Under the pieces are notes generated by a model. The model searched no databases. It worked only from the letters and a program-made list of their open reading frames with translations, and had not been told where the DNA came from. DNA of 64,000 nucleotides from positions 4,499,085 to 4,563,084 of the forward strand of contig NZ_DS544873.1 of assembly GCF_000154725.1 (NCBI RefSeq), in the 5' to 3' direction. Position numbers and translations under genes: made by a program. The stretch is from Kordia algicida OT-1 (GTDB lineage: Bacteria; Bacteroidota; Bacteroidia; Flavobacteriales; Flavobacteriaceae). Positions 1 through 64,000 of this stretch are shown here, piece by piece; position 1 is the stretch's first letter; every line of letters starts with the position of its first letter.

Positions 1-16
1 ACTAAAATTCTAAAAA

Positions 17-232
17 ATGAAAAAACAAAATCTCAATGCATTGCGCTTAAATAAGCAAAAAATTTCTCAATTTGAAAGAAGCCGTGTTTCTGGTGGAATG
101 GTTTCAACAGCTGAAAAATGCTACACGTACATGAAAGAATCCGTTGGTGATTGGTGTAAATACAGCGAATATGCTTCTTGTTACTCACCTTGCGGCGGAA
201 TGAATGGAACTTCGGGTTGCAATCCAGGTTAA
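17..232 (+). CDS. RiPP precursor peptide (Bacteroidota GG-leader type)
   Basis: A 71-residue peptide with a basic leader (residues 1-27) ending in Gly26-Gly27, then a core with five cysteines (35, 47, 55, 59, 68) and many Ser, Thr and Tyr. The leader pattern L-R-L-x-K-x-x-I-S is the one seen in Bacteroidota class I lanthipeptide-like precursors, which are cut after GG by C39 peptidase transporters. Seen: leader, GG and Cys-rich core. Inferred: the peptide is modified and exported. No maturation enzyme lies downstream; any would have to be left of the window or elsewhere. A terminator follows at once, so the gene ends its transcript. Confidence 0.75.
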   Translation: MKKQNLNALRLNKQKISQFERSRVSGGMVSTAEKCYTYMKESVGDWCKYSEYASCYSPCGGMNGTSGCNPG

Positions 233-240
233 AAAACGAT

Positions 241-271
241 AAAAAAGCGGACTAATTTGGTTCGCTTTTTT
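241..271 (+). terminator. Rho-independent terminator
   Basis: A stem AAAAAAGCG / CGCTTTTTT with a T run begins about 9 nt after the stop codon of the RiPP precursor. It also faces the end of the convergent gene that stops at 344. Confidence 0.8.
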
Positions 272-343
272 ATGATTAAAGTTTTAAGATGCAATATATT
301 ATCACTAGAAGCCATTTTTTGAAGCAACCAATATTTATAAATA

Positions 344-1225
344 TTAAATTTTAAACTTTACGCCAGTTCTTAAGTAGATTTTAGCTTCATTATCTAAAGA
401 AAAAAGAGTTTCTCTACTCTCGTCTCTCAATTCATTATTAAGCGCAAAAATATATGCCGCACGTGCGTAAAATTGAAGATTCTTTGTAAAATAATATTCA
501 TATTGCAATCCTGAAAGAATTAACGACATATTAATGCTTCTCGCAGCTTTTCCTTCAATTATCGGAACATCACGTTGCAAATTAGACGTAAAACCATCTA
601 GTTGCGCATACGCTTTTAACCGATGTTTTTCAGTAAAATGATATTGTAAATTTGTTTTGGGAATTCCGATGCTGTACGACCAATCAGGATGAAATTTTTT
701 ATAATAACTAACCAAAGGCAACGGAAAGTTAAATCCTGAATTTCCAGCGTAGGAAACTCCAAGAATCAGTTTGGTGCGTTTGCCATTATATTCGGCTCCT
801 TTTCTAATAAAAAGTACTGTTCCAGACAATACAACATCTTTAATGCTGAGCGCGTCTGCGACTAAGTTAGTGCTAAAACCTGGTCGAAATTGAATTCCTA
901 AACGCCAATCATTTTTTAGTGGAGTTGTATACCCGAAATTAAAATCAAGCAATTGAAAATCATTCAAATCACGTGTGTCAAAAGGAAATTCAATCTCAGA
1001 TCGTAAATGAATATTGCTGTAATCCAATCCTAAAAATAAATAGGTATCGTTGTCTTTTAACTTTATCGGATAATTAAACAAAGCGCGAAATCGCGTATAC
1101 TCAACATCCGATTTTGCATTTGGAATGTACGTATAATCAATACGAGCTAAATCGCCCAACTGCGCATACGCTGTTGTTGCGGATAAAAAGAATAAACATA
1201 TGAGTATTCGAGCAAAATTTGGCAT
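344..1225 (-). CDS. Secreted outer membrane protein, DUF6268-like
   Basis: A 293-residue protein with a signal peptide (about residues 1-21, ending A-Y-A-Q) and alternating aromatic strands typical of an outer membrane beta-barrel. It ends in the basic and aromatic pattern LRTGVKFKI, as barrels often do. The N-terminal run LGDLARIDYTYIPNA recalls the DUF6268 family of Bacteroidota, which has no known function. It probably sits in the outer membrane. It stands alone between a hairpin upstream and a convergent gene downstream. Barrel call is firm; the family name is from memory. Confidence 0.75.
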   Translation of the reverse strand: MPNFARILICLFFLSATTAYAQLGDLARIDYTYIPNAKSDVEYTRFRALFNYPIKLKDNDTYLFLGLDYSNIHLRSEIEFPFDTRDLNDFQLLDFNFGYTTPLKNDWRLGIQFRPGFSTNLVADALSIKDVVLSGTVLFIRKGAEYNGKRTKLILGVSYAGNSGFNFPLPLVSYYKKFHPDWSYSIGIPKTNLQYHFTEKHRLKAYAQLDGFTSNLQRDVPIIEGKAARSINMSLILSGLQYEYYFTKNLQFYARAAYIFALNNELRDESRETLFSLDNEAKIYLRTGVKFKI

Positions 1226-1336
1226 TTACTTAATTTACGGTTTTAATTGGTGTAAGATAAAAGTTTCAGTGTTACAATTCCTTTTTTAGAGGTACTTTTC
1301 TGAAAGCTTAAGAAATATTGGTAGTTTTAAAAAGAT

Positions 1337-1369
1337 CAAAAGCGATATTTATATCAAATATCGCTTTTG
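1337..1369 (-). terminator. Hairpin terminator between minus-strand genes
   Basis: A perfect 14-bp stem (CAAAAGCGATATTT and its complement) with a 5-nt loop lies 28 bases past the stop codon of the gene at 1398. T-rich flanks are present on the minus strand. Confidence 0.75.
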
Positions 1370-1397
1370 AAATAGTCATTTTTCATAGCAATTTGAA

Positions 1398-1853
1398 TTA
1401 TGACTGTATATCTTCTAGTCTTTTAATTGTTACAGTATCATATGCAATAGCGCTTTTTTGATCTGCTAAAAGTTTGTAAAGAGATTCAGGAATGTAAAGT
1501 TCTGAATTCAATACATCATCGTAATCTTCTAACGATGCTTTTTCTCCACGCATGGCTTCTTCTAACATTGCTTCTTCGTTGTTGGAAGAAAATAATGCTT
1601 TGGTATTCATCCATGTTCTATGTAGTGCTCCTGCAATACTTCCACTTTCTTCTGGTTCTTGCGCTAATTTTTTTAATTCGCTTTTCAATTGATCTGCAAA
1701 CTCCTTACGTTGTGTTGCTTTTCTATTAAAAAAACTTGTCAAAATAGGACTCTCTACATTGCCTGCCGCAGTTTTGTAACCTTCTTTGGCATCATAGTTT
1801 TTTTCTAAAATTACATTTAATTTATCAGCAACTTCTTTTGTGTATGTTTTCAT
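1398..1853 (-). CDS. PA2169 family four-helix-bundle protein
   Basis: A 151-residue soluble all-helical protein with no signal peptide. The start (KEVADKLNVILEKNYDAKEGYKTAA) and the acidic E-E-A-M-L-E-E-A-x-R-G-E segment near residue 100 fit the PA2169 (DUF2383) family, a ferritin-like four-helix bundle. The biochemical role is unknown; in Bacteroidota these proteins often sit with general stress genes such as the DUF1328 and channel genes found a few kb on. Assignment from sequence pattern. Confidence 0.85.
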   Translation of the reverse strand: MKTYTKEVADKLNVILEKNYDAKEGYKTAAGNVESPILTSFFNRKATQRKEFADQLKSELKKLAQEPEESGSIAGALHRTWMNTKALFSSNNEEAMLEEAMRGEKASLEDYDDVLNSELYIPESLYKLLADQKSAIAYDTVTIKRLEDIQS

Positions 1854-1912
1854 TTTTCTTTTTCGTTTGTGTTTTTTTAAATATTTGTTATTCAGTCACT
1901 TATTGGCGGTTG

Positions 1913-2386
1913 TTAAAACTGATAACGTATTCCAAGTGCGATATCAAAATCGAGATCGTCACTGTAGGTATCATCAAAAGATAACTCTGGTCGCATGTCT
2001 AGTGACAATAATAATGGAATTCCGAAATTATATTCAATTCCTACGTTTCCAGCTACTAAAGCGAAAGTTCCGTCGCCTACAGGTGTATCATATGATCCAA
2101 TTCCTCCACCAGCACCAAGATACCAGTTAAAGTTTCCATCTATTGGACGAACCCATTGGTACAATCCAACTAATTTAAAAGCTTCAACATCATCACGGTC
2201 TCTAAAGCCTAAGTCAAATTCCAAACGATTGTTGGCGTTTAAATGCCTTTGATATGAAATTTCTCCACCCAAACCATCGTTATCACCAATACGCAATCCG
2301 ATAGCATTTTTTGAAATTTGTTGCGCACTCAGTGTGGTTGCAATTATTAAAAATGCAAGTGTTAATAGTGTTTTTAAATTTTTCAT
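1913..2386 (-). CDS. Small outer membrane beta-barrel protein
   Basis: A 157-residue protein with a clear signal peptide (cut near T-T-L-S-A-Q-Q, about residue 21). The rest alternates polar and hydrophobic residues with Gly-rich turns (LGAGGGIG near 92) and ends in a beta strand closing with Phe (DIALGIRYQF), the classic C-terminal barrel signature. Likely an 8-strand OmpA/OmpW-like barrel in the outer membrane. It is 59 bp upstream of the PA2169 gene on the same strand and may be co-transcribed with it. No specific function can be read. Confidence 0.8.
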   Translation of the reverse strand: MKNLKTLLTLAFLIIATTLSAQQISKNAIGLRIGDNDGLGGEISYQRHLNANNRLEFDLGFRDRDDVEAFKLVGLYQWVRPIDGNFNWYLGAGGGIGSYDTPVGDGTFALVAGNVGIEYNFGIPLLLSLDMRPELSFDDTYSDDLDFDIALGIRYQF

Positions 2387-2565
2387 GTTGTCTTTTATTA
2401 TAATTGATACTTCAAAAGTAGTTTTTTAATAAAAAGTGGCTTTGCTCATTTCGTTTTATAATTAACTCATATTATTTTTACAGAATATCATTAGAAAAGC
2501 AGTAATTTTATAAACTTTAAGTTTGGTTTAAAGCGACGACTATTATAAATCAATTTTGTAAGCAC

Positions 2566-3603
2566 ATGAAAACTATCCAAATTACTGCCGAAGATACTGC
2601 AGGAACTGTTCGACAAATCCAAGAGGCAATTGGAGGAGAAATTATTGAAAGATGGGGCGAGCATATTTTGAAAATTGACAATGCTTTTGCCAAAGGTGCC
2701 ATACACTTTATTATGTTTGAATGGGGCGGAAGTATTTTGGAATATAATATTACGTTTTTTGAAGACATTGAATTGATAATGGACGCCACTGAGTACAATC
2801 CGATTCACTTTACATATTGTTTAAAAGGACATTGCGAACATCGTTTTCATGACGAAAAAGAACGCAGGACCTTGCAAGAGTTGCAGCCTTCAATCATTAC
2901 ATCGAAAAGTGGCGGATTTAATCACGAGTTCTTTCCAAAAGACGAATATTTACACATCAATATTGTACAGATAAACAGAGTAAAATTTATTAGGAAACGT
3001 CTGAATGATGCTTCTATTTTGAATAAAAAGTTATATGAAGTTTTTCACGATTCGTATCATGAAAATCGATTTGTGTACTTAGGAACGTACAATTTGAAAT
3101 TGGCAGAATTGATTGATTCTTTAAATCATATCAAACAAAAAGGAATGATTCGTATTATGTTGATTGAAGGTATTGTGTATCAAATTTTATCTTTACACAT
3201 GATTCAACATACTAAAGATGTCAAAGCACGCAAGAACAAAGCACCATTGGCTATTGATGAATTGGAAGCAGTGCGAATAGTTGCGGAAGAAATTTCTGAA
3301 AATGTATCTAAAGATTACACCTTAGAATATTTAGCTGAAAAAACCATGCTTACACAAACAAAACTTCAACAAGGATTTAAGCATTTGTACGCACGAACGG
3401 TTACGGAATACATTCGTCATGTACGTTTGGAAAAAGCAAGAGATTTAATTATTGATAAAGAACAAAATCTAAACATTTCTCAGATTGTGTATTCTATCGG
3501 ATTGAGTAGTAGAAGTTATTTTTCAAAAATATTTAAACGTAAATACGGAATTAGTCCGAGTGAATTTTTAAAGAATAAACAAAAAGCTCAAATTTCTGCG
3601 TAA
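2566..3603 (+). CDS. AraC family transcriptional regulator
   Basis: A 345-residue regulator. The C-terminal 95 residues carry two helix-turn-helix units with the AraC signature (SQIVYSIGLSSRSYFSKIFKRKYGISPSEF). The N-terminal part (about residues 1-230) matches no ligand domain I can name and contains a beta-rich region with F-T-Y-C-L-K-G-H-C-E, typical of Bacteroidota AraC proteins. The ATG at 2566 is the only sensible start. The convergent neighbour ends 5 bp past its stop, so its target is not obvious from context. Confidence 0.88.
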   Translation: MKTIQITAEDTAGTVRQIQEAIGGEIIERWGEHILKIDNAFAKGAIHFIMFEWGGSILEYNITFFEDIELIMDATEYNPIHFTYCLKGHCEHRFHDEKERRTLQELQPSIITSKSGGFNHEFFPKDEYLHINIVQINRVKFIRKRLNDASILNKKLYEVFHDSYHENRFVYLGTYNLKLAELIDSLNHIKQKGMIRIMLIEGIVYQILSLHMIQHTKDVKARKNKAPLAIDELEAVRIVAEEISENVSKDYTLEYLAEKTMLTQTKLQQGFKHLYARTVTEYIRHVRLEKARDLIIDKEQNLNISQIVYSIGLSSRSYFSKIFKRKYGISPSEFLKNKQKAQISA

Positions 3604-3607
3604 TAGT

Positions 3608-4237
3608 TTACGATGCGATTCTCTGAATTTTAAATTTTGTCTTATACGGTTTATCAACAATACTTTCAATGTCTGAAATACTTGTTTTCGGATTCAACCA
3701 CATATTTTTAAATAGCGCAGGAATTTCCAACGGCATCTGATTGTATAAGTTTCTTTCGGAAGATAAAGTATCATTGACCTCTGTATTAATTACGGTACAG
3801 GTAACAAAACCATCTTCTAATACATTATAAATTCCAGCTAAAGAAAATGGTTCTAATGGTTTTTTCTCCACCAAAAACGTTTCTACTTCATTGTCGATCA
3901 AATGATGCATATAAAAACCAGTTACTAAAATAAGGCAACGTCTTTCTTTCAAAGCTTCCTTGTATAAAATGTTTTTCTGAATGTCTTCTTTATTGGTATG
4001 AAGTGTAATTTTTAATTTCTGAAACTTTTTCCAATCTCCTTGAAAATCTTGTGGAAGAATTCCCCAGATTCCTTCCGAAATGCAATGTGTTTCATCCATA
4101 GTGATGATTGGGACAGATTGTTCTTTGTGTCCATCAATAATTCTTTTTGGTTTGTAAATATTAGGATATTTCAATGGTAAGCGAAAAGCTAATTCCATCG
4201 AAGTCTTTGAAGCGGTATTTGATAATTTATAATTCAT
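3608..4237 (-). CDS. SRAP (YedK/HMCES-like) protein, active site lost
   Basis: A 209-residue protein with the SRAP fold landmarks: I-x-E-G-I-W-G-I-L-P near 55, E-R-R-C-L-I-L-V-T-G-F-Y at 97-108, SLAGIYNVLEDGFVTCTVINTEVN, and a QMPLEIP stretch. SRAP enzymes crosslink abasic DNA through Cys2 with an Asn, a Glu and a His nearby. Here residue 2 is Asn, the usual N-A-R-x-E segment reads H-T-N-K-E, FYEW reads FYMH, and H-x-R-MP reads Y-N-Q-MP. So all four catalytic positions appear replaced. Seen: residues. Inferred: a non-catalytic paralogue, perhaps still binding single-stranded DNA. Confidence 0.7.
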   Translation of the reverse strand: MNYKLSNTASKTSMELAFRLPLKYPNIYKPKRIIDGHKEQSVPIITMDETHCISEGIWGILPQDFQGDWKKFQKLKITLHTNKEDIQKNILYKEALKERRCLILVTGFYMHHLIDNEVETFLVEKKPLEPFSLAGIYNVLEDGFVTCTVINTEVNDTLSSERNLYNQMPLEIPALFKNMWLNPKTSISDIESIVDKPYKTKFKIQRIAS

Positions 4238-4368
4238 ATTTTAAGCATTTTTTAAATAATTTACAGGTTTGTAAACTACATACTTGTGTTCATTTTTTCT
4301 TTCGATCAAAAATAAAATTATCCTTTTATTCTATTTAACTCATATACTATTGATGTTGACACATATGC

Positions 4369-4410
4369 CTAAAAAAGCACAAAAAACCTCTAAAAAAGAG
4401 GGCTTTTTAG
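4369..4410. terminator. Hairpin in the 314-bp gap before the DUF1328 gene
   Basis: Nested complementary arms (CTAAAAA-GC outside, CCTC / GAGG inside) with poly-A and poly-T flanks form a terminator-like hairpin. It lies between two divergent genes, so it may be the end of an unseen transcript or a leader structure. The rest of the gap 4238-4551 shows no gene. Confidence 0.45.
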
Positions 4411-4497
4411 TTGAAAATCAGCTAGAAATAATGAAGTAAATTTCCAAATGAGCAAAGATTAAAATTGATGCAGCAAAGCGGCGAAATGATGTTAACG

Positions 4498-4505
4498 TAC
4501 ATTTG
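4498..4505 (+). promoter_or_regulatory. -7 box for the stress operon
   Basis: TACATTTG matches the Bacteroidota -7 consensus TAnnTTTG and lies 46 bp before the DUF1328 start codon. No good -33 TTTG is at the standard distance, which suggests an activator or alternative sigma factor. Confidence 0.5.
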
Positions 4506-4551
4506 TATCAAACAAAATCAAATAATTATTAACCATTAAAAAATATACATT

Positions 4552-4713
4552 ATGTTACGTTGGACAATCACATTTATAGTTATCGCATTAATCGCTGGAG
4601 TATTAGGATTCGGTGGAATCGCAGGAGCATCTGCTGGAATTGCAAAAATTTTATTCTTTGTATTCTTAGTACTATTTGTCATCTCTTTAATTACGGGAAG
4701 AAGACGCGTCTAA
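4552..4713 (+). CDS. DUF1328 (YtjA-like) small membrane protein
   Basis: A 53-residue protein starting MLRWTITF, with two hydrophobic helices separated by a Gly-rich [14 protein letters not shown] turn and a basic tail GRRRV. This is the DUF1328/YtjA family, small inner membrane proteins commonly induced by envelope or osmotic stress. Position fits: a secreted protein, two MscS channels and CorA follow on the same strand. The ATG at 4552 is preceded by an A-rich leader and a -7 box. Function of the family is unknown. Confidence 0.88.
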
Positions 4714-4761
4714 TACGATTAAAACAAACCAATAATCAATAATAACAAAACAACAATTGAA

Positions 4762-5304
4762 ATGAAGAAATTAATAGCAGCAGCATTTTTACTATCAGGA
4801 ATGATAGTATTTGCGCAGAACGATAAAATAGTCACCACAAAAGTTAAAAAGCAAACCGTAGTTAAAAACGGGGAGAAAGTTGACAAAAAAGTAAAAGTAA
4901 TTACTACAAAAACACAAGAGGTGAAATTTGACAAAGATCAAAAGCATCAATTAAATCAAGACCGTGTGCCAGCACCAATTGCGGTAACAAAAGTCTATAT
5001 GATTGATAATGATAAAGATCCTTTTTATGATAAAGTAACGAAAGTGAAATATTATAATATGGACAATAAAAAATACGCTTTTTCAGCTGAAGGAAATGCT
5101 TTAAACATAAGCTACTTTGAAAATGATAAAGAAGTAAATGTTGGAAAAGCTGTACGCTCAAAATTTAACAATTACTATGTAATTTCATCAAAAAAGATGA
5201 ATGGAGTTGGATACTTTACAAAAGATAATGACTTTGTAATTGAATATTATTCTCCAACAGAAAATGATACAAAAATTATGATGTTTGAAGATTTAAAATT
5301 CTAA
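4762..5304 (+). CDS. Secreted protein of unknown function
   Basis: A 180-residue protein with a signal peptide (about residues 1-19, cut at F-A-Q). The mature start is very Lys and Thr rich (VTTKVKKQTVVKNGEKVDKK); the C-terminal two thirds is beta-rich with many Tyr and Asn and no motif I recognise. It is probably periplasmic. It lies 48 bp after the DUF1328 gene and 110 bp before an MscS channel, so it may belong to the same stress response. Confidence 0.7.
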   Translation: MKKLIAAAFLLSGMIVFAQNDKIVTTKVKKQTVVKNGEKVDKKVKVITTKTQEVKFDKDQKHQLNQDRVPAPIAVTKVYMIDNDKDPFYDKVTKVKYYNMDNKKYAFSAEGNALNISYFENDKEVNVGKAVRSKFNNYYVISSKKMNGVGYFTKDNDFVIEYYSPTENDTKIMMFEDLKF

Positions 5305-5337
5305 ACAAACATAAATAACAACAATAAAGAATAACTC

Positions 5338-5365
5338 ACTAACCTTGTCAATTGATGAGGTTAGT
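5338..5365 (+). terminator. Hairpin after the secreted protein gene
   Basis: Arms ACTAACCT and AGGTTAGT enclose a 12-nt loop, 34 bp after the stop codon. The T tract is weak (TTGAATTT), so this may slow or process the transcript rather than end it. Confidence 0.4.
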
Positions 5366-5414
5366 TTGAATTTAAATAACACAAATCAACTAAATACAAT
5401 AAAAAGAAAAGAAC

Positions 5415-6314
5415 ATGCAGGAAGATATAAAATCAACAACAGGAATTCTCATCGACAAACTAGAAGGTTGGTGGGTTTTATTAGTTAAAAATTTACCAAA
5501 CATTGGAGTTGCTCTATTAGTTTTAATCATCAGTTACTTCTTATCGCGTTTGGTGTTTAAAACGACTCTAAAACTCATTGACGGACGCGTAAAGCAAAAA
5601 GCAGTTGCTAAGTTAATTTCTAGAGTTGTAGCTGTATTGGTTGTATTATTTGGATTATTTTTAGCCTTAAGTGTAATGAATCTTGGCGAATCGATCTCAG
5701 GATTACTTACAGGTGCAGGAATCTCAGGTATTGTAATTGGTTTGGCATTGCAAGGAACACTTTCCAATACAATTTCAGGTGTCGTATTATCATTCAGAAA
5801 AAATATTCGTCTTGGAAATTGGGTTGAAACCACAGGATATGCAGGTGAAGTTATTGACATTGCCTTAAACTACTTAGTTTTAAAAGAAGCTGATAATAAT
5901 ATTGTGGTAATTCCTAACAAAACCATTTTAGAAAACCCGATAAAAAATTACTCGCTAACCACACGAATGCGTGTTATGGTTGAATGTGGAGTTGGCTATG
6001 AATCTGATTTGGAAAAAGTAGAAAGTCTTACCAAAAAAGCGATCGCCGATTCATTTGAACAAATCAATGGTGCAGAAAATGTAGAGTTTTACTATACTGA
6101 ATATGGCGGAAGTTCTATCAATTTCTTATGTAGATTTTGGATTGATGCCGAAAATTCTCTTGAAAAACTAAAAGCAAAAAGTAAAGCGATCATTAAAATA
6201 AAACAAGCGTTCGATAAGGAAAATATCAATATTCCATTCCCAATACGTACGTTACAATTTGATGACCAAACTCTAAAAGTATCTAAAGCTGAGGAAGAAC
6301 TCGTAGAAGCATAA
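5415..6314 (+). CDS. MscS family mechanosensitive ion channel
   Basis: A 299-residue protein with three hydrophobic helices: about 20-45, 62-82 and the pore helix 90-130 (GLLTGAGISGIVIGLALQGT). The soluble beta domain follows (R-L-G-N-W-V-E, about 137-143, then N-x-x-x-V-V-I-P-N) and the C-terminal domain ends in an acidic tail. Length and order match small-conductance MscS channels, which release solutes on hypo-osmotic shock from the inner membrane. It is followed by its own terminator and then a second MscS-like gene. Confidence 0.92.
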   Translation: MQEDIKSTTGILIDKLEGWWVLLVKNLPNIGVALLVLIISYFLSRLVFKTTLKLIDGRVKQKAVAKLISRVVAVLVVLFGLFLALSVMNLGESISGLLTGAGISGIVIGLALQGTLSNTISGVVLSFRKNIRLGNWVETTGYAGEVIDIALNYLVLKEADNNIVVIPNKTILENPIKNYSLTTRMRVMVECGVGYESDLEKVESLTKKAIADSFEQINGAENVEFYYTEYGGSSINFLCRFWIDAENSLEKLKAKSKAIIKIKQAFDKENINIPFPIRTLQFDDQTLKVSKAEEELVEA

Positions 6315-6334
6315 AATAACACTAAAAAACCTTT

Positions 6335-6373
6335 AAAAGTATAGTTAGAATTCGTTCTAGCTATACTTTTTTT
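6335..6373 (+). terminator. Strong rho-independent terminator with TTCG loop
   Basis: A 16-bp stem with one mismatch (AAAAGTATAG... / ...CTATACTTTT) closed by a TTCG tetraloop and followed by a T run. It begins 20 bp after the MscS stop codon. Confidence 0.85.
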
Positions 6374-6411
6374 ATATACATTTGATATACAAAATAACTA
6401 AAAATAAGATC

Positions 6412-6978
6412 ATGGTTATTCCGAAAGAACAATTATTCTTAACACTCATACTCATCATCATTATGATGATCGTAATTGTGATTATCAAAAAAGCAATTCG
6501 AAAATTTAGTTTTGTACAAGCTATTGAAATCAACCGAAGAAAAGTAATATTTAACATCTGTTTCTTTATAATTTATCTAATCTCTGGGTTTTTTCTAGCG
6601 ATTATTTGGGGCGTAAAGTTTCAAGAATTTACCATTTTCATTTCTTCAGTATTAGCCGTTTTGGGAGTTGGTTTTTTTGCACAATGGTCTATACTATCAA
6701 ATCTTACCGCAAGTTTCATCTTGTTTTTTTATCATCCGATTCGAATTGGACATCGTATCAAAATCATTGACAAAGATTACAATTGGATAGGCGAGGTAAA
6801 AAATATTACCGCATTTTACTTTTTTATAAAAACTGATGATGGTGAAAATATCTCTTTGCCAAACTCCTTAGTAATGCAAAAAGGATTGCAAATTTTAGAA
6901 CCTGGGGAAGCGTTAAAAAGTAACGATACATCTACAGAAGCTACAGAAACTATAGAAACCATTGAAGATGGCTCATAA
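6412..6978 (+). CDS. MscS-domain membrane protein
   Basis: A 188-residue protein. I take the ATG at 6412 (MVIPKEQLFLTL) over an in-frame TTG at 6382 because the latter overlaps an A/T-rich promoter-like stretch. There are three hydrophobic helices (about 7-28, 45-66, 74-104) and then a short MscS beta domain (HPIRIGHRIKII..DYNWIGEVKNIT..ISLPNSLV). It lacks the large C-terminal domain of full MscS. The tail is Thr and Glu rich. Likely an inner membrane channel subunit, paralogous to the gene upstream. Confidence 0.82.
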   Translation: MVIPKEQLFLTLILIIIMMIVIVIIKKAIRKFSFVQAIEINRRKVIFNICFFIIYLISGFFLAIIWGVKFQEFTIFISSVLAVLGVGFFAQWSILSNLTASFILFFYHPIRIGHRIKIIDKDYNWIGEVKNITAFYFFIKTDDGENISLPNSLVMQKGLQILEPGEALKSNDTSTEATETIETIEDGS

Positions 6979-7035
6979 CCAACGGTTTTAAATTATTCTG
7001 TATCTTTAAAAAACGAACGATAAAAACCAAGAACC

Positions 7036-8124
7036 TTGCGCATACCATCTAAAAAAGATAAAAAAAGTAAAAAAGCAACAGCTTCCAAAAGTTTAGGAAA
7101 AGCTCCAGGCGAATTGGTCTACACAGGTGACAAAGAAAATTTAGAAACATTACTAGAAGTCCATGAATATACAATAGATGAGCATCAAACGTATGAAACT
7201 AAGCAGATCAAAAAAGTATTTGATGTAAAAGGAAATAATCGTGTAACATGGATCAATGTCAATGGTTTAAACAATGCGGAAGATATTACCAAAATTGGCG
7301 AATACTTCAAAATTCATCCGCTAATATTAGAAGATATTGTAAACACAAATCAAAGACCTAAAATTGATGAGTTTGACAATTATATTTTTGTAGTGCTCAA
7401 GATGTTATATCACAACAAAGAAAACGAACTACTCACAGAACACATCTCTTTCATTATTGGTACTGATTATGTGTTGACGTTTCAGGAAACTGACGAAGAC
7501 ATCTTTAATCCAATTCGTAAACGTTTCCTCAATCAAAAAAGTCGATTGCGTAGTATGGGCTCTGATTATTTAGCATTCTCTCTAATGGATGCCATAATTG
7601 ACAACTATGCAGTGGTAATAGAAACTTTTGGGACTAAAGTAGAACTTATAGAAGATGAATTATTTTTAGAAAGTCCGCGCGAAGACATCTCAAGAGACAT
7701 TCAATACCTAAAACAAGATTTATTACGCTTGCGCAGAAGCATACTGCCTTCTCGTGAAGTAATTAGTAGAATTGTAAAGTCAGAATCCGAACTCATCACT
7801 GTCAAAACATACGAATACCTCAAAGATTTACAAGATCATATCTTACAAATTAACGACAACATTGATCTCTATCGTGAAATGGTTTGGGGATTAATGGATA
7901 TGCACATGACAACAATCAGCAACAAAATGAACGGAATCATGAAAGTTTTAACCATCATTTCTACGATTTTCATACCATTAACATTCATTGTAGGAGTTTA
8001 CGGAATGAACTTCAATTATATACCAGAATTGCAATACAAATACGGATATTTTGCGCTTTGGGGAATCATGATTATTTTATTTCTTGCACTTCTTATATTC
8101 TTCCGAAGAAAAAAATGGCTTTAG
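7036..8124 (+). CDS. corA: CorA magnesium/cobalt transporter
   Basis: A 362-residue protein with the long acidic and helical cytoplasmic domain of CorA and two C-terminal helices. The first ends in the selectivity motif Gly-Met-Asn (about residues 322-324) and a basic tail R-R-K-K-W-L follows the second. It forms pentameric Mg2+ channels in the inner membrane. The start codon is TTG at 7036; the next in-frame ATG is far inside the conserved domain, so the TTG start is required. It lies 57 bp after the MscS-like gene and completes an ion-homeostasis group. Confidence 0.93.
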   Translation: MRIPSKKDKKSKKATASKSLGKAPGELVYTGDKENLETLLEVHEYTIDEHQTYETKQIKKVFDVKGNNRVTWINVNGLNNAEDITKIGEYFKIHPLILEDIVNTNQRPKIDEFDNYIFVVLKMLYHNKENELLTEHISFIIGTDYVLTFQETDEDIFNPIRKRFLNQKSRLRSMGSDYLAFSLMDAIIDNYAVVIETFGTKVELIEDELFLESPREDISRDIQYLKQDLLRLRRSILPSREVISRIVKSESELITVKTYEYLKDLQDHILQINDNIDLYREMVWGLMDMHMTTISNKMNGIMKVLTIISTIFIPLTFIVGVYGMNFNYIPELQYKYGYFALWGIMIILFLALLIFFRRKKWL

Positions 8125-8159
8125 ATTGAGTGCTAGGTTTTGAAACACCATGCTCTTAA

Positions 8160-8243
8160 GTATTTAGTATTAGTCAAGTTCCAAGTACACTTTAAAATTT
8201 CAAAAAACAAATTTAACAGTTTATAAGTTTATAAGTTTAGCAG
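8160..8243. repeat. Dispersed A/T-rich repeat, copy 1
   Basis: This non-coding stretch (tatttagtattag..., AAGTACACTTT, then TTATAAGTTTATAAGTTTA) resembles 22522-22660, which has the same order of parts. It lies after corA. Confidence 0.5.
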
Positions 8244-8330
8244 ATATACTATGATTTAAAAAAGTTGCGTAAACATCTATCTATTACCCAAATGCGAAGT
8301 GACCAGAAAACCAACGCCCAAAACCAGTTT

Positions 8331-8397
8331 CATCGAGCATTATCGAAATTAAAATATATTTTAATTGAAGATACCTAGCAAAGCTATCGAGATGAAA
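8331..8397. repeat. 67-bp exact repeat, copy 1
   Basis: Identical over all 67 bases to 24093-24159. It has a central 20-bp palindrome (AATTAAAATATATTTTAATT) and CATCGAG / ATCGAGATG ends. It lies 20 bp past the stop of the minus-strand DinB gene; the other copy also sits just past a minus-strand stop. Flanking bases (acccaaatgcgaagtgacc) are also related between copies. Confidence 0.85.
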
Positions 8398-8417
8398 TAA
8401 CAAACAACAAAAAACCA

Positions 8418-8879
8418 TCAAACCAACTTCTTCAACAAAGAAATCTGTCCAATATGGTAATGTGTGTGTTCAATAATTCCGGCGATATTCCGGTAATAAC
8501 TTCCGTATTTCTTATCTGTAAAATCTTGATCGAAACAATTTTCAGATAATTTTTCAACACAATCAGCAAATGCTTCAGCATCATTAAAAACCTTTGCAAC
8601 AAATGTTTCCCATTCTGCTTGAGAAGAAATTGGCGGATGATCGAAACTATACGCATCTTTAGCATTCAAAGCGTCACCTTGAAACACTTTCAAAACCGCA
8701 GCAACATAATAATGTACATGATAAGTTAACGTTAAAATTGTGTTTAAATCACCAACTTTGGTAATCGCTTGTTCATAAGTGACACCATCTAAAATCTGTT
8801 GAAAACTCGTTCCTGTCCAATTTCCTCCAAAATGAACTTCTCTAAAATGTTTGGCTAACTGTGTAGATATTTTCATCAT
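8418..8879 (-). CDS. DinB family protein
   Basis: A 153-residue four-helix protein with the DinB/YfiT layout. Histidines are spaced as in the metal-binding members: H-F-R-E-V-H near residue 11, LTYHVHYYVAAVL near 52-64, and ITE-like H-T-H-Y-H-I-G-Q-I-S-L-L near 138-149. The last motif carries the metal-binding His. DinB-superfamily proteins are often metal-dependent thiol transferases (bacillithiol in Gram-positives); the substrate here is unknown. It is one base downstream of the oxidoreductase gene and surely co-transcribed. Confidence 0.85.
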   Translation of the reverse strand: MMKISTQLAKHFREVHFGGNWTGTSFQQILDGVTYEQAITKVGDLNTILTLTYHVHYYVAAVLKVFQGDALNAKDAYSFDHPPISSQAEWETFVAKVFNDAEAFADCVEKLSENCFDQDFTDKKYGSYYRNIAGIIEHTHYHIGQISLLKKLV

Positions 8880-8880
8880 A

Positions 8881-10152
8881 TTAAAATTTAAAAGCTTGCA
8901 TATTTACGGTATCACCTAGAGCTTCAACGACACCGTGAGCCGCAGTACTTCCAACTGACATGGCAGCATTGAGCGAACCGTTTAATTGTACATCACCTGC
9001 TAAAAACACCTGATTCGTCAAGCGTGTTTCCGTAAGCGATACCGCATATTGCAGGTTTTGTAAATTAGGCAATGCTTTCGGAATTTGATATCGTTTTAAA
9101 AACGTACACGACTCAATGTCGCAATACGTTTTCAATTCCTCTTGTACTTTTTTGATTAAAAATTCTTCAGACAAATTGTGATCTTTTACAACTGTAACTG
9201 ACAGTAATTCTTGAGTGCCTTTCGAAGCTATGGCTAAACTATGATGATAAAAAATATTATTCACTAACAAACTTTCATCAGCAACCAATCCGATTAAAGG
9301 CTTTGAAATCGTACGTTTTGGAGTCTCAAAATACAATGTGTCACACGATTTCCAAGAAGTTTCTTGCGATTTCAAATTTGAAATCAACGGACTCGCTTCT
9401 GTGGCAACAATAGTAAAATGACTTTCTAATACATCACCATTATTCAACGTAATTTTTCCATCTTCAACTTTGTCAACACGTGTGTTAAAGTAAAATTTTG
9501 TCTGTTTCAATTGTGTGGCAAGTTGTTTTGGAATCGCTTCAATTCCAGCTTTTGGAAGCGCGGCAAATCCTTCTCCAAACATCTTGTACACAAAATCAAA
9601 CATTCTGCTAGAAGTTTCCAAATTTGGTTCCAGAAAAATTCCACTAAAAAATGGTCTAAAAAACTTAGCAATCATGTCTTCCGAAAAACCTAGTTGTCGC
9701 AAATATGTCAATGTAGTCGTTTCTGGTTGATCGAATATTTCTGCAAGTGATTGTTGCTTTAATCTTTTATTCAAACGTAAAATTTTTAGCTTATCAGAAA
9801 AATTTCCAATTCCAGAAAATAATGTGGGCAACAATAATGATAAATTTCGTAACGGATCGCCAAGCGTCTTTTGATTTCCATTGGTAAAAATGGTAGCTCC
9901 AGGCAAAAATGTTTGCAAATCGAGCGCATCATAATCTAAATTTTCTTTAGCGGAAGGATATGCGGTAAGCAACACTTGAAAACCGTGATCTAGCTGATAT
10001 CCGTTAACGATATCTGTTTTTAAACGTCCGCCAGCACGATCGGTTGCTTCTATAATTACAGGATGATAACCATACTTTTCTAAGGTTTTGGCGGCAACCA
10101 ATCCGCTAACTCCTGCTCCAATAATATAAATTTTATACGCTTCTTTTTCCAT
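8881..10152 (-). CDS. FAD-dependent oxidoreductase (amine oxidase/phytoene desaturase-like)
   Basis: A 423-residue flavoprotein. The N-terminal dinucleotide motif is IIGAGVSGLVAAKTLEKYG (residues 10-28), followed by the second Gly motif R-A-G-G-R-L-K-T-D typical of the amine oxidase/protoporphyrinogen oxidase/phytoene desaturase superfamily. Near the C terminus, F-L-A-G-D-V-Q-L-N-G-S-L-N-A-A-M-x-S-G is the FAD-binding end motif. The substrate cannot be told. It leads a two-gene unit with DinB. Confidence 0.88.
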   Translation of the reverse strand: MEKEAYKIYIIGAGVSGLVAAKTLEKYGYHPVIIEATDRAGGRLKTDIVNGYQLDHGFQVLLTAYPSAKENLDYDALDLQTFLPGATIFTNGNQKTLGDPLRNLSLLLPTLFSGIGNFSDKLKILRLNKRLKQQSLAEIFDQPETTTLTYLRQLGFSEDMIAKFFRPFFSGIFLEPNLETSSRMFDFVYKMFGEGFAALPKAGIEAIPKQLATQLKQTKFYFNTRVDKVEDGKITLNNGDVLESHFTIVATEASPLISNLKSQETSWKSCDTLYFETPKRTISKPLIGLVADESLLVNNIFYHHSLAIASKGTQELLSVTVVKDHNLSEEFLIKKVQEELKTYCDIESCTFLKRYQIPKALPNLQNLQYAVSLTETRLTNQVFLAGDVQLNGSLNAAMSVGSTAAHGVVEALGDTVNMQAFKF

Positions 10153-10327
10153 TGCAATGTGATCTAAAAATCAACGTAAAAATACGATAAAACAGAAAAA
10201 TATTGTATTTATAAATGATTTTATGTGGCTAATGCCTCATTAAGATTAAAAAATAAAATCTCTGCGTATCATGTTGTATATTAATATTTTTGATGCTACA
10301 ATTAAAAAGCTCCTAATAATTGTGTGA

Positions 10328-10426
10328 TTACTCCAAAATACCCTAAAAACGAATGGCAACGTCAAAAAGTCTTGTGTTGCTAAAGAAGGAAAAGGAAGTG
10401 ACTTTACATTTTTTTTAGCAAAGTAA
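10328..10426 (+). pseudogene. Possible remnant of a histidine kinase C terminus
   Basis: An open stretch of 32 codons without a start ends in A-K-E-G-K-G-S-D-F-T-F-F-L-A-K-stop. This resembles the last strand of HATPase domains (G-K-G-S-x-F-x-F-x-L-P). It follows an in-frame TGA. It may be a decayed gene end; chance is possible at this length. Confidence 0.25.
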
Positions 10427-10430
10427 ATTG

Positions 10431-10820
10431 TTAACGGTCTTTATAAATCTTCAAATTATAACAACCCCAAATTACGAAGACAGTTTCTAAAATAGTTCCT
10501 ACGGTAAATGCTGTTGAAGGAATTCCGTCTATAAAAATACTGAGCAAACGTCCTGTTGCCAATCCGCCCATAAAAAATATAACGGAATATGTAGCTCCAC
10601 GCCAATATTTCTGAAAATACGCGGCGTATCCCCAATAAATGCCCAATGCAAAATATGAACCCATGATAGCACGAAATACGTGATTGAGATCTGTGGTTTT
10701 TACATCGAAATCAAAAAATAACGGCAAAAAAGTATCAGGATATAATCCGTAGGTAACGCCAACAACCAAAATAGCGGCAGATGACAAAGTTAAATGGAGG
10801 TTTTTATGAATTTCTTTCAA
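10431..10820 (-). CDS. DUF4345 membrane protein
   Basis: A 129-residue protein with four hydrophobic helices (about 10-30, 46-66, 76-96, 100-122) and the R-A-I-M-G-S-Y-F-A-L-G-I-Y-W segment typical of DUF4345. Role unknown; inner membrane. It stands alone, with an A-rich leader upstream. The pseudogene-like stretch on the other strand ends 4 bp away. Confidence 0.82.
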   Translation of the reverse strand: MKEIHKNLHLTLSSAAILVVGVTYGLYPDTFLPLFFDFDVKTTDLNHVFRAIMGSYFALGIYWGYAAYFQKYWRGATYSVIFFMGGLATGRLLSIFIDGIPSTAFTVGTILETVFVIWGCYNLKIYKDR

Positions 10821-11001
10821 TTTGGCAACTCGGTTTTTTAATTATTTAAAATTAGTTAAAAAAATCTTAAAATTTACAAATCATTTCCAAGAATTATTGC
10901 TAGGAAACTATATTTTTAGTGTTTTAAAAAAATGATTTTTTAAAGTTTATTGGGATTTCGTAATAAATTTTAGAATTTGCAAAACAGAGAATAATACACG
11001 G

Positions 11002-11946
11002 ATGAACTGGAAGATAAAAGCAAGTTTGCAAAAACTATTGCATTTTACAAAGATTGGCGATCGGCTCAATCACATTCCAGCTACGCTCAAAAAAGACTAT
11101 CATAAAAATGTGTGCTTGTATCAGTTTTACGAATGCATTCGCAAATTTGAAGCTTCAAACATTATAGTAAAATCTGAACCTAAAAAAACAGCACTAGAAA
11201 TCGGAACAGGATATTCGCTCATTGCACCTGTAATTTTGAGTTTGCTAGGTTTTGATAAAGTTGTTACGGTGGATATTTCCAAAGATGTTTCTATCAAGAC
11301 ATTTCAAAAACAAATTCAATATTTAAACAACCACGAAGTACTTCAAAAAATTACAGAAAATAGTAATTATTCATTATCAGAAATCACAGAAAGATTACAG
11401 CAAATACAGTCGTTTCAAACACTCGAAAAGCTGTTGGCATATTGCAAGATTTGTTATATTCCAAAATACACTTTAGCAGATATTGAAGCCGTGAGTAATT
11501 CCTATGATTACATTTGTTCACAAGTAGTTTTTGAACACATTTCGCCAGCATTTCTCAAAGAATTATTTGCAAAAATGAAGTGTTGGCTTACAAAAGATGG
11601 TTGCGCGGTACACACCATTAATTTCATCGATCATTTTGCCAATCCAGGATTTTTTCAAGATAAAAATATCTCCGAATTCAACTTTTTAAAATTCTCCGAT
11701 GAGACTTGGGAATTTTGGGCAGGAAACGATATTGCCTATACAAATCGCTTGTCATATCTATTCTATTTAGAACTTTGTGAAGCAACAAATTTGACAGTAA
11801 TTGATTTTCAAGGAGAAAATTACAGAACGCACAATCCGTTGTCAGCAAAGGAAATTCACGAAGATGTCATCAAAAAATACAATAAACTTTCTACCGTAGA
11901 AGATGTCTGTAAATACCAACGAGGAACGTTAATTTTTAAAAAATAA
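11002..11946 (+). CDS. Class I SAM-dependent methyltransferase-like protein
   Basis: A 314-residue soluble protein. Motif I reads ALEIGTGYSLIAP (residues 69-81) and motif II VVTVDISKD; a third element DYICSQVVFEHISP (about 171-184) fits the post-motif I acidic and hydrophobic strand of Rossmann methyltransferases. Residues 1-60 and the region after 240 are unfamiliar. Substrate unknown; the size is near that of small-molecule or sugar methyltransferases. Monocistronic, followed by the VOC gene 73 bp on. Confidence 0.72.
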   Translation: MNWKIKASLQKLLHFTKIGDRLNHIPATLKKDYHKNVCLYQFYECIRKFEASNIIVKSEPKKTALEIGTGYSLIAPVILSLLGFDKVVTVDISKDVSIKTFQKQIQYLNNHEVLQKITENSNYSLSEITERLQQIQSFQTLEKLLAYCKICYIPKYTLADIEAVSNSYDYICSQVVFEHISPAFLKELFAKMKCWLTKDGCAVHTINFIDHFANPGFFQDKNISEFNFLKFSDETWEFWAGNDIAYTNRLSYLFYLELCEATNLTVIDFQGENYRTHNPLSAKEIHEDVIKKYNKLSTVEDVCKYQRGTLIFKK

Positions 11947-12019
11947 AAATACCTCTGACATCATCTGTCAAAGATGCAAATACATTTGTGGTATTATTAA
12001 TTCTTAAAAATACAACAAC

Positions 12020-12397
12020 ATGAAAAACGCAATTACTTGGTTTGAAATTCCTGTAACAAATTACGAAAGAGCTAAACGATTCTACTCGGAAATATTAGGA
12101 GGAGAAATAAAAGATCATCATATGGAAGATCAAAATATGAAATATGGAATTTTCCCGTACGATATGGAAAATCATAAAGTTGGTGGCGCACTAATGCAAA
12201 TGGAAGGTATGAATCCTTCTAAAGACGGATCGACAGTATATTTATATGCAGGAGAAGATTTAAGTGATTCCTTAGGGAAAGTAGAAGCCGCAGGAGGAAA
12301 AATTGTAATGCCAAAAACAGACATCAATGAAAACGGATTTATAGCGCAATTTATTGATACCGAAGGAAATCGTGTGGCGTTGCATTCTATGAATTAA
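12020..12397 (+). CDS. VOC family (glyoxalase-like) protein
   Basis: A 125-residue protein with two beta-alpha-beta-beta-beta modules of the vicinal oxygen chelate fold: ITWFEIPVTNYERAKRFYSEILG at the start and the second half ending FIAQFIDTEGNRVALHSMN. This subgroup is usually labelled glyoxalase/bleomycin resistance protein-like and its substrate is unknown. A good ATG with A-rich leader. A WYL regulator follows 135 bp later on the same strand, perhaps controlling it. Confidence 0.9.
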   Translation: MKNAITWFEIPVTNYERAKRFYSEILGGEIKDHHMEDQNMKYGIFPYDMENHKVGGALMQMEGMNPSKDGSTVYLYAGEDLSDSLGKVEAAGGKIVMPKTDINENGFIAQFIDTEGNRVALHSMN

Positions 12398-12425
12398 CAT
12401 ATGAAAAACAATCAAAATTAATGCT

Positions 12426-12500
12426 TGTCAAATTGAGCGTTGCGGAGAAATTCAGAAAGTATGTCGCTTTTAATGGTATTTCAACTGCGCTCATTTGATA
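12426..12500. repeat. REP-like inverted repeat
   Basis: Arms TGTCAAATTGAGCG (12426-12439) and CGCTCATTTGATA (12488-12500) enclose 48 bases with GGAGAAATTC. This matches the style of dispersed TGTCA...TGAGCG elements of Flavobacteriaceae. Its presence argues against the longer upstream start of the WYL gene. Confidence 0.55.
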
Positions 12501-12532
12501 TTTGTGCTGACTTTAAACTTTATACGTATGTA

Positions 12533-13237
12533 ATGACACAACTTGCAAGACTCATTTCAATATTAACTTTATTACGGTCAAAACGTTTGTTAACGGCAAC
12601 CGAATTGGCAGAAAAATACAATGTCAGTGTCCGAACAATTTACAGAGACATTCGTAAGTTGGAAGAAGCCGGCGTGCCTGTGTATACCATTGAAGGCAGA
12701 GGTTATAGTTTGATAGAAAATTACACGATTGCACCTGTACAATTTACTGAAAAGCAAGCCAACGCGCTGATTACTGCAGAACACATCATCAATCAGTCAA
12801 AAGATGCTTCATTTGTAAATGATTTTAAAGAAGCACTCATCAAAATAAAATCTGTTTTTAAAACATCGGTACAAGAAAAAAGTGAAATATTAAGCGATAA
12901 AATTCATGTGTTTAATTGGAAATTGGAAGAAACTGCTAGCAACGCTTTATCTGAAATTCAAATAGCGATTACCAATTTTAATTGTGTGGAAATTCACTAT
13001 AAAAAAGCGAACGATTACCAAATTTCCATTCGAAAAATAGAACCTTGTGCCATGTATTCTACAGATAATAAATGGATTCTAATTGCGTGGTGTCACTTGC
13101 GAAACGAACTCAGAGCATTTCGAGTAGACAGAATTCAAAGTTTCAAAATACTGGAAGAAAAATTTGAAGATCGTAAGTTTAATATCAGCGATTACTTTAG
13201 AAAACATCCATATACAACACACGATTTCAACAGGTAA
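12533..13237 (+). CDS. YafY-like transcriptional regulator (HTH_11 plus WYL)
   Basis: A 234-residue regulator when started at the ATG 12533 (MTQLARLISILTLLRSKRLLTATELAEKYNVSVRTIYRDIRKLEEAGVPV). The frame is open 31 codons further up, but that part overlaps a repeat and does not look like protein. The N-terminal winged HTH (1-60) is followed by a linker and a WYL domain near 140-215 (C-A-M-Y-S-T-D-N-K-W-I-L-I-A-W-C, FRVDRI). WYL domains sense ligands or nucleic acids. It may regulate the VOC gene upstream. Confidence 0.88.
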   Translation: MTQLARLISILTLLRSKRLLTATELAEKYNVSVRTIYRDIRKLEEAGVPVYTIEGRGYSLIENYTIAPVQFTEKQANALITAEHIINQSKDASFVNDFKEALIKIKSVFKTSVQEKSEILSDKIHVFNWKLEETASNALSEIQIAITNFNCVEIHYKKANDYQISIRKIEPCAMYSTDNKWILIAWCHLRNELRAFRVDRIQSFKILEEKFEDRKFNISDYFRKHPYTTHDFNR

Positions 13238-13260
13238 AAAATAAGGGTAAGCTTGTGTTT

Positions 13261-14190
13261 TTACTCAGCGCCTTGTACAAATTTGTCAAAAACTAAGGTT
13301 CCATCTTTCAATTTGTAAAAGCTACAATCACTACGTTCAGAATTTTCACTTTTCTGAACGCATGTTCGCTTAGAAACCACTCTAAAAGTTCCTTCAAAAA
13401 AATCATATTGCGCATTGGTGCGTGACAAATTACTTTCAGAAAAACTACGTGTTCCAGAAAATGCAGTATGAACCCAATCGAAAGTGGCATAATACATACT
13501 GCTTAAAAAATTATCTTTTACATACGAGTTGGAACGACTGTCATACAAATAATAATCCCATTGTGTATAAGGTGTTTTTTGGGTTGAAATCCTGTAATCT
13601 TCCAAACCATCAAAATTATAATCACCCGTCTGTTTATTCGTATTTATGGTCTCTTTTTGAATTTTACTAAGTGCTATATTAAAAACTTTATAAGCTTTTT
13701 GATGTAATGAAGAAGGAACTCTGTAACCACATAAACCTAGCATATATTCTCTAGGAACTGCAACGATTTTTGTTTCAAAATTTCCGCCATTATGTTCGTT
13801 GTCAACATCTTCTACTTTGATAAAAACTTCTTTTTTCCAAAAACTAGCGATCATAATATAATGATTGTCTACAAAACCAAAAAAACGTCTCTTGATGTTT
13901 CTTTTTTTATGTCTAATGTCTGGATCAACTGTTTGATTTCGCCATGCAACAAAAGAAGTTAGTTTTCGTGGAAATTTGTTCATTTCATCAACATAAGGTT
14001 CTTGCGGAAGCAAAACGGTTTGTCCATTTTCATCGACCAACGTAATTTTTAAACCATGAATAATTTCCTGAGAATCTTCTGCATGCGGAAACATACCAAT
14101 AATTTGAAGCATATCGTATCCACAATGTTGCGCTTGTAAACTTACACTACAAGCCGTGAAAATAAAAAATATAAAAGTTTTGAAATTCAT
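13261..14190 (-). CDS. Secreted protein, XAC2610-like
   Basis: A 309-residue protein with a signal peptide (cut near L-Q-A-Q, residue 21). The second half contains T-G-D-Y-N-F-D-G-L-E-D-Y-R-I, the calcium-loop-like D-x-N-x-D-G motif of the XAC2610 family, then a beta-rich domain ending in a Cys-containing segment. The first half resembles nothing I know. Likely periplasmic or surface. It lies 78 bp downstream of the lipoprotein gene, on the same strand. Confidence 0.7.
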   Translation of the reverse strand: MNFKTFIFFIFTACSVSLQAQHCGYDMLQIIGMFPHAEDSQEIIHGLKITLVDENGQTVLLPQEPYVDEMNKFPRKLTSFVAWRNQTVDPDIRHKKRNIKRRFFGFVDNHYIMIASFWKKEVFIKVEDVDNEHNGGNFETKIVAVPREYMLGLCGYRVPSSLHQKAYKVFNIALSKIQKETINTNKQTGDYNFDGLEDYRISTQKTPYTQWDYYLYDSRSNSYVKDNFLSSMYYATFDWVHTAFSGTRSFSESNLSRTNAQYDFFEGTFRVVSKRTCVQKSENSERSDCSFYKLKDGTLVFDKFVQGAE

Positions 14191-14268
14191 GATATTGCAC
14201 GGTTTTTCTAGACACTTTACTTACCAAGAATTATACCAATAAAATGACTTTTCGACATCTGAGAGTCA

Positions 14269-14781
14269 TCAAAAACAAGGCGTTTCACGATAGCCATTTC
14301 CAGTCACGGTCAAATCGTGATTTATCGTAAACAGAAACACTTTTCCATCTTTTTGGCGTGTGTATTTTGCGTAATCCCAATTTCCAGCATGTGTCAATTC
14401 GTATGTTCCGTTTTTCTTTCCGTTATAGATTTCCTCATACAACTGCGTAATCGTTGGATATGCGCCATCATTTTTAAAATCTTCTTTTACGTTTTGCAAC
14501 GGAATGGAATCTTGTTGTCCTTTATACTTTGCAAACAGCGCATTTCCTGCGGCATTGAACGCAATCGACAATTCCAACGAAGGTTTTTTATCATTCGTAT
14601 AACAAATATAATGTGAAACAACTGCGTCAATTTCTTTAACAGCATCTTTCGTTGGTATCGAATCTTTTACGGTAGCTGTTGTTTCGGTTTCAGAAGTTTC
14701 GGATGTTTTTTTCTTATCAGAACAATTCAGCAATAACAGAAAGCTCAAACACATAAAAAAATAAAAAATCTTTGTTTTCAT
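14269..14781 (-). CDS. Putative lipoprotein
   Basis: A 170-residue protein with a lipoprotein signal: hydrophobic core, then L-L-L-L-N-C at residue 20, followed by a charged Ser/Thr/Glu linker (about 21-45). The folded part has C-Y-T-N-D-K-K-P-S-L-E-L and ends E-T-P-C-F, so a disulfide is possible. No family recognised. It follows the zinc-ribbon gene by 6 bp, so the two are one transcript. Confidence 0.7.
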   Translation of the reverse strand: MKTKIFYFFMCLSFLLLLNCSDKKKTSETSETETTATVKDSIPTKDAVKEIDAVVSHYICYTNDKKPSLELSIAFNAAGNALFAKYKGQQDSIPLQNVKEDFKNDGAYPTITQLYEEIYNGKKNGTYELTHAGNWDYAKYTRQKDGKVFLFTINHDLTVTGNGYRETPCF

Positions 14782-14787
14782 AAATAG

Positions 14788-14964
14788 TTATTTAAGACGT
14801 TCAAATTTTTTCAAAGTTTCACCAACTTTGTCCTTGTGACTTCCTAAAGCTATAGAAACATCGCAAATATTACATTTAAATGATTTTCCTTGAAGCAAAT
14901 CTTCAACAGTAAAATTGATAGTTCCTTTTCCGCAATTTGGACATGTTATAGATTGTGTTGACAT
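14788..14964 (-). CDS. 58-residue zinc-ribbon protein
   Basis: A short gene with a clear ATG (14964) and TAA. The peptide has two CxxC pairs, C-P-N-C at 8-11 and C-N-I-C at 31-34, giving a zinc ribbon, then a basic helix ending FERLK. It is cytosolic by appearance. It is the first gene of a unit with the lipoprotein 6 bp on. A partner or regulatory role is likely, but none can be named. Confidence 0.75.
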   Translation of the reverse strand: MSTQSITCPNCGKGTINFTVEDLLQGKSFKCNICDVSIALGSHKDKVGETLKKFERLK

Positions 14965-15032
14965 GATAATAGTTTTAACAAAGTTCCTTCAATGTACATT
15001 TTTTTCTTAAAATGAAGCGTGTTAAACATGTA

Positions 15033-15052
15033 AATACGCAATTATTCGTATT
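15033..15052 (+). promoter_or_regulatory. Inverted repeat AATACG-N8-CGTATT, copy 1
   Basis: AATACGCAATTATTCGTATT lies 49 bp before the TPR gene start. Near-identical copies lie at 15751 and 20591, all within the block of the response regulator at 22703. Two half-sites one helical turn apart suit a NarL/LuxR-type dimer. Confidence 0.6.
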
Positions 15053-15101
15053 GTTTCAAGTCTTTTAAAAGTGGAATTTTAAATTCTAATTTTTACAATT
15101 G

Positions 15102-15737
15102 ATGAAATATACATGCACAATTTTTCTTTTGGGAATTTTCTTATGCTCAAATGCACAATCGGCAACAGAACTATTAGACAGTGCTTTGGTAAAAAAAGAA
15201 CAGCTAAAATTTCAAGAAGGAATCAAACTCTGTAAAGAAGCAATTTTGTTAGATAGCACATTAACTGATGCATATTTCTATAAGGCAGGATTTCATGTTG
15301 CATTAATCAACAAACAAAACGCAAAAGAAGATTATAAAAACTACAAAGCGGCAATTGCAAACTACACTAAAGTAATCGAGTTGCAACCAACACATGCACA
15401 AGCGTTTTTTTATCGTGGTGGCGCACATGATGCAATAGGTTTTATAGATAATGCAATGATTGACTATACAAAGGCTCTTGAAATTGAGGAAAATCAACCA
15501 GAAGTCTACAACAGTTTAGGCGTTTGTTATGCCAAAAAAGGAAACATTGATGCAGCAATGAACTACTTTAAAAAAGCGGTTTTTTATGATGAATCTTACG
15601 GGAAAGCATATTCTAATCTAGGAAATGTGTATGATATGCAACGCGATCTAAAAAATGCTTGTAAAAACTGGAAAAAGGCACTAAAACTTGGTTATTCGGG
15701 AAACAAACGTCGCTACGAAGCAAAATGTTTTCAGTAA
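15102..15737 (+). CDS. Secreted tetratricopeptide repeat protein
   Basis: A 211-residue protein. The ATG at 15102 is preferred to an adjacent in-frame TTG. A signal peptide (about 1-18, S-N-A-Q-S) is followed by four or five TPR units; the best are A-I-A-N-Y-T-K-V-I-E-L-Q-P-T-H-A-Q-A-F-F and the two after it, to residue 190. TPR arrays bind other proteins. Likely periplasmic. It opens the two-component block and has the inverted repeat upstream. Confidence 0.85.
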   Translation: MKYTCTIFLLGIFLCSNAQSATELLDSALVKKEQLKFQEGIKLCKEAILLDSTLTDAYFYKAGFHVALINKQNAKEDYKNYKAAIANYTKVIELQPTHAQAFFYRGGAHDAIGFIDNAMIDYTKALEIEENQPEVYNSLGVCYAKKGNIDAAMNYFKKAVFYDESYGKAYSNLGNVYDMQRDLKNACKNWKKALKLGYSGNKRRYEAKCFQ

Positions 15738-15750
15738 AAATAATTATAAA

Positions 15751-15770
15751 AATACGCAATTCTTCGTATT
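15751..15770 (+). promoter_or_regulatory. Inverted repeat AATACG-N8-CGTATT, copy 2
   Basis: AATACGCAATTCTTCGTATT differs from copy 1 by one base. It stands 72 bp before the lipoprotein gene at 15843. Confidence 0.6.
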
Positions 15771-15800
15771 GAAATAGACTATTAAAAAGTAGAGTTTTGT

Positions 15801-15818
15801 TACTGTTTGAAAACAGTA
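15801..15818. promoter_or_regulatory. 18-bp palindrome before the lipoprotein gene
   Basis: TACTGTTTGAAAACAGTA is a near-perfect palindrome (8-bp arms) lying between the AATACG repeat and the start codon. It holds a TACTGTTTG that could pass as a -7 box. It could be an operator or a 5' hairpin. Confidence 0.4.
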
Positions 15819-15842
15819 TAACAACTAATAACAATAAATGCA

Positions 15843-16535
15843 ATGAAAAAAATACTAACACTACTGCCCGTAATTGTATTATTTATCTCCTGTGCAAATT
15901 ACGGTGAAAAAAAAGTTTTTAACGGAACTGAAGTCTATTACAAAGACGGTGTAACAGAAGCACAAGCCGATAAATTAGGGGAAAGTTTGGTAGACTCAGG
16001 ATTTGCAGATGGCAATCCAAAATCAGTACAATTTACCAAAGATGGTGATGTATATGTTTTTAAAATGGTAATCAAAAAAGAATTTCTAGAAAACGAAGCC
16101 ATGCAAAGCGTGTTTAACTTTTTTCCAAAAGAACTTTCAGATTACATGGATTTGCCTGTAGATTTACATCTTTGTGACGCAAGTTTTAACACCTTACAAG
16201 TTCATAAACTAGCAGACGCTCGCAAAACAATCAAAGCCAAAGCTACAGAAATTCGCTATACTAGCAATGTCACACTTCAAGACGCAAAAAAACTAAAAGA
16301 CTTCTTAATTGAATATGGTTTTTCAACAGATGAAAAAGAAAAAACAGTTGAATTAGACAAAAAAGGAGGAACATATATTTTTAAAATGGTCATCGATAAA
16401 AGTAAAGTTGACGATAAAGCTACGGTAAGCTTGCTAACATTCTTCAAAGGGCAATTATCAAAAACAGCTTTCAATAATCAGCCTGTAAAAGTACATATGT
16501 GTGACGAATTGATGAACACAATAAAAGAAATTTAA
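15843..16535 (+). CDS. Lipoprotein with two copies of one domain
   Basis: A 230-residue protein with lipobox L-F-I-S-C17. Residues 28-117 and 134-227 are copies of one domain: NGTEVYYKDGVTEAQADKL vs KATEIRYTSNVTLQDAKKL, YVFKMVI at 71-77 vs YIFKMVI at 178-184, and LPVDLHLCD at 104 vs QPVKVHMCD at 213. The family is not recognised. Likely faces the periplasm or surface. Upstream lie the AATACG repeat and an 18-bp palindrome. Confidence 0.75.
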   Translation: MKKILTLLPVIVLFISCANYGEKKVFNGTEVYYKDGVTEAQADKLGESLVDSGFADGNPKSVQFTKDGDVYVFKMVIKKEFLENEAMQSVFNFFPKELSDYMDLPVDLHLCDASFNTLQVHKLADARKTIKAKATEIRYTSNVTLQDAKKLKDFLIEYGFSTDEKEKTVELDKKGGTYIFKMVIDKSKVDDKATVSLLTFFKGQLSKTAFNNQPVKVHMCDELMNTIKEI

Positions 16536-16574
16536 AACTAAAAAAACAAAACACAAATAACACAAATAACACAG

Positions 16575-18674
16575 ATGAAAAACTTAGTACTACCACTACT
16601 TTTTTGCTTTATATGTCAATGGACATTAGCGCAAAAAATTGATATGGATAATGCGCCACGAAATCCAATTGGCTTCAAGCATAAAAAAGAACATTTCTTT
16701 TTGCGCGGTGATATTTATGCTTCTTCAGGAAAGATTTTTGATAAAAAAGGAAACCTCGTTTACAATTATGGAACACGCTATTATTACAATAGTAACGGAA
16801 GAATAACGGGCAACAACTACGATGATAAGTTTGAATATGACTCGCGTGGAAACATAACAAAGTTTCAATACAAAAGTGGAAGTACGTCCAATTATACTTT
16901 CAATAACAAAGACCTATTGGTTTATGAAAAAACCTCGTACGGTGATGAAAAAACATATACGTACGACTCTAATGACAGAGTCATAAAAGCGGTCATCAAA
17001 AAGAAAGGTAAAAAAGATCAAGAACGTTTTTTCTCTTATGTAAAAAAAGGAGATTCTTTAGTTGTTGATATGAGTTATATATATGCCAACGGGCGTAAAG
17101 GTTTCAAAGGAAAATCATACTATCTCAATGGTTTCTTAGTTAAAGAAGAAGTTTCTTCAGGAACATATCGCTATATAGTTGAGGTTGATGACAAAAGAAA
17201 TAAAATTGATTTTTACGATGCTGATCGAGCGGATGCAAAACATTTTGAAACCTTCAATCGTTATTATAGTGACATAAATAAACCTCAAAAAATAGAATAT
17301 GGATATCACAAACTTACCTCAAGTTCTAAAAAAGGAGGAGCAGTATATATAAACGGAAAGCGCGCTACAGATATTGCTATTAGTAAAGGTGTGAAACCCA
17401 ATGAAAAAGTTGTTTATGACGGACTTACACAAACGTATTATGCTGTAAAAAATATTATTCCAGAGAATCATACAATAGACACGCGAATTCCTGTGACGAA
17501 CGTACTGATGAAAGGACAACCGTATATGAATTATGTACACGATGGTAAATTTATCAACTACGTACATGGGTACAATCGTGTAAAATCGCGCGACTTCTCC
17601 TTTTTAGGTCCGCACATGATTGATTACCGCGTTGATAAATCTTTAGGAAGAACTTATATCATTTACAATTATAAAAATATCAAAGATCAAAAATTGAAGC
17701 GAATGGAATTGCTTTCACCAGATGCTACTTCGATCTTTTACATTAGAGAATTAGACAAAGAAAACTTCTTTATTGTTGATAAGGGCAAGCATATCGATTA
17801 CAAAAATGCACGTTTTGAATACTTAGATAATGGTGATCCCGTGATTTTTGTCAATGAAAAACCAACCTATGTTTTATTAGGATTTCGTATGGCAAAAAAC
17901 AATGAAGTCTTAAAAGGAAAGCACTACAGTGGCGAATTGGACAACAACCAAACAACATCAACAAATACAGACACAACTACAACAACTACGAATGACTCTA
18001 GCGGTTACAACTGTGTAAAAGGAGATTGTAAAGAAGGTTGGGGACGCGTGAAAATTGGAGAAATCGTCACAGATGCAACCTTTAAAAATGGTGCTATTGA
18101 AGGCGTTGCATACATTACCTATCCTGAGGATTCATACTTTCACGGACAATACAAAAATAACCGTCGTCACGGTATTGGATATTACCAATGGAGTAGTGGA
18201 AATAGCTATGTTGGTGGTTGGAAAGATGGAAAACAACACGGTTTAGGCTACACAATGAATAAAGAAAATAAAATCATAACGGCAGGATTATATGAAAATG
18301 GCAAACTTATTCAAGAAGCAGGAGTAAACTACAAATCAGGGAAAAAAACAGGAAACTGTACAGGTGACTGTGTTGACGGATTTGGAAAATATAACTACAG
18401 CAACGGCGATGTGTATTTGGGATTTTTTAAAGGAGGAAAACGCTTCGGCGTTGGAACCTATTTATGGAAAAACAAAAGTGTCTACACAGGCGCATATACT
18501 GCCGATGGAAAACGCAACGGTTACGGAATGTATACCTATGTTGATCGCTCCGTATTCAAAGGAATGTTTGTCAATGATCGTATTGACGGACTTGGCGTAA
18601 TGAAATACAACTCATCAGGAAATGTTGTGCAAGGTGTTTTTAATAACAAAGGCTCAAAAGTAAAAGATTACTAA
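16575..18674 (+). CDS. Secreted MORN repeat protein
   Basis: A 699-residue protein with a signal peptide (cut near L-A-Q, residue 20). The first 450 residues are Tyr, Asn and Lys rich with YD/RHS-like strands (DSRGNITKFQYKSG). A Thr-rich linker (about 458-475) leads to MORN repeats (about 480-690): GYYQWSSGNSYVGGWKDGKQHGLG, GKYNYSNGDVYLGFFKGGKRFGVG and similar. Two C-x4-C/D-G boxes (C-V-K-G-D-C-K-E-G-W-G and C-T-G-D-C-V-D-G-F-G) divide the array. MORN sheets bind lipids or proteins. It lies in the two-component block, 39 bp after the duplicated lipoprotein. Confidence 0.85.
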   Translation: MKNLVLPLLFCFICQWTLAQKIDMDNAPRNPIGFKHKKEHFFLRGDIYASSGKIFDKKGNLVYNYGTRYYYNSNGRITGNNYDDKFEYDSRGNITKFQYKSGSTSNYTFNNKDLLVYEKTSYGDEKTYTYDSNDRVIKAVIKKKGKKDQERFFSYVKKGDSLVVDMSYIYANGRKGFKGKSYYLNGFLVKEEVSSGTYRYIVEVDDKRNKIDFYDADRADAKHFETFNRYYSDINKPQKIEYGYHKLTSSSKKGGAVYINGKRATDIAISKGVKPNEKVVYDGLTQTYYAVKNIIPENHTIDTRIPVTNVLMKGQPYMNYVHDGKFINYVHGYNRVKSRDFSFLGPHMIDYRVDKSLGRTYIIYNYKNIKDQKLKRMELLSPDATSIFYIRELDKENFFIVDKGKHIDYKNARFEYLDNGDPVIFVNEKPTYVLLGFRMAKNNEVLKGKHYSGELDNNQTTSTNTDTTTTTTNDSSGYNCVKGDCKEGWGRVKIGEIVTDATFKNGAIEGVAYITYPEDSYFHGQYKNNRRHGIGYYQWSSGNSYVGGWKDGKQHGLGYTMNKENKIITAGLYENGKLIQEAGVNYKSGKKTGNCTGDCVDGFGKYNYSNGDVYLGFFKGGKRFGVGTYLWKNKSVYTGAYTADGKRNGYGMYTYVDRSVFKGMFVNDRIDGLGVMKYNSSGNVVQGVFNNKGSKVKDY

Positions 18675-18692
18675 AACCAATAAATAAAAATC

Positions 18693-19307
18693 ATGTATAA
18701 AATTAAATTTATCATACTACTTATCTGCGTTCAAATTAGCTTCGTACAATGCCAAACCAAAGAAGAAGTGCTAACCTATGAAGTAACGCCAGAATTCGCA
18801 AAAAAAATTGACAAACCAGAAGTACATTTTACAGTAGATATTCCAAAAAGTCTAAAATTTGATAAACCTGTAGAAGGAAAAAAAACCTATTCTTACGGAA
18901 TGATTCAAGAAGTTGGAAAAGACAGTATTGTTACAGAAATGTATTCGTTTGGTTACATTACAATGAATGGAATGTCACTTGAAAAAGATGGAAAAACATT
19001 CATCACACAAATTCGCGATATGCTTAAAAGTGGCGGATACGAAATTGAAGAAGACAAAATTGGTATTCAAGAATTTGATGGAAAAAAATACTTATCGCTT
19101 CAAGCTATCGGAACCATGAAAGAAGGACTCAGTAATGAGTTTGTTGGAAGGTATTTCTTCAATGTCATCGCAAAGCCAAATCCGCATTCAGATACGCACA
19201 TTATCATGCTTATGGCAGCAAAAGACGATCAACTTTCAAACTACGAAGATTTCAAAGATAAATTAACGATTTCCAAAGTTTGGCAATCCTTTACATACTT
19301 AAAATAA
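18693..19307 (+). CDS. Secreted or lipid-anchored protein of unknown function
   Basis: A 204-residue protein with a signal peptide ending S-F-V-Q-C-Q (a possible lipobox with Cys20). The mature part is an alpha/beta domain with VHFTVDIPKSLKF near 45 and E-F-V-G-R-Y-F-F-N-V near 146, like small stress or lipid-binding proteins that hold an amphipathic groove, but I cannot name the family. It follows the MORN gene by 18 bp, so it is co-transcribed. A terminator follows. Confidence 0.7.
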   Translation: MYKIKFIILLICVQISFVQCQTKEEVLTYEVTPEFAKKIDKPEVHFTVDIPKSLKFDKPVEGKKTYSYGMIQEVGKDSIVTEMYSFGYITMNGMSLEKDGKTFITQIRDMLKSGGYEIEEDKIGIQEFDGKKYLSLQAIGTMKEGLSNEFVGRYFFNVIAKPNPHSDTHIIMLMAAKDDQLSNYEDFKDKLTISKVWQSFTYLK

Positions 19308-19323
19308 TCCGTTTAATTGTTGT

Positions 19324-19360
19324 GGAAGGCTTGCTTGATTTGAAGTAAGTCTTCCTTTTT
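19324..19360 (+). terminator. Rho-independent terminator
   Basis: Stem GGAAGgCTTgCTT pairs with AAGtAAGtCTTCC and is followed by TTTTT, 16 bp past the stop. It closes the transcript that began at the lipoprotein. Confidence 0.75.
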
Positions 19361-19450
19361 AGTACCTTTAAAATACTGTTGAATTGCCATTTTTGAATTA
19401 AACCATTGAGTAACTTTTCTTAAAAGAATACTCTTAAAAACAATGTCATA

Positions 19451-20557
19451 ATGAAATTTAGAATCTTTTTAATATGTCTATTAAATGCATTCATTCTCAA
19501 TGCAAATATGGCTTCTCCTGTACAAGAAGGTACGTTAGGAACACGTCCTTTCCTAAGTCAATATGTACACATTCTTCATGAAAATCTTCGCATTACTATT
19601 GATAAAAACTTTCAATATGCAGATTTTGATATCGAATACATTATCAACGCAGAAAAAGACGGAAACCAAATTCCGTTACTATTCTACGCTTCTGACTATT
19701 ACGAAAACTTTGAAGTTTACATTGATGGAAAAAAAATAACACTTCAAAAACAAGAAGATTTCTGGGATTTATATGGTGACGACAAAGAAAAACTGACCAA
19801 CTTTCACTACTTATACAATGCAGATCGAAAAGAAGTTGGTGAAATAGAAAATAACTTTCAATACGGTAGAAGCGACCGAATTTCACTCAATGATTTTCTA
19901 TACTTCGAAACGGACATTTCTACAGGAAAACACAGCATAAAAGTAAGCTACAGAGCAAGCAACTGGCGCTTTAAACACAACCGACTCAATGAAGACAGTT
20001 TTCGCTATGCACTAGCACCAGCAAAATATTGGAAATCCTTTGGAACACTTGACGTTACCATTGATGCGACAAAAGTACAAGACAATATTGCGATCAATTT
20101 AGGAACTCCAAAAAGCGGAGAAATCAATGGTATTGCCAACTATCATTTTGACAAAATGCCGTTAGAAATCATTCAAATAACACGCATGCCAAAGTTGAGT
20201 AGTTACACTAAATTTCTACTCAATCTAGAATCTTTTTGGTTGGCAATAATTCTCATGAGTCTTATCGTTATTTTCCATGTGTGGAGAATGTACCTTTATC
20301 GAAAAAAATACCCAAAAAAGAAATTTTCTTCACCTGCATTCATCGGCGCAGTTCTGATTCCGTTTCTATTTATTTTCATGTTAATCTTAACAACATTATG
20401 GATAGATGCTGCTATTGGAGAACCTTACGCAAGTGGACGAGAAAGTTATGGTGCGTTCTTTCAATTTCTCTACCTTCCGAAGTATCTTGGAATTTACGTG
20501 CTATTTTCCATTATAGTAGATTTTATCTTCAAAAAAATACACGGAAAAAAGTCATAA
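19451..20557 (+). CDS. Membrane protein with periplasmic beta domain
   Basis: A 368-residue protein. A signal peptide (about 1-20) precedes a beta-rich domain (30-250, I-T-I-D-K-N-F-Q-Y-A-D-F-D-I-E-Y-I-I style strands). Three membrane helices lie near 258-278, 290-315 and 340-360, ending in a basic tail KKIHGKKS. The domain recalls the large extracytoplasmic parts of DUF2207-like proteins, but I would not name it. It sits between the lipoprotein group and the histidine kinase and may be part of the signalling path. Confidence 0.65.
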   Translation: MKFRIFLICLLNAFILNANMASPVQEGTLGTRPFLSQYVHILHENLRITIDKNFQYADFDIEYIINAEKDGNQIPLLFYASDYYENFEVYIDGKKITLQKQEDFWDLYGDDKEKLTNFHYLYNADRKEVGEIENNFQYGRSDRISLNDFLYFETDISTGKHSIKVSYRASNWRFKHNRLNEDSFRYALAPAKYWKSFGTLDVTIDATKVQDNIAINLGTPKSGEINGIANYHFDKMPLEIIQITRMPKLSSYTKFLLNLESFWLAIILMSLIVIFHVWRMYLYRKKYPKKKFSSPAFIGAVLIPFLFIFMLILTTLWIDAAIGEPYASGRESYGAFFQFLYLPKYLGIYVLFSIIVDFIFKKIHGKKS

Positions 20558-20590
20558 TCATTCAATCCTTCAATCTTTCAATTCAAAAAA

Positions 20591-20610
20591 AATACGCAAC
20601 TCTACGTATA
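20591..20610 (+). promoter_or_regulatory. Inverted repeat AATACG-N8-CGTATA, copy 3
   Basis: AATACGCAACTCTACGTATA shares 16 of 20 bases with copy 1 and lies 81 bp before the histidine kinase start. This suggests the two-component pair controls its own expression. Confidence 0.55.
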
Positions 20611-20691
20611 GGAAATTTGGTAGAAAATAAAGAATATTGTTATAGAGAATCATCACTCAAAACAGAATCAACCAAAACATTTTCTATCTTT

Positions 20692-22512
20692 ATGAAGATG
20701 AAAAAAAACATACTCATATACTTCTTGCTATACACAGCATTTCTGATGGCACAAAATACCAATGTATCATCTGCGGAAGCGATAGAACTATTCGAAAAAT
20801 ACGAGAAAAAAAGTGAATATTTTAACGACAAAAGAAAATTAGATTCAACAGAATTATATTTAGAAAAACTAGATAAATTACTTCCAAAGATCAATGATTC
20901 ATCATACAACTACAGAGCAGACTTAATTCGAGGATCAGTATTAACGCGCAAGACAAAATCTGACGAAGCGATGAAGATTTTGTTAAAAGCAGCAGAGTTT
21001 TTCAAACTTCAAGAAGACTATTCCAACTACTATCGCGCACGCTTCAAAATTGGTATTTGTTATTACTATGCAAGTCGTCGTGATAAAGCACAAAAGCTAA
21101 TGATGGAAGTCTATAAAAACAAGCAATATGTAGGAGAAGATATGTCTACAAGAGCTTTGGCAAATTATGGTGCGGTCGATGTAGAAAATGGGATGCATCC
21201 TCGAAACGATTCGCTACTTAATAATGCAATTGGCATCTTTGAAAAAACGATTAAAATCAACAAAAAAAATCAAAACTATACAAGAGTTGCTTCTAACTTT
21301 AGTCTCCTAGCGGAAAGTTACAATCAACTTGCAGAACGAGAAACGGCACTCCAATATCTAGACAGTGCAATTTATTACGCTCGAAAAGATAAAAACTTAG
21401 GGCAAAAAGGATTTGCTCTGATAAAAAAAGCACACATACTTACGGAAAATAAACAGTATGACAAAGCTGAAAAAATGTTAAATGAAGCCATAAAAACCTA
21501 TGATATGGCAGCAGACAATCCTTCTTTGCTATACGCTTACCTTGAAAAAAAGATTCTATACACAAGTAAAAAAGATTACAAAGCGGCAAGTTTAATGGGC
21601 GATTCCATCTTTGATTTAGCAGTAGTAAGTTATGACAAACGCTTTGCCGATGGAATTTCAGAAATGGAAGTAAAATACAAAACTGCTGATAAAGAACGCC
21701 AAATCTTAGAACAACGTACAGAAATTGCAGAAAAAGGATTAAAGCTACAAGAACGGCAATACCAATTTTATGGCGCATTGGCGTTGGCATTACTATTCTG
21801 CGTGCTAGGATATCTATTTTACAATCAGCAGAAATTAAAAAATAGGCAATTGGTAAAGGAAAACAAACTAAAAGTTGCGCTAAAAGAAATAGAAACACAA
21901 AATAAATTGCAAGAACAGCGTTTGCGAATTTCACGTGATTTGCATGACAACATTGGCGCACAATTATCGTTTATCATTTCATCAATTGACAACCTGAAAT
22001 ACGCTTCCAAAGATTCTTCGGATGCATTTAAAGACAAGCTCAGTTATATCAGTGAATTTACCATGTCAACCATTGACCAATTGCGTGATACCATTTGGGC
22101 AATGAACAAAGATGAAATTTCACTGACCGATTTACAAAGCAGAACATTGGCGTTTATTGAAAAAGCAAAAGTGGCAAAGCAACACATAAAATTTAAGTTC
22201 AACAATGAAGTAGAAACAACCATTCAATTTACGGCAATTGAAGGAATGCATTTATTTAGAGTCATTCAAGAAGCAATAAATAACTCGTTGAAATACGCAA
22301 ATGCAAACACTGTTACGATACATTTTTCAGAAGTGAGCGATCAACTTGTCATACATATCAAAGATGACGGAATTGGTTTTGAAAAAGAAGCGGTACAACT
22401 TGGCAACGGATTGTATAATATGCAAAAACGAATGGACGAAATCAATGCGCATATAGACATCAATTCAACACCATCAGAAGGAACCGAAATTATTGTGAAA
22501 TATCATGTTTGA
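20692..22512 (+). CDS. TPR sensor histidine kinase
   Basis: A 606-residue kinase. The start at 20692 (MKMKKNILIYFLLYTAF) gives a signal peptide; the frame stays open further up but overlaps the previous gene. A periplasmic TPR sensor (about 30-340) is followed by a membrane helix (about 357-377), a coiled coil, and a HisKA_3 dimer domain with R-I-S-R-D-L-H418-D-N-I-G-A-Q. The HATPase domain has its N box in the V-I-Q-E-A-I-N-N-S-L-K-Y segment and D-D-G-I-G-F. This is the NarX/DesK-like class. Partner: the regulator 190 bp downstream. Confidence 0.92.
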   Translation: MKMKKNILIYFLLYTAFLMAQNTNVSSAEAIELFEKYEKKSEYFNDKRKLDSTELYLEKLDKLLPKINDSSYNYRADLIRGSVLTRKTKSDEAMKILLKAAEFFKLQEDYSNYYRARFKIGICYYYASRRDKAQKLMMEVYKNKQYVGEDMSTRALANYGAVDVENGMHPRNDSLLNNAIGIFEKTIKINKKNQNYTRVASNFSLLAESYNQLAERETALQYLDSAIYYARKDKNLGQKGFALIKKAHILTENKQYDKAEKMLNEAIKTYDMAADNPSLLYAYLEKKILYTSKKDYKAASLMGDSIFDLAVVSYDKRFADGISEMEVKYKTADKERQILEQRTEIAEKGLKLQERQYQFYGALALALLFCVLGYLFYNQQKLKNRQLVKENKLKVALKEIETQNKLQEQRLRISRDLHDNIGAQLSFIISSIDNLKYASKDSSDAFKDKLSYISEFTMSTIDQLRDTIWAMNKDEISLTDLQSRTLAFIEKAKVAKQHIKFKFNNEVETTIQFTAIEGMHLFRVIQEAINNSLKYANANTVTIHFSEVSDQLVIHIKDDGIGFEKEAVQLGNGLYNMQKRMDEINAHIDINSTPSEGTEIIVKYHV

Positions 22513-22521
22513 TTTGAAATA

Positions 22522-22660
22522 GTATTTAGATGTTAGTACTGAGTATTGAGTATTGAGTACTGAGTATTGAGTAGTTTCTAAGTATATTTTGAAACTTCGA
22601 AAAAAAAAACAAAAAAATGAAGTTCATGAGTTGATAAGTTTATAAGTTTATGAGTTTAGA
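22522..22660. repeat. Dispersed repeat, copy 2, with heptamer array
   Basis: Between kinase and regulator genes. It holds five tandem 7-mers (C/T)TGAGTA at 22539-22573, then an A run and GTTTATAAGTTTATGAGTTTA, the same order as in 8160-8243. A further TTGAGTATTGAG lies at about 23375. Confidence 0.6.
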
Positions 22661-22702
22661 CTTTGAAACAAAACGTAGAAATAACAACAAAACCAAAAAA
22701 CC

Positions 22703-23353
22703 ATGAAACTAAAAATCGCCATCGCGGAAGACAATCATTTTTTAGCAAAAGCTGTGATCGAAAAACTATCTTTCTTTGACGATTTTGTATTCAAATTCAA
22801 AGCGGCAAACGGCGCAGAAATGGTTGGGAAACTAGAAGCAAATCACAATATAGATGTAATTTTGATGGACATCCAAATGCCAGAAATGGACGGAATTAAA
22901 GCAACGGAAATTATCAAAGAAAAATATCCGCAAATCAAAATTATCATGTTGACTGTTTTTGATGATGAAGAAAATATCTTTAGAGCAATTCAAGCAGGCG
23001 CTGATGGTTATTTGTTGAAAGAAATTAATGCGGAAAACATTCACAAATCTATTCTAGAAGTTATAAATGATGGTGCTCCAATGTCGCCAAGTATAGCATT
23101 AAAAACATTAAAATTACTTCGAAATCCGTTGACAATTACCGAAGATGAAGCCATTGAAAAAGTAAAACTCACCAAACGCGAAACGGACGTTTTATTGCAA
23201 TTAAGCAAAGGATTAAACTATAACGAAATTGCAGAAAATCTCTTTATTTCTTCAGGAACCATTCGCAAACATGTGGAAAATATTTACCGAAAATTACAAG
23301 TCCATAACAAGATGGAAGCTGTACAAAAAGCGAAGTCGCAGAAGCTTATTTAA
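22703..23353 (+). CDS. NarL/FixJ family response regulator
   Basis: A 216-residue regulator. The receiver domain has the acidic pair E9-D10, the phosphorylated Asp56 (V-I-L-M-D-I-Q-M-P-E-M-D-G), Thr near 84 and Lys in Y-L-L-K-E. The C-terminal LuxR-type HTH spans about 150-210 (LTKRETDVLLQLSKGLNYNEIAENLFISSGTIRKHVENIYRKL). It pairs with the TPR histidine kinase upstream and probably binds the AATACG-N8-CGTATT repeats of this block. Confidence 0.94.
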   Translation: MKLKIAIAEDNHFLAKAVIEKLSFFDDFVFKFKAANGAEMVGKLEANHNIDVILMDIQMPEMDGIKATEIIKEKYPQIKIIMLTVFDDEENIFRAIQAGADGYLLKEINAENIHKSILEVINDGAPMSPSIALKTLKLLRNPLTITEDEAIEKVKLTKRETDVLLQLSKGLNYNEIAENLFISSGTIRKHVENIYRKLQVHNKMEAVQKAKSQKLI

Positions 23354-23430
23354 AAGAGTATTGAGTCATTGGTGTTGAGTATTGAGAAGTCACAAATCAA
23401 CAAGAAACAAGAAACAAAATAACACCAACG

Positions 23431-24000
23431 CTACAGCAATCGTTTTTCCAATTCAGTTTCAAGTACAATACGTTTCCTTTTTATAGTTCTTCTACCTTTA
23501 TTGTGCATCGCATTTTCTTCACTTTCGATCAATTCGGCAATCAAAAATTCCAGTTCCTTCGTAGAAAGTTCGTTGGGTTTTTTATAATGAAGATCTGCGT
23601 CGAATTCAGAAGTTTCAAATATTTCATTTTCTAACTGATTGATGCGTTCTTTCGGAATCGTAGTATCAACATCTACCAATACATATCTTTTTTTTGGAAG
23701 TTCCGTTCGATTAATTATTCTCAAATAATCAGCTAAAATTCGTCTTTCTACAAAAATAATTCCGCCACCAGTATAATGTCTGTCTTTTAAATTTTTCTTC
23801 GGACTAGAAATCCAATATTCGTCACCAGTTTCTACGTCCATATAATTTCCTGAAATTCCACTTCCGTTCAAACTTCGATACGCTTTATTATTGAAGTAAA
23901 TTGTCTTTCCACTTTTTGAAAAAGAAACCAACCCAATCCACGCCGAACCATTACCGTTACTGTCACTTTTCAGCTCAACGTATTTAATTTCTGGTTTCAT
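23431..24000 (-). CDS. Hypothetical cytosolic protein
   Basis: A 189-residue protein without signal or membrane segment. The N-terminal 85 residues start MKPEIKYVELKS and include A-W-I-G-L-V-S-F-S-K-S-G-K-T-I-Y-F-N-N-K-A-Y, a conserved pattern I remember from many Flavobacteriaceae proteins with misleading names. The C-terminal half is helical and charged, with basic K-G-R-R-T-I-K-R-K-R near 172, perhaps nucleic acid binding. No function can be given. Monocistronic and convergent with the response regulator. Confidence 0.65.
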   Translation of the reverse strand: MKPEIKYVELKSDSNGNGSAWIGLVSFSKSGKTIYFNNKAYRSLNGSGISGNYMDVETGDEYWISSPKKNLKDRHYTGGGIIFVERRILADYLRIINRTELPKKRYVLVDVDTTIPKERINQLENEIFETSEFDADLHYKKPNELSTKELEFLIAELIESEENAMHNKGRRTIKRKRIVLETELEKRLL

Positions 24001-24092
24001 AGTGTTATTTTTTTATAAGTTGTGAGTGAAAACAAAGAAACAACAATATAATTTAGGGAACAACCCAAAGCGAAGCGAACCAAAACCTATCA

Positions 24093-24159
24093 CATCGAGC
24101 ATTATCGAAATTAAAATATATTTTAATTGAAGATACCTAGCAAAGCTATCGAGATGAAA
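24093..24159. repeat. 67-bp exact repeat, copy 2
   Basis: Identical to 8331-8397. It lies 3 bp past the stop of the minus-strand gene at 24163. Just before it, AACCCAAAGCGAAGCGAACC (24062-24081) resembles the unit of the 16-bp minisatellite at 48046 read on the other strand. Confidence 0.85.
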
Positions 24160-24162
24160 ACC

Positions 24163-24576
24163 CTAATGCGGCAACTTGTCTTTCAGCAAACCATATACAA
24201 AAGTTCCTAGTAACGAAGCCAGAATCACAATAATGATTGGGAAGAAACCTGCACCAAGAAGTGTAAACATTGGTCCAGGACATGCGCCTGCTAATGCCCA
24301 ACCGAATCCAAATAAAATTCCGCCAAAAGCATAACGTGCAAAACTCTTTTGTTTTGGTGGAAATGATATCTTTTCACCATAAAATGACTTTATTTGAAAT
24401 CGTTTGATAACTTGAATCATAATCATTCCCAAAACCACCGAAACACCAATAATTCCGTACATATGAAAGGATTCAAATTTGAACATTTCATAAATACGAT
24501 ACCAAGAAGCAGCTTCCGACTTAAACATGGTAATTCCAAATACAATTCCGATCAATAAATAAGCAAGTGTTCTCAT
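24163..24576 (-). CDS. YeeE/YedE half-transporter (DUF6691), sulfur uptake
   Basis: A 137-residue membrane protein with four hydrophobic helices and the conserved Cys motif F-G-W-A-L-A-G-A-C-P-G-P-M (about 93-105). It is the second half of a split YeeE/YedE family transporter, thought to move thiosulfate or related sulfur species, the Cys passing the substrate along. Its partner ends 3 bp upstream, so both are one unit. Together with the rhodaneses it indicates sulfane sulfur handling. Confidence 0.9.
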   Translation of the reverse strand: MRTLAYLLIGIVFGITMFKSEAASWYRIYEMFKFESFHMYGIIGVSVVLGMIMIQVIKRFQIKSFYGEKISFPPKQKSFARYAFGGILFGFGWALAGACPGPMFTLLGAGFFPIIIVILASLLGTFVYGLLKDKLPH

Positions 24577-24579
24577 AAT

Positions 24580-25137
24580 TTAAAAAAGTAAAGGGAAAAT
24601 TAAGTGAATCATAATTAGTCCGCCAATAAAAAATCCGATCACGGCAATTAGTGAAGGCAACTGTAAATTACTCAATCCAGAAATGGCATGTCCGGAAGTA
24701 CATCCGCCAGCATAACGTGCGCCAAAACCAATAAAAAATCCGCCAACAATTAGTAATAATATATTTTTAAAATCTGTAAAAACTGCGGTAGAAAATAATT
24801 TTTCAGGCAAATAGGTTTCTCCTGCATTTTCAAATCCTAAAGATTGCAAATCGGCAACAGTATTTGGATTCAAGGCAACTGAAGTTTCTACTGTTAAAAA
24901 TTGATGCGCGATAAATCCGCCAATAATGGCTCCAAGAACGACAATCAAATTCCAGCGTTGTGCTTTCCAGTCAAACTGAAAAAAACGAGCTTTATTTCCT
25001 GCACCACAAATGCTGCAAATAGTGCGTAAATTTCCAGACATTCCAAAATTCTTTCCTACCATAATTAGTAAGAATAGAATCAAAGCAATCATCACGCCTG
25101 AAACATACCAAGGCCAAGGTTCATAAATCCAACTCAT
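24580..25137 (-). CDS. YeeE/YedE family sulfur transporter subunit
   Basis: A 185-residue membrane protein with the typical R-Y-A-G-G-C-T-S-G-H-A-I-S-G-L-S-N-L motif (about residues 141-158), whose Cys is essential in studied YeeE proteins. Five or so helices. A second C-S-I-C pair near 41-44 follows the first helix. It leads the half-transporter operon. Upstream (25185) is a GTAAC-N4-GTTAC site with a T-rich -7 box 22 nt away. Confidence 0.92.
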   Translation of the reverse strand: MSWIYEPWPWYVSGVMIALILFLLIMVGKNFGMSGNLRTICSICGAGNKARFFQFDWKAQRWNLIVVLGAIIGGFIAHQFLTVETSVALNPNTVADLQSLGFENAGETYLPEKLFSTAVFTDFKNILLLIVGGFFIGFGARYAGGCTSGHAISGLSNLQLPSLIAVIGFFIGGLIMIHLIFPLLF

Positions 25138-25154
25138 TCACAAATAATTTTTAA

Positions 25155-25198
25155 CAAAAAAAAGAAAATTATAGTAAGTACAAAGTAACTTTAGTTAC
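25155..25198 (-). promoter_or_regulatory. Crp/Fnr-type site plus -7 box, YeeE promoter
   Basis: GTAACTTTAGTTAC (25185-25198), a 22-nt gap, then TTTTTTTG on the minus strand (25155-25162). The site also lies 40 bp before the methyltransferase gene on the plus strand, so it could serve both directions. Confidence 0.65.
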
Positions 25199-25238
25199 AA
25201 AGTAGCCAAATGTGTATCTGTTTTTTTATTTTAGAGGA

Positions 25239-25835
25239 ATGAAGCAGCAATTATTAACAGAAATTCTAGGAAATGCAGACATTTATTTGATCGATCAAAT
25301 TTTAAAAGGACGTTATCAAAAAAATGATTTGATCTTGGATGCAGGTTGCGGAAGCGGACGAAATTTGCACTATTTCCACGAAAGTGATGTTACTTTTTTT
25401 GCAATTGATTCCAATGAAGAACACATCAAAAACCTTCAAGAAAAATATCCAAAACTAGCGGAAAATTTTAAAGTTGCTGCACTAGAAAAAAATCCTTTTG
25501 CAGACGAGACTTTCGATCATATTTTATGTAATGCGGTATTACATTTTGCAAAAAGTGAAGCACATTTTAAAAAAATGTTTGCCGAATTGGTACGCGTACT
25601 GAAAAAAGGAGGAAGTTTGTTTGTACGAATGACTTCGGATATTGGTATGGAAGGAAAAACTACGCATTTACAAAACGGTGTGTATTTTTTACCCGATGCA
25701 TCGGAACGTTTTCTGCTCACAAGAAACTTGTTGCAAGAAATGTTGACAACGCATCAATTGTCGTTATCAGAACATGTAAAAAGTACTATTGTGAGTGACT
25801 TACGAAGTATGACTACTTTGGTGTTGACGAAATAA
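25239..25835 (+). CDS. Class I SAM-dependent methyltransferase
   Basis: A 198-residue protein from the ATG at 25239, which has AGAGGA directly before it; an upstream GTG frame has no support. Motif I is L-I-L-D-A-G-C-G-S-G-R-N-L (residues 27-39), motif II F-F-A-I-D-S-N-E-E-H, and F-D-H-I-L-C-N-A-V-L-H-F is the third element, as in Methyltransf_11. It lies divergent from the sulfur transporter with the shared GTAAC site between, so its substrate may be a thiol or sulfide, by inference only. Confidence 0.85.
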   Translation: MKQQLLTEILGNADIYLIDQILKGRYQKNDLILDAGCGSGRNLHYFHESDVTFFAIDSNEEHIKNLQEKYPKLAENFKVAALEKNPFADETFDHILCNAVLHFAKSEAHFKKMFAELVRVLKKGGSLFVRMTSDIGMEGKTTHLQNGVYFLPDASERFLLTRNLLQEMLTTHQLSLSEHVKSTIVSDLRSMTTLVLTK

Positions 25836-25837
25836 AA

Positions 25838-26182
25838 CTACTTCCAAGCTTTATAACCGCCTTTTAAATCATAGATTTTTTGAAAACCATTAGCTACTAA
25901 TTTTTTGGCTGCTCGCTGACTTCTATTTCCTGAGCGACAATATAAGTAGATTGGTTTTTCACGATCGAAACTAGCGAAATTTTCGTTGAAATTAGCACGA
26001 TCAAAAAAATCGATATTTATTGCTTTTTCAATATGTCCAGATGTATATTCAAATTTTGTGCGGACATCTACCAACTGTACATCTTTCTTAGAAATTGCTT
26101 CTTTAAATGTTGCAACATCTAAAATTTCAATTTCATCAGAAAGTTTTGATTTATCACCGAATAGAGAATTTAAAAAAGACAT
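25838..26182 (-). CDS. Single-domain rhodanese
   Basis: A 114-residue protein with a rhodanese domain (about 20-113): V-Q-L-V-D-V-R-T-K-F-E-Y-T-S-G-H-I-E-K-A and the active loop Y-L-Y-C-R-S-G-N-R-S, with persulfide-forming Cys near residue 82. It moves sulfane sulfur between thiols. It is convergent with the methyltransferase (2-bp gap). The promoter seems to lie about 330 bp upstream (site at 26543), leaving an unusually long leader. Confidence 0.92.
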   Translation of the reverse strand: MSFLNSLFGDKSKLSDEIEILDVATFKEAISKKDVQLVDVRTKFEYTSGHIEKAINIDFFDRANFNENFASFDREKPIYLYCRSGNRSQRAAKKLVANGFQKIYDLKGGYKAWK

Positions 26183-26325
26183 GTTTTGAGATTTAGGGGA
26201 TTTTTAATTTAACGTGAGTTCGACGTAAGAATTTTAGTTTGAAACTTTTCTTTTCCGAAGTATAGCAGGAGTTTTTCGTTAAAAATTTTCGAAACCTTGG
26301 AGAAAATTTAGAAAAACTCATGCGG

Positions 26326-26356
26326 TTTTAGTTTTTCCATAAAAGAAAAACTAAAA
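26326..26356. terminator. Hairpin in rhodanese leader
   Basis: A perfect 12-bp stem TTTTAGTTTTTC / GAAAAACTAAAA with a 7-nt loop in the 475-bp gap 26183-26657. It may be a terminator or attenuator of the rhodanese transcript. Confidence 0.4.
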
Positions 26357-26371
26357 ATACCTCTGGAAAAG

Positions 26372-26420
26372 TTCCCTTTCTTTTGTTTCTTTTCTTTGGG
26401 TAAGCAAAGAAAACGAAAAT
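26372..26420. repeat. Dispersed flavobacterial repeat
   Basis: CCCTTTCTTTTGTTTCTTTT followed by CTTTGGGTAAGCAAAGAAAA forms an imperfect inverted repeat of a kind I know from many Flavobacteriaceae genomes. It seems to have inserted in the rhodanese leader. Confidence 0.55.
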
Positions 26421-26512
26421 AAAACACTAAAAATGAATTATATAGCAGAATTATTTCTAAAATCACTGTAAATATAAATTGAACGATTTATATCGAACTG
26501 ACGTTAATTTAA

Positions 26513-26556
26513 CAAATGTAACTCGTTAATTGTTGATATACAGTAACTTTGGTTAC
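26513..26556 (-). promoter_or_regulatory. Crp/Fnr-type site plus -7 box, rhodanese promoter
   Basis: GTAACTTTGGTTAC (26543-26556), 22 nt, then TACATTTG on the minus strand (26513-26520), an exact TAnnTTTG. It would drive the rhodanese gene that starts at 26182. Confidence 0.7.
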
Positions 26557-26657
26557 AAAGTTGTTTTTTAATAAATAATATCGAGCACAATTGATCGGTT
26601 TTTTATCGTACCAAACTTTAAAACATCTTCATTTACAATTGCGCTCGATTTATATAT

Positions 26658-28064
26658 TTATAAACTCGTTGGGCACACAAATTCCGATACTGGAATATCT
26701 GTTTCTTTAATCGCTTTAAAACCACCTTCTACATTGATGAGGTTGTGAATTCCTCTGCTTTTTAAGATGGAAGCTGCAATCACGCTTCGATATCCGCCAG
26801 CACAATGCACATAAAATGTATCATCTTTTGGAAATTCGGCTAAATGATTGTTAAGATAATCCAACGGTGTATTTTTTGCTTTTAAAACATGTTCAGATTT
26901 AAATTCGTTTTCACGTCTTACATCATAAACGGGAAGTTCTTGAGTAAATGTATTTTTGAATGTTTCCGTTGTAATAGAACTAATGGTGTCATATTCTTTG
27001 GAAGCTTTTTTCCATGCGTCAAATCCGCCTTTTAAGTAACCAATTGTATTATCGAAACCAACTCTTGATAATCGCGTGATGGTTTCTTCTTCACGACCTT
27101 CGGGCGTTACTAATAAAATGGGTTGTTCAATATCGGCAATCAGCGCGCCAACCCAAGGTGCAAAACTTCCGTCCAAACCTATAAATATAGATCGCGGAAT
27201 GTGTCCCTGCACAAATTCATTTTGATGACGTACGTCTAATACAACTGCATTTGTTTCGTTGGCAATCACTTCAAATTCTGTAGGTAAATAAGCTGTTGCA
27301 CCACGTTTGATGATTTCCGAAACATCGTCATATCCTTCTTTATTGAGTTTCACATTTTCTGGAAAATAACTTGGTGGCGGCAACAAACCATCCGTAACTT
27401 CTTTGATAAATTCAGCTCTCGTCATATCGGCGCGCAACGCGTAATTTACCTTCTTTTGGTTTCCGAGTGTATCAACCGTTTCTTTCATCATGTTTTTACC
27501 ACAAGCCGAACCAGCACCATGTGCAGGATATACAATCACATCATCTGCTAAAGGCATAATTTTGTTGCGTAAACTATCATATAAATGACTTGCTAAATCT
27601 TCTACTGTAATTTCACCAGTTTTTTGAGCTAAATCTGGTCTTCCAACATCGCCTAAAAACAATGTGTCGCCACTAAATAACGCATGATCTTTTCCGTTTT
27701 CATCACGTAATAAATACGAAGTACTTTCCATAGTATGACCTGGCGTATGCAAGGCAATAATGGTAATGTTTCCTAAGCAAAATTCCTCATTGTCTTTGGC
27801 AATGGTAGCTTCAAACGAAGGTTGGGCATTTGGTCCATAAATAATTGGTGCGCCTGTTTTTTTAGAAAGCGTCACATGTCCACTGACGAAATCTGCATGG
27901 AAATGCGTTTCAAAAATATATTTAATTTGTGCGTTTTGTTGTTGTGCTTTGTCCACATACGGTTGTACTTCACGTAATGGATCAATGATAGCAACTTCGC
28001 CATTACTTTCTATGTAATATGCGCCTTGTGCAAGGCAACCTGTATATATTTGTTCTATTTTCAT
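26658..28064 (-). CDS. Persulfide dioxygenase-like MBL protein fused to two rhodanese domains
   Basis: A 468-residue fusion. Residues 1-245 form a metallo-beta-lactamase domain with T-H-F-H-A-D-F-V-S-G-H (about 52-62), H-T-P-G-H-T and F-S-G-D-T-L-F, the pattern of ETHE1-like persulfide dioxygenases. Rhodanese 1 (about 260-360) lacks the catalytic Cys (L-L-V-T-P-E-G-R). Rhodanese 2 (about 365-460) keeps it (Y-V-H-C-A-G-G-Y-R-S, Cys near 420). It likely oxidises glutathione-like persulfides to sulfite. A GTAAC site lies 52 bp upstream. Confidence 0.92.
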   Translation of the reverse strand: MKIEQIYTGCLAQGAYYIESNGEVAIIDPLREVQPYVDKAQQQNAQIKYIFETHFHADFVSGHVTLSKKTGAPIIYGPNAQPSFEATIAKDNEEFCLGNITIIALHTPGHTMESTSYLLRDENGKDHALFSGDTLFLGDVGRPDLAQKTGEITVEDLASHLYDSLRNKIMPLADDVIVYPAHGAGSACGKNMMKETVDTLGNQKKVNYALRADMTRAEFIKEVTDGLLPPPSYFPENVKLNKEGYDDVSEIIKRGATAYLPTEFEVIANETNAVVLDVRHQNEFVQGHIPRSIFIGLDGSFAPWVGALIADIEQPILLVTPEGREEETITRLSRVGFDNTIGYLKGGFDAWKKASKEYDTISSITTETFKNTFTQELPVYDVRRENEFKSEHVLKAKNTPLDYLNNHLAEFPKDDTFYVHCAGGYRSVIAASILKSRGIHNLINVEGGFKAIKETDIPVSEFVCPTSL

Positions 28065-28086
28065 AAGTACTAATTTTAAGATGATA

Positions 28087-28130
28087 TAAAATTAAGAAGA
28101 TAGAATTATGTATACAGTAACTTGTGTTAC
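28087..28130 (-). promoter_or_regulatory. Crp/Fnr-type site plus -7 box, MBL-rhodanese promoter
   Basis: GTAACTTGTGTTAC (28117-28130), 22 nt, then TAATTTTA on the minus strand (28087-28094). Confidence 0.65.
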
Positions 28131-28155
28131 AAAGTGTTATTTTTTTGAATGTGAT

Positions 28156-28953
28156 TTATTGGTTTACAAAAAACTCCATATAGAAGATAAAGATTGCCAT
28201 GACAAAGATGAAATAGCCAAAACCTTTTTTGAGTTTTTTTCCGTCGACAAAGTTTCCTAAGTAGCTTCCGATGAAAATACCAACTAGAGAAATAGCGGTA
28301 AATATTGTCAGGAATTCCCAATCAATTTCCATAGTGAGAGCATCTCCCAAAAGGAAGCCTAATAACGATTTAAACGCAATGATAATGAGTGAAGTTCCAA
28401 CTGCGACTTTCATTTCTACATTTGCCAATAATACCAATGCAGGAATGATTAAGAATCCACCGCCTGCGCCAATCATTCCAGTAATGGCTCCGACGACCAA
28501 ACCTTCAATCAGAATCAAAGGATAGTTATACGATACTTCTCCAGAGCTTATTTTTTCTTTACGTTCTTTGAGCATAGATAGTGCCGCTGGAAACATCAAT
28601 ATGGCAAAAAGTCCAAACATGCCCATTCTGCGCGTAAATTCGAAATTTCCAATAGTAAATAATACGTCTGGCAATGCGGGAACTACATAGTAACGAACGA
28701 GCGAAACTCCGATGATGGCAGGAATTCCGAAAACGATTGCGGTACGCCAGTCGACAAAACCTTTTAAGTGCTGTTTAAGTCCGCCAACTAAAGCGCTCGT
28801 TCCGACGATAAATAGCGAATATGCAGTAGCAACTTTTTCGTTTACTGAAAATAGATATGCGAGTACGGGAACAGCAAGTATAGAGCCGCCACCGCCAATA
28901 AGACCTAGTGAAATTCCAATAATCAAGGCACTAACATAGCCAAGTATTTCCAT
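28156..28953 (-). CDS. TauE/SafE family sulfite exporter
   Basis: A 265-residue membrane protein with about seven helices and the two Gly-rich TauE/SafE repeats: G-L-I-G-G-G-G-S-I-L-A-V-P-V-L near residue 18 and G-M-I-G-A-G-G-G-F-L-I-I-P-A-L near 160. Family members export sulfite or other sulfonate products. It fits downstream of persulfide oxidation by the MBL-rhodanese protein, which would yield sulfite. Own promoter with GTAAC site 53 bp upstream. Confidence 0.92.
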   Translation of the reverse strand: MEILGYVSALIIGISLGLIGGGGSILAVPVLAYLFSVNEKVATAYSLFIVGTSALVGGLKQHLKGFVDWRTAIVFGIPAIIGVSLVRYYVVPALPDVLFTIGNFEFTRRMGMFGLFAILMFPAALSMLKERKEKISSGEVSYNYPLILIEGLVVGAITGMIGAGGGFLIIPALVLLANVEMKVAVGTSLIIIAFKSLLGFLLGDALTMEIDWEFLTIFTAISLVGIFIGSYLGNFVDGKKLKKGFGYFIFVMAIFIFYMEFFVNQ

Positions 28954-28976
28954 AATTGTTTTTAATGTTTGTCAGT

Positions 28977-29020
28977 GCAATGTACAGCGCATGCAATGAT
29001 CTCGCAGTAACTTAAGTTAC
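28977..29020 (-). promoter_or_regulatory. Crp/Fnr-type site plus -7 box, TauE/SafE promoter
   Basis: GTAACTTAAGTTAC (29007-29020), a perfect palindrome, 22 nt, then TACATTGC on the minus strand (28977-28984). It lies 4 bp past the Crp/Fnr stop. Confidence 0.7.
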
Positions 29021-29024
29021 ATAT

Positions 29025-29660
29025 TCAGGCTAAATTTATGATTTTAATATGATTTCTATGCAATTCTATGCGCCCCATTTGTTCTAATTTTTTTAAAAGT
29101 CTTGATATGACAACTCTAGAGCTGTGTAAGTCGTAAGCAATTTCTTGATGTGTGTTGTGAATTGTATTTGTTTTGTTTATACGAATTTTCTCCTTGAGGT
29201 AATTGAGTAATCGCTGATCCATCTTTTCAAATGCAACGCTGTCTAGAATATGCAATACTTCGTTGAGTCGTGTGTGGTAACTTTCAAACACAAAATTTCT
29301 CCAAGTTTTATACTTCGCAGTCCATTCTTCCATTTTTTGAACAGGAACCATGATAAGTTTGGTGTCTTGTTCGGCAACGGCTTTGATTTCGCTTTTGGTT
29401 TGTCCGACACAACAATTCATCGTCATTGAGCAAGTTTCACCACTTTCCAGATAATATAACAGTAATTCGTCGCCTTCTTTGTCTTCACGCATCACTTTGA
29501 TGGCTCCAGAAATTAAAAGAGGCATTCCACGGACATAATCGCCAATAGACATCATGGTAAAGCCTGCGGGAATTTCTTTAAAAGTTCCTACTTGGGCAAT
29601 TTCGTTGAGTAAATCATCTTCAAAAAGATGATCGTAATTGTCTTTGAGTTCTTGAATCAT
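29025..29660 (-). CDS. Crp/Fnr family regulator of the sulfur island
   Basis: A 211-residue regulator. The N-terminal beta-roll (about 20-115) resembles a cyclic nucleotide fold but lacks the usual R-S-A pocket. Three cysteines cluster at 77, 83 and 84 (C-S-M-T-M-N-C-C), a likely thiol or persulfide sensor. A long dimer helix (about 115-150) leads to a winged HTH with recognition helix S-S-R-V-V-I-S-R-L-L-K-K-L-E (about 180-193). Five identical sites in 25.2-29.8 kb, one in front of this gene, suggest it activates the whole island and itself. Confidence 0.9.
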   Translation of the reverse strand: MIQELKDNYDHLFEDDLLNEIAQVGTFKEIPAGFTMMSIGDYVRGMPLLISGAIKVMREDKEGDELLLYYLESGETCSMTMNCCVGQTKSEIKAVAEQDTKLIMVPVQKMEEWTAKYKTWRNFVFESYHTRLNEVLHILDSVAFEKMDQRLLNYLKEKIRINKTNTIHNTHQEIAYDLHSSRVVISRLLKKLEQMGRIELHRNHIKIINLA

Positions 29661-29721
29661 GGATTGCGTTTTTGGACTTCAATGATTGTGATATTTAAAA
29701 GTAATAAAACTAAATAGAAGG

Positions 29722-29765
29722 TAAAATTATTGTTTTTTGGTGCAATCAACAGTAACAAAGGTTAC
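29722..29765 (-). promoter_or_regulatory. Crp/Fnr-type site plus -7 box, Crp/Fnr promoter
   Basis: GTAACAAAGGTTAC (29752-29765), 22 nt, then TAATTTTA on the minus strand (29722-29729), 62 bp before the regulator start. It supports autoregulation. Confidence 0.65.
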
Positions 29766-29771
29766 AGATAT

Positions 29772-29933
29772 CTACAAAGCCTCAATTTTTTTCATAATTG
29801 CTTCTGCTTCTGCCGTTTTCTGATCGCTTAGTTTCCTGTTGGAAGTGGATAAGTTAAACGCTTCTTGCGTAAGCTTGTTATACTTCTCGTAGAGTTTTTC
29901 TTTTTCTGATTTCTTTTTAAATAATCCGAACAT
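29772..29933 (-). CDS. Lacal_2735 family small protein
   Basis: A 53-residue protein, MFGLFKKKSEKEKLYEKYNK, then a helical segment ending A-I-M-K-K-I-E-A-L. The basic start and single helix pair match the Lacal_2735 family of short Flavobacteriaceae proteins. Function unknown. ATG at 29933 with an A-rich leader. It lies just upstream of the Crp/Fnr promoter site on the same strand. Confidence 0.85.
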   Translation of the reverse strand: MFGLFKKKSEKEKLYEKYNKLTQEAFNLSTSNRKLSDQKTAEAEAIMKKIEAL

Positions 29934-30003
29934 AATTTTTCTTTTTTTATAGCCTTGTAAAGATACGACTTAAAAGAGGTTATTGCTAGTTTTTTGAAAC
30001 TAG

Positions 30004-30042
30004 AAAAGCCAGGAAATCTAGTGTAGGCTTTCTGGCTTTTTT
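30004..30042. terminator. Bidirectional hairpin
   Basis: AAAAGCCAGgAAA pairs with TTTCTGGCTTTT and is followed by T residues, 21 bases past the stop of the DUF2490 gene. It closes the carbonate operon. Confidence 0.6.
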
Positions 30043-30063
30043 ATGTTTTACAGGATAAAGAAT

Positions 30064-30762
30064 TTAATCTTGTATTTCTTTTTGTTTTTTACGCAAATCT
30101 GTGTTGAAAACAACGGCAAATTGTAAATATCCTTTTCCCGTAGTTCGCAAGCGTTGGTATAACATTCCTGTTTGTAAGTTTACGTTTTTGTTCAGTTGAT
30201 AGCCAATGCCGCCATACAAACGGTTTCTATCAAACAATTCTTCTTCACCATTGATAAAGATTTCATTATACACTCCGAAGAAAAACGCGCCTGTTTCCAT
30301 TTTTGGTTTGTTTACAGGAATAAAAAGCATCAATCGGTAACGAAAACGCGTTTTAAAATCGTCTTCAACCCAACGTTGTTCGGCTCTGTAACGATGTTCA
30401 AATTTTACACGACCAAGATAGTTATTCGTAATTAATTGTTGCCAAATACGATGTTCTTCCGTTTCTGGACTGTCACGTTCACTTTCGTACACAAAACTTC
30501 CAATATAAGCATATCCTGCTGTGGCGAAAGCATTTTTGGTAAAGTGATAATTTAGTCCAGTTCGTAATAACCATTGTTCTGTATTGTTTGGAATGATCGT
30601 GTGGTTTCGAAATTGAACTTCTGAGTGAATACTAAATTTTTCACTGATTTTATTCGTTCCGAAATACATCAACCAATTTCCTGTTTCGTCTTGACTCCAA
30701 CTCATCAGTGGAACAAGAAACAACATCAAAACAATAAGTTTTTTAATGATGTGATGTTTCAT
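30064..30762 (-). CDS. DUF2490 outer membrane beta-barrel
   Basis: A 232-residue protein with a signal peptide (cut near S-W-S-Q, residue 23) and Trp/Tyr-rich alternating strands (Q-W-L-L-R-T-G-L-N-Y-H-F; YLGRVKFEHRYRAEQRWV), ending in the basic DLRKKQKEIQD tail. This is the DUF2490 family. It is 2 bp after the carbonic anhydrase gene, so it is translated with it; it might be the outer membrane porin for the bicarbonate system, by inference. Confidence 0.88.
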   Translation of the reverse strand: MKHHIIKKLIVLMLFLVPLMSWSQDETGNWLMYFGTNKISEKFSIHSEVQFRNHTIIPNNTEQWLLRTGLNYHFTKNAFATAGYAYIGSFVYESERDSPETEEHRIWQQLITNNYLGRVKFEHRYRAEQRWVEDDFKTRFRYRLMLFIPVNKPKMETGAFFFGVYNEIFINGEEELFDRNRLYGGIGYQLNKNVNLQTGMLYQRLRTTGKGYLQFAVVFNTDLRKKQKEIQD

Positions 30763-30764
30763 TC

Positions 30765-31391
30765 TTATAGAAATGTTACTTTCCCATTGTTGATGTCGTA
30801 CATTCCACCAACAATTTTGATGTCTCCATCATTTTCTAATTCTGCCAATACTGGACTTTGCTTACGAATGTTTTCGATAGTCATTTCTACATTTTTTACG
30901 GCAACATTATTTACAAAATCAATGTTTTTAGAGTTGCGTAAGTTTTCGTCAGTTGGTTCTTTTACAGCTTCAACAGCAGGTTCAATTTTGTTGATTAAAG
31001 CAGTTAGGTTTCCAAGTCTTGCATGATCGCAAGCGCCTTTAATAGCACCGCATGAAGTATGCCCAAGTACAACTATTAATTTTGTTCCTGCTAGTTTACA
31101 TGCAAATTCCATACTTCCTAAAATGTCTACATTGACAAAGTTTCCAGCGATACGAACGCTAAAAATGTCGCCTAGTCCTTGATCGAAAACCAACTCAGCA
31201 GAAACTCTAGAATCAATACAACTTAAAATAGTTGCGAAGGGAAATTGACCATTTCTAGTATCGTTTACTTGTTCTAAAAGATTTCTGTTTGCTTTTAAGT
31301 TTTGTTGAAACCTTTCATTTCCTTCTTTTAAAAACTGAAGTGCTTTTTCAGGGGTTAGAGTTGCCTGTGTTTCTTTAGTATGTGCTTTCAT
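30765..31391 (-). CDS. Beta-class carbonic anhydrase
   Basis: A 208-residue enzyme interconverting CO2 and bicarbonate. Zinc ligands are Cys58 in S-C-I-D-S-R, His111 and Cys114 (G-H-T-S-C-G), with the Asp60-Arg62 dyad, all conserved. No signal peptide, so cytosolic. It lies between a SulP transporter and DUF2490; this pairing is common in marine Bacteroidota and points to bicarbonate uptake or pH control. Confidence 0.95.
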   Translation of the reverse strand: MKAHTKETQATLTPEKALQFLKEGNERFQQNLKANRNLLEQVNDTRNGQFPFATILSCIDSRVSAELVFDQGLGDIFSVRIAGNFVNVDILGSMEFACKLAGTKLIVVLGHTSCGAIKGACDHARLGNLTALINKIEPAVEAVKEPTDENLRNSKNIDFVNNVAVKNVEMTIENIRKQSPVLAELENDGDIKIVGGMYDINNGKVTFL

Positions 31392-31506
31392 AAATATATT
31401 AATTTGTACTATTATAGTTGAATTGATGATTTGTTATATGCGATTACAATCGGCATGTTACTTTTTTGAATCGCTTCTTTGCTATTAAATTTTGTGATTA
31501 CAGTGT

Positions 31507-33114
31507 CTAAGTAGTTTTTGGTCTTAGTTTAAAAAACTCTATAAAACTTGGAGGATTTTCCACGATGCCACGTTCTGAGATCAATTTGATATCAATATTT
31601 CTGTTGCGTGCTTTTTCTGAAAAATCTTCTAAAATTTCAATAATATCATTGTCTAAGAAACGTGTTTTGCGTACGTCTAATTCTAAGTATGTATTTTCTG
31701 GCAGCCTGTCTAATTCTTTTAAGATAGCTCCTTTGTTAAAGAAAGTTACTTCTTCTGCGAGAGTCATCTTAATTTTATTTTTTCCGTCACTAACATCTTC
31801 AATGTGTAAAAAGTGAGAGTTTTGGAAACTTTTAATTAATATTACGATGATACCAACAGCCAATCCGAGTCCGATTCCCCATAAAAGGTCGATAAAAACG
31901 ATTCCTAAAATCGTTACCATAAACGGAACAAATTGTTTCCAGCCTGATTCATACATTGTTTTGAATAACGTAGGTTTTGCCAATTTATATCCAACAATCA
32001 GAAGAACAGAAGCCAATACAGATAAAGGAATCATGTTGATAATCGTAGGAATTGCAACTACAGCAATCAATAAGAAGAAACCGTGAATGATAGCAGACAT
32101 TTTTGTTTTTCCACCAGATTGAATGTTTGCAGAACTACGTACGATTACTTGTGTAATTGGCAATCCACCAATTAAACCAGAAAGTACATTTCCTGTTCCT
32201 TGTGCTAATAATTCTCGGTTGGTTGGTGTTACACGCTTTTGTGGATCTAACTTATCTGTTGCTTCCACACAAAGAAGTGTTTCCAAACTTGCTACTACAG
32301 CAATTACAGCTCCTGTAATCCATACATCTTTATCTCCAATGGTGGAAAAATCTGGAAAGCTGAATTGTCCTAAAAAGGCGTCAAAATTGTCAGGAACAGG
32401 TACGGAAACTAAGTGTTCTGGAGAAATTCCAAATGTTTCGTCTCCTTTAGTGACTAAAAAGTATATGATTCCTAAAACTACAGCAACCAACGGACCTTGA
32501 ATTAATTGAAATATTTTTCCTTTTTTAGATAAAACAGCATTCCATAAAATTAAAATTGCTAATCCTATAATAGCAATAATAGTTGCTCCAGGACTAATGT
32601 AATTTACAGTATTTAAAATCTCTGAGAATGTATTTTCTCCATCAACTTGAAAAAATGCAAAATCTCCTTCTGGATCGGCATCATAGCCAAAAAAGTGAGG
32701 AATTTGCTTTAAAATAATGATGATTCCAATTCCTGTAAGCATTCCTTTAATTACAGAAGAAGGGAAAAAATATCCAATAATTCCAAATTTTAGAACACCA
32801 AAAATAATTTGGATCACACCACCAATTACGACAGCGACTAAGAATTTTTCATAGCCATTTTCAATACCGCCAAATGATGCGATTGCTGCAAATACAATGA
32901 CGGCAAGTCCTGCTGCAGGACCACTCACACCAACTTGTGAACCACTCACGGCACCTACAACGATACCACCAATGATACCCGCAATGATACCAGCGAGCGG
33001 TGGAGCACCACTGGCAAGTGCAATTCCTAAACAGAGTGGAAGTGCAACGAAGAAAACGACAATACTAGCGGGGAAATCCGCTTTTAAATTTTTGAATGGG
33101 TTTGAACTATTCAT
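31507..33114 (-). CDS. SulP family anion (bicarbonate) transporter
   Basis: A 535-residue transporter. Ten to fourteen membrane helices (about 15-420) with the SulP signature (A-L-P-L-C-L-G-I-A-L-A-S-G-A-P-P-L-A-G), and a C-terminal STAS domain (about 435-530; YLELDVRKTRFLDNDIIEIL). SulP proteins move sulfate, bicarbonate or other anions; the carbonic anhydrase next door favours bicarbonate. 115-bp gap to the anhydrase gene. Confidence 0.93.
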   Translation of the reverse strand: MNSSNPFKNLKADFPASIVVFFVALPLCLGIALASGAPPLAGIIAGIIGGIVVGAVSGSQVGVSGPAAGLAVIVFAAIASFGGIENGYEKFLVAVVIGGVIQIIFGVLKFGIIGYFFPSSVIKGMLTGIGIIIILKQIPHFFGYDADPEGDFAFFQVDGENTFSEILNTVNYISPGATIIAIIGLAILILWNAVLSKKGKIFQLIQGPLVAVVLGIIYFLVTKGDETFGISPEHLVSVPVPDNFDAFLGQFSFPDFSTIGDKDVWITGAVIAVVASLETLLCVEATDKLDPQKRVTPTNRELLAQGTGNVLSGLIGGLPITQVIVRSSANIQSGGKTKMSAIIHGFFLLIAVVAIPTIINMIPLSVLASVLLIVGYKLAKPTLFKTMYESGWKQFVPFMVTILGIVFIDLLWGIGLGLAVGIIVILIKSFQNSHFLHIEDVSDGKNKIKMTLAEEVTFFNKGAILKELDRLPENTYLELDVRKTRFLDNDIIEILEDFSEKARNRNIDIKLISERGIVENPPSFIEFFKLRPKTT

Positions 33115-33271
33115 GATAGTAAGTAAATGTTTTTGAACTAAAACACAAGGACAAATTTGCTTGTTTCAATTCTTTAAGTTAGCTAAATTTTATTTTGATT
33201 ATATGATTAGTGAATTGATCTCTAGGTAACTAAATTTGTGAGAATGTTGTAGAGAAAAATTCAAGGTATTG

Positions 33272-33601
33272 TTACACCAATTCTGGTGGCGGAATAAATA
33301 TTTCTGTATTATATGGAATACACGATTTTTGTACATAAAAGTGAGCATTATACAAAGCAATGTCTGTTTCTGCAAATAAAAAATTAATAGAATACGGTGT
33401 TACTTTTTCGTCTTCTTCCAAAGTATCTTCTGCTTCTTCCTCTGTGTCGTCTTCAACATCGTAATCAACAAATTCATACGAAGTATCAGCAGAAAGAAGT
33501 GAATATGTTTTTACAATAGGCTGTGCTAGCAATGCACAAAGTACCAACAAAAAAGGAAGTTGTTTTAACAGTTGGGTAATATGTCGTTGTTTGCCTACCA
33601 T
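33272..33601 (-). CDS. Small exported acidic protein
   Basis: A 109-residue protein with a hydrophobic N-terminal segment (about 13-32), a strongly acidic block DYDVEDDTEEEAEDTLEEDE (47-66), and a C terminus FIPPPELV. It begins directly after the TetR stop (TAA-ATG). The Pro-Pro end recalls short Bacteroidota proteins that travel with metal efflux genes, but no family can be assigned. Confidence 0.65.
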   Translation of the reverse strand: MVGKQRHITQLLKQLPFLLVLCALLAQPIVKTYSLLSADTSYEFVDYDVEDDTEEEAEDTLEEDEKVTPYSINFLFAETDIALYNAHFYVQKSCIPYNTEIFIPPPELV

Positions 33602-34270
33602 TTATTTAATTACCTTAAAAACTAAGTCCGTATAAAACTTTACAATAGTATCTTTTCCTTTTTTTACGTTGGTTAAAGATGGTAAATGTTCTGAAAAATA
33701 GCGTTGTTGATGCGCGCCTTCAATCACTGTAGAAACAAGCATGTGCGGAAATTCGAAATCAGGATTAAGCTCCGTAACCATATTACTTACGCGTTGTACA
33801 ACACGTTTGTAAACTGTATAATATCCTTTTTCATTTTCCGTATCAATATCTTTTGTATGATATGCTTTTGATGATTCTGCAATGATAATTCGGTTTAGAA
33901 TTACTTCGTCAATGTATGAAAATGAATTGTCAACATCAACCTTTCGTGTCAAAATATCAACAGCAGCCGAGAGTTTTTCTTCTTTTGATTGAATATTGGT
34001 TGTCGCAAAAACTAACTTATATTCAATCCAACTCCAATACCAACATAACAAATACACCAAAAGCATGTGTTTGCTTTCAAAATAACGGTAAATAGAGCTT
34101 TCGTTAGAACCAATAGATTTTCCTAATTTTTTAAACGTAAACGCTTCAAAACCCAATTCATCAATCATTTCAATACTGCGTGATACGATCTTTTTTCCCA
34201 ATTCAGAAGACTCGGGATTTTTCGTATACAGCTCCTCGCTAATGACAATATGTATTTGTAAATATTCCAT
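33602..34270 (-). CDS. TetR family transcriptional regulator
   Basis: A 222-residue regulator. The N-terminal HTH (about 25-75) reads IVSRSIEMIDELGFEAFTFKKLGKSIGSNESSIYRYFESKHMLL. The rest is the helical ligand domain. It heads a two-gene unit with the acidic small protein, which may be its target. No palindrome that I can be sure of stands in the 255-bp gap to era. Confidence 0.9.
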   Translation of the reverse strand: MEYLQIHIVISEELYTKNPESSELGKKIVSRSIEMIDELGFEAFTFKKLGKSIGSNESSIYRYFESKHMLLVYLLCWYWSWIEYKLVFATTNIQSKEEKLSAAVDILTRKVDVDNSFSYIDEVILNRIIIAESSKAYHTKDIDTENEKGYYTVYKRVVQRVSNMVTELNPDFEFPHMLVSTVIEGAHQQRYFSEHLPSLTNVKKGKDTIVKFYTDLVFKVIK

Positions 34271-34525
34271 ATGGCTTATTACAAATATAATAGTAATACT
34301 ATCAAAAACTAAAAGTTTAACTATATTTTTTAATAATATAACAATCAGTCTTATAAAAAGTATAGAGAGAATAGGATGTTGTACAACATGTGTTTTGTAG
34401 ATTGAATGTAGAATAAGTCCAGTTTTATACAGAAATATGTGTACTTTTGCACTTTATATCTATTAAAGTGATCGCTTTTATGGAAATTTTCATAAAACCA
34501 ATTCACATGACGACTTACATTTTTT

Positions 34526-35410
34526 ATGGCACACAAAGCAGGATTTGTTAACATTATCGGAAACCCAAACGTTGGAAAATCAACTTTGATGAATGCCTTT
34601 GTTGGCGAAAAACTTTCCATCATTACTTCGAAAGCACAAACGACACGTCACAGAATATTAGGAATTGTAAACGGAGAGGATTTTCAGATGATTCTTTCCG
34701 ATACGCCAGGAATCATCAAGCCTGCGTACGAATTGCAATCGTCTATGATGGATTTTGTAAAATCTGCTTTTGAAGATGCCGATGTATTAATTTATATGGT
34801 AGAAATTGGTGAAAAAAGCTTAAAAGACGAAGCATTTTTCAAAAAAATCATCAACAGTAAAATTCCTGTGATTTTATTACTGAATAAAATTGACAAATCT
34901 TCACAAGAACAATTGGAAGAACAAATGGAGTTGTGGAAAGAAAAAGTGCCAACTGCTGAAATCTATCCTATTTCTGCTTTAGAAAATTTTAATGTGCCAC
35001 AAGTATTTTCAAGAATTATTGAATTATTACCTGAATCTCCAGCGTTCTATCCAAAAGATCAATTGACAGACAAACCAGAACGTTTCTTTGTCAACGAGAC
35101 CATTCGCGAGAAAATCTTAATGAACTACAAAAAAGAAATTCCGTATGCGGTTGAAGTAGAAACGGAAGAATTTTTTGAAGAAGAAAATATCATCCGAATT
35201 CGTTCAGTCATCATGGTTGAGCGTGAAACGCAAAAAGGAATTATTATTGGTCACAAAGGAAATGCATTAAAAACGGTAGGAATTCAAGCGCGAAAAGACT
35301 TAGAGAAGTTTTTTGGGAAACAAATTCACATTGAATTATATGTAAAAGTCAATAAAAATTGGCGAAGTAATGCGAAGCAACTTAAGCGTTTTGGTTACAA
35401 CAACAAATAG
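34526..35410 (+). CDS. era: GTPase Era
   Basis: A 294-residue GTPase that binds 16S rRNA near the anti-Shine-Dalgarno end and helps 30S assembly. G1 is G-N-P-N-V-G-K-S-T (about 12-20), G3 D-T-P-G, G4 N-K-I-D, and a C-terminal KH domain with I-I-I-G-H-K-G-N-A-L-K-T-V-G-I-Q-A-R. Start ATG at 34526. Alone in its unit. Confidence 0.97.
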   Translation: MAHKAGFVNIIGNPNVGKSTLMNAFVGEKLSIITSKAQTTRHRILGIVNGEDFQMILSDTPGIIKPAYELQSSMMDFVKSAFEDADVLIYMVEIGEKSLKDEAFFKKIINSKIPVILLLNKIDKSSQEQLEEQMELWKEKVPTAEIYPISALENFNVPQVFSRIIELLPESPAFYPKDQLTDKPERFFVNETIREKILMNYKKEIPYAVEVETEEFFEEENIIRIRSVIMVERETQKGIIIGHKGNALKTVGIQARKDLEKFFGKQIHIELYVKVNKNWRSNAKQLKRFGYNNK

Positions 35411-35502
35411 TCGCCAATAATTTATTACTAAATATGATTGCTTCCCTTAAAACTATACGGTAAAAATTAAGATCATTGTCAGAATAAAAACAACTACGCC
35501 AA

Positions 35503-35712
35503 TTATCTTATCTCTTTTGGTCGGTGGATATTTTGTTCATGGAGAATTTTCAAAATAAACATAGGAAAACACAAACACGCAGAAATCACAATGAGTGTGT
35601 TTATAGAAATTTTTTGTAGGATTTTGTCAAAAAATATAAATCCTACTATAGAAGAAATCAAAACGATAATTCCCAGCGAAACATATCCTATTTTTAATAA
35701 TTTATAATTCAT
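35503..35712 (-). CDS. Small two-helix membrane protein
   Basis: A 69-residue ORF with two hydrophobic helices (about 9-30 and 38-58) and a basic tail HRPKEIR. It fills the gap between era and the next gene. Amino acid use is reasonable for a membrane protein, but no homologue comes to mind. Confidence 0.5.
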   Translation of the reverse strand: MNYKLLKIGYVSLGIIVLISSIVGFIFFDKILQKISINTLIVISACLCFPMFILKILHEQNIHRPKEIR

Positions 35713-35813
35713 ACTAATTTTTCTATTCGAAAATACAGTACATTATTCGAGTAAAATTATGGTTTACCACATTTACGCTATAAAGTTGTCGATTTTATCC
35801 GATATTTTAAAAA

Positions 35814-36308
35814 CTACAGTTTAGCTGTTAAATACAAAAAATTGCGCAACTGAATCATTTCAGGTTTTCCTGTAGCTTTTCCCCAGCGACCCGCAACATA
35901 CAAAACTACCCAAATAATTACCATGAAAAACATCAGTGCCACTTGAATAGCATACGAAGTATCTAAAGAAGCATTCGTATATGCCCAAACGCCAAATCCA
36001 ATAAACAAACAAGCTACCAAAAAGTGCAAAAACATAAAAAATGTCCATACGGTTGGACTCGGACCAAACAAACCATATAACAAACAATGCTGTTTGTCTA
36101 TTTCATCAACTTCAACATGTAACTGCGGCGACCAAAAATGTTGTTTGTCTTTAGGAATACGAATAAACACATGATTGTCAATACGTGAAATCACAAAATC
36201 ATCTTGTGTATTTTTACTAGCTTCCAAGCGTTTCAATACCACTTCACTCGGTTGCGGAATCTCAATCTGAAAGCGCGGTCGTAATACAATTTCTTCTCCT
36301 AAACTCAT
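35814..36308 (-). CDS. Membrane protein of unknown function
   Basis: A 164-residue protein started at ATG 36308 (MSLGEEIVLRPRF) rather than TTG 36317. A beta-rich cytosolic part (1-85: R-I-D-N-H-V-F-I-R-I-P, W-S-P-Q-L-H-V-E-V) is followed by two membrane helices (about 92-112 and 120-142) and a basic end. It lies opposite der. Confidence 0.65.
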   Translation of the reverse strand: MSLGEEIVLRPRFQIEIPQPSEVVLKRLEASKNTQDDFVISRIDNHVFIRIPKDKQHFWSPQLHVEVDEIDKQHCLLYGLFGPSPTVWTFFMFLHFLVACLFIGFGVWAYTNASLDTSYAIQVALMFFMVIIWVVLYVAGRWGKATGKPEMIQLRNFLYLTAKL

Positions 36309-36514
36309 GATAGTCAATTTAATGATTCCAAAATAGAGGATTCTTTCAAATTATAAACTGATAAATATCATACAGAACACGATCCATAATCATATAAAAA
36401 TCAAAAAAAATTAATAAAAAGACTTACTTTAAGTATAAAACACAAAAAACTTACTTCAATTTACTTTTTACGCATCAACAGAAAACGTACCTTTGCAGGC
36501 ACAAAAAGAACGAA

Positions 36515-37819
36515 ATGAGTAATATAGTAGCCATCGTAGGACGTCCAAATGTTGGAAAATCGACTTTATTTAATCGTATGATTAAACGTAGAGAAGCGAT
36601 TGTTGATTCAGTAAGTGGCGTGACAAGAGATAGACATTACGGGAAATCTGATTGGAATGGAAAAGAATTTTCACTCATCGATACAGGTGGATATGTCGTA
36701 GGAAGCGATGATATTTTTGAACAGGAAATTGACAAACAAGTAGAATTGGCAATCGATGAAGCAGATGCGATTCTTTTTGTAGTAGATGTAGAATCTGGTG
36801 TAACTGGAATGGACGAAGAAGTGGCAAACTTGCTTCGTCGCGTAAACAAACCTGTCTTATTAGTCGTAAACAAAGTTGATGCTGCCAATCGCTTGCACGA
36901 TGCTACCGAATTCTACTCGTTAGGTTTGGGAGAATACTATCCAATTGCAAGTATCAACGGAAGCGGAACAGGAGAAATGTTAGACGCTTTGGTTGAAGCG
37001 TTGCCAGATGTAGAAGAAACTGAAGAAGAAAACTTGCCGCGTTTTGCCGTTGTGGGAAGACCAAACGCAGGAAAATCGTCTCTAATAAACGCTTTAATTG
37101 GGGAAGATCGTTACATTGTAACAGACATTGCAGGAACTACGCGTGATGCGATTGATACAAAATACAACCGTTTCGGATTTGAATTCAACTTGGTAGATAC
37201 TGCCGGAATTCGCCGAAAAGCCAAAGTAAAAGAAGACCTCGAATTTTACTCGGTAATGCGTTCCATTCGTGCTATTGAACACAGTGATGTATGTTTATTG
37301 GTTGTAGATGCAACTAGAGGATTTGACTCGCAAGTGCAAAATATCTTTTGGTTGGCTGAAAAAAATCACAAAGGAATTGTGATTCTTGTAAACAAATGGG
37401 ATTTAGTAGAAAAAGATACTTCTACGGTAAAAGAATTTGAAAAGCACATTCGCCAGCAAATCGAACCTTTTACAGACGTGCCAATCGTTTTTATATCCGT
37501 ATTGACAAAACAACGTATTTTCAAAGCGATTGAAACTGCGGTACAAGTATACAAAAATCGTTCAAACAGAGTACCAACAAGCAAACTGAATGATACCATG
37601 TTACCAATCATAGAACGTACGCCGCCGCCTGCGCACAAAGGAAAATATGTCAAAATAAAATTCTGTACGCAGTTGCCAACACCATATCCGCAATTTGCAT
37701 TCTTTGCCAACTTGCCACAATATGTGCGCGATCCGTACAAACGATTTATAGAAAACAAACTTCGCGAACAATTTGACTTTAACGGAGTTCCTGTACAAGT
37801 CTATTTCCGTAAAAAATAG
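36515..37819 (+). CDS. der: Ribosome biogenesis GTPase Der
   Basis: A 434-residue protein with two GTPase domains in tandem, the mark of Der (EngA): G-R-P-N-V-G-K-S-T (about 8-16) and G-R-P-N-A-G-K-S-S (about 183-191), each with DTGG/DTAG and N-K-V-D/N-K-W-D, and a C-terminal KH-like domain (350-434). It acts in 50S subunit assembly. The next gene starts 1 bp after the stop. Confidence 0.97.
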
Positions 37820-37820
37820 C

Positions 37821-38447
37821 ATGAATCCAAAAGGTATTATCATCACATTCTTTATCATCAGTCTAGTGCTTATCGGAATGATGTTTCTTATTGTAGATGT
37901 TAGAAATAATCCTATTGCGGATGATTTTACAACGATAGAAAATGAATTTGAGAAAATCAATTCGGAAGAAACTGCGAAAATCAATACAGATTCGATCACA
38001 GCAACACTAAAATCTCAAAACATCGCGCAATCTCAAGAATTAGAAAAGTTCAACATTCTTACGGAAGATGCATTAGCAAACATAAAACAGCTACAAGAAC
38101 AACTATTTCCTGGCGGAATTGAAGCGCATGATCTTGGAGAATCTGATAGAATAAAAGAAAACAATACACTTTTTTTCAAAGAAAATGGCGAACCAACCAA
38201 AATTGCTACAGAATTCACAGCAAAACTGGATGCCTTTGAAAACAACATTCGTGTATTAATACAACTATTTCCTGAAGTTAAAACTGTAGAAGCAACAGTT
38301 CGTGACCAATACACAAAAGGACTTTCTTGGTTAGATTATAATTTTAAAGATTTTCCTGCAATAGCATCTTATGTAAAACTAAAAACACTTACAAATAACA
38401 TAAAAAGCAAACGAGAAGCTATCTTTATGGCTGTGTTAAAAAAATGA
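37821..38447 (+). CDS. GldM N-domain-like membrane protein
   Basis: A 208-residue protein from the ATG at 37821, right after der; the frame is open 16 codons earlier inside der. One N-terminal helix (about 6-25), then a helical domain. The segment W-L-D-Y-N-F-K-D-F-P-A-I-A-S-Y-V-K-L-K-T-L-T-N-N-I (about 175-199) closely follows the first periplasmic domain of GldM (W-x-x-Y-N-F-x-x-x-P). GldM is the T9SS/gliding motor stator. This protein lacks the later GldM domains. Inferred paralogue of unknown role. Confidence 0.55.
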   Translation: MNPKGIIITFFIISLVLIGMMFLIVDVRNNPIADDFTTIENEFEKINSEETAKINTDSITATLKSQNIAQSQELEKFNILTEDALANIKQLQEQLFPGGIEAHDLGESDRIKENNTLFFKENGEPTKIATEFTAKLDAFENNIRVLIQLFPEVKTVEATVRDQYTKGLSWLDYNFKDFPAIASYVKLKTLTNNIKSKREAIFMAVLKK

Positions 38448-38552
38448 AAACTCATAACAATTTCTTTTCAAAAACGACACAATTCAATCATACTTCAATA
38501 ACATTCAAATAAAATATCAGGGTCATTTTTGTTGAAATAAACAATCAACACA

Positions 38553-40100
38553 ATGAAAACCCTAAAACAATCATTATTACTTGTAGCAGCATTTATTCTG
38601 TTATACAGTTGTAAAAATGATGATGACAATCAAAATCCAACAACTCCAGTTGACACTTCGGTAAACTTTCAATTTAAAACAACCATCAATGTGGGCGGTG
38701 CAGGTTCCGCAGAAATCTCTGCTTTTGACCCTATCTCAAACAAACTATTTACGGTAAACACAGAATTAGATCAAATTTCGATCTACAATATTTCAGACAT
38801 TGACGGGCCAATCATGGAAACTCCAATAGACGTAAGTGCTTTTGGAACGCCAAACAGCGTGGCTGTTAACAACGGAAAACTTGCCGTTGCCGTTGAAGCA
38901 TCAAACAAACAAGCCGCAGGGAAAATATATGTGTACAATACTTCTGATAATTCATTAGCAAACGAATACACGGTTGGTTCATTACCAGATATGGTTACGT
39001 TTACAAAAGATGGAAACTTTATACTATCAGCAAATGAAGGTGAGCCAAATGATGATTATACCATTGACCCTGATGGAACAGTAAGCATCATTGATGTGGC
39101 TAATAACAATGTAACAACTTTAGATTTCTCAGCGTTCAATTCGCAAGAAGCAACCTTAGAAAGTCAAGGATTCAGAGTATTTGGACCAAATGCAGACTTA
39201 GCTGCTGATGTGGAGCCAGAATATATTACCATTTCTGAAGATTCACAATATGCATGGGTTTCGCTTCAAGAAAATAACGGAATAGCCAAAATAAACTTAC
39301 TGACAAAAACAATTGAAGCTATTTATCCATTAGGTTTCAAAGATTACAACATTGCTGGAAATTCAATTGATGCAAGTGACAAAGACAATGTAAATGAATT
39401 GAAAAATTGGCCTGTTTATGGAATCTATCAACCAGATGCAATAACATCAGTAAACATCAACGGAACTGAATATGTAATTTCTGCAAACGAAGGAGATTCA
39501 AGAGAATACGAAGGAACGCCAGGATATGTTGGAGAAGATCGTGTAAAAGACTTAACTCTAGACGCAACAGCTTTTCCAGCTTCTGAAAACTATCAAGACG
39601 ATGAAAACATTGGTCGACTAAAAGTTGCGTTAGACTTGGGCGATACAGACAACGATGGCGATTATGACAAACTTTACAACTACGGAGCGCGTTCGTTCAG
39701 TATTTGGTCAGGCGATGGAAATCTTGTGTATGATAGCGGAAATGAAATTGCAACACGTGTATTATCAGAAACTCCAGATCGTTTCAATTGGGATTGGGAA
39801 GATAACGAAACCGACAAAAGAAGTGACGACAAAGGTGCAGAACCAGAAATGGTAGAAGTTTTAAACATTGCCAATCAGCGTTACATTCTTTTTGTTGGAT
39901 TGGAAAGAAACAGTCAAGTAATGGTTTATGACATTACAAATCCGACAGCACCACAATTTCTACAAATCTTACAACGCGGAACAGATTATGCTCCAGAAGG
40001 AATCGTAGCTGTAAGCGCAGCAGACAGTCCAACAGGAAACGCACTATTAATTATTTCATATGAAGACAGCGGAACAGTTTCTATCTATGAAAATGAATAA
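38553..40100 (+). CDS. Choice-of-anchor I family lipoprotein
   Basis: A 515-residue lipoprotein (lipobox L-L-Y-S-C20) with a seven-blade propeller-like series of strands. Family landmarks: N-E-G-E-P-N-D-D-Y (about 165), N-E-G-D-S-R-E-Y (about 310), R-S-F-S-I-W, and the end D-Y-A-P-E-G-I-V-A-V with N-A-L-L-I-I-S-Y-E-D-S-G-T. These proteins are commonly surface-exposed and sometimes called alkaline phosphatase-like, without proof. A terminator follows. Confidence 0.88.
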   Translation: MKTLKQSLLLVAAFILLYSCKNDDDNQNPTTPVDTSVNFQFKTTINVGGAGSAEISAFDPISNKLFTVNTELDQISIYNISDIDGPIMETPIDVSAFGTPNSVAVNNGKLAVAVEASNKQAAGKIYVYNTSDNSLANEYTVGSLPDMVTFTKDGNFILSANEGEPNDDYTIDPDGTVSIIDVANNNVTTLDFSAFNSQEATLESQGFRVFGPNADLAADVEPEYITISEDSQYAWVSLQENNGIAKINLLTKTIEAIYPLGFKDYNIAGNSIDASDKDNVNELKNWPVYGIYQPDAITSVNINGTEYVISANEGDSREYEGTPGYVGEDRVKDLTLDATAFPASENYQDDENIGRLKVALDLGDTDNDGDYDKLYNYGARSFSIWSGDGNLVYDSGNEIATRVLSETPDRFNWDWEDNETDKRSDDKGAEPEMVEVLNIANQRYILFVGLERNSQVMVYDITNPTAPQFLQILQRGTDYAPEGIVAVSAADSPTGNALLIISYEDSGTVSIYENE

Positions 40101-40126
40101 GTAAATAACCAATCTACATACATTGC

Positions 40127-40170
40127 AAAAAGTGCTCGCTAGTATATATTACTATAAGAGCACTTTTTTT
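40127..40170 (+). terminator. Rho-independent terminator
   Basis: Stem AAAAAGTGCTC / GAGCACTTTTT, with an inner TAGTA / TACTA, and T7, 26 bp past the lipoprotein stop. Confidence 0.85.
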
Positions 40171-40198
40171 ATACAGTATTCTAAAAATAACCACTAAT

Positions 40199-40235
40199 GC
40201 AACTGTGTTGCTTTAATATTTTTCCTTTAAATTTG
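40199..40235 (+). promoter_or_regulatory. Promoter with GCAAC-N3-GTTGC operator, COG0523 gene
   Basis: Inverted repeat GCAACTGTGTTGC (40199-40211) overlaps the -33 TTG (40208-40210). 17 nt on stands the -7 box TAAATTTG (40228-40235), 38 bp before the ATG. A repressor there would block transcription; given the gene, a zinc repressor (Zur) is the first guess. Confidence 0.55.
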
Positions 40236-40273
40236 CTGTCAAAACAAATACGAAACAATTTTAGGATACTACG

Positions 40274-41497
40274 ATGCAGATTTCAAAAAAATTACCAGTT
40301 ACAGTTTTAAGCGGATTTCTAGGAGCGGGAAAAACAACACTACTCAATCATATTTTGCACAACAAACAAGGTTTAAAAGTTGCCGTGATTGTAAATGACA
40401 TGAGTGAAGTAAATGTAGATGCTGAATTAGTTAAAAACGAAAACATACTTTCTCGTACAGAAGAAAAATTAGTAGAAATGAGCAATGGTTGTATCTGCTG
40501 TACCTTGCGAGAAGACTTAATGGAGGAAGTAGAACGACTCGCTAAAGAAGACCGATTTGACTATTTATTAATAGAAAGTACGGGCATTAGTGAACCAATT
40601 CCTGTGGCACAAACTTTTTCTTTTGTAGATGAAAATAATGGAATCGATCTATCGCGTTTTAGCTATGTTGATACAATGGTTACTGTAGTTGATGCATTTA
40701 ACTTTTTCAAGGATTTTGGAAGCCCAGAAACTTTACTAGATCGTGACTTAACCAATATTGAAGGTGATTACAGAACCATTGTAAATTTATTAACAGATCA
40801 AATTGAATTTGCTAATGTCATTATCCTAAACAAAACAGACTTGGTATCTGTAGATCATTTAGGCGTTTTAAAAGCTGCAATTCACAAACTAAATCCATCA
40901 GCGCGTATTCTTGAATCGTCTTACAGTAAAATTGAACCAGAAGAAATTCTCAATACAGGACTTTTCAACTTTGAAGAAGCTGAGCAAAGCGCAGGTTGGA
41001 TAGAAGAACTCAATAAAGAAGAACACACACCAGAAACGGAAGAATACGGCATAACTTCATTCGTATACAGGTCTAAAAAACCTTTTAACTCAGATCGATT
41101 TTTAACATACATACAACAAAAATTTCCGTACAATATTATTCGTAGTAAAGGACTATTTTGGCTCACATCAAGACCTGGACAAGCATTAATTTGGGGACAA
41201 GCTGGCGGTTCTTTAAAAACAGATAGTGCTGGAGTTTGGTGGAGTAGTATGCCTTTTGAAAAACGTATTCAATATGTGTCTTTTATTGAAAATCAACAAC
41301 AAATTGAGGCAGATTGGGACATCACATTTGGAGATCGAAAAAATGAATTAGTTTTCATTGGGCAAGATATGGAACAAGAGCAAATTATAGCTGACCTCAA
41401 TGCTTGCTTGGCAACAGATGAAGAACTAGAAAATGAACAATGGAAAAAAGAATGTAATGATAAATGGCCAATACAGCGGGCATATGAAGTAAGCTAA
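40274..41497 (+). CDS. COG0523 metallochaperone GTPase (ZNG/ZigA-like)
   Basis: A 407-residue G3E GTPase. Walker A is [15 protein letters not shown] (about 14-28), the metal motif G-C-I-C-C-T-L-R (about 75-82), then E-S-T-G-I-S-E-P and N-K-T-D. The C-terminal CobW_C domain spans about 260-370. Family members transfer zinc (or other metals) to client enzymes under metal shortage. It is monocistronic; the operator-like repeat upstream fits control by zinc. Confidence 0.9.
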
Positions 41498-41652
41498 ATT
41501 ACTTACAAACACTCTAAAATTCGTTTTCAAATCTAAAGCGTTCTTCTATTTTAAGAAATAAAAACAGGTTTTTAAGATTATTTTAATAATAAATGAACAT
41601 TTTTTCTGTTTGTTTGTGTGACGAAACCGATCATCAGCAATTAAAAACAAAA

Positions 41653-44418
41653 ATGAATAAACCACTTATTACCTTACTGATACTTTTTATCAGTGTATTT
41701 ACTTCTTCACTATTTGCACAAGAATTTGAAGTCAAAGGAAAAATTGTAGACAAAATTGACAAAACACCACTAGAATCTGCAACAGTATACGTACAAACGC
41801 TCAAGGATTCAACCTTAATTACTTACACAATTAGTGACAAAGATGGAGGTTTTGAACTAGCAGGACGCACCAAACTAAAAGAAGTAAACCTATTTGTTAC
41901 GTTCAACGGATTTAAAAGCTATCAACAAAAACTTAAAATTGATAAATCTGTCATTACCATGCCAACCATTGAGATGGAATTGGCTACGGACGAACTCGAT
42001 GCGGTTCAAATTACAGCAATTCGCGCGCCAATCACAGTGAAAAAAGATACCTTAGAATTCAATGCAGATTCTTTTAAAGCACGACCAGATGCAACGGTAG
42101 AAGACTTAATCAAAAAGTTGCCAGGTGTTGAGGTTGATAGTGATGGAAAAATAAAGGTAAACGGAAAAGAAGTCAACAAAATTTTGGTAAATGGAAAACC
42201 ATTTTTTGGAAACGATCCAAATATTGCTACGAAAAACTTAACAAAGGAAATCGTAGACAAAATTCAGGTGACAACGACCAAAAGTGAATCGGAAGAATTC
42301 ACAGGAAAAAAAGGAACTTCGGAAGCGCAAACTATCAATATTGAACTCAAAGAAGATCAAAACAAAGGTTTCTTTGGGCGAGCCACCGTAAGTGGAGGAA
42401 CCGATGATCGCTATGCGATGAGTGGAATAGGAAACTATTTTAATGACAAACAGCGAGTCAGTGTATTGGCAGGACGAAATAACATCAATACTTCCGGATT
42501 TAGTTTTGACGAAATTTACGATATGATGGGAAATGCAGGAAGTGTTTCTTGGAATGGAAACGGAGCTTTTTCTATAAACGGTCAAAATTTTGGTGGCGGA
42601 CAAGGAATTCGAACATCTACAAACGCAGGCGCAAGTTTTGTAGACGAATATGAAAACAAAACAGAAATTCTAGCGGATTACTTTTATTCTGGTGTTGATT
42701 CGGAAAATGACAGTAGAGTAGAACGTGAAAACATTTTACCAGATGGAAATTTCTTTACCAACTCCTCAAGCAGATTTTTAAGTACAAACCAGAATCACAG
42801 AGCAAGTGCTGAACTACAATTTGAAATCGATTCTACCTTCAAAATTATTGTAGCGCCAAACTTTCAATTTACAGAAGGAGAAAGCTTTTCTTCTCGAAAT
42901 GAAGAATCTTTAGACGAAGATGACACACTATTAAACCGAGGTAACTCGCAAAACAGCACCGATTCGGAACGTCGCAATTTTACAAGTGACATCAGTATCA
43001 TTAAAAAGTTTGGAAGCAAAGGAGCATACTTGCGTATTGGAACCAACGGAAACTTCATCAACAATACCTCTGAAAACTTTCTGAACACAACCAATGAGAT
43101 ATTTGGAGCTACACCTTCTAGCACTTCACGAGATCAATTGACAGATACCGAATCTAGACAAAACAATATTTCTACTGATATCGAATATCGAATTCCAGTC
43201 AAAGAAAAACTATTTATAGACTTAGGATATCGCTTTACCAACAGACGTGAACGTAATGACAGACGTGTTTTTGATTTTGATAACACAACCAATCAATACG
43301 ACGATTTTAATGAAACTTTAAGCTCAGACTTAAAAGTAAACTTCCGAACGCATTTGCCAAGTATTGGCGTTAATTACGAAACGGAAAAACTCTACTTAGG
43401 AGTTACGACAGGATTGCTATTGTCAGAACTTAAAAATGAAGAATTCATTCAAAACACTTCTGTCAAATCAAACTTCTCAGACGTTAACATTAATAGTTAC
43501 ATGCGTTATCGCATCAAGCAAGGAATGAGTGTATATTTCAACTATAACACACGTACGCAAGCGCCACAAGCTCAACAGTTACAACCTGTAGCAAACGTAA
43601 GTAATCCATTAAATATTACAGTTGGTAATCCAAACTTGAACAGGGAATTTGTGCATGACGTATATGCAAACTTTAACAACTATGATTTCAAATCAAAAAG
43701 CGGATTCTTCTTTTGGCTTTCCGCAGGATTAACAAATGATAAAATCGTTCCATTATCCGTTACAGACGAAAACAGAATTAGAACCACAACATATACAAAT
43801 GTTGATGGAATTATTAGAGGAAGCGGAGGCGTTTCATACAGTAAAACCATTAAGCGAGACAGCACTTCACTTCGTTTTAGAGTAGGTTTATATTCAAACT
43901 ATAACAAAGAATTTAACTTTACCAACGGTGTAAAATTCTCCACCAAACGAAATGCAATAACACCAAGTGTACGAATGACTTACAATTACAGAGAATTATT
44001 AGAAATAGAGCCTCGTTATTCAGTTTCATTCAGTAACACGCGCTACAGTTTAGATAACTTAAACAATGAAACATTTCAAAGTCACAATGTAGGTTTAAAA
44101 ACGACGACATTTTGGCCAAAAAATATTGTCTTTGGGAACGACTTACGATATACGTACCGAACCAACGTTGCGCCCGGATTTGAACGAAGTTCGCTATTTT
44201 GGAACATGAGTTTGGGTGTGAAAATTCTCAAAGAAAAAGGAACGATCAAACTTACGGCTTACGATTTGCTCGATCAAAATATCAATACGCGTAGAACGGT
44301 TACTGCCGATTACATTCAAGATTCGCAAAGTACCGTATTGCAACGCTATTTCATGTTAGGGTTTACTTATAAAATTAGCAAAGTTGGCGGAAACAAGAAT
44401 CGCTTCCAGACATTCTAA
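41653..44418 (+). CDS. TonB-dependent receptor-like outer membrane protein
   Basis: A 921-residue protein from ATG 41653 (MNKPLITLLILF...S-L-F-A-Q), which gives a clean signal peptide; an ATG 60 bp earlier does not. A carboxypeptidase regulatory-like domain (about 25-105) precedes a plug (L-I-K-K-L-P-G-V-E-V, about 155) and an OMP_b-brl_3 barrel ending L-G-F-T-Y-K-I-S-K-V. Unlike SusC it has no SusD next to it. The ligand is unknown; being 156 bp after the metallochaperone gene, a metal or peptide is possible. Confidence 0.88.
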   Translation: MNKPLITLLILFISVFTSSLFAQEFEVKGKIVDKIDKTPLESATVYVQTLKDSTLITYTISDKDGGFELAGRTKLKEVNLFVTFNGFKSYQQKLKIDKSVITMPTIEMELATDELDAVQITAIRAPITVKKDTLEFNADSFKARPDATVEDLIKKLPGVEVDSDGKIKVNGKEVNKILVNGKPFFGNDPNIATKNLTKEIVDKIQVTTTKSESEEFTGKKGTSEAQTINIELKEDQNKGFFGRATVSGGTDDRYAMSGIGNYFNDKQRVSVLAGRNNINTSGFSFDEIYDMMGNAGSVSWNGNGAFSINGQNFGGGQGIRTSTNAGASFVDEYENKTEILADYFYSGVDSENDSRVERENILPDGNFFTNSSSRFLSTNQNHRASAELQFEIDSTFKIIVAPNFQFTEGESFSSRNEESLDEDDTLLNRGNSQNSTDSERRNFTSDISIIKKFGSKGAYLRIGTNGNFINNTSENFLNTTNEIFGATPSSTSRDQLTDTESRQNNISTDIEYRIPVKEKLFIDLGYRFTNRRERNDRRVFDFDNTTNQYDDFNETLSSDLKVNFRTHLPSIGVNYETEKLYLGVTTGLLLSELKNEEFIQNTSVKSNFSDVNINSYMRYRIKQGMSVYFNYNTRTQAPQAQQLQPVANVSNPLNITVGNPNLNREFVHDVYANFNNYDFKSKSGFFFWLSAGLTNDKIVPLSVTDENRIRTTTYTNVDGIIRGSGGVSYSKTIKRDSTSLRFRVGLYSNYNKEFNFTNGVKFSTKRNAITPSVRMTYNYRELLEIEPRYSVSFSNTRYSLDNLNNETFQSHNVGLKTTTFWPKNIVFGNDLRYTYRTNVAPGFERSSLFWNMSLGVKILKEKGTIKLTAYDLLDQNINTRRTVTADYIQDSQSTVLQRYFMLGFTYKISKVGGNKNRFQTF

Positions 44419-44437
44419 CGGCAACACAAGCATACAG

Positions 44438-44472
44438 AAAAAAGCTTTTGAATCTTCTCAAAAGCTTTTTTT
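44438..44472 (+). terminator. Rho-independent terminator
   Basis: AAAAAGCTTTTGA and TCAAAAGCTTTTT form a long stem with a T run, 20 bp past the receptor stop. Confidence 0.85.
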
Positions 44473-44545
44473 ATATCTATAATTTTGTATTTTGAATGCA
44501 AAATGTAATCAATTCACGTAATCAATTTTCAAACTGAAAAAATAC

Positions 44546-45094
44546 ATGAAATATATTTTAAAATTCTTGCTTTGCATCCTGTTATTAGGAAATACTATGG
44601 CAGTTTTTGCGCAAAACGACAACTATAAACTAGAAACCAAGTATATGGAATGTATGTGCAATCTATTTGACGACAATGGTGTTGAATTTAAAACCTTACT
44701 CAAAAAAGCAGAGCAAAGTTTACGCAGTGCCGAATTACTTCCAGATACAAGTGGCAAAAGTTACATAACATTGCACAACAACATACGAATGGCAATTGAT
44801 GGCAGAATGGCAAATTTTGGGGTAAGTGATTATGTCATAAAAGCACTTAGCGGAACTGAAAACATCAAAAAATACGCTGCGTGTATGAATGGGATCTTAA
44901 CCGATAAAAATTTTGAAAATTCTAAAATTGGACAAATTATTGCGTTATCTACTTCCGGGAATAATCCTAAAATCACAGAACTAACCGATAAAATGTTAAA
45001 AATACTCGAAGCAAAAGATTTCAAACATGATTTCTACAAATATCTTACCTTTTCACTCATCGATAAATACAACACAGCTAACAAAAAGCAATAA
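44546..45094 (+). CDS. Secreted helical protein of unknown function
   Basis: A 182-residue protein with a signal peptide (cut near V-F-A-Q, residue 23). It is mostly helical with paired Cys (M-E-C-M-C-N near 34-38) and another Cys in Y-A-A-C-M-N near 110. Likely periplasmic. Unknown family. Small unit with the lipoprotein gene 79 bp on. Confidence 0.65.
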   Translation: MKYILKFLLCILLLGNTMAVFAQNDNYKLETKYMECMCNLFDDNGVEFKTLLKKAEQSLRSAELLPDTSGKSYITLHNNIRMAIDGRMANFGVSDYVIKALSGTENIKKYAACMNGILTDKNFENSKIGQIIALSTSGNNPKITELTDKMLKILEAKDFKHDFYKYLTFSLIDKYNTANKKQ

Positions 45095-45173
45095 ACTGTA
45101 TATCTGACTTTCGTCAAAAAACAATCTATCTTTCATAAAAGAAGCAAGCGCATAACCATATAAAGATCAACTC

Positions 45174-45524
45174 ATGAAAAAAATCTATCTAATCATATTC
45201 GCAACAATATTACTAATTGGTTGTGGCTCATCTAAAAAAATATCAAAACTCAATCAATCATTACTCGGTTCTACTTGGGAATACTCCGATGAAGATTTAA
45301 CATACGAAATCACATTTAGCGACAATGGAAAAATAAAGACTACACATCCTAATGACAAAACTCCCAATAATGACTTTTGGAAGCAATCTGGCACACTAAT
45401 TCACTTTGAATTTAACGATGGATATTCAAAATATGATGGTGAAATCAAAACTTTCAATCTAATAGTTGGTTCGGCAAAAAGTGAGTATGGAGAGTGGAAT
45501 TGGGAAATGAAAAGAGTGAAATAA
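45174..45524 (+). CDS. Small lipocalin-like lipoprotein
   Basis: A 116-residue lipoprotein (L-L-I-G-C17-G-S-S-K-K). After the anchor, G-S-T-W-E-Y and beta strands resemble the lipocalin-like domains common in Bacteroidota (G-x-W...F-x-x-x-G-x...W...). Function unknown. Confidence 0.65.
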   Translation: MKKIYLIIFATILLIGCGSSKKISKLNQSLLGSTWEYSDEDLTYEITFSDNGKIKTTHPNDKTPNNDFWKQSGTLIHFEFNDGYSKYDGEIKTFNLIVGSAKSEYGEWNWEMKRVK

Positions 45525-45622
45525 AATAAGTTATCAAAACTACAACGTTGTAGTTCTTAAAAAAACAATCTAGGTTCAAACGGCTTTAAAAAAATGTTTA
45601 TTTTAGAAGAATACTCAAAAAT

Positions 45623-48043
45623 ATGCGTTGCTTTTCTCTGTTAATCTATTTGTGTTTGTTGTCTTTTACAGCAACAATATTACATGCGCAAACACCACCA
45701 ACAATTACAGCGCAAGGCGATCAAAAATATTGTGGAGACGTACCAATAAATATCGTAACGAGTGTTTCCATCACAGATCCTGATCCGCAAGATACAAGTT
45801 TGCCAATCGTATACATTCAAATATCAGAAGGCTACGAAAACGGATTAGATATACTCACGCTAACAGGAACACATCCAAATATCAATGCTTTTTGGACACC
45901 AGATTTGGGAAGACTCGCTTTAGTTGGTCCAGCAACTTTTGCAGAATACGAAGCAGCCATTTCTGCCGTTGTCTACGAAACTACGCAAACTAATTTCACA
46001 GAAGACAAATTCTTTTCCATCAATCTAGGTGATGCTAACTATTTGCCATCTACAGGGCATTACTATTTCTACGTGCCAAACGCAGGAATTACATGGACGC
46101 AAGCACGAGATGCAGCAGCTGCACAAACGTACTTCGGATTGGAAGGTTATTTAGCAACATTAACAACGGAAGAAGAAGCAGACTTGGCAGGTTCACAAAG
46201 TCAAGGAACAGGTTGGATTGGAGCCACAGACGTGGCACAAGAAGGAACTTGGGAATGGGTTACTGGACCAGAAGCAGGAACCGTATTTTGGATAGGAGAA
46301 GTAAATGGAACACCGCAAAACGGCGCGTATACCTTTTGGAATTCAGGCGAACCCAACAACTTCGGCGAAGAACACTATGCACACATTACCGATCCGAGTA
46401 TAGGTTTGTTAGGTTCTTGGAACGATCTGCCAAACGAAGGTTCTACCGATCCAAACAATCCATATCATCCGCAAGGATATATCGTAGAATTTGGCGGAAT
46501 GCCTGGCGAACCAACCATCAATTTATCGGCAAGTACACGAATTGAGACACCAAAATCAACAATTACAGAAGATGCCGCTTGCGGACCAAGTGAACTTACG
46601 CTAAGTGTTACCACAAATACAGACAGTGTGTTATGGTACGATTCTGAAACAGCAACAACACCAATTCATTCAGGAAACAATTATACAGTTTCAGTGACAG
46701 AAACAACAATATTCTGGGTTTTTCCAGCATTTTCAGGATGTACAAATGGCACACGAATACCAATTACGGCAACTATATTTGGACTGCCAGAAACGCAAGA
46801 CATTTCAATCGTACAATGTGGTTCAACTAGCGGAACAACAATCTTTGATCTCTTTGATTACAATGCTGAGGTCGCAAATGGAATCTTGACAGATCGACAA
46901 GTTCGCTATTATGAAGACAGTGCGCTTACGCAAGAAATCACAACGGGCGCATACACGAATACGTCCAATCCGCAAATAGTGTATGCAAAAGTTACGGACT
47001 TAATTTCAGGTTGTGAAAATACTGCGGAAGTAACATTGCAGGTAAGTTCAAATGCGGTCAATAATGCGGTTATCAATGCTTGTGATGCGATTGAAGAAGC
47101 TGGTTTGACGCAATTTGACCTTTCGTTAGCAGATGCTCAAATAACTGATGGTTTGCCCGCCGATGTAGCAGTTACATATTTTGAAACTATTGAAGATGCT
47201 TTATTAGTGTCAAATCCGCTAGGGAATCAATTTACCAATACAACACCGTATTCGCAGACAATTTATGCGAGAGTTACACAAAATGGCGAATGCTACGGAA
47301 TAGGAGAAGTAACACTCAATGTGCTCAATTTGCCAACAATTGCTACTACAGAAGAAGTATACTATTGTGTGAACTTTTCGCCACAATTGATTATGCTTGA
47401 AAGCGGCATTATCAATAACTTTAATGATTATACATTTTTATGGTCAACTGGAGAAACTACACCCGAAATTCAAGTAAATGAAATAGGAAACTACACGGTT
47501 GAAGTCACGCAAAATGGCGGTTGTTCCAAAACAAAAACAATTTTGGTACAACCTTCCAACATTGCGACAATTCAAAACATTCAAATTGATGACATTTCAG
47601 AAAATAATATAGTTACTGTAGTGGTTTCTGGAGAAGGCGAATATGTGTATGCTTTAGACAATCCGAATGCTGTTTATCAAGAATCAAATAGCTTTCAAAA
47701 TGTTGGCGCAGGGTTTCATACCGTATTTATCAAAGATATAAAGAACAATTGTGGAATTGTTAGTGAAGATATTGCTGTAATTGGTTATCCAAGATTTTTT
47801 ACTCCAAACAATGATGGCATAAATGACACGTGGCAACTCAAAGGAATCTCAGAAGTATTTCAGTCAGGAACACAAGTTTTTATCTACGATCGTTATGGAA
47901 AACTTCTCAGAATCCTCATCAATTCAGAAGATGCTTGGAATGGTAATATTAACGGATCAAAAATGCCTTCCAATGATTATTGGTTTTCGGTACAGCTTGA
48001 AGACGGACGTACTTTTACAGGACATTTTACGTTGAAAAGGTAA
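45623..48043 (+). CDS. T9SS-secreted C-type lectin protein with type B sorting domain
   Basis: An 806-residue surface protein. Signal peptide (cut near L-H-A-Q, residue 23); cadherin-like start; a C-type lectin domain (about 140-290, Y-Y-F-Y-V-P-N-A-G-I-T-W-T-Q-A, W-N-S-G-E-P-N-N-F-G-E-E-H-Y-A-H); Ig-like parts; and a C-terminal type B sorting domain (from F-F-T-P-N-N-D-G-I-N-D-T-W to the end F-T-L-K-R). The E-P-N motif binds mannose-type sugars in other lectins. Exported by the type IX system and likely cell surface. A minisatellite follows its stop at once. Confidence 0.93.
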   Translation: MRCFSLLIYLCLLSFTATILHAQTPPTITAQGDQKYCGDVPINIVTSVSITDPDPQDTSLPIVYIQISEGYENGLDILTLTGTHPNINAFWTPDLGRLALVGPATFAEYEAAISAVVYETTQTNFTEDKFFSINLGDANYLPSTGHYYFYVPNAGITWTQARDAAAAQTYFGLEGYLATLTTEEEADLAGSQSQGTGWIGATDVAQEGTWEWVTGPEAGTVFWIGEVNGTPQNGAYTFWNSGEPNNFGEEHYAHITDPSIGLLGSWNDLPNEGSTDPNNPYHPQGYIVEFGGMPGEPTINLSASTRIETPKSTITEDAACGPSELTLSVTTNTDSVLWYDSETATTPIHSGNNYTVSVTETTIFWVFPAFSGCTNGTRIPITATIFGLPETQDISIVQCGSTSGTTIFDLFDYNAEVANGILTDRQVRYYEDSALTQEITTGAYTNTSNPQIVYAKVTDLISGCENTAEVTLQVSSNAVNNAVINACDAIEEAGLTQFDLSLADAQITDGLPADVAVTYFETIEDALLVSNPLGNQFTNTTPYSQTIYARVTQNGECYGIGEVTLNVLNLPTIATTEEVYYCVNFSPQLIMLESGIINNFNDYTFLWSTGETTPEIQVNEIGNYTVEVTQNGGCSKTKTILVQPSNIATIQNIQIDDISENNIVTVVVSGEGEYVYALDNPNAVYQESNSFQNVGAGFHTVFIKDIKNNCGIVSEDIAVIGYPRFFTPNNDGINDTWQLKGISEVFQSGTQVFIYDRYGKLLRILINSEDAWNGNINGSKMPSNDYWFSVQLEDGRTFTGHFTLKR

Positions 48044-48045
48044 TT

Positions 48046-48282
48046 GGGTCGCTTCGCTTTTGGGTCGCTTCGCTTTTGGGTCGCTTCGCTTTTGGGTCGC
48101 TTCGCTTTTGGGTCGCTTCGCTTTTGGGTCGCTTCGCTTTTGGGTCGCTTCGCTTTTGGGTCGCTTCGCTTTTGGGTCGCTTCGCTTTTGGGTCGCTTCG
48201 CTTTTGGGTCGCTTCGCTTTTGGGTCGCTTCGCTTTTGGGTCGCTTCGCTTTTGGGTCGCTTCGCTTTTGGGTCGCTTCGCT
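48046..48282. repeat. 16-bp minisatellite, 14.8 copies
   Basis: Fourteen perfect copies of GGGTCGCTTCGCTTTT and a 13-base partial one. Because 16 is not a multiple of 3, the reading frames cycle and all read open (S-D-P-K-A-K-R-P-K-S-E-A-T-Q-K-R on the minus strand). These are artefacts, not genes. The unit resembles GCGAAGCG at 24070. Copies are identical, so the array is recent or conversion-maintained. Confidence 0.95.
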
Positions 48283-48387
48283 GATCTTCTTAAATAACTA
48301 AAAACGTCTCTTCGAGTGGTTTTTTGGAGTGAAACGAAGAAAAATTGTATCGAGAAGTGCTCTGAAACTGAAACATTTTTTCGAAAG

Positions 48388-48417
48388 TTTTCACATTGAG
48401 CGGAGTCGAAATGAAAA
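48388..48417. repeat. REP-like palindrome
   Basis: TTTTCACATTGAGCGGAGTC followed by GAAATGAAAA. Member of the TGAGCggaGTCGAA family. Confidence 0.7.
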
Positions 48418-48450
48418 ACTTTTGGCAATCTATTTTTGAAGTAACTACAA

Positions 48451-48475
48451 GGTAGTTGAGCTTGTCGAAGCTACC
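48451..48475. repeat. REP-like palindrome overlapping the TPM stop
   Basis: GGTAG and CTACC flank TTGAGCTTGTCGAA; the right arm contains the stop codon of the next gene (48471). Confidence 0.65.
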
Positions 48476-49289
48476 AACTTCCTCCAGCACCACCACCACT
48501 GAATCCGCCGCCGCCGAAGCCGCCACCAAATCCGCCACCGCCGCCGAAACCGCCGCCACCGCTGCTTCCGCTTCCAAAAGATCCTTTTCCCATATTACTT
48601 AAAATAATAATATCGAGTAAGTCACTTCCTGTACTATGTCTGCCGCCACCGTGATTATTACCGCCATTTCGTTTGTTATTGGCTAAAATAGAAACGAGTA
48701 CGATAAAGAAAATTACCAAAAAGAAAACGACACCAATGGCGATTCCTTTGCTTGAACGTCGCCGTTCACCAGTAAATTCACCTTGTAAAACTTCAATAAT
48801 ACTATTTATACCTTCATCAAGTCCGCCATAATAATCCCCTTTTTTAAAGTATGGAATGATGCGATTTCGTGTAATTTGCCCCACAATTCCTGCGGTCAAT
48901 TTATTTTCTGCACCATATCCAGGCGAAATCCATATTTTACGATCTTTCACAGCCAAAACCACCATGACACCATTGTCTTTTCCTTTTTGTCCAACGCCCC
49001 ATTTTTGTCCCCATTCTGGCGTAAGCATGCCAATACTTTCTCCATTTGTAGATTCAATAATTGCAATCACAATTTGTGTAGAAGTCGTATCTGAATACTT
49101 AATCAGTTTATTTTCTAAAGAAGCTTTTTCAGTACGAGAAAGTAACTTTGCATAATCGTAAACAGCATCAGGATTTGCTTTTGTTGGTTTTGGTGGAATG
49201 TTAAACTGAGCGAACGAAACGTTCAAGAAAAACAGTCCAAGAATACAAAGAAAAGTTCGTAAATATGTAGTATGTAAGTGTTGCAGCAT
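48471..49289 (-). CDS. Secreted TPM domain protein, Gly-rich tail
   Basis: A 272-residue protein from ATG 49289, whose start overlaps the stop of the previous gene (TAATG). Signal peptide (cut near S-F-A-Q, about 29); TPM domain (about 35-170, with E-S-T-N-G-E-S-I-G and N-G-V-M-V-V-L-A-V-K-D-R-K-I-W-I-S-P-G-Y-G); a membrane helix (about 183-205); and a Gly/Ser tail that ends G-G-S-W. TPM proteins with LemA are linked to membrane quality. Lies in the LemA-TPM-TPM operon. Confidence 0.9.
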   Translation of the reverse strand: MLQHLHTTYLRTFLCILGLFFLNVSFAQFNIPPKPTKANPDAVYDYAKLLSRTEKASLENKLIKYSDTTSTQIVIAIIESTNGESIGMLTPEWGQKWGVGQKGKDNGVMVVLAVKDRKIWISPGYGAENKLTAGIVGQITRNRIIPYFKKGDYYGGLDEGINSIIEVLQGEFTGERRRSSKGIAIGVVFFLVIFFIVLVSILANNKRNGGNNHGGGRHSTGSDLLDIIILSNMGKGSFGSGSSGGGGFGGGGGFGGGFGGGGFSGGGAGGSW

Positions 49290-49729
49290 TAGCCTCTGGA
49301 AATTTCGTTTGGTAGTTCGTCTTCGTGTGTGTGTGCATCCCATGGGAAATGTGCTTGCAGTTCCAATCCGGCTTTTAGGACACCTTCAATCAAGCCTTTA
49401 GTGAAATTCCCTTCTTGAAAATAATTGCGCATGACATCGCGGGTAGTGTCCCAAAAATCACAGGGAACCACATCGTTAATGCCTTTATCGCCATAAATGA
49501 CAAATTTTTTATCGCGCACAGCGACATAAATGAGCACACCATTACGGAGTCGTGTATTGTCCATCTTCAGTAGATGAAATACTTCTAGTGTACGATCAAA
49601 CGTATCTACATCACAATGATCTTCAATGTGAATTCTGATTTCACCAGAAGTACTTCGTTCTGCCGTTCTAATGGCAGCTACGATTTCTTGTTCTTCCTCA
49701 GCGGAAAGGAAATCTTCTACTTTAGACAT
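49289..49729 (-). CDS. Cytosolic TPM domain protein
   Basis: A 146-residue protein, mostly a TPM domain (E-I-R-I-H-I-E; R-L-R-N-G-V-L-I-Y-V-A-V-R-D-K-K-F-V-I-Y-G-D-K-G-I), without signal peptide. Translation is coupled to the next TPM gene by TAATG. Same operon as LemA. Confidence 0.88.
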   Translation of the reverse strand: MSKVEDFLSAEEEQEIVAAIRTAERSTSGEIRIHIEDHCDVDTFDRTLEVFHLLKMDNTRLRNGVLIYVAVRDKKFVIYGDKGINDVVPCDFWDTTRDVMRNYFQEGNFTKGLIEGVLKAGLELQAHFPWDAHTHEDELPNEISRG

Positions 49730-49749
49730 ACTTTGTGTTTTTTTATGGA

Positions 49750-50343
49750 TTAACTACTAAAATCAAGCTCAACTTCTGGAGCATTTTCTGTACCAGCAGC
49801 AGCTTTAAAACGCGCCATTTCTTTAAATCCGAATAATCCTGCAAATATGTTATTTGGAAATGTTTTTGTAGAGATATTATAGTCGTTTACAGCGCTATTG
49901 TAACGATTTCTTGCGGTGCGTACAGAGTTTTCAGTACTTGCCAATTCATCTTGGAGTTTCAAGAAATTTTCATTGGCTTTTAAGTCAGGATAACGCTCAA
50001 CAGTAACTAATAATCGCGAGAGTGCGCCAGATAATCCATCTTGTGCTTGTTGAAATTTTGCTATATTTTCTGGTGTTAAGTCATCTACATTAATCTGCGT
50101 TTGCGTTGCTTTTGCTCGTGCGTTGATTACAGCTTCTAGGGTTGTACGCTCAAAATCGGCGGCACCTTTTACAGTTTTGACTAAATTTTTAATAAGATCG
50201 CTTCTTCGTTGGTATTCACTTTCTACGTTAGACCATGCGGTTTTGGCATCTTCTCTTAAAACAACCATTGAGTTGTATCTAGTGTAAGCGAAAATTGCAA
50301 TAATCGCGAGAACGACAAGGATAATTAACGATTTTTTACTCAT
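49750..50343 (-). CDS. lemA: LemA family protein
   Basis: A 197-residue protein with a short N-terminal membrane helix (about 5-22), then the long helical LemA domain (YNSMVVLREDAKTAWSNVESEYQRRSDLIKNLV, YPDLKANENFLKLQDEL). Role unclear; usually with TPM proteins, as here. It heads this operon. Confidence 0.93.
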   Translation of the reverse strand: MSKKSLIILVVLAIIAIFAYTRYNSMVVLREDAKTAWSNVESEYQRRSDLIKNLVKTVKGAADFERTTLEAVINARAKATQTQINVDDLTPENIAKFQQAQDGLSGALSRLLVTVERYPDLKANENFLKLQDELASTENSVRTARNRYNSAVNDYNISTKTFPNNIFAGLFGFKEMARFKAAAGTENAPEVELDFSS

Positions 50344-50391
50344 AATTATTCGGGTTTATGTATTAGTATAGTGTTGATATTGGTTGAAATG

Positions 50392-50721
50392 TTACAAGTT
50401 GTCCTTGATTTTTACAAGTTCAGCTCGAATATGTTGTAATTTACGAATAATCTCAAAATTGGATAGCGTTTTTTTCTTTTCCTCTTTTAAGTGAACTTTT
50501 GCCCCGCCGAGCGTAAAGCCACGCTCTTTGACCAAATGGTAGATAAGTTGAATATGTTTGATGTCTTCTGGAGTAAATTTGCGATTTCCCTTTGCGTTTT
50601 TTTTAGGTTGAATTTCGTCAAATTCTTTTTCCCAAAAACGAATCAAAGAGGCATTTACGCCAAAGGCTTTGGCAACTTCGCCAATACTGTAATATAATTT
50701 TTCTGGTAAATCAATATGCAT
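50392..50721 (-). CDS. MerR family regulator
   Basis: A 109-residue protein. MerR HTH (about 10-75): Y-Y-S-I-G-E-V-A-K-A-F-G-V-N-A-S-L-I-R-F-W-E-K-E-F, then a coiled helix (85-109). Its start overlaps the M23 stop by one base. No metal Cys ligands, so not a metal sensor. In many Bacteroidota it sits with the same peptidase and LemA genes. Confidence 0.9.
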   Translation of the reverse strand: MHIDLPEKLYYSIGEVAKAFGVNASLIRFWEKEFDEIQPKKNAKGNRKFTPEDIKHIQLIYHLVKERGFTLGGAKVHLKEEKKKTLSNFEIIRKLQHIRAELVKIKDNL

Positions 50722-51695
50722 TAGTCAAGCGATTGATTTTGCTTTGCAGCGTTTTTAAGTAATTCTTCAAATTCTACCGCAGATAAGTTTCCGTAGTAAA
50801 AGTTTATCGGATTTATTTTTTCGCCGTTTTTTCGAATTTCATAATGCAAATGTGGTGCTTGTGATCGTCCTGTACTTCCCACAAAACCAATTAAATCACC
50901 ACGTTTTACTTTTCTTCCTTTGCGCACATTGTATTTGCTTAAATGTGCATACAACGAAACATAACCATATCCATGATCGATACGAATGTGTTTTCCAAAT
51001 CCTGAAGATGAATTGTCGGCACGCACTACAACACCATCACCAGAAGCATAAACGGGCGTTCCTCTTGGTGCGGTAAAATCCATTCCCCAATGCATTTTTC
51101 GTGCTTTTGTAAACGGATCATTTCGCCATCCATATCCAGAAGCCATTCGTGTCAAATCTTCATTATTGACAGGTTGTATGGCAGGAATTGAAGCTAAAAA
51201 TTCTTCCCGATCTTCAGCAAGTTTTGCAATTTCATCTAATGATTTCGATTGAACAATGAGTCGTTTTTGCAGTTTTTCAATTTCTTTTGTAGTTGCCACT
51301 AGCAATTCACCATTTTCTAATTTATACAAATCTTCATAGCGATTTACACCACCAAAACCTGCTTTTCGCTGTTCTTCAGGAATCGGATTGGCCTCAAAAT
51401 ACAAACGATAAATATTATTATCTCGTTCTTCAATATTTTTTAGAACATCTTGAGCTTGTTTTATTTTTTTATTCAACACATCATATTGAAACTTTAATTG
51501 TGTTACTTCTCGCTTCAAAACCTTTTCTTTTGGCGTTTCTAGCGCAGTATTAAAGATGATTGTAACAAACAAAACTGCAAATAAGGCCGAGGCAGCAAAA
51601 AACAAAAAAATGAACCCAATTTTGCGTCCACGCTTGCTTTCAATCTTTCGATAAGACAGTGTTTCTGAATCGTAATAATATTTTACCTTACTCAT
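50721..51695 (-). CDS. M23 family metallopeptidase (LytM-like)
   Basis: A 324-residue protein. One membrane helix (about 25-48), coiled coil (58-100), and a C-terminal M23 domain (about 190-310) with zinc ligands in H-W-G-M-D and H-L-H, preceded by M-A-S-G-Y-G-W-R-N-D-P-F-T. Cuts cell-wall cross-links or acts as a regulator. Faces the periplasm. Divergent from alaS. Confidence 0.93.
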   Translation of the reverse strand: MSKVKYYYDSETLSYRKIESKRGRKIGFIFLFFAASALFAVLFVTIIFNTALETPKEKVLKREVTQLKFQYDVLNKKIKQAQDVLKNIEERDNNIYRLYFEANPIPEEQRKAGFGGVNRYEDLYKLENGELLVATTKEIEKLQKRLIVQSKSLDEIAKLAEDREEFLASIPAIQPVNNEDLTRMASGYGWRNDPFTKARKMHWGMDFTAPRGTPVYASGDGVVVRADNSSSGFGKHIRIDHGYGYVSLYAHLSKYNVRKGRKVKRGDLIGFVGSTGRSQAPHLHYEIRKNGEKINPINFYYGNLSAVEFEELLKNAAKQNQSLD

Positions 51696-51727
51696 TCCTT
51701 AAATTATACTATTTTTGTACAGATTTT

Positions 51728-51785
51728 TCGTGAAATTATTTCACGAGCAGCTTGTAAAACGAACAAATATAACTATTGTTTTACA
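51728..51785. promoter_or_regulatory. Two inverted repeats between M23 and alaS
   Basis: TCGTGAAATTATTTCACGA (51728-51746; 8-bp arms) and TGTAAAAC...GTTTTACA (51753-51785). They may be operators or hairpins of a long alaS leader. The rest of the 263-bp gap shows only A/T-rich DNA. Confidence 0.4.
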
Positions 51786-51958
51786 GTTTTTAGAAATTTT
51801 AGAGCAGGTTAAGATAATTTTAATAATCAAAAAAAGGTTATCTGGCGAATATTGTATAAAAATAAACGACACGAAATAGGCGTGCAAAATGTTATTATTT
51901 TATCAAATATAAAAATAACGAATAACAGGCGCCATTGAGTGAAAATATAAAATTACAC

Positions 51959-54571
51959 ATGAAATCTCAGGATATTAGAGCGAAGTTTTTAGAGTTTTTT
52001 AAATCTAAAACACATCAAATTGTACCTTCTGCGCCAATGGTGACAAAGAATGATCCTACTTTGATGTTTGTCAACTCTGGAATGGCACCTTTTAAAGAAT
52101 ATTTCTTAGGAAACGGAACGCCAAAAAGCAATCGTATTGCAGACACACAAAAATGTCTTCGTGTAAGCGGAAAGCACAATGACTTGGAAGAAGTTGGGTA
52201 CGACACCTATCATCATACCATGTTTGAAATGTTAGGAAATTGGAGTTTTGGAGATTACTTTAAAAAAGAAGCCATTACTTGGGCTTGGGAATTGCTTACG
52301 GAAGTGTACGGAATAGATAAAGACATTCTATACGTAACCGTTTTTGAAGGAAGTGATGAAGATGGACTGAAACTCGACCAAGAAGCATACGACTTGTGGA
52401 AAGAAATTGTTCCAGAAGAACGCATTTTGATGGGGAATAAAGCAGATAATTTCTGGGAAATGGGCGAACAAGGTCCGTGTGGTCCATGTTCGGAAATTCA
52501 CGTTGATATTCGTTCTGAGGAAGAAAAAGCAAAAATACCTGGTGCCGATTTGGTAAATATGGATCATCCGCAAGTAGTGGAAATTTGGAACTTAGTTTTT
52601 ATGCAATACAATCGTAAAGCAGATAAATCTCTAGAAAAATTACCGGCACAACATGTTGATACAGGAATGGGATTTGAGCGTTTGTGTATGGTATTGCAAG
52701 ACGTAAAATCGAACTATGATACAGATGTTTTTACACCACTTATCAGAGAAATAGAAACCATTACCAATGTAAAATATGGTACTAATGAAAAAGTAGATGT
52801 CGCTATTCGTGTGATTGCCGATCATGTACGTGCAGTTTCCTTCTCTATTGCAGACGGACAATTGCCAAGCAATAACACAAGAGGTTACGTAATTCGTCGA
52901 ATTTTACGTAGAGCGGTTCGTTACGGATTTACATTTTTAAACAAAAAAGAACCATTTATTTATCGTTTGGTAGATGTTTTGGACAATAAAATGGGGAAAG
53001 CATTTCCTGAACTCAAAGAGCAAAAGCAATTGATTCAGAATGTAATTAAAGAAGAAGAACAGTCGTTTTTACGAACTTTAGATCAAGGTTTGGTATTGCT
53101 CGATCGTGTCATAGAAAACGTAAATGGAAAAGTTGTTTCAGGAAAAAAAGTGTTTGAATTAAAAGATACGTACGGTTTTCCAGAAGATTTAACGGAATTG
53201 ATTTTGCGTGAACGCGGATTAACCTACAACGAGGAAGAATTTGATGCGGCACTCAAAATACAACAAGAAGGTGGACGAAAAGCAACTGCAATTCAAGCAG
53301 ATGATTGGGTGGTGTTACTCGAAGATGAAGAAGAAGAATTTGTAGGCTACGACTTGCTAGAAGTTGATGTAAGATTGACGCGCTATCGTAAAATTGAAAC
53401 CAAAAAAGAAGGCGTTCAATATCAATTGGTATTCAACATGACTCCATTTTACCCAGAAGGCGGTGGACAAGTTGGCGATAAAGGATATGTTGAAACTTCA
53501 AACGGAGATGTCATTTATGTGTTAGACACCAAAAAGGAAAACAATCTCATCATTCACATCACTAAAAATTTACCCAAAAAATTAAACGAACCGTTGCGTG
53601 CCGTTGTCGATAAAAAACAGCGTGAACGTACAGCGGCAAATCATACCGCAACACATTTACTGCATCAAGCATTACGCGAAATATTAGGAACGCATGTAGA
53701 ACAAAAAGGTTCTGCGGTACATTCTAAATATTTACGATTTGACTTTTCTCACTTTTCTAAATTAACCGTAGAAGAATTGCGTGACGTAGAAAACTTTGTG
53801 AATTCGCGAATAGAAGGAAAGCTTCCGCTTGAAGAAAAACGAAATCGCCCTGTAGAAGAAGCTCTCGCAGATGGAGCTTTAGCACTTTTTGGAGAAAAAT
53901 ATGGTGACACAGTGCGTTCGATCCGTTTTGGAAAATCGATTGAATTGTGTGGTGGAACGCACGTGCAGAATACCGCAGATATTTGGCACTTTAAAATCAA
54001 ATCTGAAGGCGCTGTTGCAGCAGGAATTCGTCGTATTGAAGCAATTACCTATGATGCAACCAAAGAGTTCTACTTTGAAAACAACCGCGCATATTACGAA
54101 ATAAAAGATGTATTAAACAATCCGAAAGATGCTGTAAAAGCTGTAACGGATTTAAAAGATGAAAATGCTAAATTGCGTAAGCAAATTGAAAATTTACTAA
54201 AAGATAAAGCGAAAAACCTAAAAGGTGAGCTTAAAAACGAATTGAAAGACATTAATGGCGTTCAGTTTCTAGCGAAGCAAGTAGATTTAGACCAAAACGG
54301 AATCAAAAACCTAGCATTTGAACTTGGTGGCGAAATCAAAAACTTATTTTTATTCTTCGCAACAGCGACAGAAAATAAAGTAATGTTAACTTGCTACATC
54401 TCAAAAGAATTGGTTTCCGAACGTGGTTTTGACGCAGGAAAAGTAGTAAGAGAATTAGGGAAACTAATTCACGGCGGCGGAGGCGGACAACCTTTCTTTG
54501 CAACAGCAGGAGGAAAAAATCCAGGTGGAATTCCAAAAGCTATCGAACGCGTAAAAGAATATGTAAAATAA
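51959..54571 (+). CDS. alaS: Alanine-tRNA ligase
   Basis: An 870-residue synthetase. ATG at 51959 ([20 protein letters not shown]) gives the family start; a TTG 8 codons earlier does not. Catalytic core with F-V-N-S-G-M-A-P-F and [15 protein letters not shown]; editing domain with H-T-A-T-H-L-L-H (zinc) and C-G-G-T-H; C-terminal domain ending G-G-G-G-Q-P. Charges tRNA-Ala and clears Ser/Gly. Confidence 0.97.
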
Positions 54572-54605
54572 TTAAATAGTAAGTAATAATCCTTATAATA
54601 GCCAA

Positions 54606-55004
54606 ATGAAAAAAGCAGTATTAATAGCAGTAGCATTGTTGTTTGCCTTACCAATGTTTGCTCAAAAAGAAACAAAAAAAGAAGACAAAAAAGAAGACGT
54701 ATACGTTTGGTGTGTCATGCCAAATAAAAAAGGAGAATGGTTAAAACTAACGCCTCCAACACCAAAAGTAGTTTCAGATTTTCAAGAAAAATTGATCTAT
54801 CTTAAACTTTTAAACGAGTATGACATTGTTGAAAAAGGAAAACTAGACAGAGCAACAAGTGATGCCATTTTAAAAATGGAAGCACGAAAAGGTGTTACCT
54901 ACGAAAGCAAAGAATTGGTAGGATTTACGCAAGGAATGAAAAACAGATTGCTTGTCATGTACGCAAAAGCAATAAGAGCTGAAAAAGCAAAGAAAAAGCA
55001 ATAA
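54606..55004 (+). CDS. Secreted peptidoglycan-binding-like protein
   Basis: A 132-residue protein with a signal peptide (cut near M-F-A-Q, residue 20), a Lys/Glu linker (21-30) and a domain whose D-F-Q-E-K-L-I-Y-L-K-L-L-N-E-Y...G-K-L-D-R-A-T-S-D-A-I-L-K-M-E pattern looks like PG_binding_1. A basic tail A-E-K-A-K-K-K-Q. Probably binds cell wall. 4 bp before the GSCFA gene. Confidence 0.65.
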   Translation: MKKAVLIAVALLFALPMFAQKETKKEDKKEDVYVWCVMPNKKGEWLKLTPPTPKVVSDFQEKLIYLKLLNEYDIVEKGKLDRATSDAILKMEARKGVTYESKELVGFTQGMKNRLLVMYAKAIRAEKAKKKQ

Positions 55005-55008
55005 CTGC

Positions 55009-55959
55009 ATGATTTTACAGACCAACATTCCTTTTGCAAAGGAAGCATATAACCCAATAACTTACGACTCAAAAGTAGGTTTATTGGGTTCTTGTTTTTC
55101 GGAACACATGAGCGGAAAGTTGGCGTATTATAAATTTAAAATCTTTCAAAATCCGTTTGGAATATTATTTCATCCAAAAGCGATTGAAAATCTCCTACTC
55201 AAAGCAATCAATCAAAATACGTATACCGAAGCTGATATTTTTTATGCAAACGAACGTTGGCACTGTTTTGAAGCACATTCTGAGTTGAGTCACGCGGATA
55301 AAAATGTGTTACTAGAAAATTTAAATTTCGCTGTGGCGGAAACGTACATGTTTCTAAGAGATGCTTCACACGTAATTATTACCTTAGGAACAGCTTGGAC
55401 GTACCGACATATTGAAACCGATACTATTGTTGCCAACTGCCATAAAGTACCGCAGAAGCAATTTTTAAAAGAAATCTTATCGGTTGATGAAGTTGCGGCA
55501 AGTATAGAAAATACGGTTGCTTTACTCAAAAGTATCAATCCAAAAATTACAACTCTGTTTACAGTTTCACCTGTGCGACATGTAAAAGATGGTTTTGTAG
55601 AAAATCAACAAAGCAAAGCGCATTTATTGGCAGGAATTCATCAAATCGTATCCAAACGCCATCAAATACATTACTTTCCTTCGTATGAATTGATGATGGA
55701 CGAATTACGCGATTATCGTTTTTACGCAGACGACATGATACACCCAAATTTATTAGCCATACATTACATTTGGGAAAAATTTCAGCTCGCTTGGATTTCT
55801 CACGAAAGTGAACAAACGATGACTGCTGTTGAAAACATTCAAAAAGGATTGGCGCACAAACCATTCAATCCTAAATCGGAACAGCATCAAAGATTTTTAG
55901 CAAATCTTCAAGCTAAAATACAAGAACTACAAACGCAATTTCCAGAAATAAAATTTTAA
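55009..55959 (+). CDS. GSCFA domain protein
   Basis: A 316-residue protein starting with the family's name motif G-S-C-F-S-E-H-M (about 27-34) and continuing with T-L-G-T-A-W-T-Y and S-P-V-R-H. The GSCFA family belongs to the SGNH/GDSL hydrolase fold; substrate unknown, possibly cell wall or surface sugar esters. No signal peptide. Near-overlap with the wall-binding gene suggests joint function. Confidence 0.9.
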   Translation: MILQTNIPFAKEAYNPITYDSKVGLLGSCFSEHMSGKLAYYKFKIFQNPFGILFHPKAIENLLLKAINQNTYTEADIFYANERWHCFEAHSELSHADKNVLLENLNFAVAETYMFLRDASHVIITLGTAWTYRHIETDTIVANCHKVPQKQFLKEILSVDEVAASIENTVALLKSINPKITTLFTVSPVRHVKDGFVENQQSKAHLLAGIHQIVSKRHQIHYFPSYELMMDELRDYRFYADDMIHPNLLAIHYIWEKFQLAWISHESEQTMTAVENIQKGLAHKPFNPKSEQHQRFLANLQAKIQELQTQFPEIKF

Positions 55960-56030
55960 GCGTGTAGCATAAAAAGTGTAACTTTTAAGTTTAAATTTAC
56001 ACAAATACAGGTACTTAAAAAACGATATCT

Positions 56031-56228
56031 ATGAAAGTAAAACACATCATTGCACTATTTCTACTAGGAATTTTTATGACCATTATTGGTGCTTTATTCA
56101 AAATACAACATTGGCCGTATGGATCTATGATTTTAACCGTTGGCTCATTTACAGAAGGTTTGGCAATTCTGCTTGGCATCTGGAAGTTACTCTCAACTAA
56201 AAAATTTAAAGATTTTTTGAATAGTTAA
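56031..56228 (+). CDS. GldL-like mini membrane protein
   Basis: A 65-residue protein with two membrane helices. The sequence I-G-A-L-F-K-I-Q-H-W-P-x-x-S-M-I-L-x-V-G-x-x-T-E-G closely follows the N-terminal membrane part of GldL, the proton-driven T9SS motor, and keeps the key Glu (E42). It lacks the cytosolic GldL tail. Its 3' end overlaps the hydroxylase stop by 4 bp, convergent. Confidence 0.7.
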   Translation: MKVKHIIALFLLGIFMTIIGALFKIQHWPYGSMILTVGSFTEGLAILLGIWKLLSTKKFKDFLNS

Positions 56229-57967
56229 TGCTTCACCAAATCAATTCCATCCTGAATTAAATGTGCAATTTCTTGTCGTTCAGTTTGGATGGTTTGTAAA
56301 TGTTGTAAAATTTGCTCCTGTAAATCAGGCTGATTTCTGGTCAATTCAAACAACTCTACCAACAATAGCCAATCTTTTGGATGCTGACTTTTCAGTGTTT
56401 CAAAAATAGTTTCTAAAGAAATTGAAGCATCTTTTTGGGTTCTAAACTCGCGAACTTTTGCATACAAGGCTTCCAAATCTTCATCGGCTTTAGACTTTTC
56501 AACTTTTACCGTCAATGTTTCCGATTTAAAATGCATCGTATCAAACGAATTATAATCGGCAGCGCCAGCATAGGCTGAAACAATCTTTTTCCCTAAAGCC
56601 AAATCAAACGTACCATATTCTGGTTTAAACAACACGCGATCTTTGTAGGTTACGGTACAATCAGTAAACTGAATTAAAATCAGCTTCCCAAAAATATTAC
56701 GAATTCCTGTTACATTCAATCCTTCTACTTTAATGCCACTTTCATATTCAAAGGCAATCCGTTCGCCATCATAAAAATTATAGGCTTTCAAATCGCGCGG
56801 ACTCATATCTTCAATCGCTAAATTAATGCCTTTCAATTTGCCTAACGGCGAACTAAACCCATGTGGATGCATCGTTACACCATGACCAATCAACTCTTTC
56901 TCCCGATTCGATAGCGCAGTTGGTCCTTCCGTTCTAAAAAACACAACTTCATTATCTTCATTTGTAATCATTTCTGTAAAAACGCCAGAAACTTGCAAAC
57001 CTGTACTGAGTTCAATCGTTCCAATCTTTTTAGATTCAATCAGCTTTCGCAAACCTCTAAATCCGCCTTTTCGCAATGCCATTGTAGAGGCAAATTCCTC
57101 TAACACTTGCATCAAATATGAAAAATCGGGTGTTACGTACAATTGTGGTTGCGGTTTGGTAATATCAAACTCTTGATACGCAGCATCAACAGAATACGGG
57201 AGTTTTTTCACTTCGTCTGTCATACACCATTTGCTTTCGCCAATAGAAGACAGTAAACCTGCGCCATAAATCTTTGGGTTTTCTACAGTGCCAATCAAGC
57301 CATATTCAACGGTCCACCAGTGTAAATTTCGAATCATTGCCATCTCAGACAATTCTACTTTCTTTGCTTGCAACTTATTCACACGAATTTCGGCAGCTTC
57401 AATCTCAGCCTCGCTACTTCCAGGCGCTTCTTTCACAATAGAAAGTTTGCGTACGGCTTCGTACATATCATTGTCGTGTGCGGACAAAATAGCTTTGGCA
57501 CCAATCTCTCCAAAACGGCGTAAATACTCTGCATAATCAGGATTAGCAATAATGGGCGCATGTCCTGCGGCTTCATGAATAATATCGGGAGCTGGCGTAT
57601 ATGAAATATGTTCCAACTGACGAATATCGCTGGCAATGACCAAAACTTTATAAGCTTGAAACTCCATAAAAGCATTCGGTGGAATAAATCCGTCCACGGC
57701 AACAGCAGCCCAACCAATCTCTTTTAGAATGCGGTTCATGCCGTACATGCTCGGAATATTATCAATAGAAATTCCTGTCTTTTGCAGACCATTTAAATAA
57801 GAATTATGTGCCACCGTACTCAAATATGAAACACTTTTACGCATCACATAACGCCAAACAGCTTGATTAATAGCAGTGTAATCGTCGTAATTCTGTGGTT
57901 TTATATATTGTTGTAAATGTGGAGGAAGTCTGTCCAACAACGGATTTGTCTCAATATTCTCGTTCAT
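56225..57967 (-). CDS. Aromatic amino acid hydroxylase, long form
   Basis: A 580-residue enzyme (ATG 57967; an ATG five codons earlier also fits). The catalytic domain has D-I-I-H131-E-A-A-G-H136-A-P and further W-W-T-V-E-Y-G-L-I-G, supplying iron His, His and Glu. It likely turns phenylalanine to tyrosine with pterin and O2. Typical bacterial enzymes have about 260-300 residues; here about 280 extra C-terminal residues (from about 300) are unfamiliar. Next to a TetR gene and the paa cluster, so aromatic breakdown. Confidence 0.9.
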   Translation of the reverse strand: MNENIETNPLLDRLPPHLQQYIKPQNYDDYTAINQAVWRYVMRKSVSYLSTVAHNSYLNGLQKTGISIDNIPSMYGMNRILKEIGWAAVAVDGFIPPNAFMEFQAYKVLVIASDIRQLEHISYTPAPDIIHEAAGHAPIIANPDYAEYLRRFGEIGAKAILSAHDNDMYEAVRKLSIVKEAPGSSEAEIEAAEIRVNKLQAKKVELSEMAMIRNLHWWTVEYGLIGTVENPKIYGAGLLSSIGESKWCMTDEVKKLPYSVDAAYQEFDITKPQPQLYVTPDFSYLMQVLEEFASTMALRKGGFRGLRKLIESKKIGTIELSTGLQVSGVFTEMITNEDNEVVFFRTEGPTALSNREKELIGHGVTMHPHGFSSPLGKLKGINLAIEDMSPRDLKAYNFYDGERIAFEYESGIKVEGLNVTGIRNIFGKLILIQFTDCTVTYKDRVLFKPEYGTFDLALGKKIVSAYAGAADYNSFDTMHFKSETLTVKVEKSKADEDLEALYAKVREFRTQKDASISLETIFETLKSQHPKDWLLLVELFELTRNQPDLQEQILQHLQTIQTERQEIAHLIQDGIDLVKH

Positions 57968-58078
57968 CTGGCAAATTTTCACAAAGCTATTAAAACATAA
58001 AATAGCAACGCAATAAAATGTAAAAATTCAACGTATTTCATAAAATATGTATCTTCACAAACTCATAAGGGCAACATC

Positions 58079-58654
58079 ATGGCACAAAAACCTGAAACTC
58101 GCAAAGAAGAAATTGTACGTACTGCAGAAATGCTTTTCAAAAAAAAAGGATATAGTGCGGTAACAATGCGCGACATTGCTCAGGCAATGGGAATTAAAGC
58201 GGCAAGTTTGTACAATCACATTCAATCCAAACAACAAATTCTTTCCGAAATTATCATCAAAATTGGAGAGGATTTCACCGAAGGAATGGCAGAAATTGTG
58301 GCTGCAGAACTTACCAGCATTCAAAAATTAGAAAAAATTATCGGTTTACATGTTAAAATTACCATGAAAAACCCTTCCAGAATGGCAACAATGAATAACG
58401 ATTGGATGCATCTAGAAGAAAAAATAGACTACTATTTGCAGTTGCGAAGAAACTACGAAGAAAGCTTCCGCCAAATCTTAAAAGAAGGTATTGAAAAACA
58501 GGAATTAAAAGCTGTAAACCCAGAAATCATCTTATTTTCCATACTTTCCACATTGCGTTCACTCTATCTGTGGATTCCAAAAAAAGAAGACATAAATCAA
58601 GAAGATTTACTTCAAACGCTGAGCAAAGTATTGCTCAAAGGAATTGTAAAATAA
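58079..58654 (+). CDS. TetR/AcrR regulator, likely of the paa genes
   Basis: A 191-residue regulator. HTH (about 10-55): IVRTAEMLFKKKGYSAVTMRDIAQAMGIKAASLYNHIQSKQQIL. The rest is the ligand domain. A perfect 20-bp palindrome over the paaE promoter, 360 bp on, is its probable operator. Named PaaR in some bacteria; here inferred from position only. Confidence 0.9.
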   Translation: MAQKPETRKEEIVRTAEMLFKKKGYSAVTMRDIAQAMGIKAASLYNHIQSKQQILSEIIIKIGEDFTEGMAEIVAAELTSIQKLEKIIGLHVKITMKNPSRMATMNNDWMHLEEKIDYYLQLRRNYEESFRQILKEGIEKQELKAVNPEIILFSILSTLRSLYLWIPKKEDINQEDLLQTLSKVLLKGIVK

Positions 58655-58722
58655 AATAAACATTACAATTTAACATCCGAAAAAATAGTGAGAAACCATA
58701 ATTTAACAAGCGTAATCTTACT

Positions 58723-58730
58723 TATATTTG
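58723..58730 (+). promoter_or_regulatory. -7 box for the second RiPP precursor
   Basis: TATATTTG (consensus TAnnTTTG), 28 bp before the RiPP start codon, so the small gene has its own promoter. Confidence 0.55.
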
Positions 58731-58758
58731 TCCAATATAATTTTTTAAATCTACCATA

Positions 58759-58914
58759 ATGAAGAGAAAGCCTACCAGAGATTTGAGATTTAAAAAAAAT
58801 ATAGTCTCAAATCTAAATGAAGTAAAAGCGGGTGGACCGCCACCACCACCAGGAAGCAATTCCTGTGTGCAAGAGCAAACATGTGTAACGTGTAAAGACC
58901 TAGCATGTAATTGA
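58759..58914 (+). CDS. RiPP precursor peptide with poly-Pro core
   Basis: A 51-residue peptide too short for usual gene finders. Leader 1-26 ends Gly25-Gly26 and has L-R-F-x-K-x-x-V-S like the peptide at 17. The core starts with five prolines (27-31), then G-S-N-S-C and Cys at 36, 42, 45 and 50. It has its own promoter box and a terminator 24 bp past the stop. No modification gene nearby. Inferred: secreted modified peptide, or a GG-leader microcin-like product. Confidence 0.7.
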   Translation: MKRKPTRDLRFKKNIVSNLNEVKAGGPPPPPGSNSCVQEQTCVTCKDLACN

Positions 58915-58938
58915 GTGAAATAATCACTGTCAAATATC

Positions 58939-58967
58939 AAAAAGAGCGCAATTTGCGCTCTTTTTTT
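58939..58967 (+). terminator. Rho-independent terminator
   Basis: AAAGAGCGCAAATT-type stem (AAGAGCGCA / TGCGCTCTT, ATTT loop) with T7 after the RiPP gene. Confidence 0.85.
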
Positions 58968-59008
58968 ATATGTAAACAGTTGACTGATAATATTTAACAA
59001 AAAATTAG

Positions 59009-59039
59009 TTGTAAGTCAAACTAACAATTGTTAGTTTTG
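59009..59039 (+). promoter_or_regulatory. paaE promoter with 20-bp palindromic operator
   Basis: -33 TTG (59009-59011), 20-nt spacer, -7 box TAGTTTTG (59032-59039). The perfect palindrome AAACTAACAATTGTTAGTTT (59018-59037) fills the spacer and covers most of the -7 box, so a bound repressor would block it. Confidence 0.7.
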
Positions 59040-59060
59040 TAAAAACAACTAAAAAATTAC

Positions 59061-60134
59061 ATGGCAAAGTTTCATGAAATCGAAGTCGCTGAAGTATACA
59101 AAGAAACTTCAGATTGTACAGTTATCACATTCAACATTCCTGAAAATCTTCAGGAAGAATTCAAATACATACAAGGGCAATATCTTACATTACGAAAAAT
59201 AATTAATGGTGAAGATATTCGCCGATCATATTCGCTATGTTCAAGTCCTGTAGACAACCAATGGAAAGTCGCCGTAAAGCAAATTCCAGGCGGCATATTT
59301 TCAACCTACGCAAATGCAGAACTCAAAGCAGGAGACAAATTGGAGCTTATGGTGCCGCAAGGTCGTTTTTATGTAGAAGTGGATCCAAACGGCAAGAAAA
59401 ACTATATTGCTTTTGCCGCAGGAAGTGGAATCACACCAATGCTTTCCATCATCAAAACACATTTAGAGCTAGAACCAAAAAGTACATTCAAACTCTTTTA
59501 CTTGAATCGCACGGTAAAATCTATTATCTTTAAAGAGGAGATAGAACAATTGAAAAACAAATACTTACAGCGTTTCAATATCTTCTATTTCTTGACAAAA
59601 GAACAACGTGACATTGAATTTTTAAATGGACGTTTTACTCCAGAAAAAATTCAAACACTCACAAAAACGTTTATTGATATAAACGATACGGCAGACTGTT
59701 TTATTTGTGGACCTGAAGAAATGATTTTTCTCATCAGAGACGAACTCGAAGCCGCAGGATTACCAAAAGAAAACATTCACTACGAATTGTTTTTCTCAGG
59801 TGATAACAAAGCATCAAGTACACAAATTGCCGAAATATTAGAACAAAAAGTAGACGGAACAGACGTAACCATTGTCGATGGAGGAAAAGAATTTCACTTC
59901 ATCATGGAAGACGAATATGATAACATTCTCGATGGCGCATTAGCCGCAGGAGCCGATTTGCCATTTGCTTGTAAAGGTGGCGTTTGTAGCACGTGCAAAT
60001 GCAGAGTCATAGAAGGTTCTGTAGAAATGAAAATCAACTATGCATTAGTTGAAGAAGAACTCGCGAGCGGATTAGTACTGTCATGTCAAGCCGTTCCAAC
60101 CACAGAAAAAGTCGTGGTAGACTTTGATGTGTAG
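59061..60134 (+). CDS. paaE: Phenylacetyl-CoA epoxidase reductase PaaE
   Basis: A 357-residue reductase passing electrons from NAD(P)H to the PaaAC oxygenase. FAD domain with R-R-S-Y-S-L-C-S-S (about 55-63), NAD domain with A-A-G-S-G-I-T-P-M (about 118-126), C-terminal 2Fe-2S ferredoxin domain with C-K-G-G-V-C-S-T-C (about 304-312) and a fourth Cys near 345. First gene of the paa set here, with its own promoter. Confidence 0.95.
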   Translation: MAKFHEIEVAEVYKETSDCTVITFNIPENLQEEFKYIQGQYLTLRKIINGEDIRRSYSLCSSPVDNQWKVAVKQIPGGIFSTYANAELKAGDKLELMVPQGRFYVEVDPNGKKNYIAFAAGSGITPMLSIIKTHLELEPKSTFKLFYLNRTVKSIIFKEEIEQLKNKYLQRFNIFYFLTKEQRDIEFLNGRFTPEKIQTLTKTFIDINDTADCFICGPEEMIFLIRDELEAAGLPKENIHYELFFSGDNKASSTQIAEILEQKVDGTDVTIVDGGKEFHFIMEDEYDNILDGALAAGADLPFACKGGVCSTCKCRVIEGSVEMKINYALVEEELASGLVLSCQAVPTTEKVVVDFDV

Positions 60135-60143
60135 AAATATTTT

Positions 60144-60171
60144 GGGCGTTACCCAAGGGTCAGGCTTTCGC
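60144..60171. repeat. Dispersed repeat GGGCGTTACCC... element
   Basis: GGGCGTTACCCAAGGGTCAG then GCTTTCGC, a stereotyped element widespread in Flavobacteriia, 9 bp past the paaE stop. Confidence 0.7.
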
Positions 60172-60201
60172 AACTCGCTCTCACAACTCTGAAAATAATG
60201 A

Positions 60202-60230
60202 GCTCACTGAGCGGAGTCGAAGTGAGGAGC
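60202..60230. repeat. REP-like palindrome
   Basis: GCTCACTGAGCGGAGTCGAA then GTGAGGAGC; arms CTCACT / AGTGAG. Between paaE and paaA. Confidence 0.75.
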
Positions 60231-60262
60231 TTAAACAAATTGCTCAATCCCTAACGCAGAAC

Positions 60263-60280
60263 TTCCCGAGAAATCGGGAA
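60263..60280. repeat. TTCCCGA hairpin
   Basis: TTCCCGA-GAAA-TCGGGAA, a 7-bp stem with a GAAA loop; a partial second right arm (ATCGGGAA) lies at 60290. A run of GAAAAA units follows to 60330. Confidence 0.65.
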
Positions 60281-60342
60281 TCTAAAGAAATCGGGAACTT
60301 AACAAAAAAAGAAAAAGAAAAAGAAAAAGTAATCCAAAATGT

Positions 60343-60366
60343 TATATCGAGCGCAGTCGAGATATA
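60343..60366. repeat. REP-like palindrome
   Basis: TATATCGAGCGCAGTCGAGA and TATA; arms TATATC / GATATA, 35 bp before paaA. Confidence 0.7.
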
Positions 60367-60401
60367 CTTCAGATTACAAATGCAATTAAAAATTCATAAC
60401 T

Positions 60402-61388
60402 ATGAGTGAAGCACAATTAAAAAATACTGGAACCGAACGTAGTCGAAGTTTAGAAGAAATTTTTGAACAACGCATCGCAAACGACGAAAAAATAGAACCA
60501 AAAGATTGGATGCCTGAAAAATACAGGAAAACACACATTCGTCAAATATCACAGCACGCACACTCTGAAATCGTTGGAATGTTACCAGAAGGAAACTGGA
60601 TTACCAGAGCACCTTCATTACGTAGAAAAGTAGCATTACTAGCCAAAGTACAAGACGAAGCTGGTCACGGATTATACCTTTACAGCGCATGTGAAACCTT
60701 AGGAATCTCTCGCGATGAATTGTATGACCAATTACACTCTGGAAAAGCAAAATACTCAAGTATTTTCAACTATCCAACGGTAACTTGGGCAGACATGGGT
60801 GCTATTGGTTGGTTGGTAGATGGCGCAGCAATCATCAACCAAGTACCATTATGTAACACTTCGTACGGACCGTATGCAAGAGCGATGATTCGTGTATGTA
60901 AAGAAGAAAGCTTTCACCAACGACAAGGATTCGAAATTATGATGTCACTTTGTAACGGAACGGAAGTACAAAAACAAATGGCGCAAGATGCATTAAACCG
61001 TTGGTGGTGGCCATCACTCATGATGCTAGGTCCAACAGACTCAGAATCTGTACACACAGAACAGTCTATGAAATGGAAACTAAAACGTAAAACCAACGAC
61101 GAATTACGTCAGCAGTTTATCGATCAAACAGTTCCACAAGCAGATATCTTAGGACTTACCATTCCAGATCCAGACTTAAAATGGAATGAAGAAACAGGTC
61201 ATTACGACTTTGGAGAAATTGATTGGGAAGAATTTTGGCAAGTTGTCAAAGGTCACGGACCATGTAACAAAGAACGTATGAATGCACGAGTTGGAGCATG
61301 GGAACGCGGAACGTGGGTTCGTGATGCAGCAATGGCATACGCCGAAAAGCAACAGGATAAAAAAGTAAATTCAGCGAAAGCGGTTTAA
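60402..61388 (+). CDS. paaA: Phenylacetyl-CoA epoxidase catalytic subunit PaaA
   Basis: A 328-residue di-iron oxygenase subunit. Iron ligand motifs on helices: D-E-A-G-H (about 86-90) and E-E-S-F-H-x-R-Q (about 167-174). Adds oxygen across the ring of phenylacetyl-CoA. Works with PaaC and the reductase PaaE. Length and motifs complete. Confidence 0.97.
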
Positions 61389-61401
61389 CAATAATAAAAT
61401 C

Positions 61402-61428
61402 TGTCATGTCGAGCGCAGTCGAGACACA
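61402..61428. repeat. REP-like palindrome
   Basis: TGTCATGTCGAGCGCAGTCG and AGACACA between paaA and paaB; same core as 60343. Confidence 0.7.
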
Positions 61429-61465
61429 AACAGATGTTAAAAATTTGAATACTAACTAAAAGTTA

Positions 61466-61479
61466 CCCACTTTCGTGGG
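61466..61479 (+). promoter_or_regulatory. Start-proximal hairpin of paaB
   Basis: CCCAC-TTTC-GTGGG ends 8 nt before the ATG, followed by CAATAAAT. Where a ribosome site would stand there is this hairpin; compare paaC. Confidence 0.55.
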
Positions 61480-61487
61480 CAATAAAT

Positions 61488-61772
61488 ATGGAAAAAAACT
61501 GGCCTCTTTGGGAAATATTCGTAAGAAGTAAAAACGGATTAGAACACAGACACTTCGGAAGTCTACACGCAGCAGATGCAGAAATGGCATTGGAAAATGC
61601 AAGAGATGTATACACGCGCAGAAGTGAAGGTGTAAGCATTTGGGTGGTAGAATCTAAAAACATCACAGCATCCAATCCTGAGAACAACGGAGAATTATTT
61701 GAACCAGCACAAGACAAAATATATCGTCATCCAACGTTTTATACCTTACCTGATGAAATAAAGCATATGTGA
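61488..61772 (+). CDS. paaB: Phenylacetyl-CoA epoxidase subunit PaaB
   Basis: A 94-residue subunit with the W-P-L-W-E-I-F-V-R start, L-H-A-A-D-A-E-M-A-L-E-N-A-R-D-V-Y-T-R-R and S-I-W-V-V motifs of PaaB. It helps complex formation between PaaAC units. ATG at 61488 just after the hairpin. Confidence 0.96.
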   Translation: MEKNWPLWEIFVRSKNGLEHRHFGSLHAADAEMALENARDVYTRRSEGVSIWVVESKNITASNPENNGELFEPAQDKIYRHPTFYTLPDEIKHM

Positions 61773-61783
61773 TACGTAGTGTC

Positions 61784-61803
61784 ATTCCTGCGTAGGCAAG
61801 AAT
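61784..61803. repeat. CATTCCTGCG-type repeat
   Basis: ATTCCTGCGTAGGCAAGAAT, an imperfect hairpin of a kind common in this phylum, in the paaB-paaC gap. Confidence 0.55.
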
Positions 61804-61811
61804 CAACATTC

Positions 61812-61837
61812 GTACACTGAGCGGAGTCGAAGTGTAC
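61812..61837. repeat. REP-like palindrome
   Basis: GTACACTGAGCGGAGTCGAA and GTGTAC, with 6-8 bp arms. Confidence 0.75.
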
Positions 61838-61860
61838 TTTGAAGTTTAACAACAAAAAGA

Positions 61861-61878
61861 TTCCCGTTTTCACGGGAA
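61861..61878 (+). promoter_or_regulatory. Start-proximal hairpin of paaC
   Basis: TTCCCGT-TTTC-ACGGGAA ends 6 nt before the paaC ATG, followed by ATAAAT. Same TTTC loop and AATAAATATG ending as before paaB, with a different stem. Confidence 0.55.
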
Positions 61879-61884
61879 ATAAAT

Positions 61885-62637
61885 ATGAAAACAAACCTAT
61901 ACAACTACATACTCGAACTAGCAGACAATTGCTTAATTGCAGGTCAGCGATTAGGAGAATTATGTGGTCACGGACCAAGTTTGGAAACAGACATTGCATG
62001 TACAAATATTTCTTTGGATTTATTTGGACAAACACGTAGTTACTTTCAATACGCAGCAGACATCAAAGGTGGTGATGCTTCAGAAGATAGCATTGCATTC
62101 CTGCGTTACGAACGTCAATACAAAAATGTATTATTAGTAGAACAGCCAAATCGTGACTTTGCATACACAATTGCAAGACAATATCTATTTGATGTATTTC
62201 ACTTGTTATTGCTAGAAAAATTACAATTCAGTCAAGATATGATTTTAAGTGCTATTGCAAAAAAGTCTATCAAAGAAGCATCATATCACGTTCGTTTTAC
62301 GGGAGATTGGATCAAACGTCTAGGGGATGGAACTGAGGAAAGTCATGCAAAAATGCAAGAAGCTATTGACGGACTTTGGACATACACCAACGAATTATTT
62401 GAAGTTACAGAAGAAGCAAAAATATTAGCTGAAGAAGGAATTGCGGTTAACGTTTCTACTTTAAAAGACTTGTATTATGAAAAAGTTTCAGCGTTGCTAA
62501 CGGAAGCAACTTTAACAGTTCCTGAAAACAAATACTTCCAAAAAGGAGGGAAATCTGGAATTCACACAGAACATATGGGATATTTACTAGCAGACATGCA
62601 ATACATGCAAAGAGCTTATCCAAATATGAAATGGTAA
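61885..62637 (+). CDS. paaC: Phenylacetyl-CoA epoxidase structural subunit PaaC
   Basis: A 250-residue ferritin-like subunit, helical, with L-A-D-N-C-L-I-A-G-Q-R-L-G-E-L-C-G-H-G-P (about 11-30) and K-E-A-S-Y-H-V-R (about 131-138) at the old metal positions. It forms the core with PaaA. The stop codon lies in a long hairpin. Confidence 0.95.
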   Translation: MKTNLYNYILELADNCLIAGQRLGELCGHGPSLETDIACTNISLDLFGQTRSYFQYAADIKGGDASEDSIAFLRYERQYKNVLLVEQPNRDFAYTIARQYLFDVFHLLLLEKLQFSQDMILSAIAKKSIKEASYHVRFTGDWIKRLGDGTEESHAKMQEAIDGLWTYTNELFEVTEEAKILAEEGIAVNVSTLKDLYYEKVSALLTEATLTVPENKYFQKGGKSGIHTEHMGYLLADMQYMQRAYPNMKW

Positions 62638-62666
62638 TATTTCTGATTTCTCAGAAATATTACCAT
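62631..62666 (+). terminator. Perfect 16-bp hairpin over the paaC stop
   Basis: ATGGTAATATTTCTGA and its exact complement around a TTTC loop. The left arm holds the last codon and TAA. There is no T run, so it may protect or process mRNA rather than end it. Confidence 0.6.
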
Positions 62667-62669
62667 TTC

Positions 62670-62690
62670 ATCCTGAACTCGTTTCAGGAT
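62670..62690. repeat. ATCCTGAA repeat hairpin
   Basis: ATCCTGAA-CTCGT-TTCAGGAT in the paaC-paaD gap; the same text is common around Flavobacteriaceae genes. Confidence 0.6.
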
Positions 62691-62714
62691 CTCCCAAAAA
62701 TCCGACACCAGTAA

Positions 62715-63215
62715 ATGATCGCAACAAATCAACACATAGAGGAAGAATTAATCCCGATTCTTGAAAAAGTATCAGATCCTGAAATTCCGGTACTTTCTAT
62801 CATGGATATGGGCGTTGTGCGTTCAGCAATAATTGTCAATGGAATCGTTGAGGTAAGCATTACACCAACATATTCAGGCTGTCCTGCAATGGATGTTATT
62901 GGTGATGACATTGCAAAAGCATTAAAAGAACACGGGTATGAATCCAAAGTAAAATTAATCTTAGTTCCTGCATGGACAACCGATTGGATTACGGAGCGCG
63001 GACGAAAAGCGTTACGCGAATACGGAATTGCACCACCGTTAACTCCTGATGCAGACAAAGATGCGTTATTGGGCGATAAACGAATTGTAAAATGCACCAA
63101 TTGCGGTTCAACCAACACAAAATTAGTCAGTCAGTTTGGTTCTACAGCGTGTAAAGCACTATTCAAGTGTGAAGACTGTTTAGAACCGTTTGATTACTTC
63201 AAATGCCTTAAATAA
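62715..63215 (+). CDS. paaD: Phenylacetate degradation protein PaaD (MIP18-like)
   Basis: A 166-residue protein: DUF59/MIP18 part (about 1-95: V-S-D-P-E-I-P-V-L-S-I-M-D-M-G-V, Y-S-G-C-P-A-M) and a C-terminal zinc finger with C-T-N-C (about 131-134) and C-E-D-C (156-159). It is thought to supply iron or clusters to the epoxidase. All Cys present. Confidence 0.93.
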   Translation: MIATNQHIEEELIPILEKVSDPEIPVLSIMDMGVVRSAIIVNGIVEVSITPTYSGCPAMDVIGDDIAKALKEHGYESKVKLILVPAWTTDWITERGRKALREYGIAPPLTPDADKDALLGDKRIVKCTNCGSTNTKLVSQFGSTACKALFKCEDCLEPFDYFKCLK

Positions 63216-63235
63216 ATAATAAACCACAAAATTTT

Positions 63236-63300
63236 AAATAATAAATGTAAACCTGATAATTTGTTATGACCTAAACTTTTACATTTAGACTTTATTATTT
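63236..63300. other. Imperfect hairpin in the paaD-paaG gap
   Basis: AAATAATAAATGTAAA is largely complementary to TTTACATTT...TTATTATTT across about 26 bases, with a small bulge. Confidence 0.35.
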
Positions 63301-63317
63301 TATATTTTACATTACAT

Positions 63318-64000
63318 ATGAGTAACCAATCAATCAAAATAACCATTCAAAACAATGTAGCGTACGTAACGCTCAATCGTCCTGAAGTATTCAACAGTTT
63401 CAATCGTGAAATGGCTTTGCGCTTACAAGACACATTAGATCAATGTGAACAAAATGACGAAATCCGTGCGATCGTCCTAACTGGAGAAGGAAAAGCATTC
63501 TGTGCCGGACAAGACTTAAAAGAAGTGACACATCCAGAACTCAATCCTGGATTCAAAAAAATACTTGAAGAACATTACAATCCAATCATTCAGCGAATTC
63601 GAAACATTGAAAAACCAATTGTTGGAGCAATAAATGGAGTTGCCGCAGGAGCAGGAGCAAACATCGCTCTAGCCTGTGACATTGTAGTAGCGCACGAAAA
63701 AGTAAGTTTCATTCAAGCATTTAGTAAAATCGGATTAATTCCAGACAGCGCAGGAACGTTCTTCTTACCACGACTCATCGGCTTCCAAAAAGCATCTGCT
63801 TTGATGATGTTGGGTGATAGAATAAGTGCTGTAGAAGCAGAGCGTTTAGGAATGCTTTACAAAGTATTACCATTAGAAACCTTCAAAGAAGAAGTGACAG
63901 CTTTAGCTGAAAAATTAGCAAAAATGCCAACAAAAGCATTGGGATTAACCAAAAAAGTATTAAACCAATCACTCACAAACGATTTAGAATCACAATTAGC
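63318..64000 (+). CDS. paaG: Enoyl-CoA hydratase/isomerase PaaG-like, partial
   Basis: Runs off the window: 227 codons seen. Crotonase fold: L-N-R-P-E-V-F-N-S-F, oxyanion hole residues in F-C-A-G-Q-D-L-K and G-V-A-A-G-A-G-A-N-I-A-L-A-C-D, with catalytic Asp likely in L-I-P-D-S-A-G-T. Fits PaaG, which turns the ring epoxide into the oxepin. PaaB-type hydratases are related; the order after paaD supports PaaG. Confidence 0.85.
   Translation, partial: MSNQSIKITIQNNVAYVTLNRPEVFNSFNREMALRLQDTLDQCEQNDEIRAIVLTGEGKAFCAGQDLKEVTHPELNPGFKKILEEHYNPIIQRIRNIEKPIVGAINGVAAGAGANIALACDIVVAHEKVSFIQAFSKIGLIPDSAGTFFLPRLIGFQKASALMMLGDRISAVEAERLGMLYKVLPLETFKEEVTALAEKLAKMPTKALGLTKKVLNQSLTNDLESQL

Follow-up and report, generated by a model that had tools for sequence, protein, structure and literature searches.

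A Crp/Fnr protein of Kordia algicida OT-1 is, judged from sequence, very probably a class II activator of a CstB/TauE/YeeE/rhodanese reactive-sulfur regulon and would read DNA in an NtcA-like manner. The protein is encoded in a 64,000-nt stretch of DNA (GCF_000154725.1, NZ_DS544873.1), referred to as the window, to which all coordinates apply. The motif, its fixed spacing, its conservation, its co-occurrence with the regulator, and the covariation between regulator residue 183 and base 3 of the site can be read directly from the genomes; from these we infer binding, activation, and a sulfur signal.

Palindromic sites and promoter boxes in the sulfur island

Perfect matches to GTAACN4GTTAC occur five times in the window, exactly where the earlier note had placed them and nowhere else (Table 1). 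Among 100 dinucleotide-preserving shuffles of the window, the mean was 0.07 sites, and five were never reached. As also claimed, a minus-strand 8-mer resembling the -7 box lies 22 nt from the palindrome in all five cases and matches TAnnTTTG at four to six of its six defined letters; only one box has the perfect consensus. The summed box score of the five sites equals 25 at a gap of 22 nt and at most 17 at all other gaps from 8 to 44 nt. When five positions within the island were instead drawn at random 200,000 times, the mean score was 8.9 and 25 was never reached. Because the 22-nt gap outscores both the other gaps and the random draws, this spacing is considered real. The Crp/Fnr gene is indeed part of the set and carries its own copy of the site.

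Table 1. Sites, boxes, and genes of the Kordia sulfur island, in window coordinates
Feature	Position	Strand	Assignment
Palindrome GTAACCTTTGTTAC	29752..29765	-	Regulator's own promoter
Box TAATTTTA, 5/6 TAnnTTTG letters	29722..29729	-	Predicted +1 ~29717; 57-nt leader to regulator (box position from PMC9723704)
Crp/Fnr-family regulator, 211 aa	29025..29660	-	Pfam HTH_Crp_2 and cNMP_binding; putative activator
Palindrome GTAACTTAAGTTAC	29007..29020	-	Upstream of tauE
Box TACATTGC, 4/6 letters; exact fit to TAnnTTGY	28977..28984	-	tauE; predicted +1 ~28972; 19-nt leader (box position from PMC9723704)
TauE/SafE family sulfite exporter	28156..28953	-	Pfam TauE, 9.5e-39
Palindrome GTAACACAAGTTAC	28117..28130	-	Upstream of CstB-like gene
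Box TAATTTTA, 5/6 letters	28087..28094	-	CstB-like gene; predicted +1 ~28082; 18-nt leader
CstB-like protein	26658..28064	-	MBL fold (persulfide dioxygenase type) and two rhodanese domains
Palindrome GTAACCAAAGTTAC	26543..26556	-	Upstream of single-domain rhodanese gene
Box TACATTTG, 6/6 letters	26513..26520	-	Rhodanese gene; predicted +1 ~26508
Single-domain rhodanese, 114 aa	25838..26182	-	Pfam Rhodanese, 3.4e-24
Palindrome GTAACTAAAGTTAC	25185..25198	-	Upstream of transporter pair
Box TTTTTTTG, 5/6 letters	25155..25162	-	Transporter pair; predicted +1 ~25150; 13-nt leader
YeeE/YedE (Sulf_transp) half, transporter pair gene 1	24580..25137	-	Pfam Sulf_transp, 4.1e-18
DUF6691/Sulf_transp half, transporter pair gene 2	24163..24576	-	Pfam

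The predicted product of the CstB-like gene fits the domain architecture of a CstB-type persulfide dioxygenase-sulfurtransferase. Its chain runs from the MBL domain through a Cys-less to a Cys-bearing rhodanese domain, and over nearly its full length it aligns with two PDB entries, 3tp9 (query residues 3-459) and 3r2u (3-453), the latter being CstB. The YeeE/YedE half shows weak similarity to NCBIfam TsuA (41 bits; cut-off, 400). The predicted leader of the rhodanese gene spans 326 nt and contains a repeat; an Rfam search of the repeated sites L001, L003, and L004 gave no match. The site next to the transporter pair also has a weak box (four of six letters) towards a divergent methyltransferase gene.

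Conservation and target genes in relatives

Comparison with related species, proposed as a check in the earlier note, found the arrangement of site and 22-nt box retained. In 80 related loci, a box with at least five of six letters lies at exactly 22 nt for 189 of 213 sites, while the 29 other spacings between 10 and 39 nt give 0 to 7 boxes each. A wider scan of 136 loci, including 56 hand-chosen from weaker matches to enrich for diverged regulators, many of them from one genus, yielded 181 at 22 nt and 0 to 13 at 17 other gaps. A layout that recurs in this way in many related species looks like a genuine regulatory system.

To sample targets independently of the regulator's position, 30 of 190 composite sites (site plus box) were taken, one per genome. 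Sixteen precede sulfur-type genes, encoding TauE (7), MBL-rhodanese (4), SulP (2), multi-rhodanese (1), YgaP-like (1), and SoxA/TsdA-type cytochrome c (1) proteins. Six others precede TolC-type efflux genes, and four precede genes without a Pfam family; 7 of the 30 sites overlap an open frame of at least 110 codons. Genes preceded by a site further include those for cytochrome bd, peroxiredoxin, thioredoxin, efflux, and FNR-like proteins.

The interpretation given in the earlier note is supported. The link between regulator and sites gained support from co-occurrence and residue 183 covariation, described below. Autoregulation is not universal, as 33 of 79 loci have a site in the 500 bp upstream of crp, and the link to the rhodanese gene is weaker (13 of 39). 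In Kordia, the regulon would comprise the YeeE/YedE-type pair, the rhodanese, the CstB-like enzyme, the TauE exporter, and the regulator itself. A DUF983 membrane protein encoded at an unlinked place would also belong to it, as would, probably, an FNR-like paralog. Among relatives, it may extend to genes for SQR-like, SulP, YgaP-like, peroxiredoxin, and cytochrome bd proteins. For the SQR-like protein, the Kordia genome offers no close counterpart (best match, 35% over ~110 aa).

The regulator and its candidate signal

The 29025..29660 protein is a member of the Crp/Fnr superfamily, with Pfam domains PF13545 and PF00027 both above gathering score and fold matches that include Crp, NtcA, and FNR structures. 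Three narrower identities were rejected. For NtcA, the NCBIfam equivalog model TIGR03697 scores 40 bits (cut-off, 244.95); a GTAN8TAC site at -41.5 is a feature shared with NtcA. For cAMP-CRP, PRK11753 scores 44.5 bits (cut-off, 266), and the helix reads RV, not the RE of the CRP recognition helix. FNR proteins carry an N-terminal Cys cluster and one central Cys; this regulator has no Cys before residue 77, which argues against a 4Fe-4S FNR.

Cys77, Cys83, and Cys84 are invariant in 20 aligned proteins, and Cys77-x5-Cys83, placed by eye, presumably lies about at the phosphate-binding loop of Crp. The AlphaFold model of the regulator (pTM 0.56) is weakest in this Cys loop (pLDDT <50 at residues 80-86), too weak for Cys-Cys geometry to be judged from it. 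Persulfide-sensing regulators of the CstR, SqrR/BigR, and FisR type have at least two conserved Cys that form polysulfide bridges. Given the conserved Cx5C pair, a sensor of reactive sulfur is plausible, and the likeliest signal would be persulfide or polysulfide read by this pair. We tentatively propose, as a reading slightly less likely than not, a Crp/Fnr protein dedicated to reactive sulfur, in which a di-, tri-, or tetrasulfide at Cys77/Cys83 (Cys84 in close orthologs) replaces cAMP and activates the dimer. In the same proposal, a single natural Val183-to-Glu183 change between sister lineages would have turned the half-site GTAAC into GTGAY while core targets and promoter geometry stayed the same.

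It is also a real possibility that the regulator senses redox state, NO, oxygen, or a metabolite and merely has the sulfur genes as its output. The structural matches include, at rank 23, another Crp/Fnr protein from the Bacteroidota, HcpR of Porphyromonas gingivalis. Moreover, the sites reach the genes for cytochrome bd, peroxiredoxin, thioredoxin, efflux, and FNR-like proteins mentioned above, and all 34 homologs without sulfur-gene linkage also carry Cys77. However, 101 of 102 sulfur-linked homologs carry Cys83, versus 23 of 34 non-linked ones (uncorrected for ancestry), and sulfur-type genes make up the 16 of 30 sampled targets.

Promoter geometry and mode of action

For the proposed activator, the position of the site relative to the transcription start is informative. 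In a start-site map of Flavobacterium psychrophilum, a member of the same family, TAnnTTTG lies at -12 to -5 (PMC9723704). Combined with the 22-nt spacing, this indirectly puts the site centre at -41.5, in line with the class II position near -41 suggested in the earlier note. The sites are thus predicted to sit at the class II activator position of Crp/Fnr proteins, and this geometry points to activation by the regulator. NtcA promoters likewise have GTAN8TAC at about -41.5 (PMC3898017). At sigma-A (TAnnTTTG) promoters, a dimer of the 29025-29660 protein would bind the GTAACN4GTTAC site with its centre at -41.5, compensate for a weak -33 element, and touch RNA polymerase in a class II manner.

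On the same sites, the regulator might instead block the -33 region and be released by reactive sulfur, like CstR and SqrR, but such repression is unlikely. Repressors usually tolerate other phases, in contrast to the exact 22-nt spacing at 189 of 213 sites. The site does abut the -33 region (the bases after GTTAC are T in 68% and G in 62% of sites in the 80 related loci), where a bound protein could block sigma, and CstR and SqrR/BigR, which are known sensors of sulfur, act as repressors (PMC9774590). However, a centre at -41.5 is the canonical position of NtcA-activated promoters (PMC3898017).

DNA specificity and co-occurrence of regulator and sites

The recognition helix of the linked regulator reads SSRVVISRLL, in which RVVISR aligns with RVTVTR of NtcA. 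Val183 regulators mostly accompany GTAAC sites and Glu183 regulators mostly GTGA sites, with equal spacing. Near Val183 regulators, 20 of 151 sites have G as base 3 in at least one half-site; near Glu183 regulators, 27 of 30 do, and 23 of these 30 sites come from one genus. Locus L085 has a Glu183 regulator yet retains GTAAC sites. The GTGA sites emerged when the search was anchored to the 22-nt box; a fixed-pattern search for perfect gapped palindromes in 16 loci gave only two matches. Among the 20 G-containing sites near Val183 regulators, 17 precede an MBL-rhodanese gene. Linked Glu183 second paralogs were rejected as the cause of GTGAC sites before such genes, as the two do not coincide.

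Composite sites occur in 93 of 126 family genomes that have a related regulator, leaving 33 with no perfect composite site, versus 1 of 23 that lack one (G088; for three of the 23, G141, G147, and G148, absence is inferred). Grouped by the exponent of the best regulator E value, they are present in 34/34 genomes at 1e-90 or below and then in 43/51, 15/31, and 1/10. A phylum-wide sample shows sites in 34 of 154 genomes with a regulator match versus 2 of 241 without (G372, G380), and one genus shows them in 5/5 genomes with a close ortholog versus 1/18 others; the Fisher tests ignore shared ancestry. A reversed composite control matched once in 149 family genomes, compared to 190 real matches.

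Across the Kordia genome (5.03 Mb, one contig), GTAACN4GTTAC has 13 distinct sites versus 21 for a backwards control pattern, so the 14-mer by itself is not enriched. Five lie in the island and seven within open frames; of these seven frames, four are copies of one repeated frame and one is only 109 codons long. The remaining intergenic site is upstream of a second Crp/Fnr gene, the FNR-like paralog. A refuting condition named in the earlier note, equal frequency of sites away from sulfur genes, does not hold for promoters: five of the six sites outside open frames are within the island. A three-mismatch composite scan was rejected as noise (100 matches versus 160 for the control, a count that applies to three mismatches), and therefore the analysis was restricted to matches with zero or one mismatch and to the tauE site (two mismatches). 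Among them is a one-mismatch composite site at the DUF983 gene, unlinked to the island; in relatives, DUF983 carries a site near crp (16 sites).

That a different Crp/Fnr paralog binds the sites, the linked regulator being a bystander, is very improbable. The Kordia genome has 11 and 14 candidates listed, not all confirmed as Crp/Fnr, and one intergenic site precedes the FNR-like paralog, but the number of sites tracks similarity to the linked regulator, also inside one genus, and residue 183 of that regulator predicts base 3. Chance palindromes in AT-rich promoters are a negligible explanation, since, even though the 14-mer is no commoner genome-wide than its backwards control (13 versus 21), five sites appeared in 0 of 100 window shuffles, the reversed composite gave 1 match against 190 in 149 genomes, and conservation across the 80 and 136 loci already refutes this reading.

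Comparison with known systems

For other phyla, excerpts of the literature describe control of sulfide and persulfide detoxification by CsoR-, ArsR-, and sigma-54-type regulators (PMC9774590, PMC7315123). In excerpts of the open-access literature, we found no Crp/Fnr regulator of Bacteroidota sulfur genes and nothing on control of sulfide/persulfide detoxification in Bacteroidota; earlier work may exist elsewhere. With the putative activator described here, a specific regulator, its site, a promoter position, and a list of genes become directly testable in non-pathogenic flavobacteria. Its -41.5 geometry on TAnnTTTG promoters allows class II activation to be tested with the unusual sigma factor of Bacteroidota, and the Val/Glu versus A/G covariation amounts to a natural specificity-swap experiment.

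The best PDB match of the regulator in both sequence and fold is 3dv8, a Crp/Fnr protein of Eubacterium rectale, with 25% identity in the fold alignment and both Cx5C cysteines aligned. The Staphylococcus aureus cst operon contains CstR, TauE, CstA, CstB, and SQR. The Kordia island is similar in its CstB-like three-domain enzyme, TauE, and rhodanese, and relatives also have SQR-like genes. However, it has five sites before five genes in place of a single operon, and its Crp/Fnr protein would bind at an activator position, whereas CstR is a CsoR-family repressor (PMC9774590).

As in the cyanobacterial NtcA regulon, GTAACN4GTTAC is a GTAN8TAC site with the same predicted centre (PMC3898017), and the recognition helices align (RVVISR/RVTVTR). 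It differs from that regulon in its sulfur rather than nitrogen genes, its Cx5CC loop, and its TAnnTTTG promoters. In Acinetobacter baumannii, YeeE/YedE and a persulfide dioxygenase are likewise under a persulfide-responsive regulator, BigR, and a Crp protein is persulfidated (PMC7315123). Unlike the Kordia regulator, BigR is a homologue of the ArsR-family SqrR (PMC9774590), and the excerpts on these systems mention no sulfur-gene regulon under a Crp/Fnr protein. FisR of A. baumannii shares the activator role (PMC7315123) but differs in being a sigma-54 activator.

Palindromes, boxes and predicted target genes in the window

All five perfect GTAACN4GTTAC sites that the earlier note had reported (25185, 26543, 28117, 29007 and 29752) were recovered, and each is separated by exactly 22 nt, as claimed, from a minus-strand box matching 4 to 6 of the 6 letters of TAnnTTTG. 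Shuffled windows contained a mean of 0.07 such sites, and five were reached in 0 of 100. One target gene encodes the 211-aa Crp/Fnr-family protein proposed as activator (here, the regulator), whose closest named relatives, at 93% and 90%, belong to Kordia. Nearly the full length of the MBL protein can be aligned to PDB entries 3tp9 and 3r2u, with the active Cys missing from the first rhodanese domain and present in the second. An MBL domain with a Cys-less and a Cys-bearing rhodanese is the architecture of S. aureus CstB.

Predicted target genes in the window and frequency of an upstream site among the named loci
Gene	Coordinates	Strand	Predicted leader (+1 to start codon)	Genes with a site ≤500 bp upstream
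YeeE-type pair	24163-25137	minus	13 nt	YeeE-A, 19/25; YeeE-B (second of its pair), 0/23
Rhodanese	25838-26182	minus	326 nt	13/39
MBL-rhodanese-rhodanese	26658-28064	minus	18 nt	46/58
TauE	28156-28953	minus	19 nt	35/42
Crp/Fnr regulator (crp)	29025-29660	minus	57 nt	33/79

The 326-nt rhodanese leader results from a repeat of about 300 bp (26207-26509; 41 matches in the K. algicida genome) lying between the promoter box and the gene. By eye, two Kordia loci (L044, L045) have much shorter rhodanese leaders that lack the repeat. The tauE box, TACATTGC (28977-28984), fits TAnnTTGY better than TAnnTTTG; TAnnTTGY is the SM5 motif, ascribed in a Flavobacterium psychrophilum study to an alternative sigma factor (PMC9723704).

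Conservation of the spacing and predicted position relative to the transcription start

A scan of 80 loci from named genomes, almost all labelled Flavobacteriia, yielded 213 sites with full flanks from 75 loci; 9 of these sites fall inside predicted ORFs. The spacing proved to be conserved in related genera: when read the same way as the regulator gene, 189 of the 213 sites have at least 5 of the 6 letters of TAnnTTTG at a spacing of exactly 22 nt (all 6 letters in 106), and each of the remaining 29 spacings from 10 to 39 nt collects 0 to 7. In the opposite direction a box occurs at 22 nt in 14/213 sites (other spacings, 0 to 8), so certain sites may act on two genes. In the site logo, the palindrome is preceded by T (90%) and followed by T (68%) and G (62%), which extends the consensus to TGTAACN4GTTACTG-N20-TAnnTTTG.

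According to a start-site map of F. psychrophilum, TAnnTTTG, the sigma-A box, occupies -12 to -5 (PMC9723704); the palindrome would therefore span -48 to -35, with its centre at -41.5. This position, borrowed from a relative, and the 22-nt spacing give good comparative support to the class II reading of the earlier note. Both the observation and this reading are well supported by comparison, while binding, direction of control and signal are predicted from sequence.

Sites elsewhere in the K. algicida genome

The 5.03-Mb genome holds 13 GTAACN4GTTAC sites, versus 21 for the backwards control. Seven sites outside the sulfur island lie within open frames, four in copies of one repeated frame, one in a 109-codon frame and two in others. 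The sequence GTAACAATAGTTAC is found in all four repeated-frame copies (427 to 453 codons; genome positions 11543, 82005, 716773 and 789198). The one intergenic non-island site (3390047) precedes an FNR-like Crp/Fnr paralog, forming with a box at 22 nt a composite motif with one box mismatch (L155:1501-1544, the locus extracted there); a divergent frame on its opposite side begins, by eye, with MSETTCFHCG. Through this site, the sulfur genes and oxygen control may be connected. At ≤1 mismatch, the composite motif has a single additional non-island place, 4464991, upstream of a DUF983 gene. In relatives, the site near crp precedes DUF983 itself (16 sites; family name confirmed for one), which makes 4464991 an independent match at an unlinked place.

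Association of the composite motif with the regulator

Of 149 family genomes sampled at one per genus, 94 carry the perfect composite motif, with 190 occurrences in all; the reversed control turns up once. Scoring the regulator as present at E≤1e-20, the motif is found in 93/126 genomes with it versus 1/23 without (Fisher p=2e-10, shared ancestry ignored), and its share climbs with regulator similarity from 1/10 through 15/31 and 43/51 to 34/34. Among 23 genomes of one genus, it is present in 5/5 with a regulator at E≤1e-90 versus 1/18 others (p=1.8e-4). In a phylum sample of 395 genomes it is present in 36, namely 34/154 with a regulator match versus 2/241 without (G372 and G380).

Specificity was compared over 136 loci (the 80 named and 56 further ones chosen for diverged regulators). 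At recognition-helix residue 183, the best regulator per locus has Val in 98 (helix SRVVISRLL) and Glu in 38 (mostly SREVISRLL). A scan leaving bases 3 and 12 unspecified found 181 sites with a 22-nt box, compared with 0 to 13 at 17 other gaps; the 22-nt sites occur in 71/98 Val183 and 24/38 Glu183 loci. Base 3 is A in 262/302 and G in 28/302 Val183 half-sites, versus A in 25/60 and G in 32/60 Glu183 half-sites. At least one half carries G in 20/151 Val183 sites versus 27/30 Glu183 sites, 23 of these 30 coming from a single genus; the 7 beyond it have G in 5 and none in 2 (both L085). Such tracking of residue 183 by base 3 would be expected if the linked regulator reads the sites; in Crp, Glu at the equivalent place underlies a preference for GTGA.

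Seven loci (L053, L061, L062, L064, L066, L068 and L071) carry perfect GTGACN4GTCAC sites, all upstream of MBL-rhodanese genes, and have Val183 in the linked regulator, contrary to the base-3 trend. At six loci (L050, L051, L081, L088, L094 and L100), the regulator is accompanied in its locus by another Crp/Fnr paralog, which has Glu183 and lacks Cys83.

Content of the proposed regulon

Thirty of the 190 perfect composite sites were sampled in the form the scan listed them, one per genome and regardless of regulator position (L124-L153), and the first downstream ORF was named by Pfam. Sulfur-type ORFs made up 16 of the 30, namely TauE (7), MBL-rhodanese (4), multi-rhodanese (1), SulP (2), YgaP-like (1) and SoxA/TsdA-type cytochrome c (1). 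Of the other ORFs, six are of the TolC-type efflux class and four have no Pfam name, and peroxiredoxin, thioredoxin, cytochrome bd and porin each appear once. Open frames of at least 110 codons overlap seven of the sampled sites. The six TolC-type outer membrane efflux genes (L125, L126, L128, L129, L137 and L149) would form an arm of the predicted regulon.

Candidate signal and comparison with known regulators

Cys77 is present in all 136 regulator homologs, and Cys83 in 101/102 homologs linked to sulfur genes versus 23/34 scored as not linked; some of these 34 may owe that score to sulfur genes lying elsewhere or to cut contigs. In alignment, the pair matches the C-x5-C of PDB entry 3dv8, and it lies, in the regulator model, between strands 65-72 and 92-96, the model's weakest region. 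We hypothesize that a Cys77-Cys83 bridge acts as a regulatory switch. Known persulfide regulators use similar cysteines but come from other protein families; persulfidation of a Crp has been reported in Acinetobacter baumannii (PMC9774590, PMC7315123). NtcA promoters carry GTAN8TAC at about -41.5 (PMC3898017), and the window site is likewise a GTAN8TAC site. The SRVVISRLL helix of Val183 regulators also resembles that of NtcA, STRVTVTRLL.
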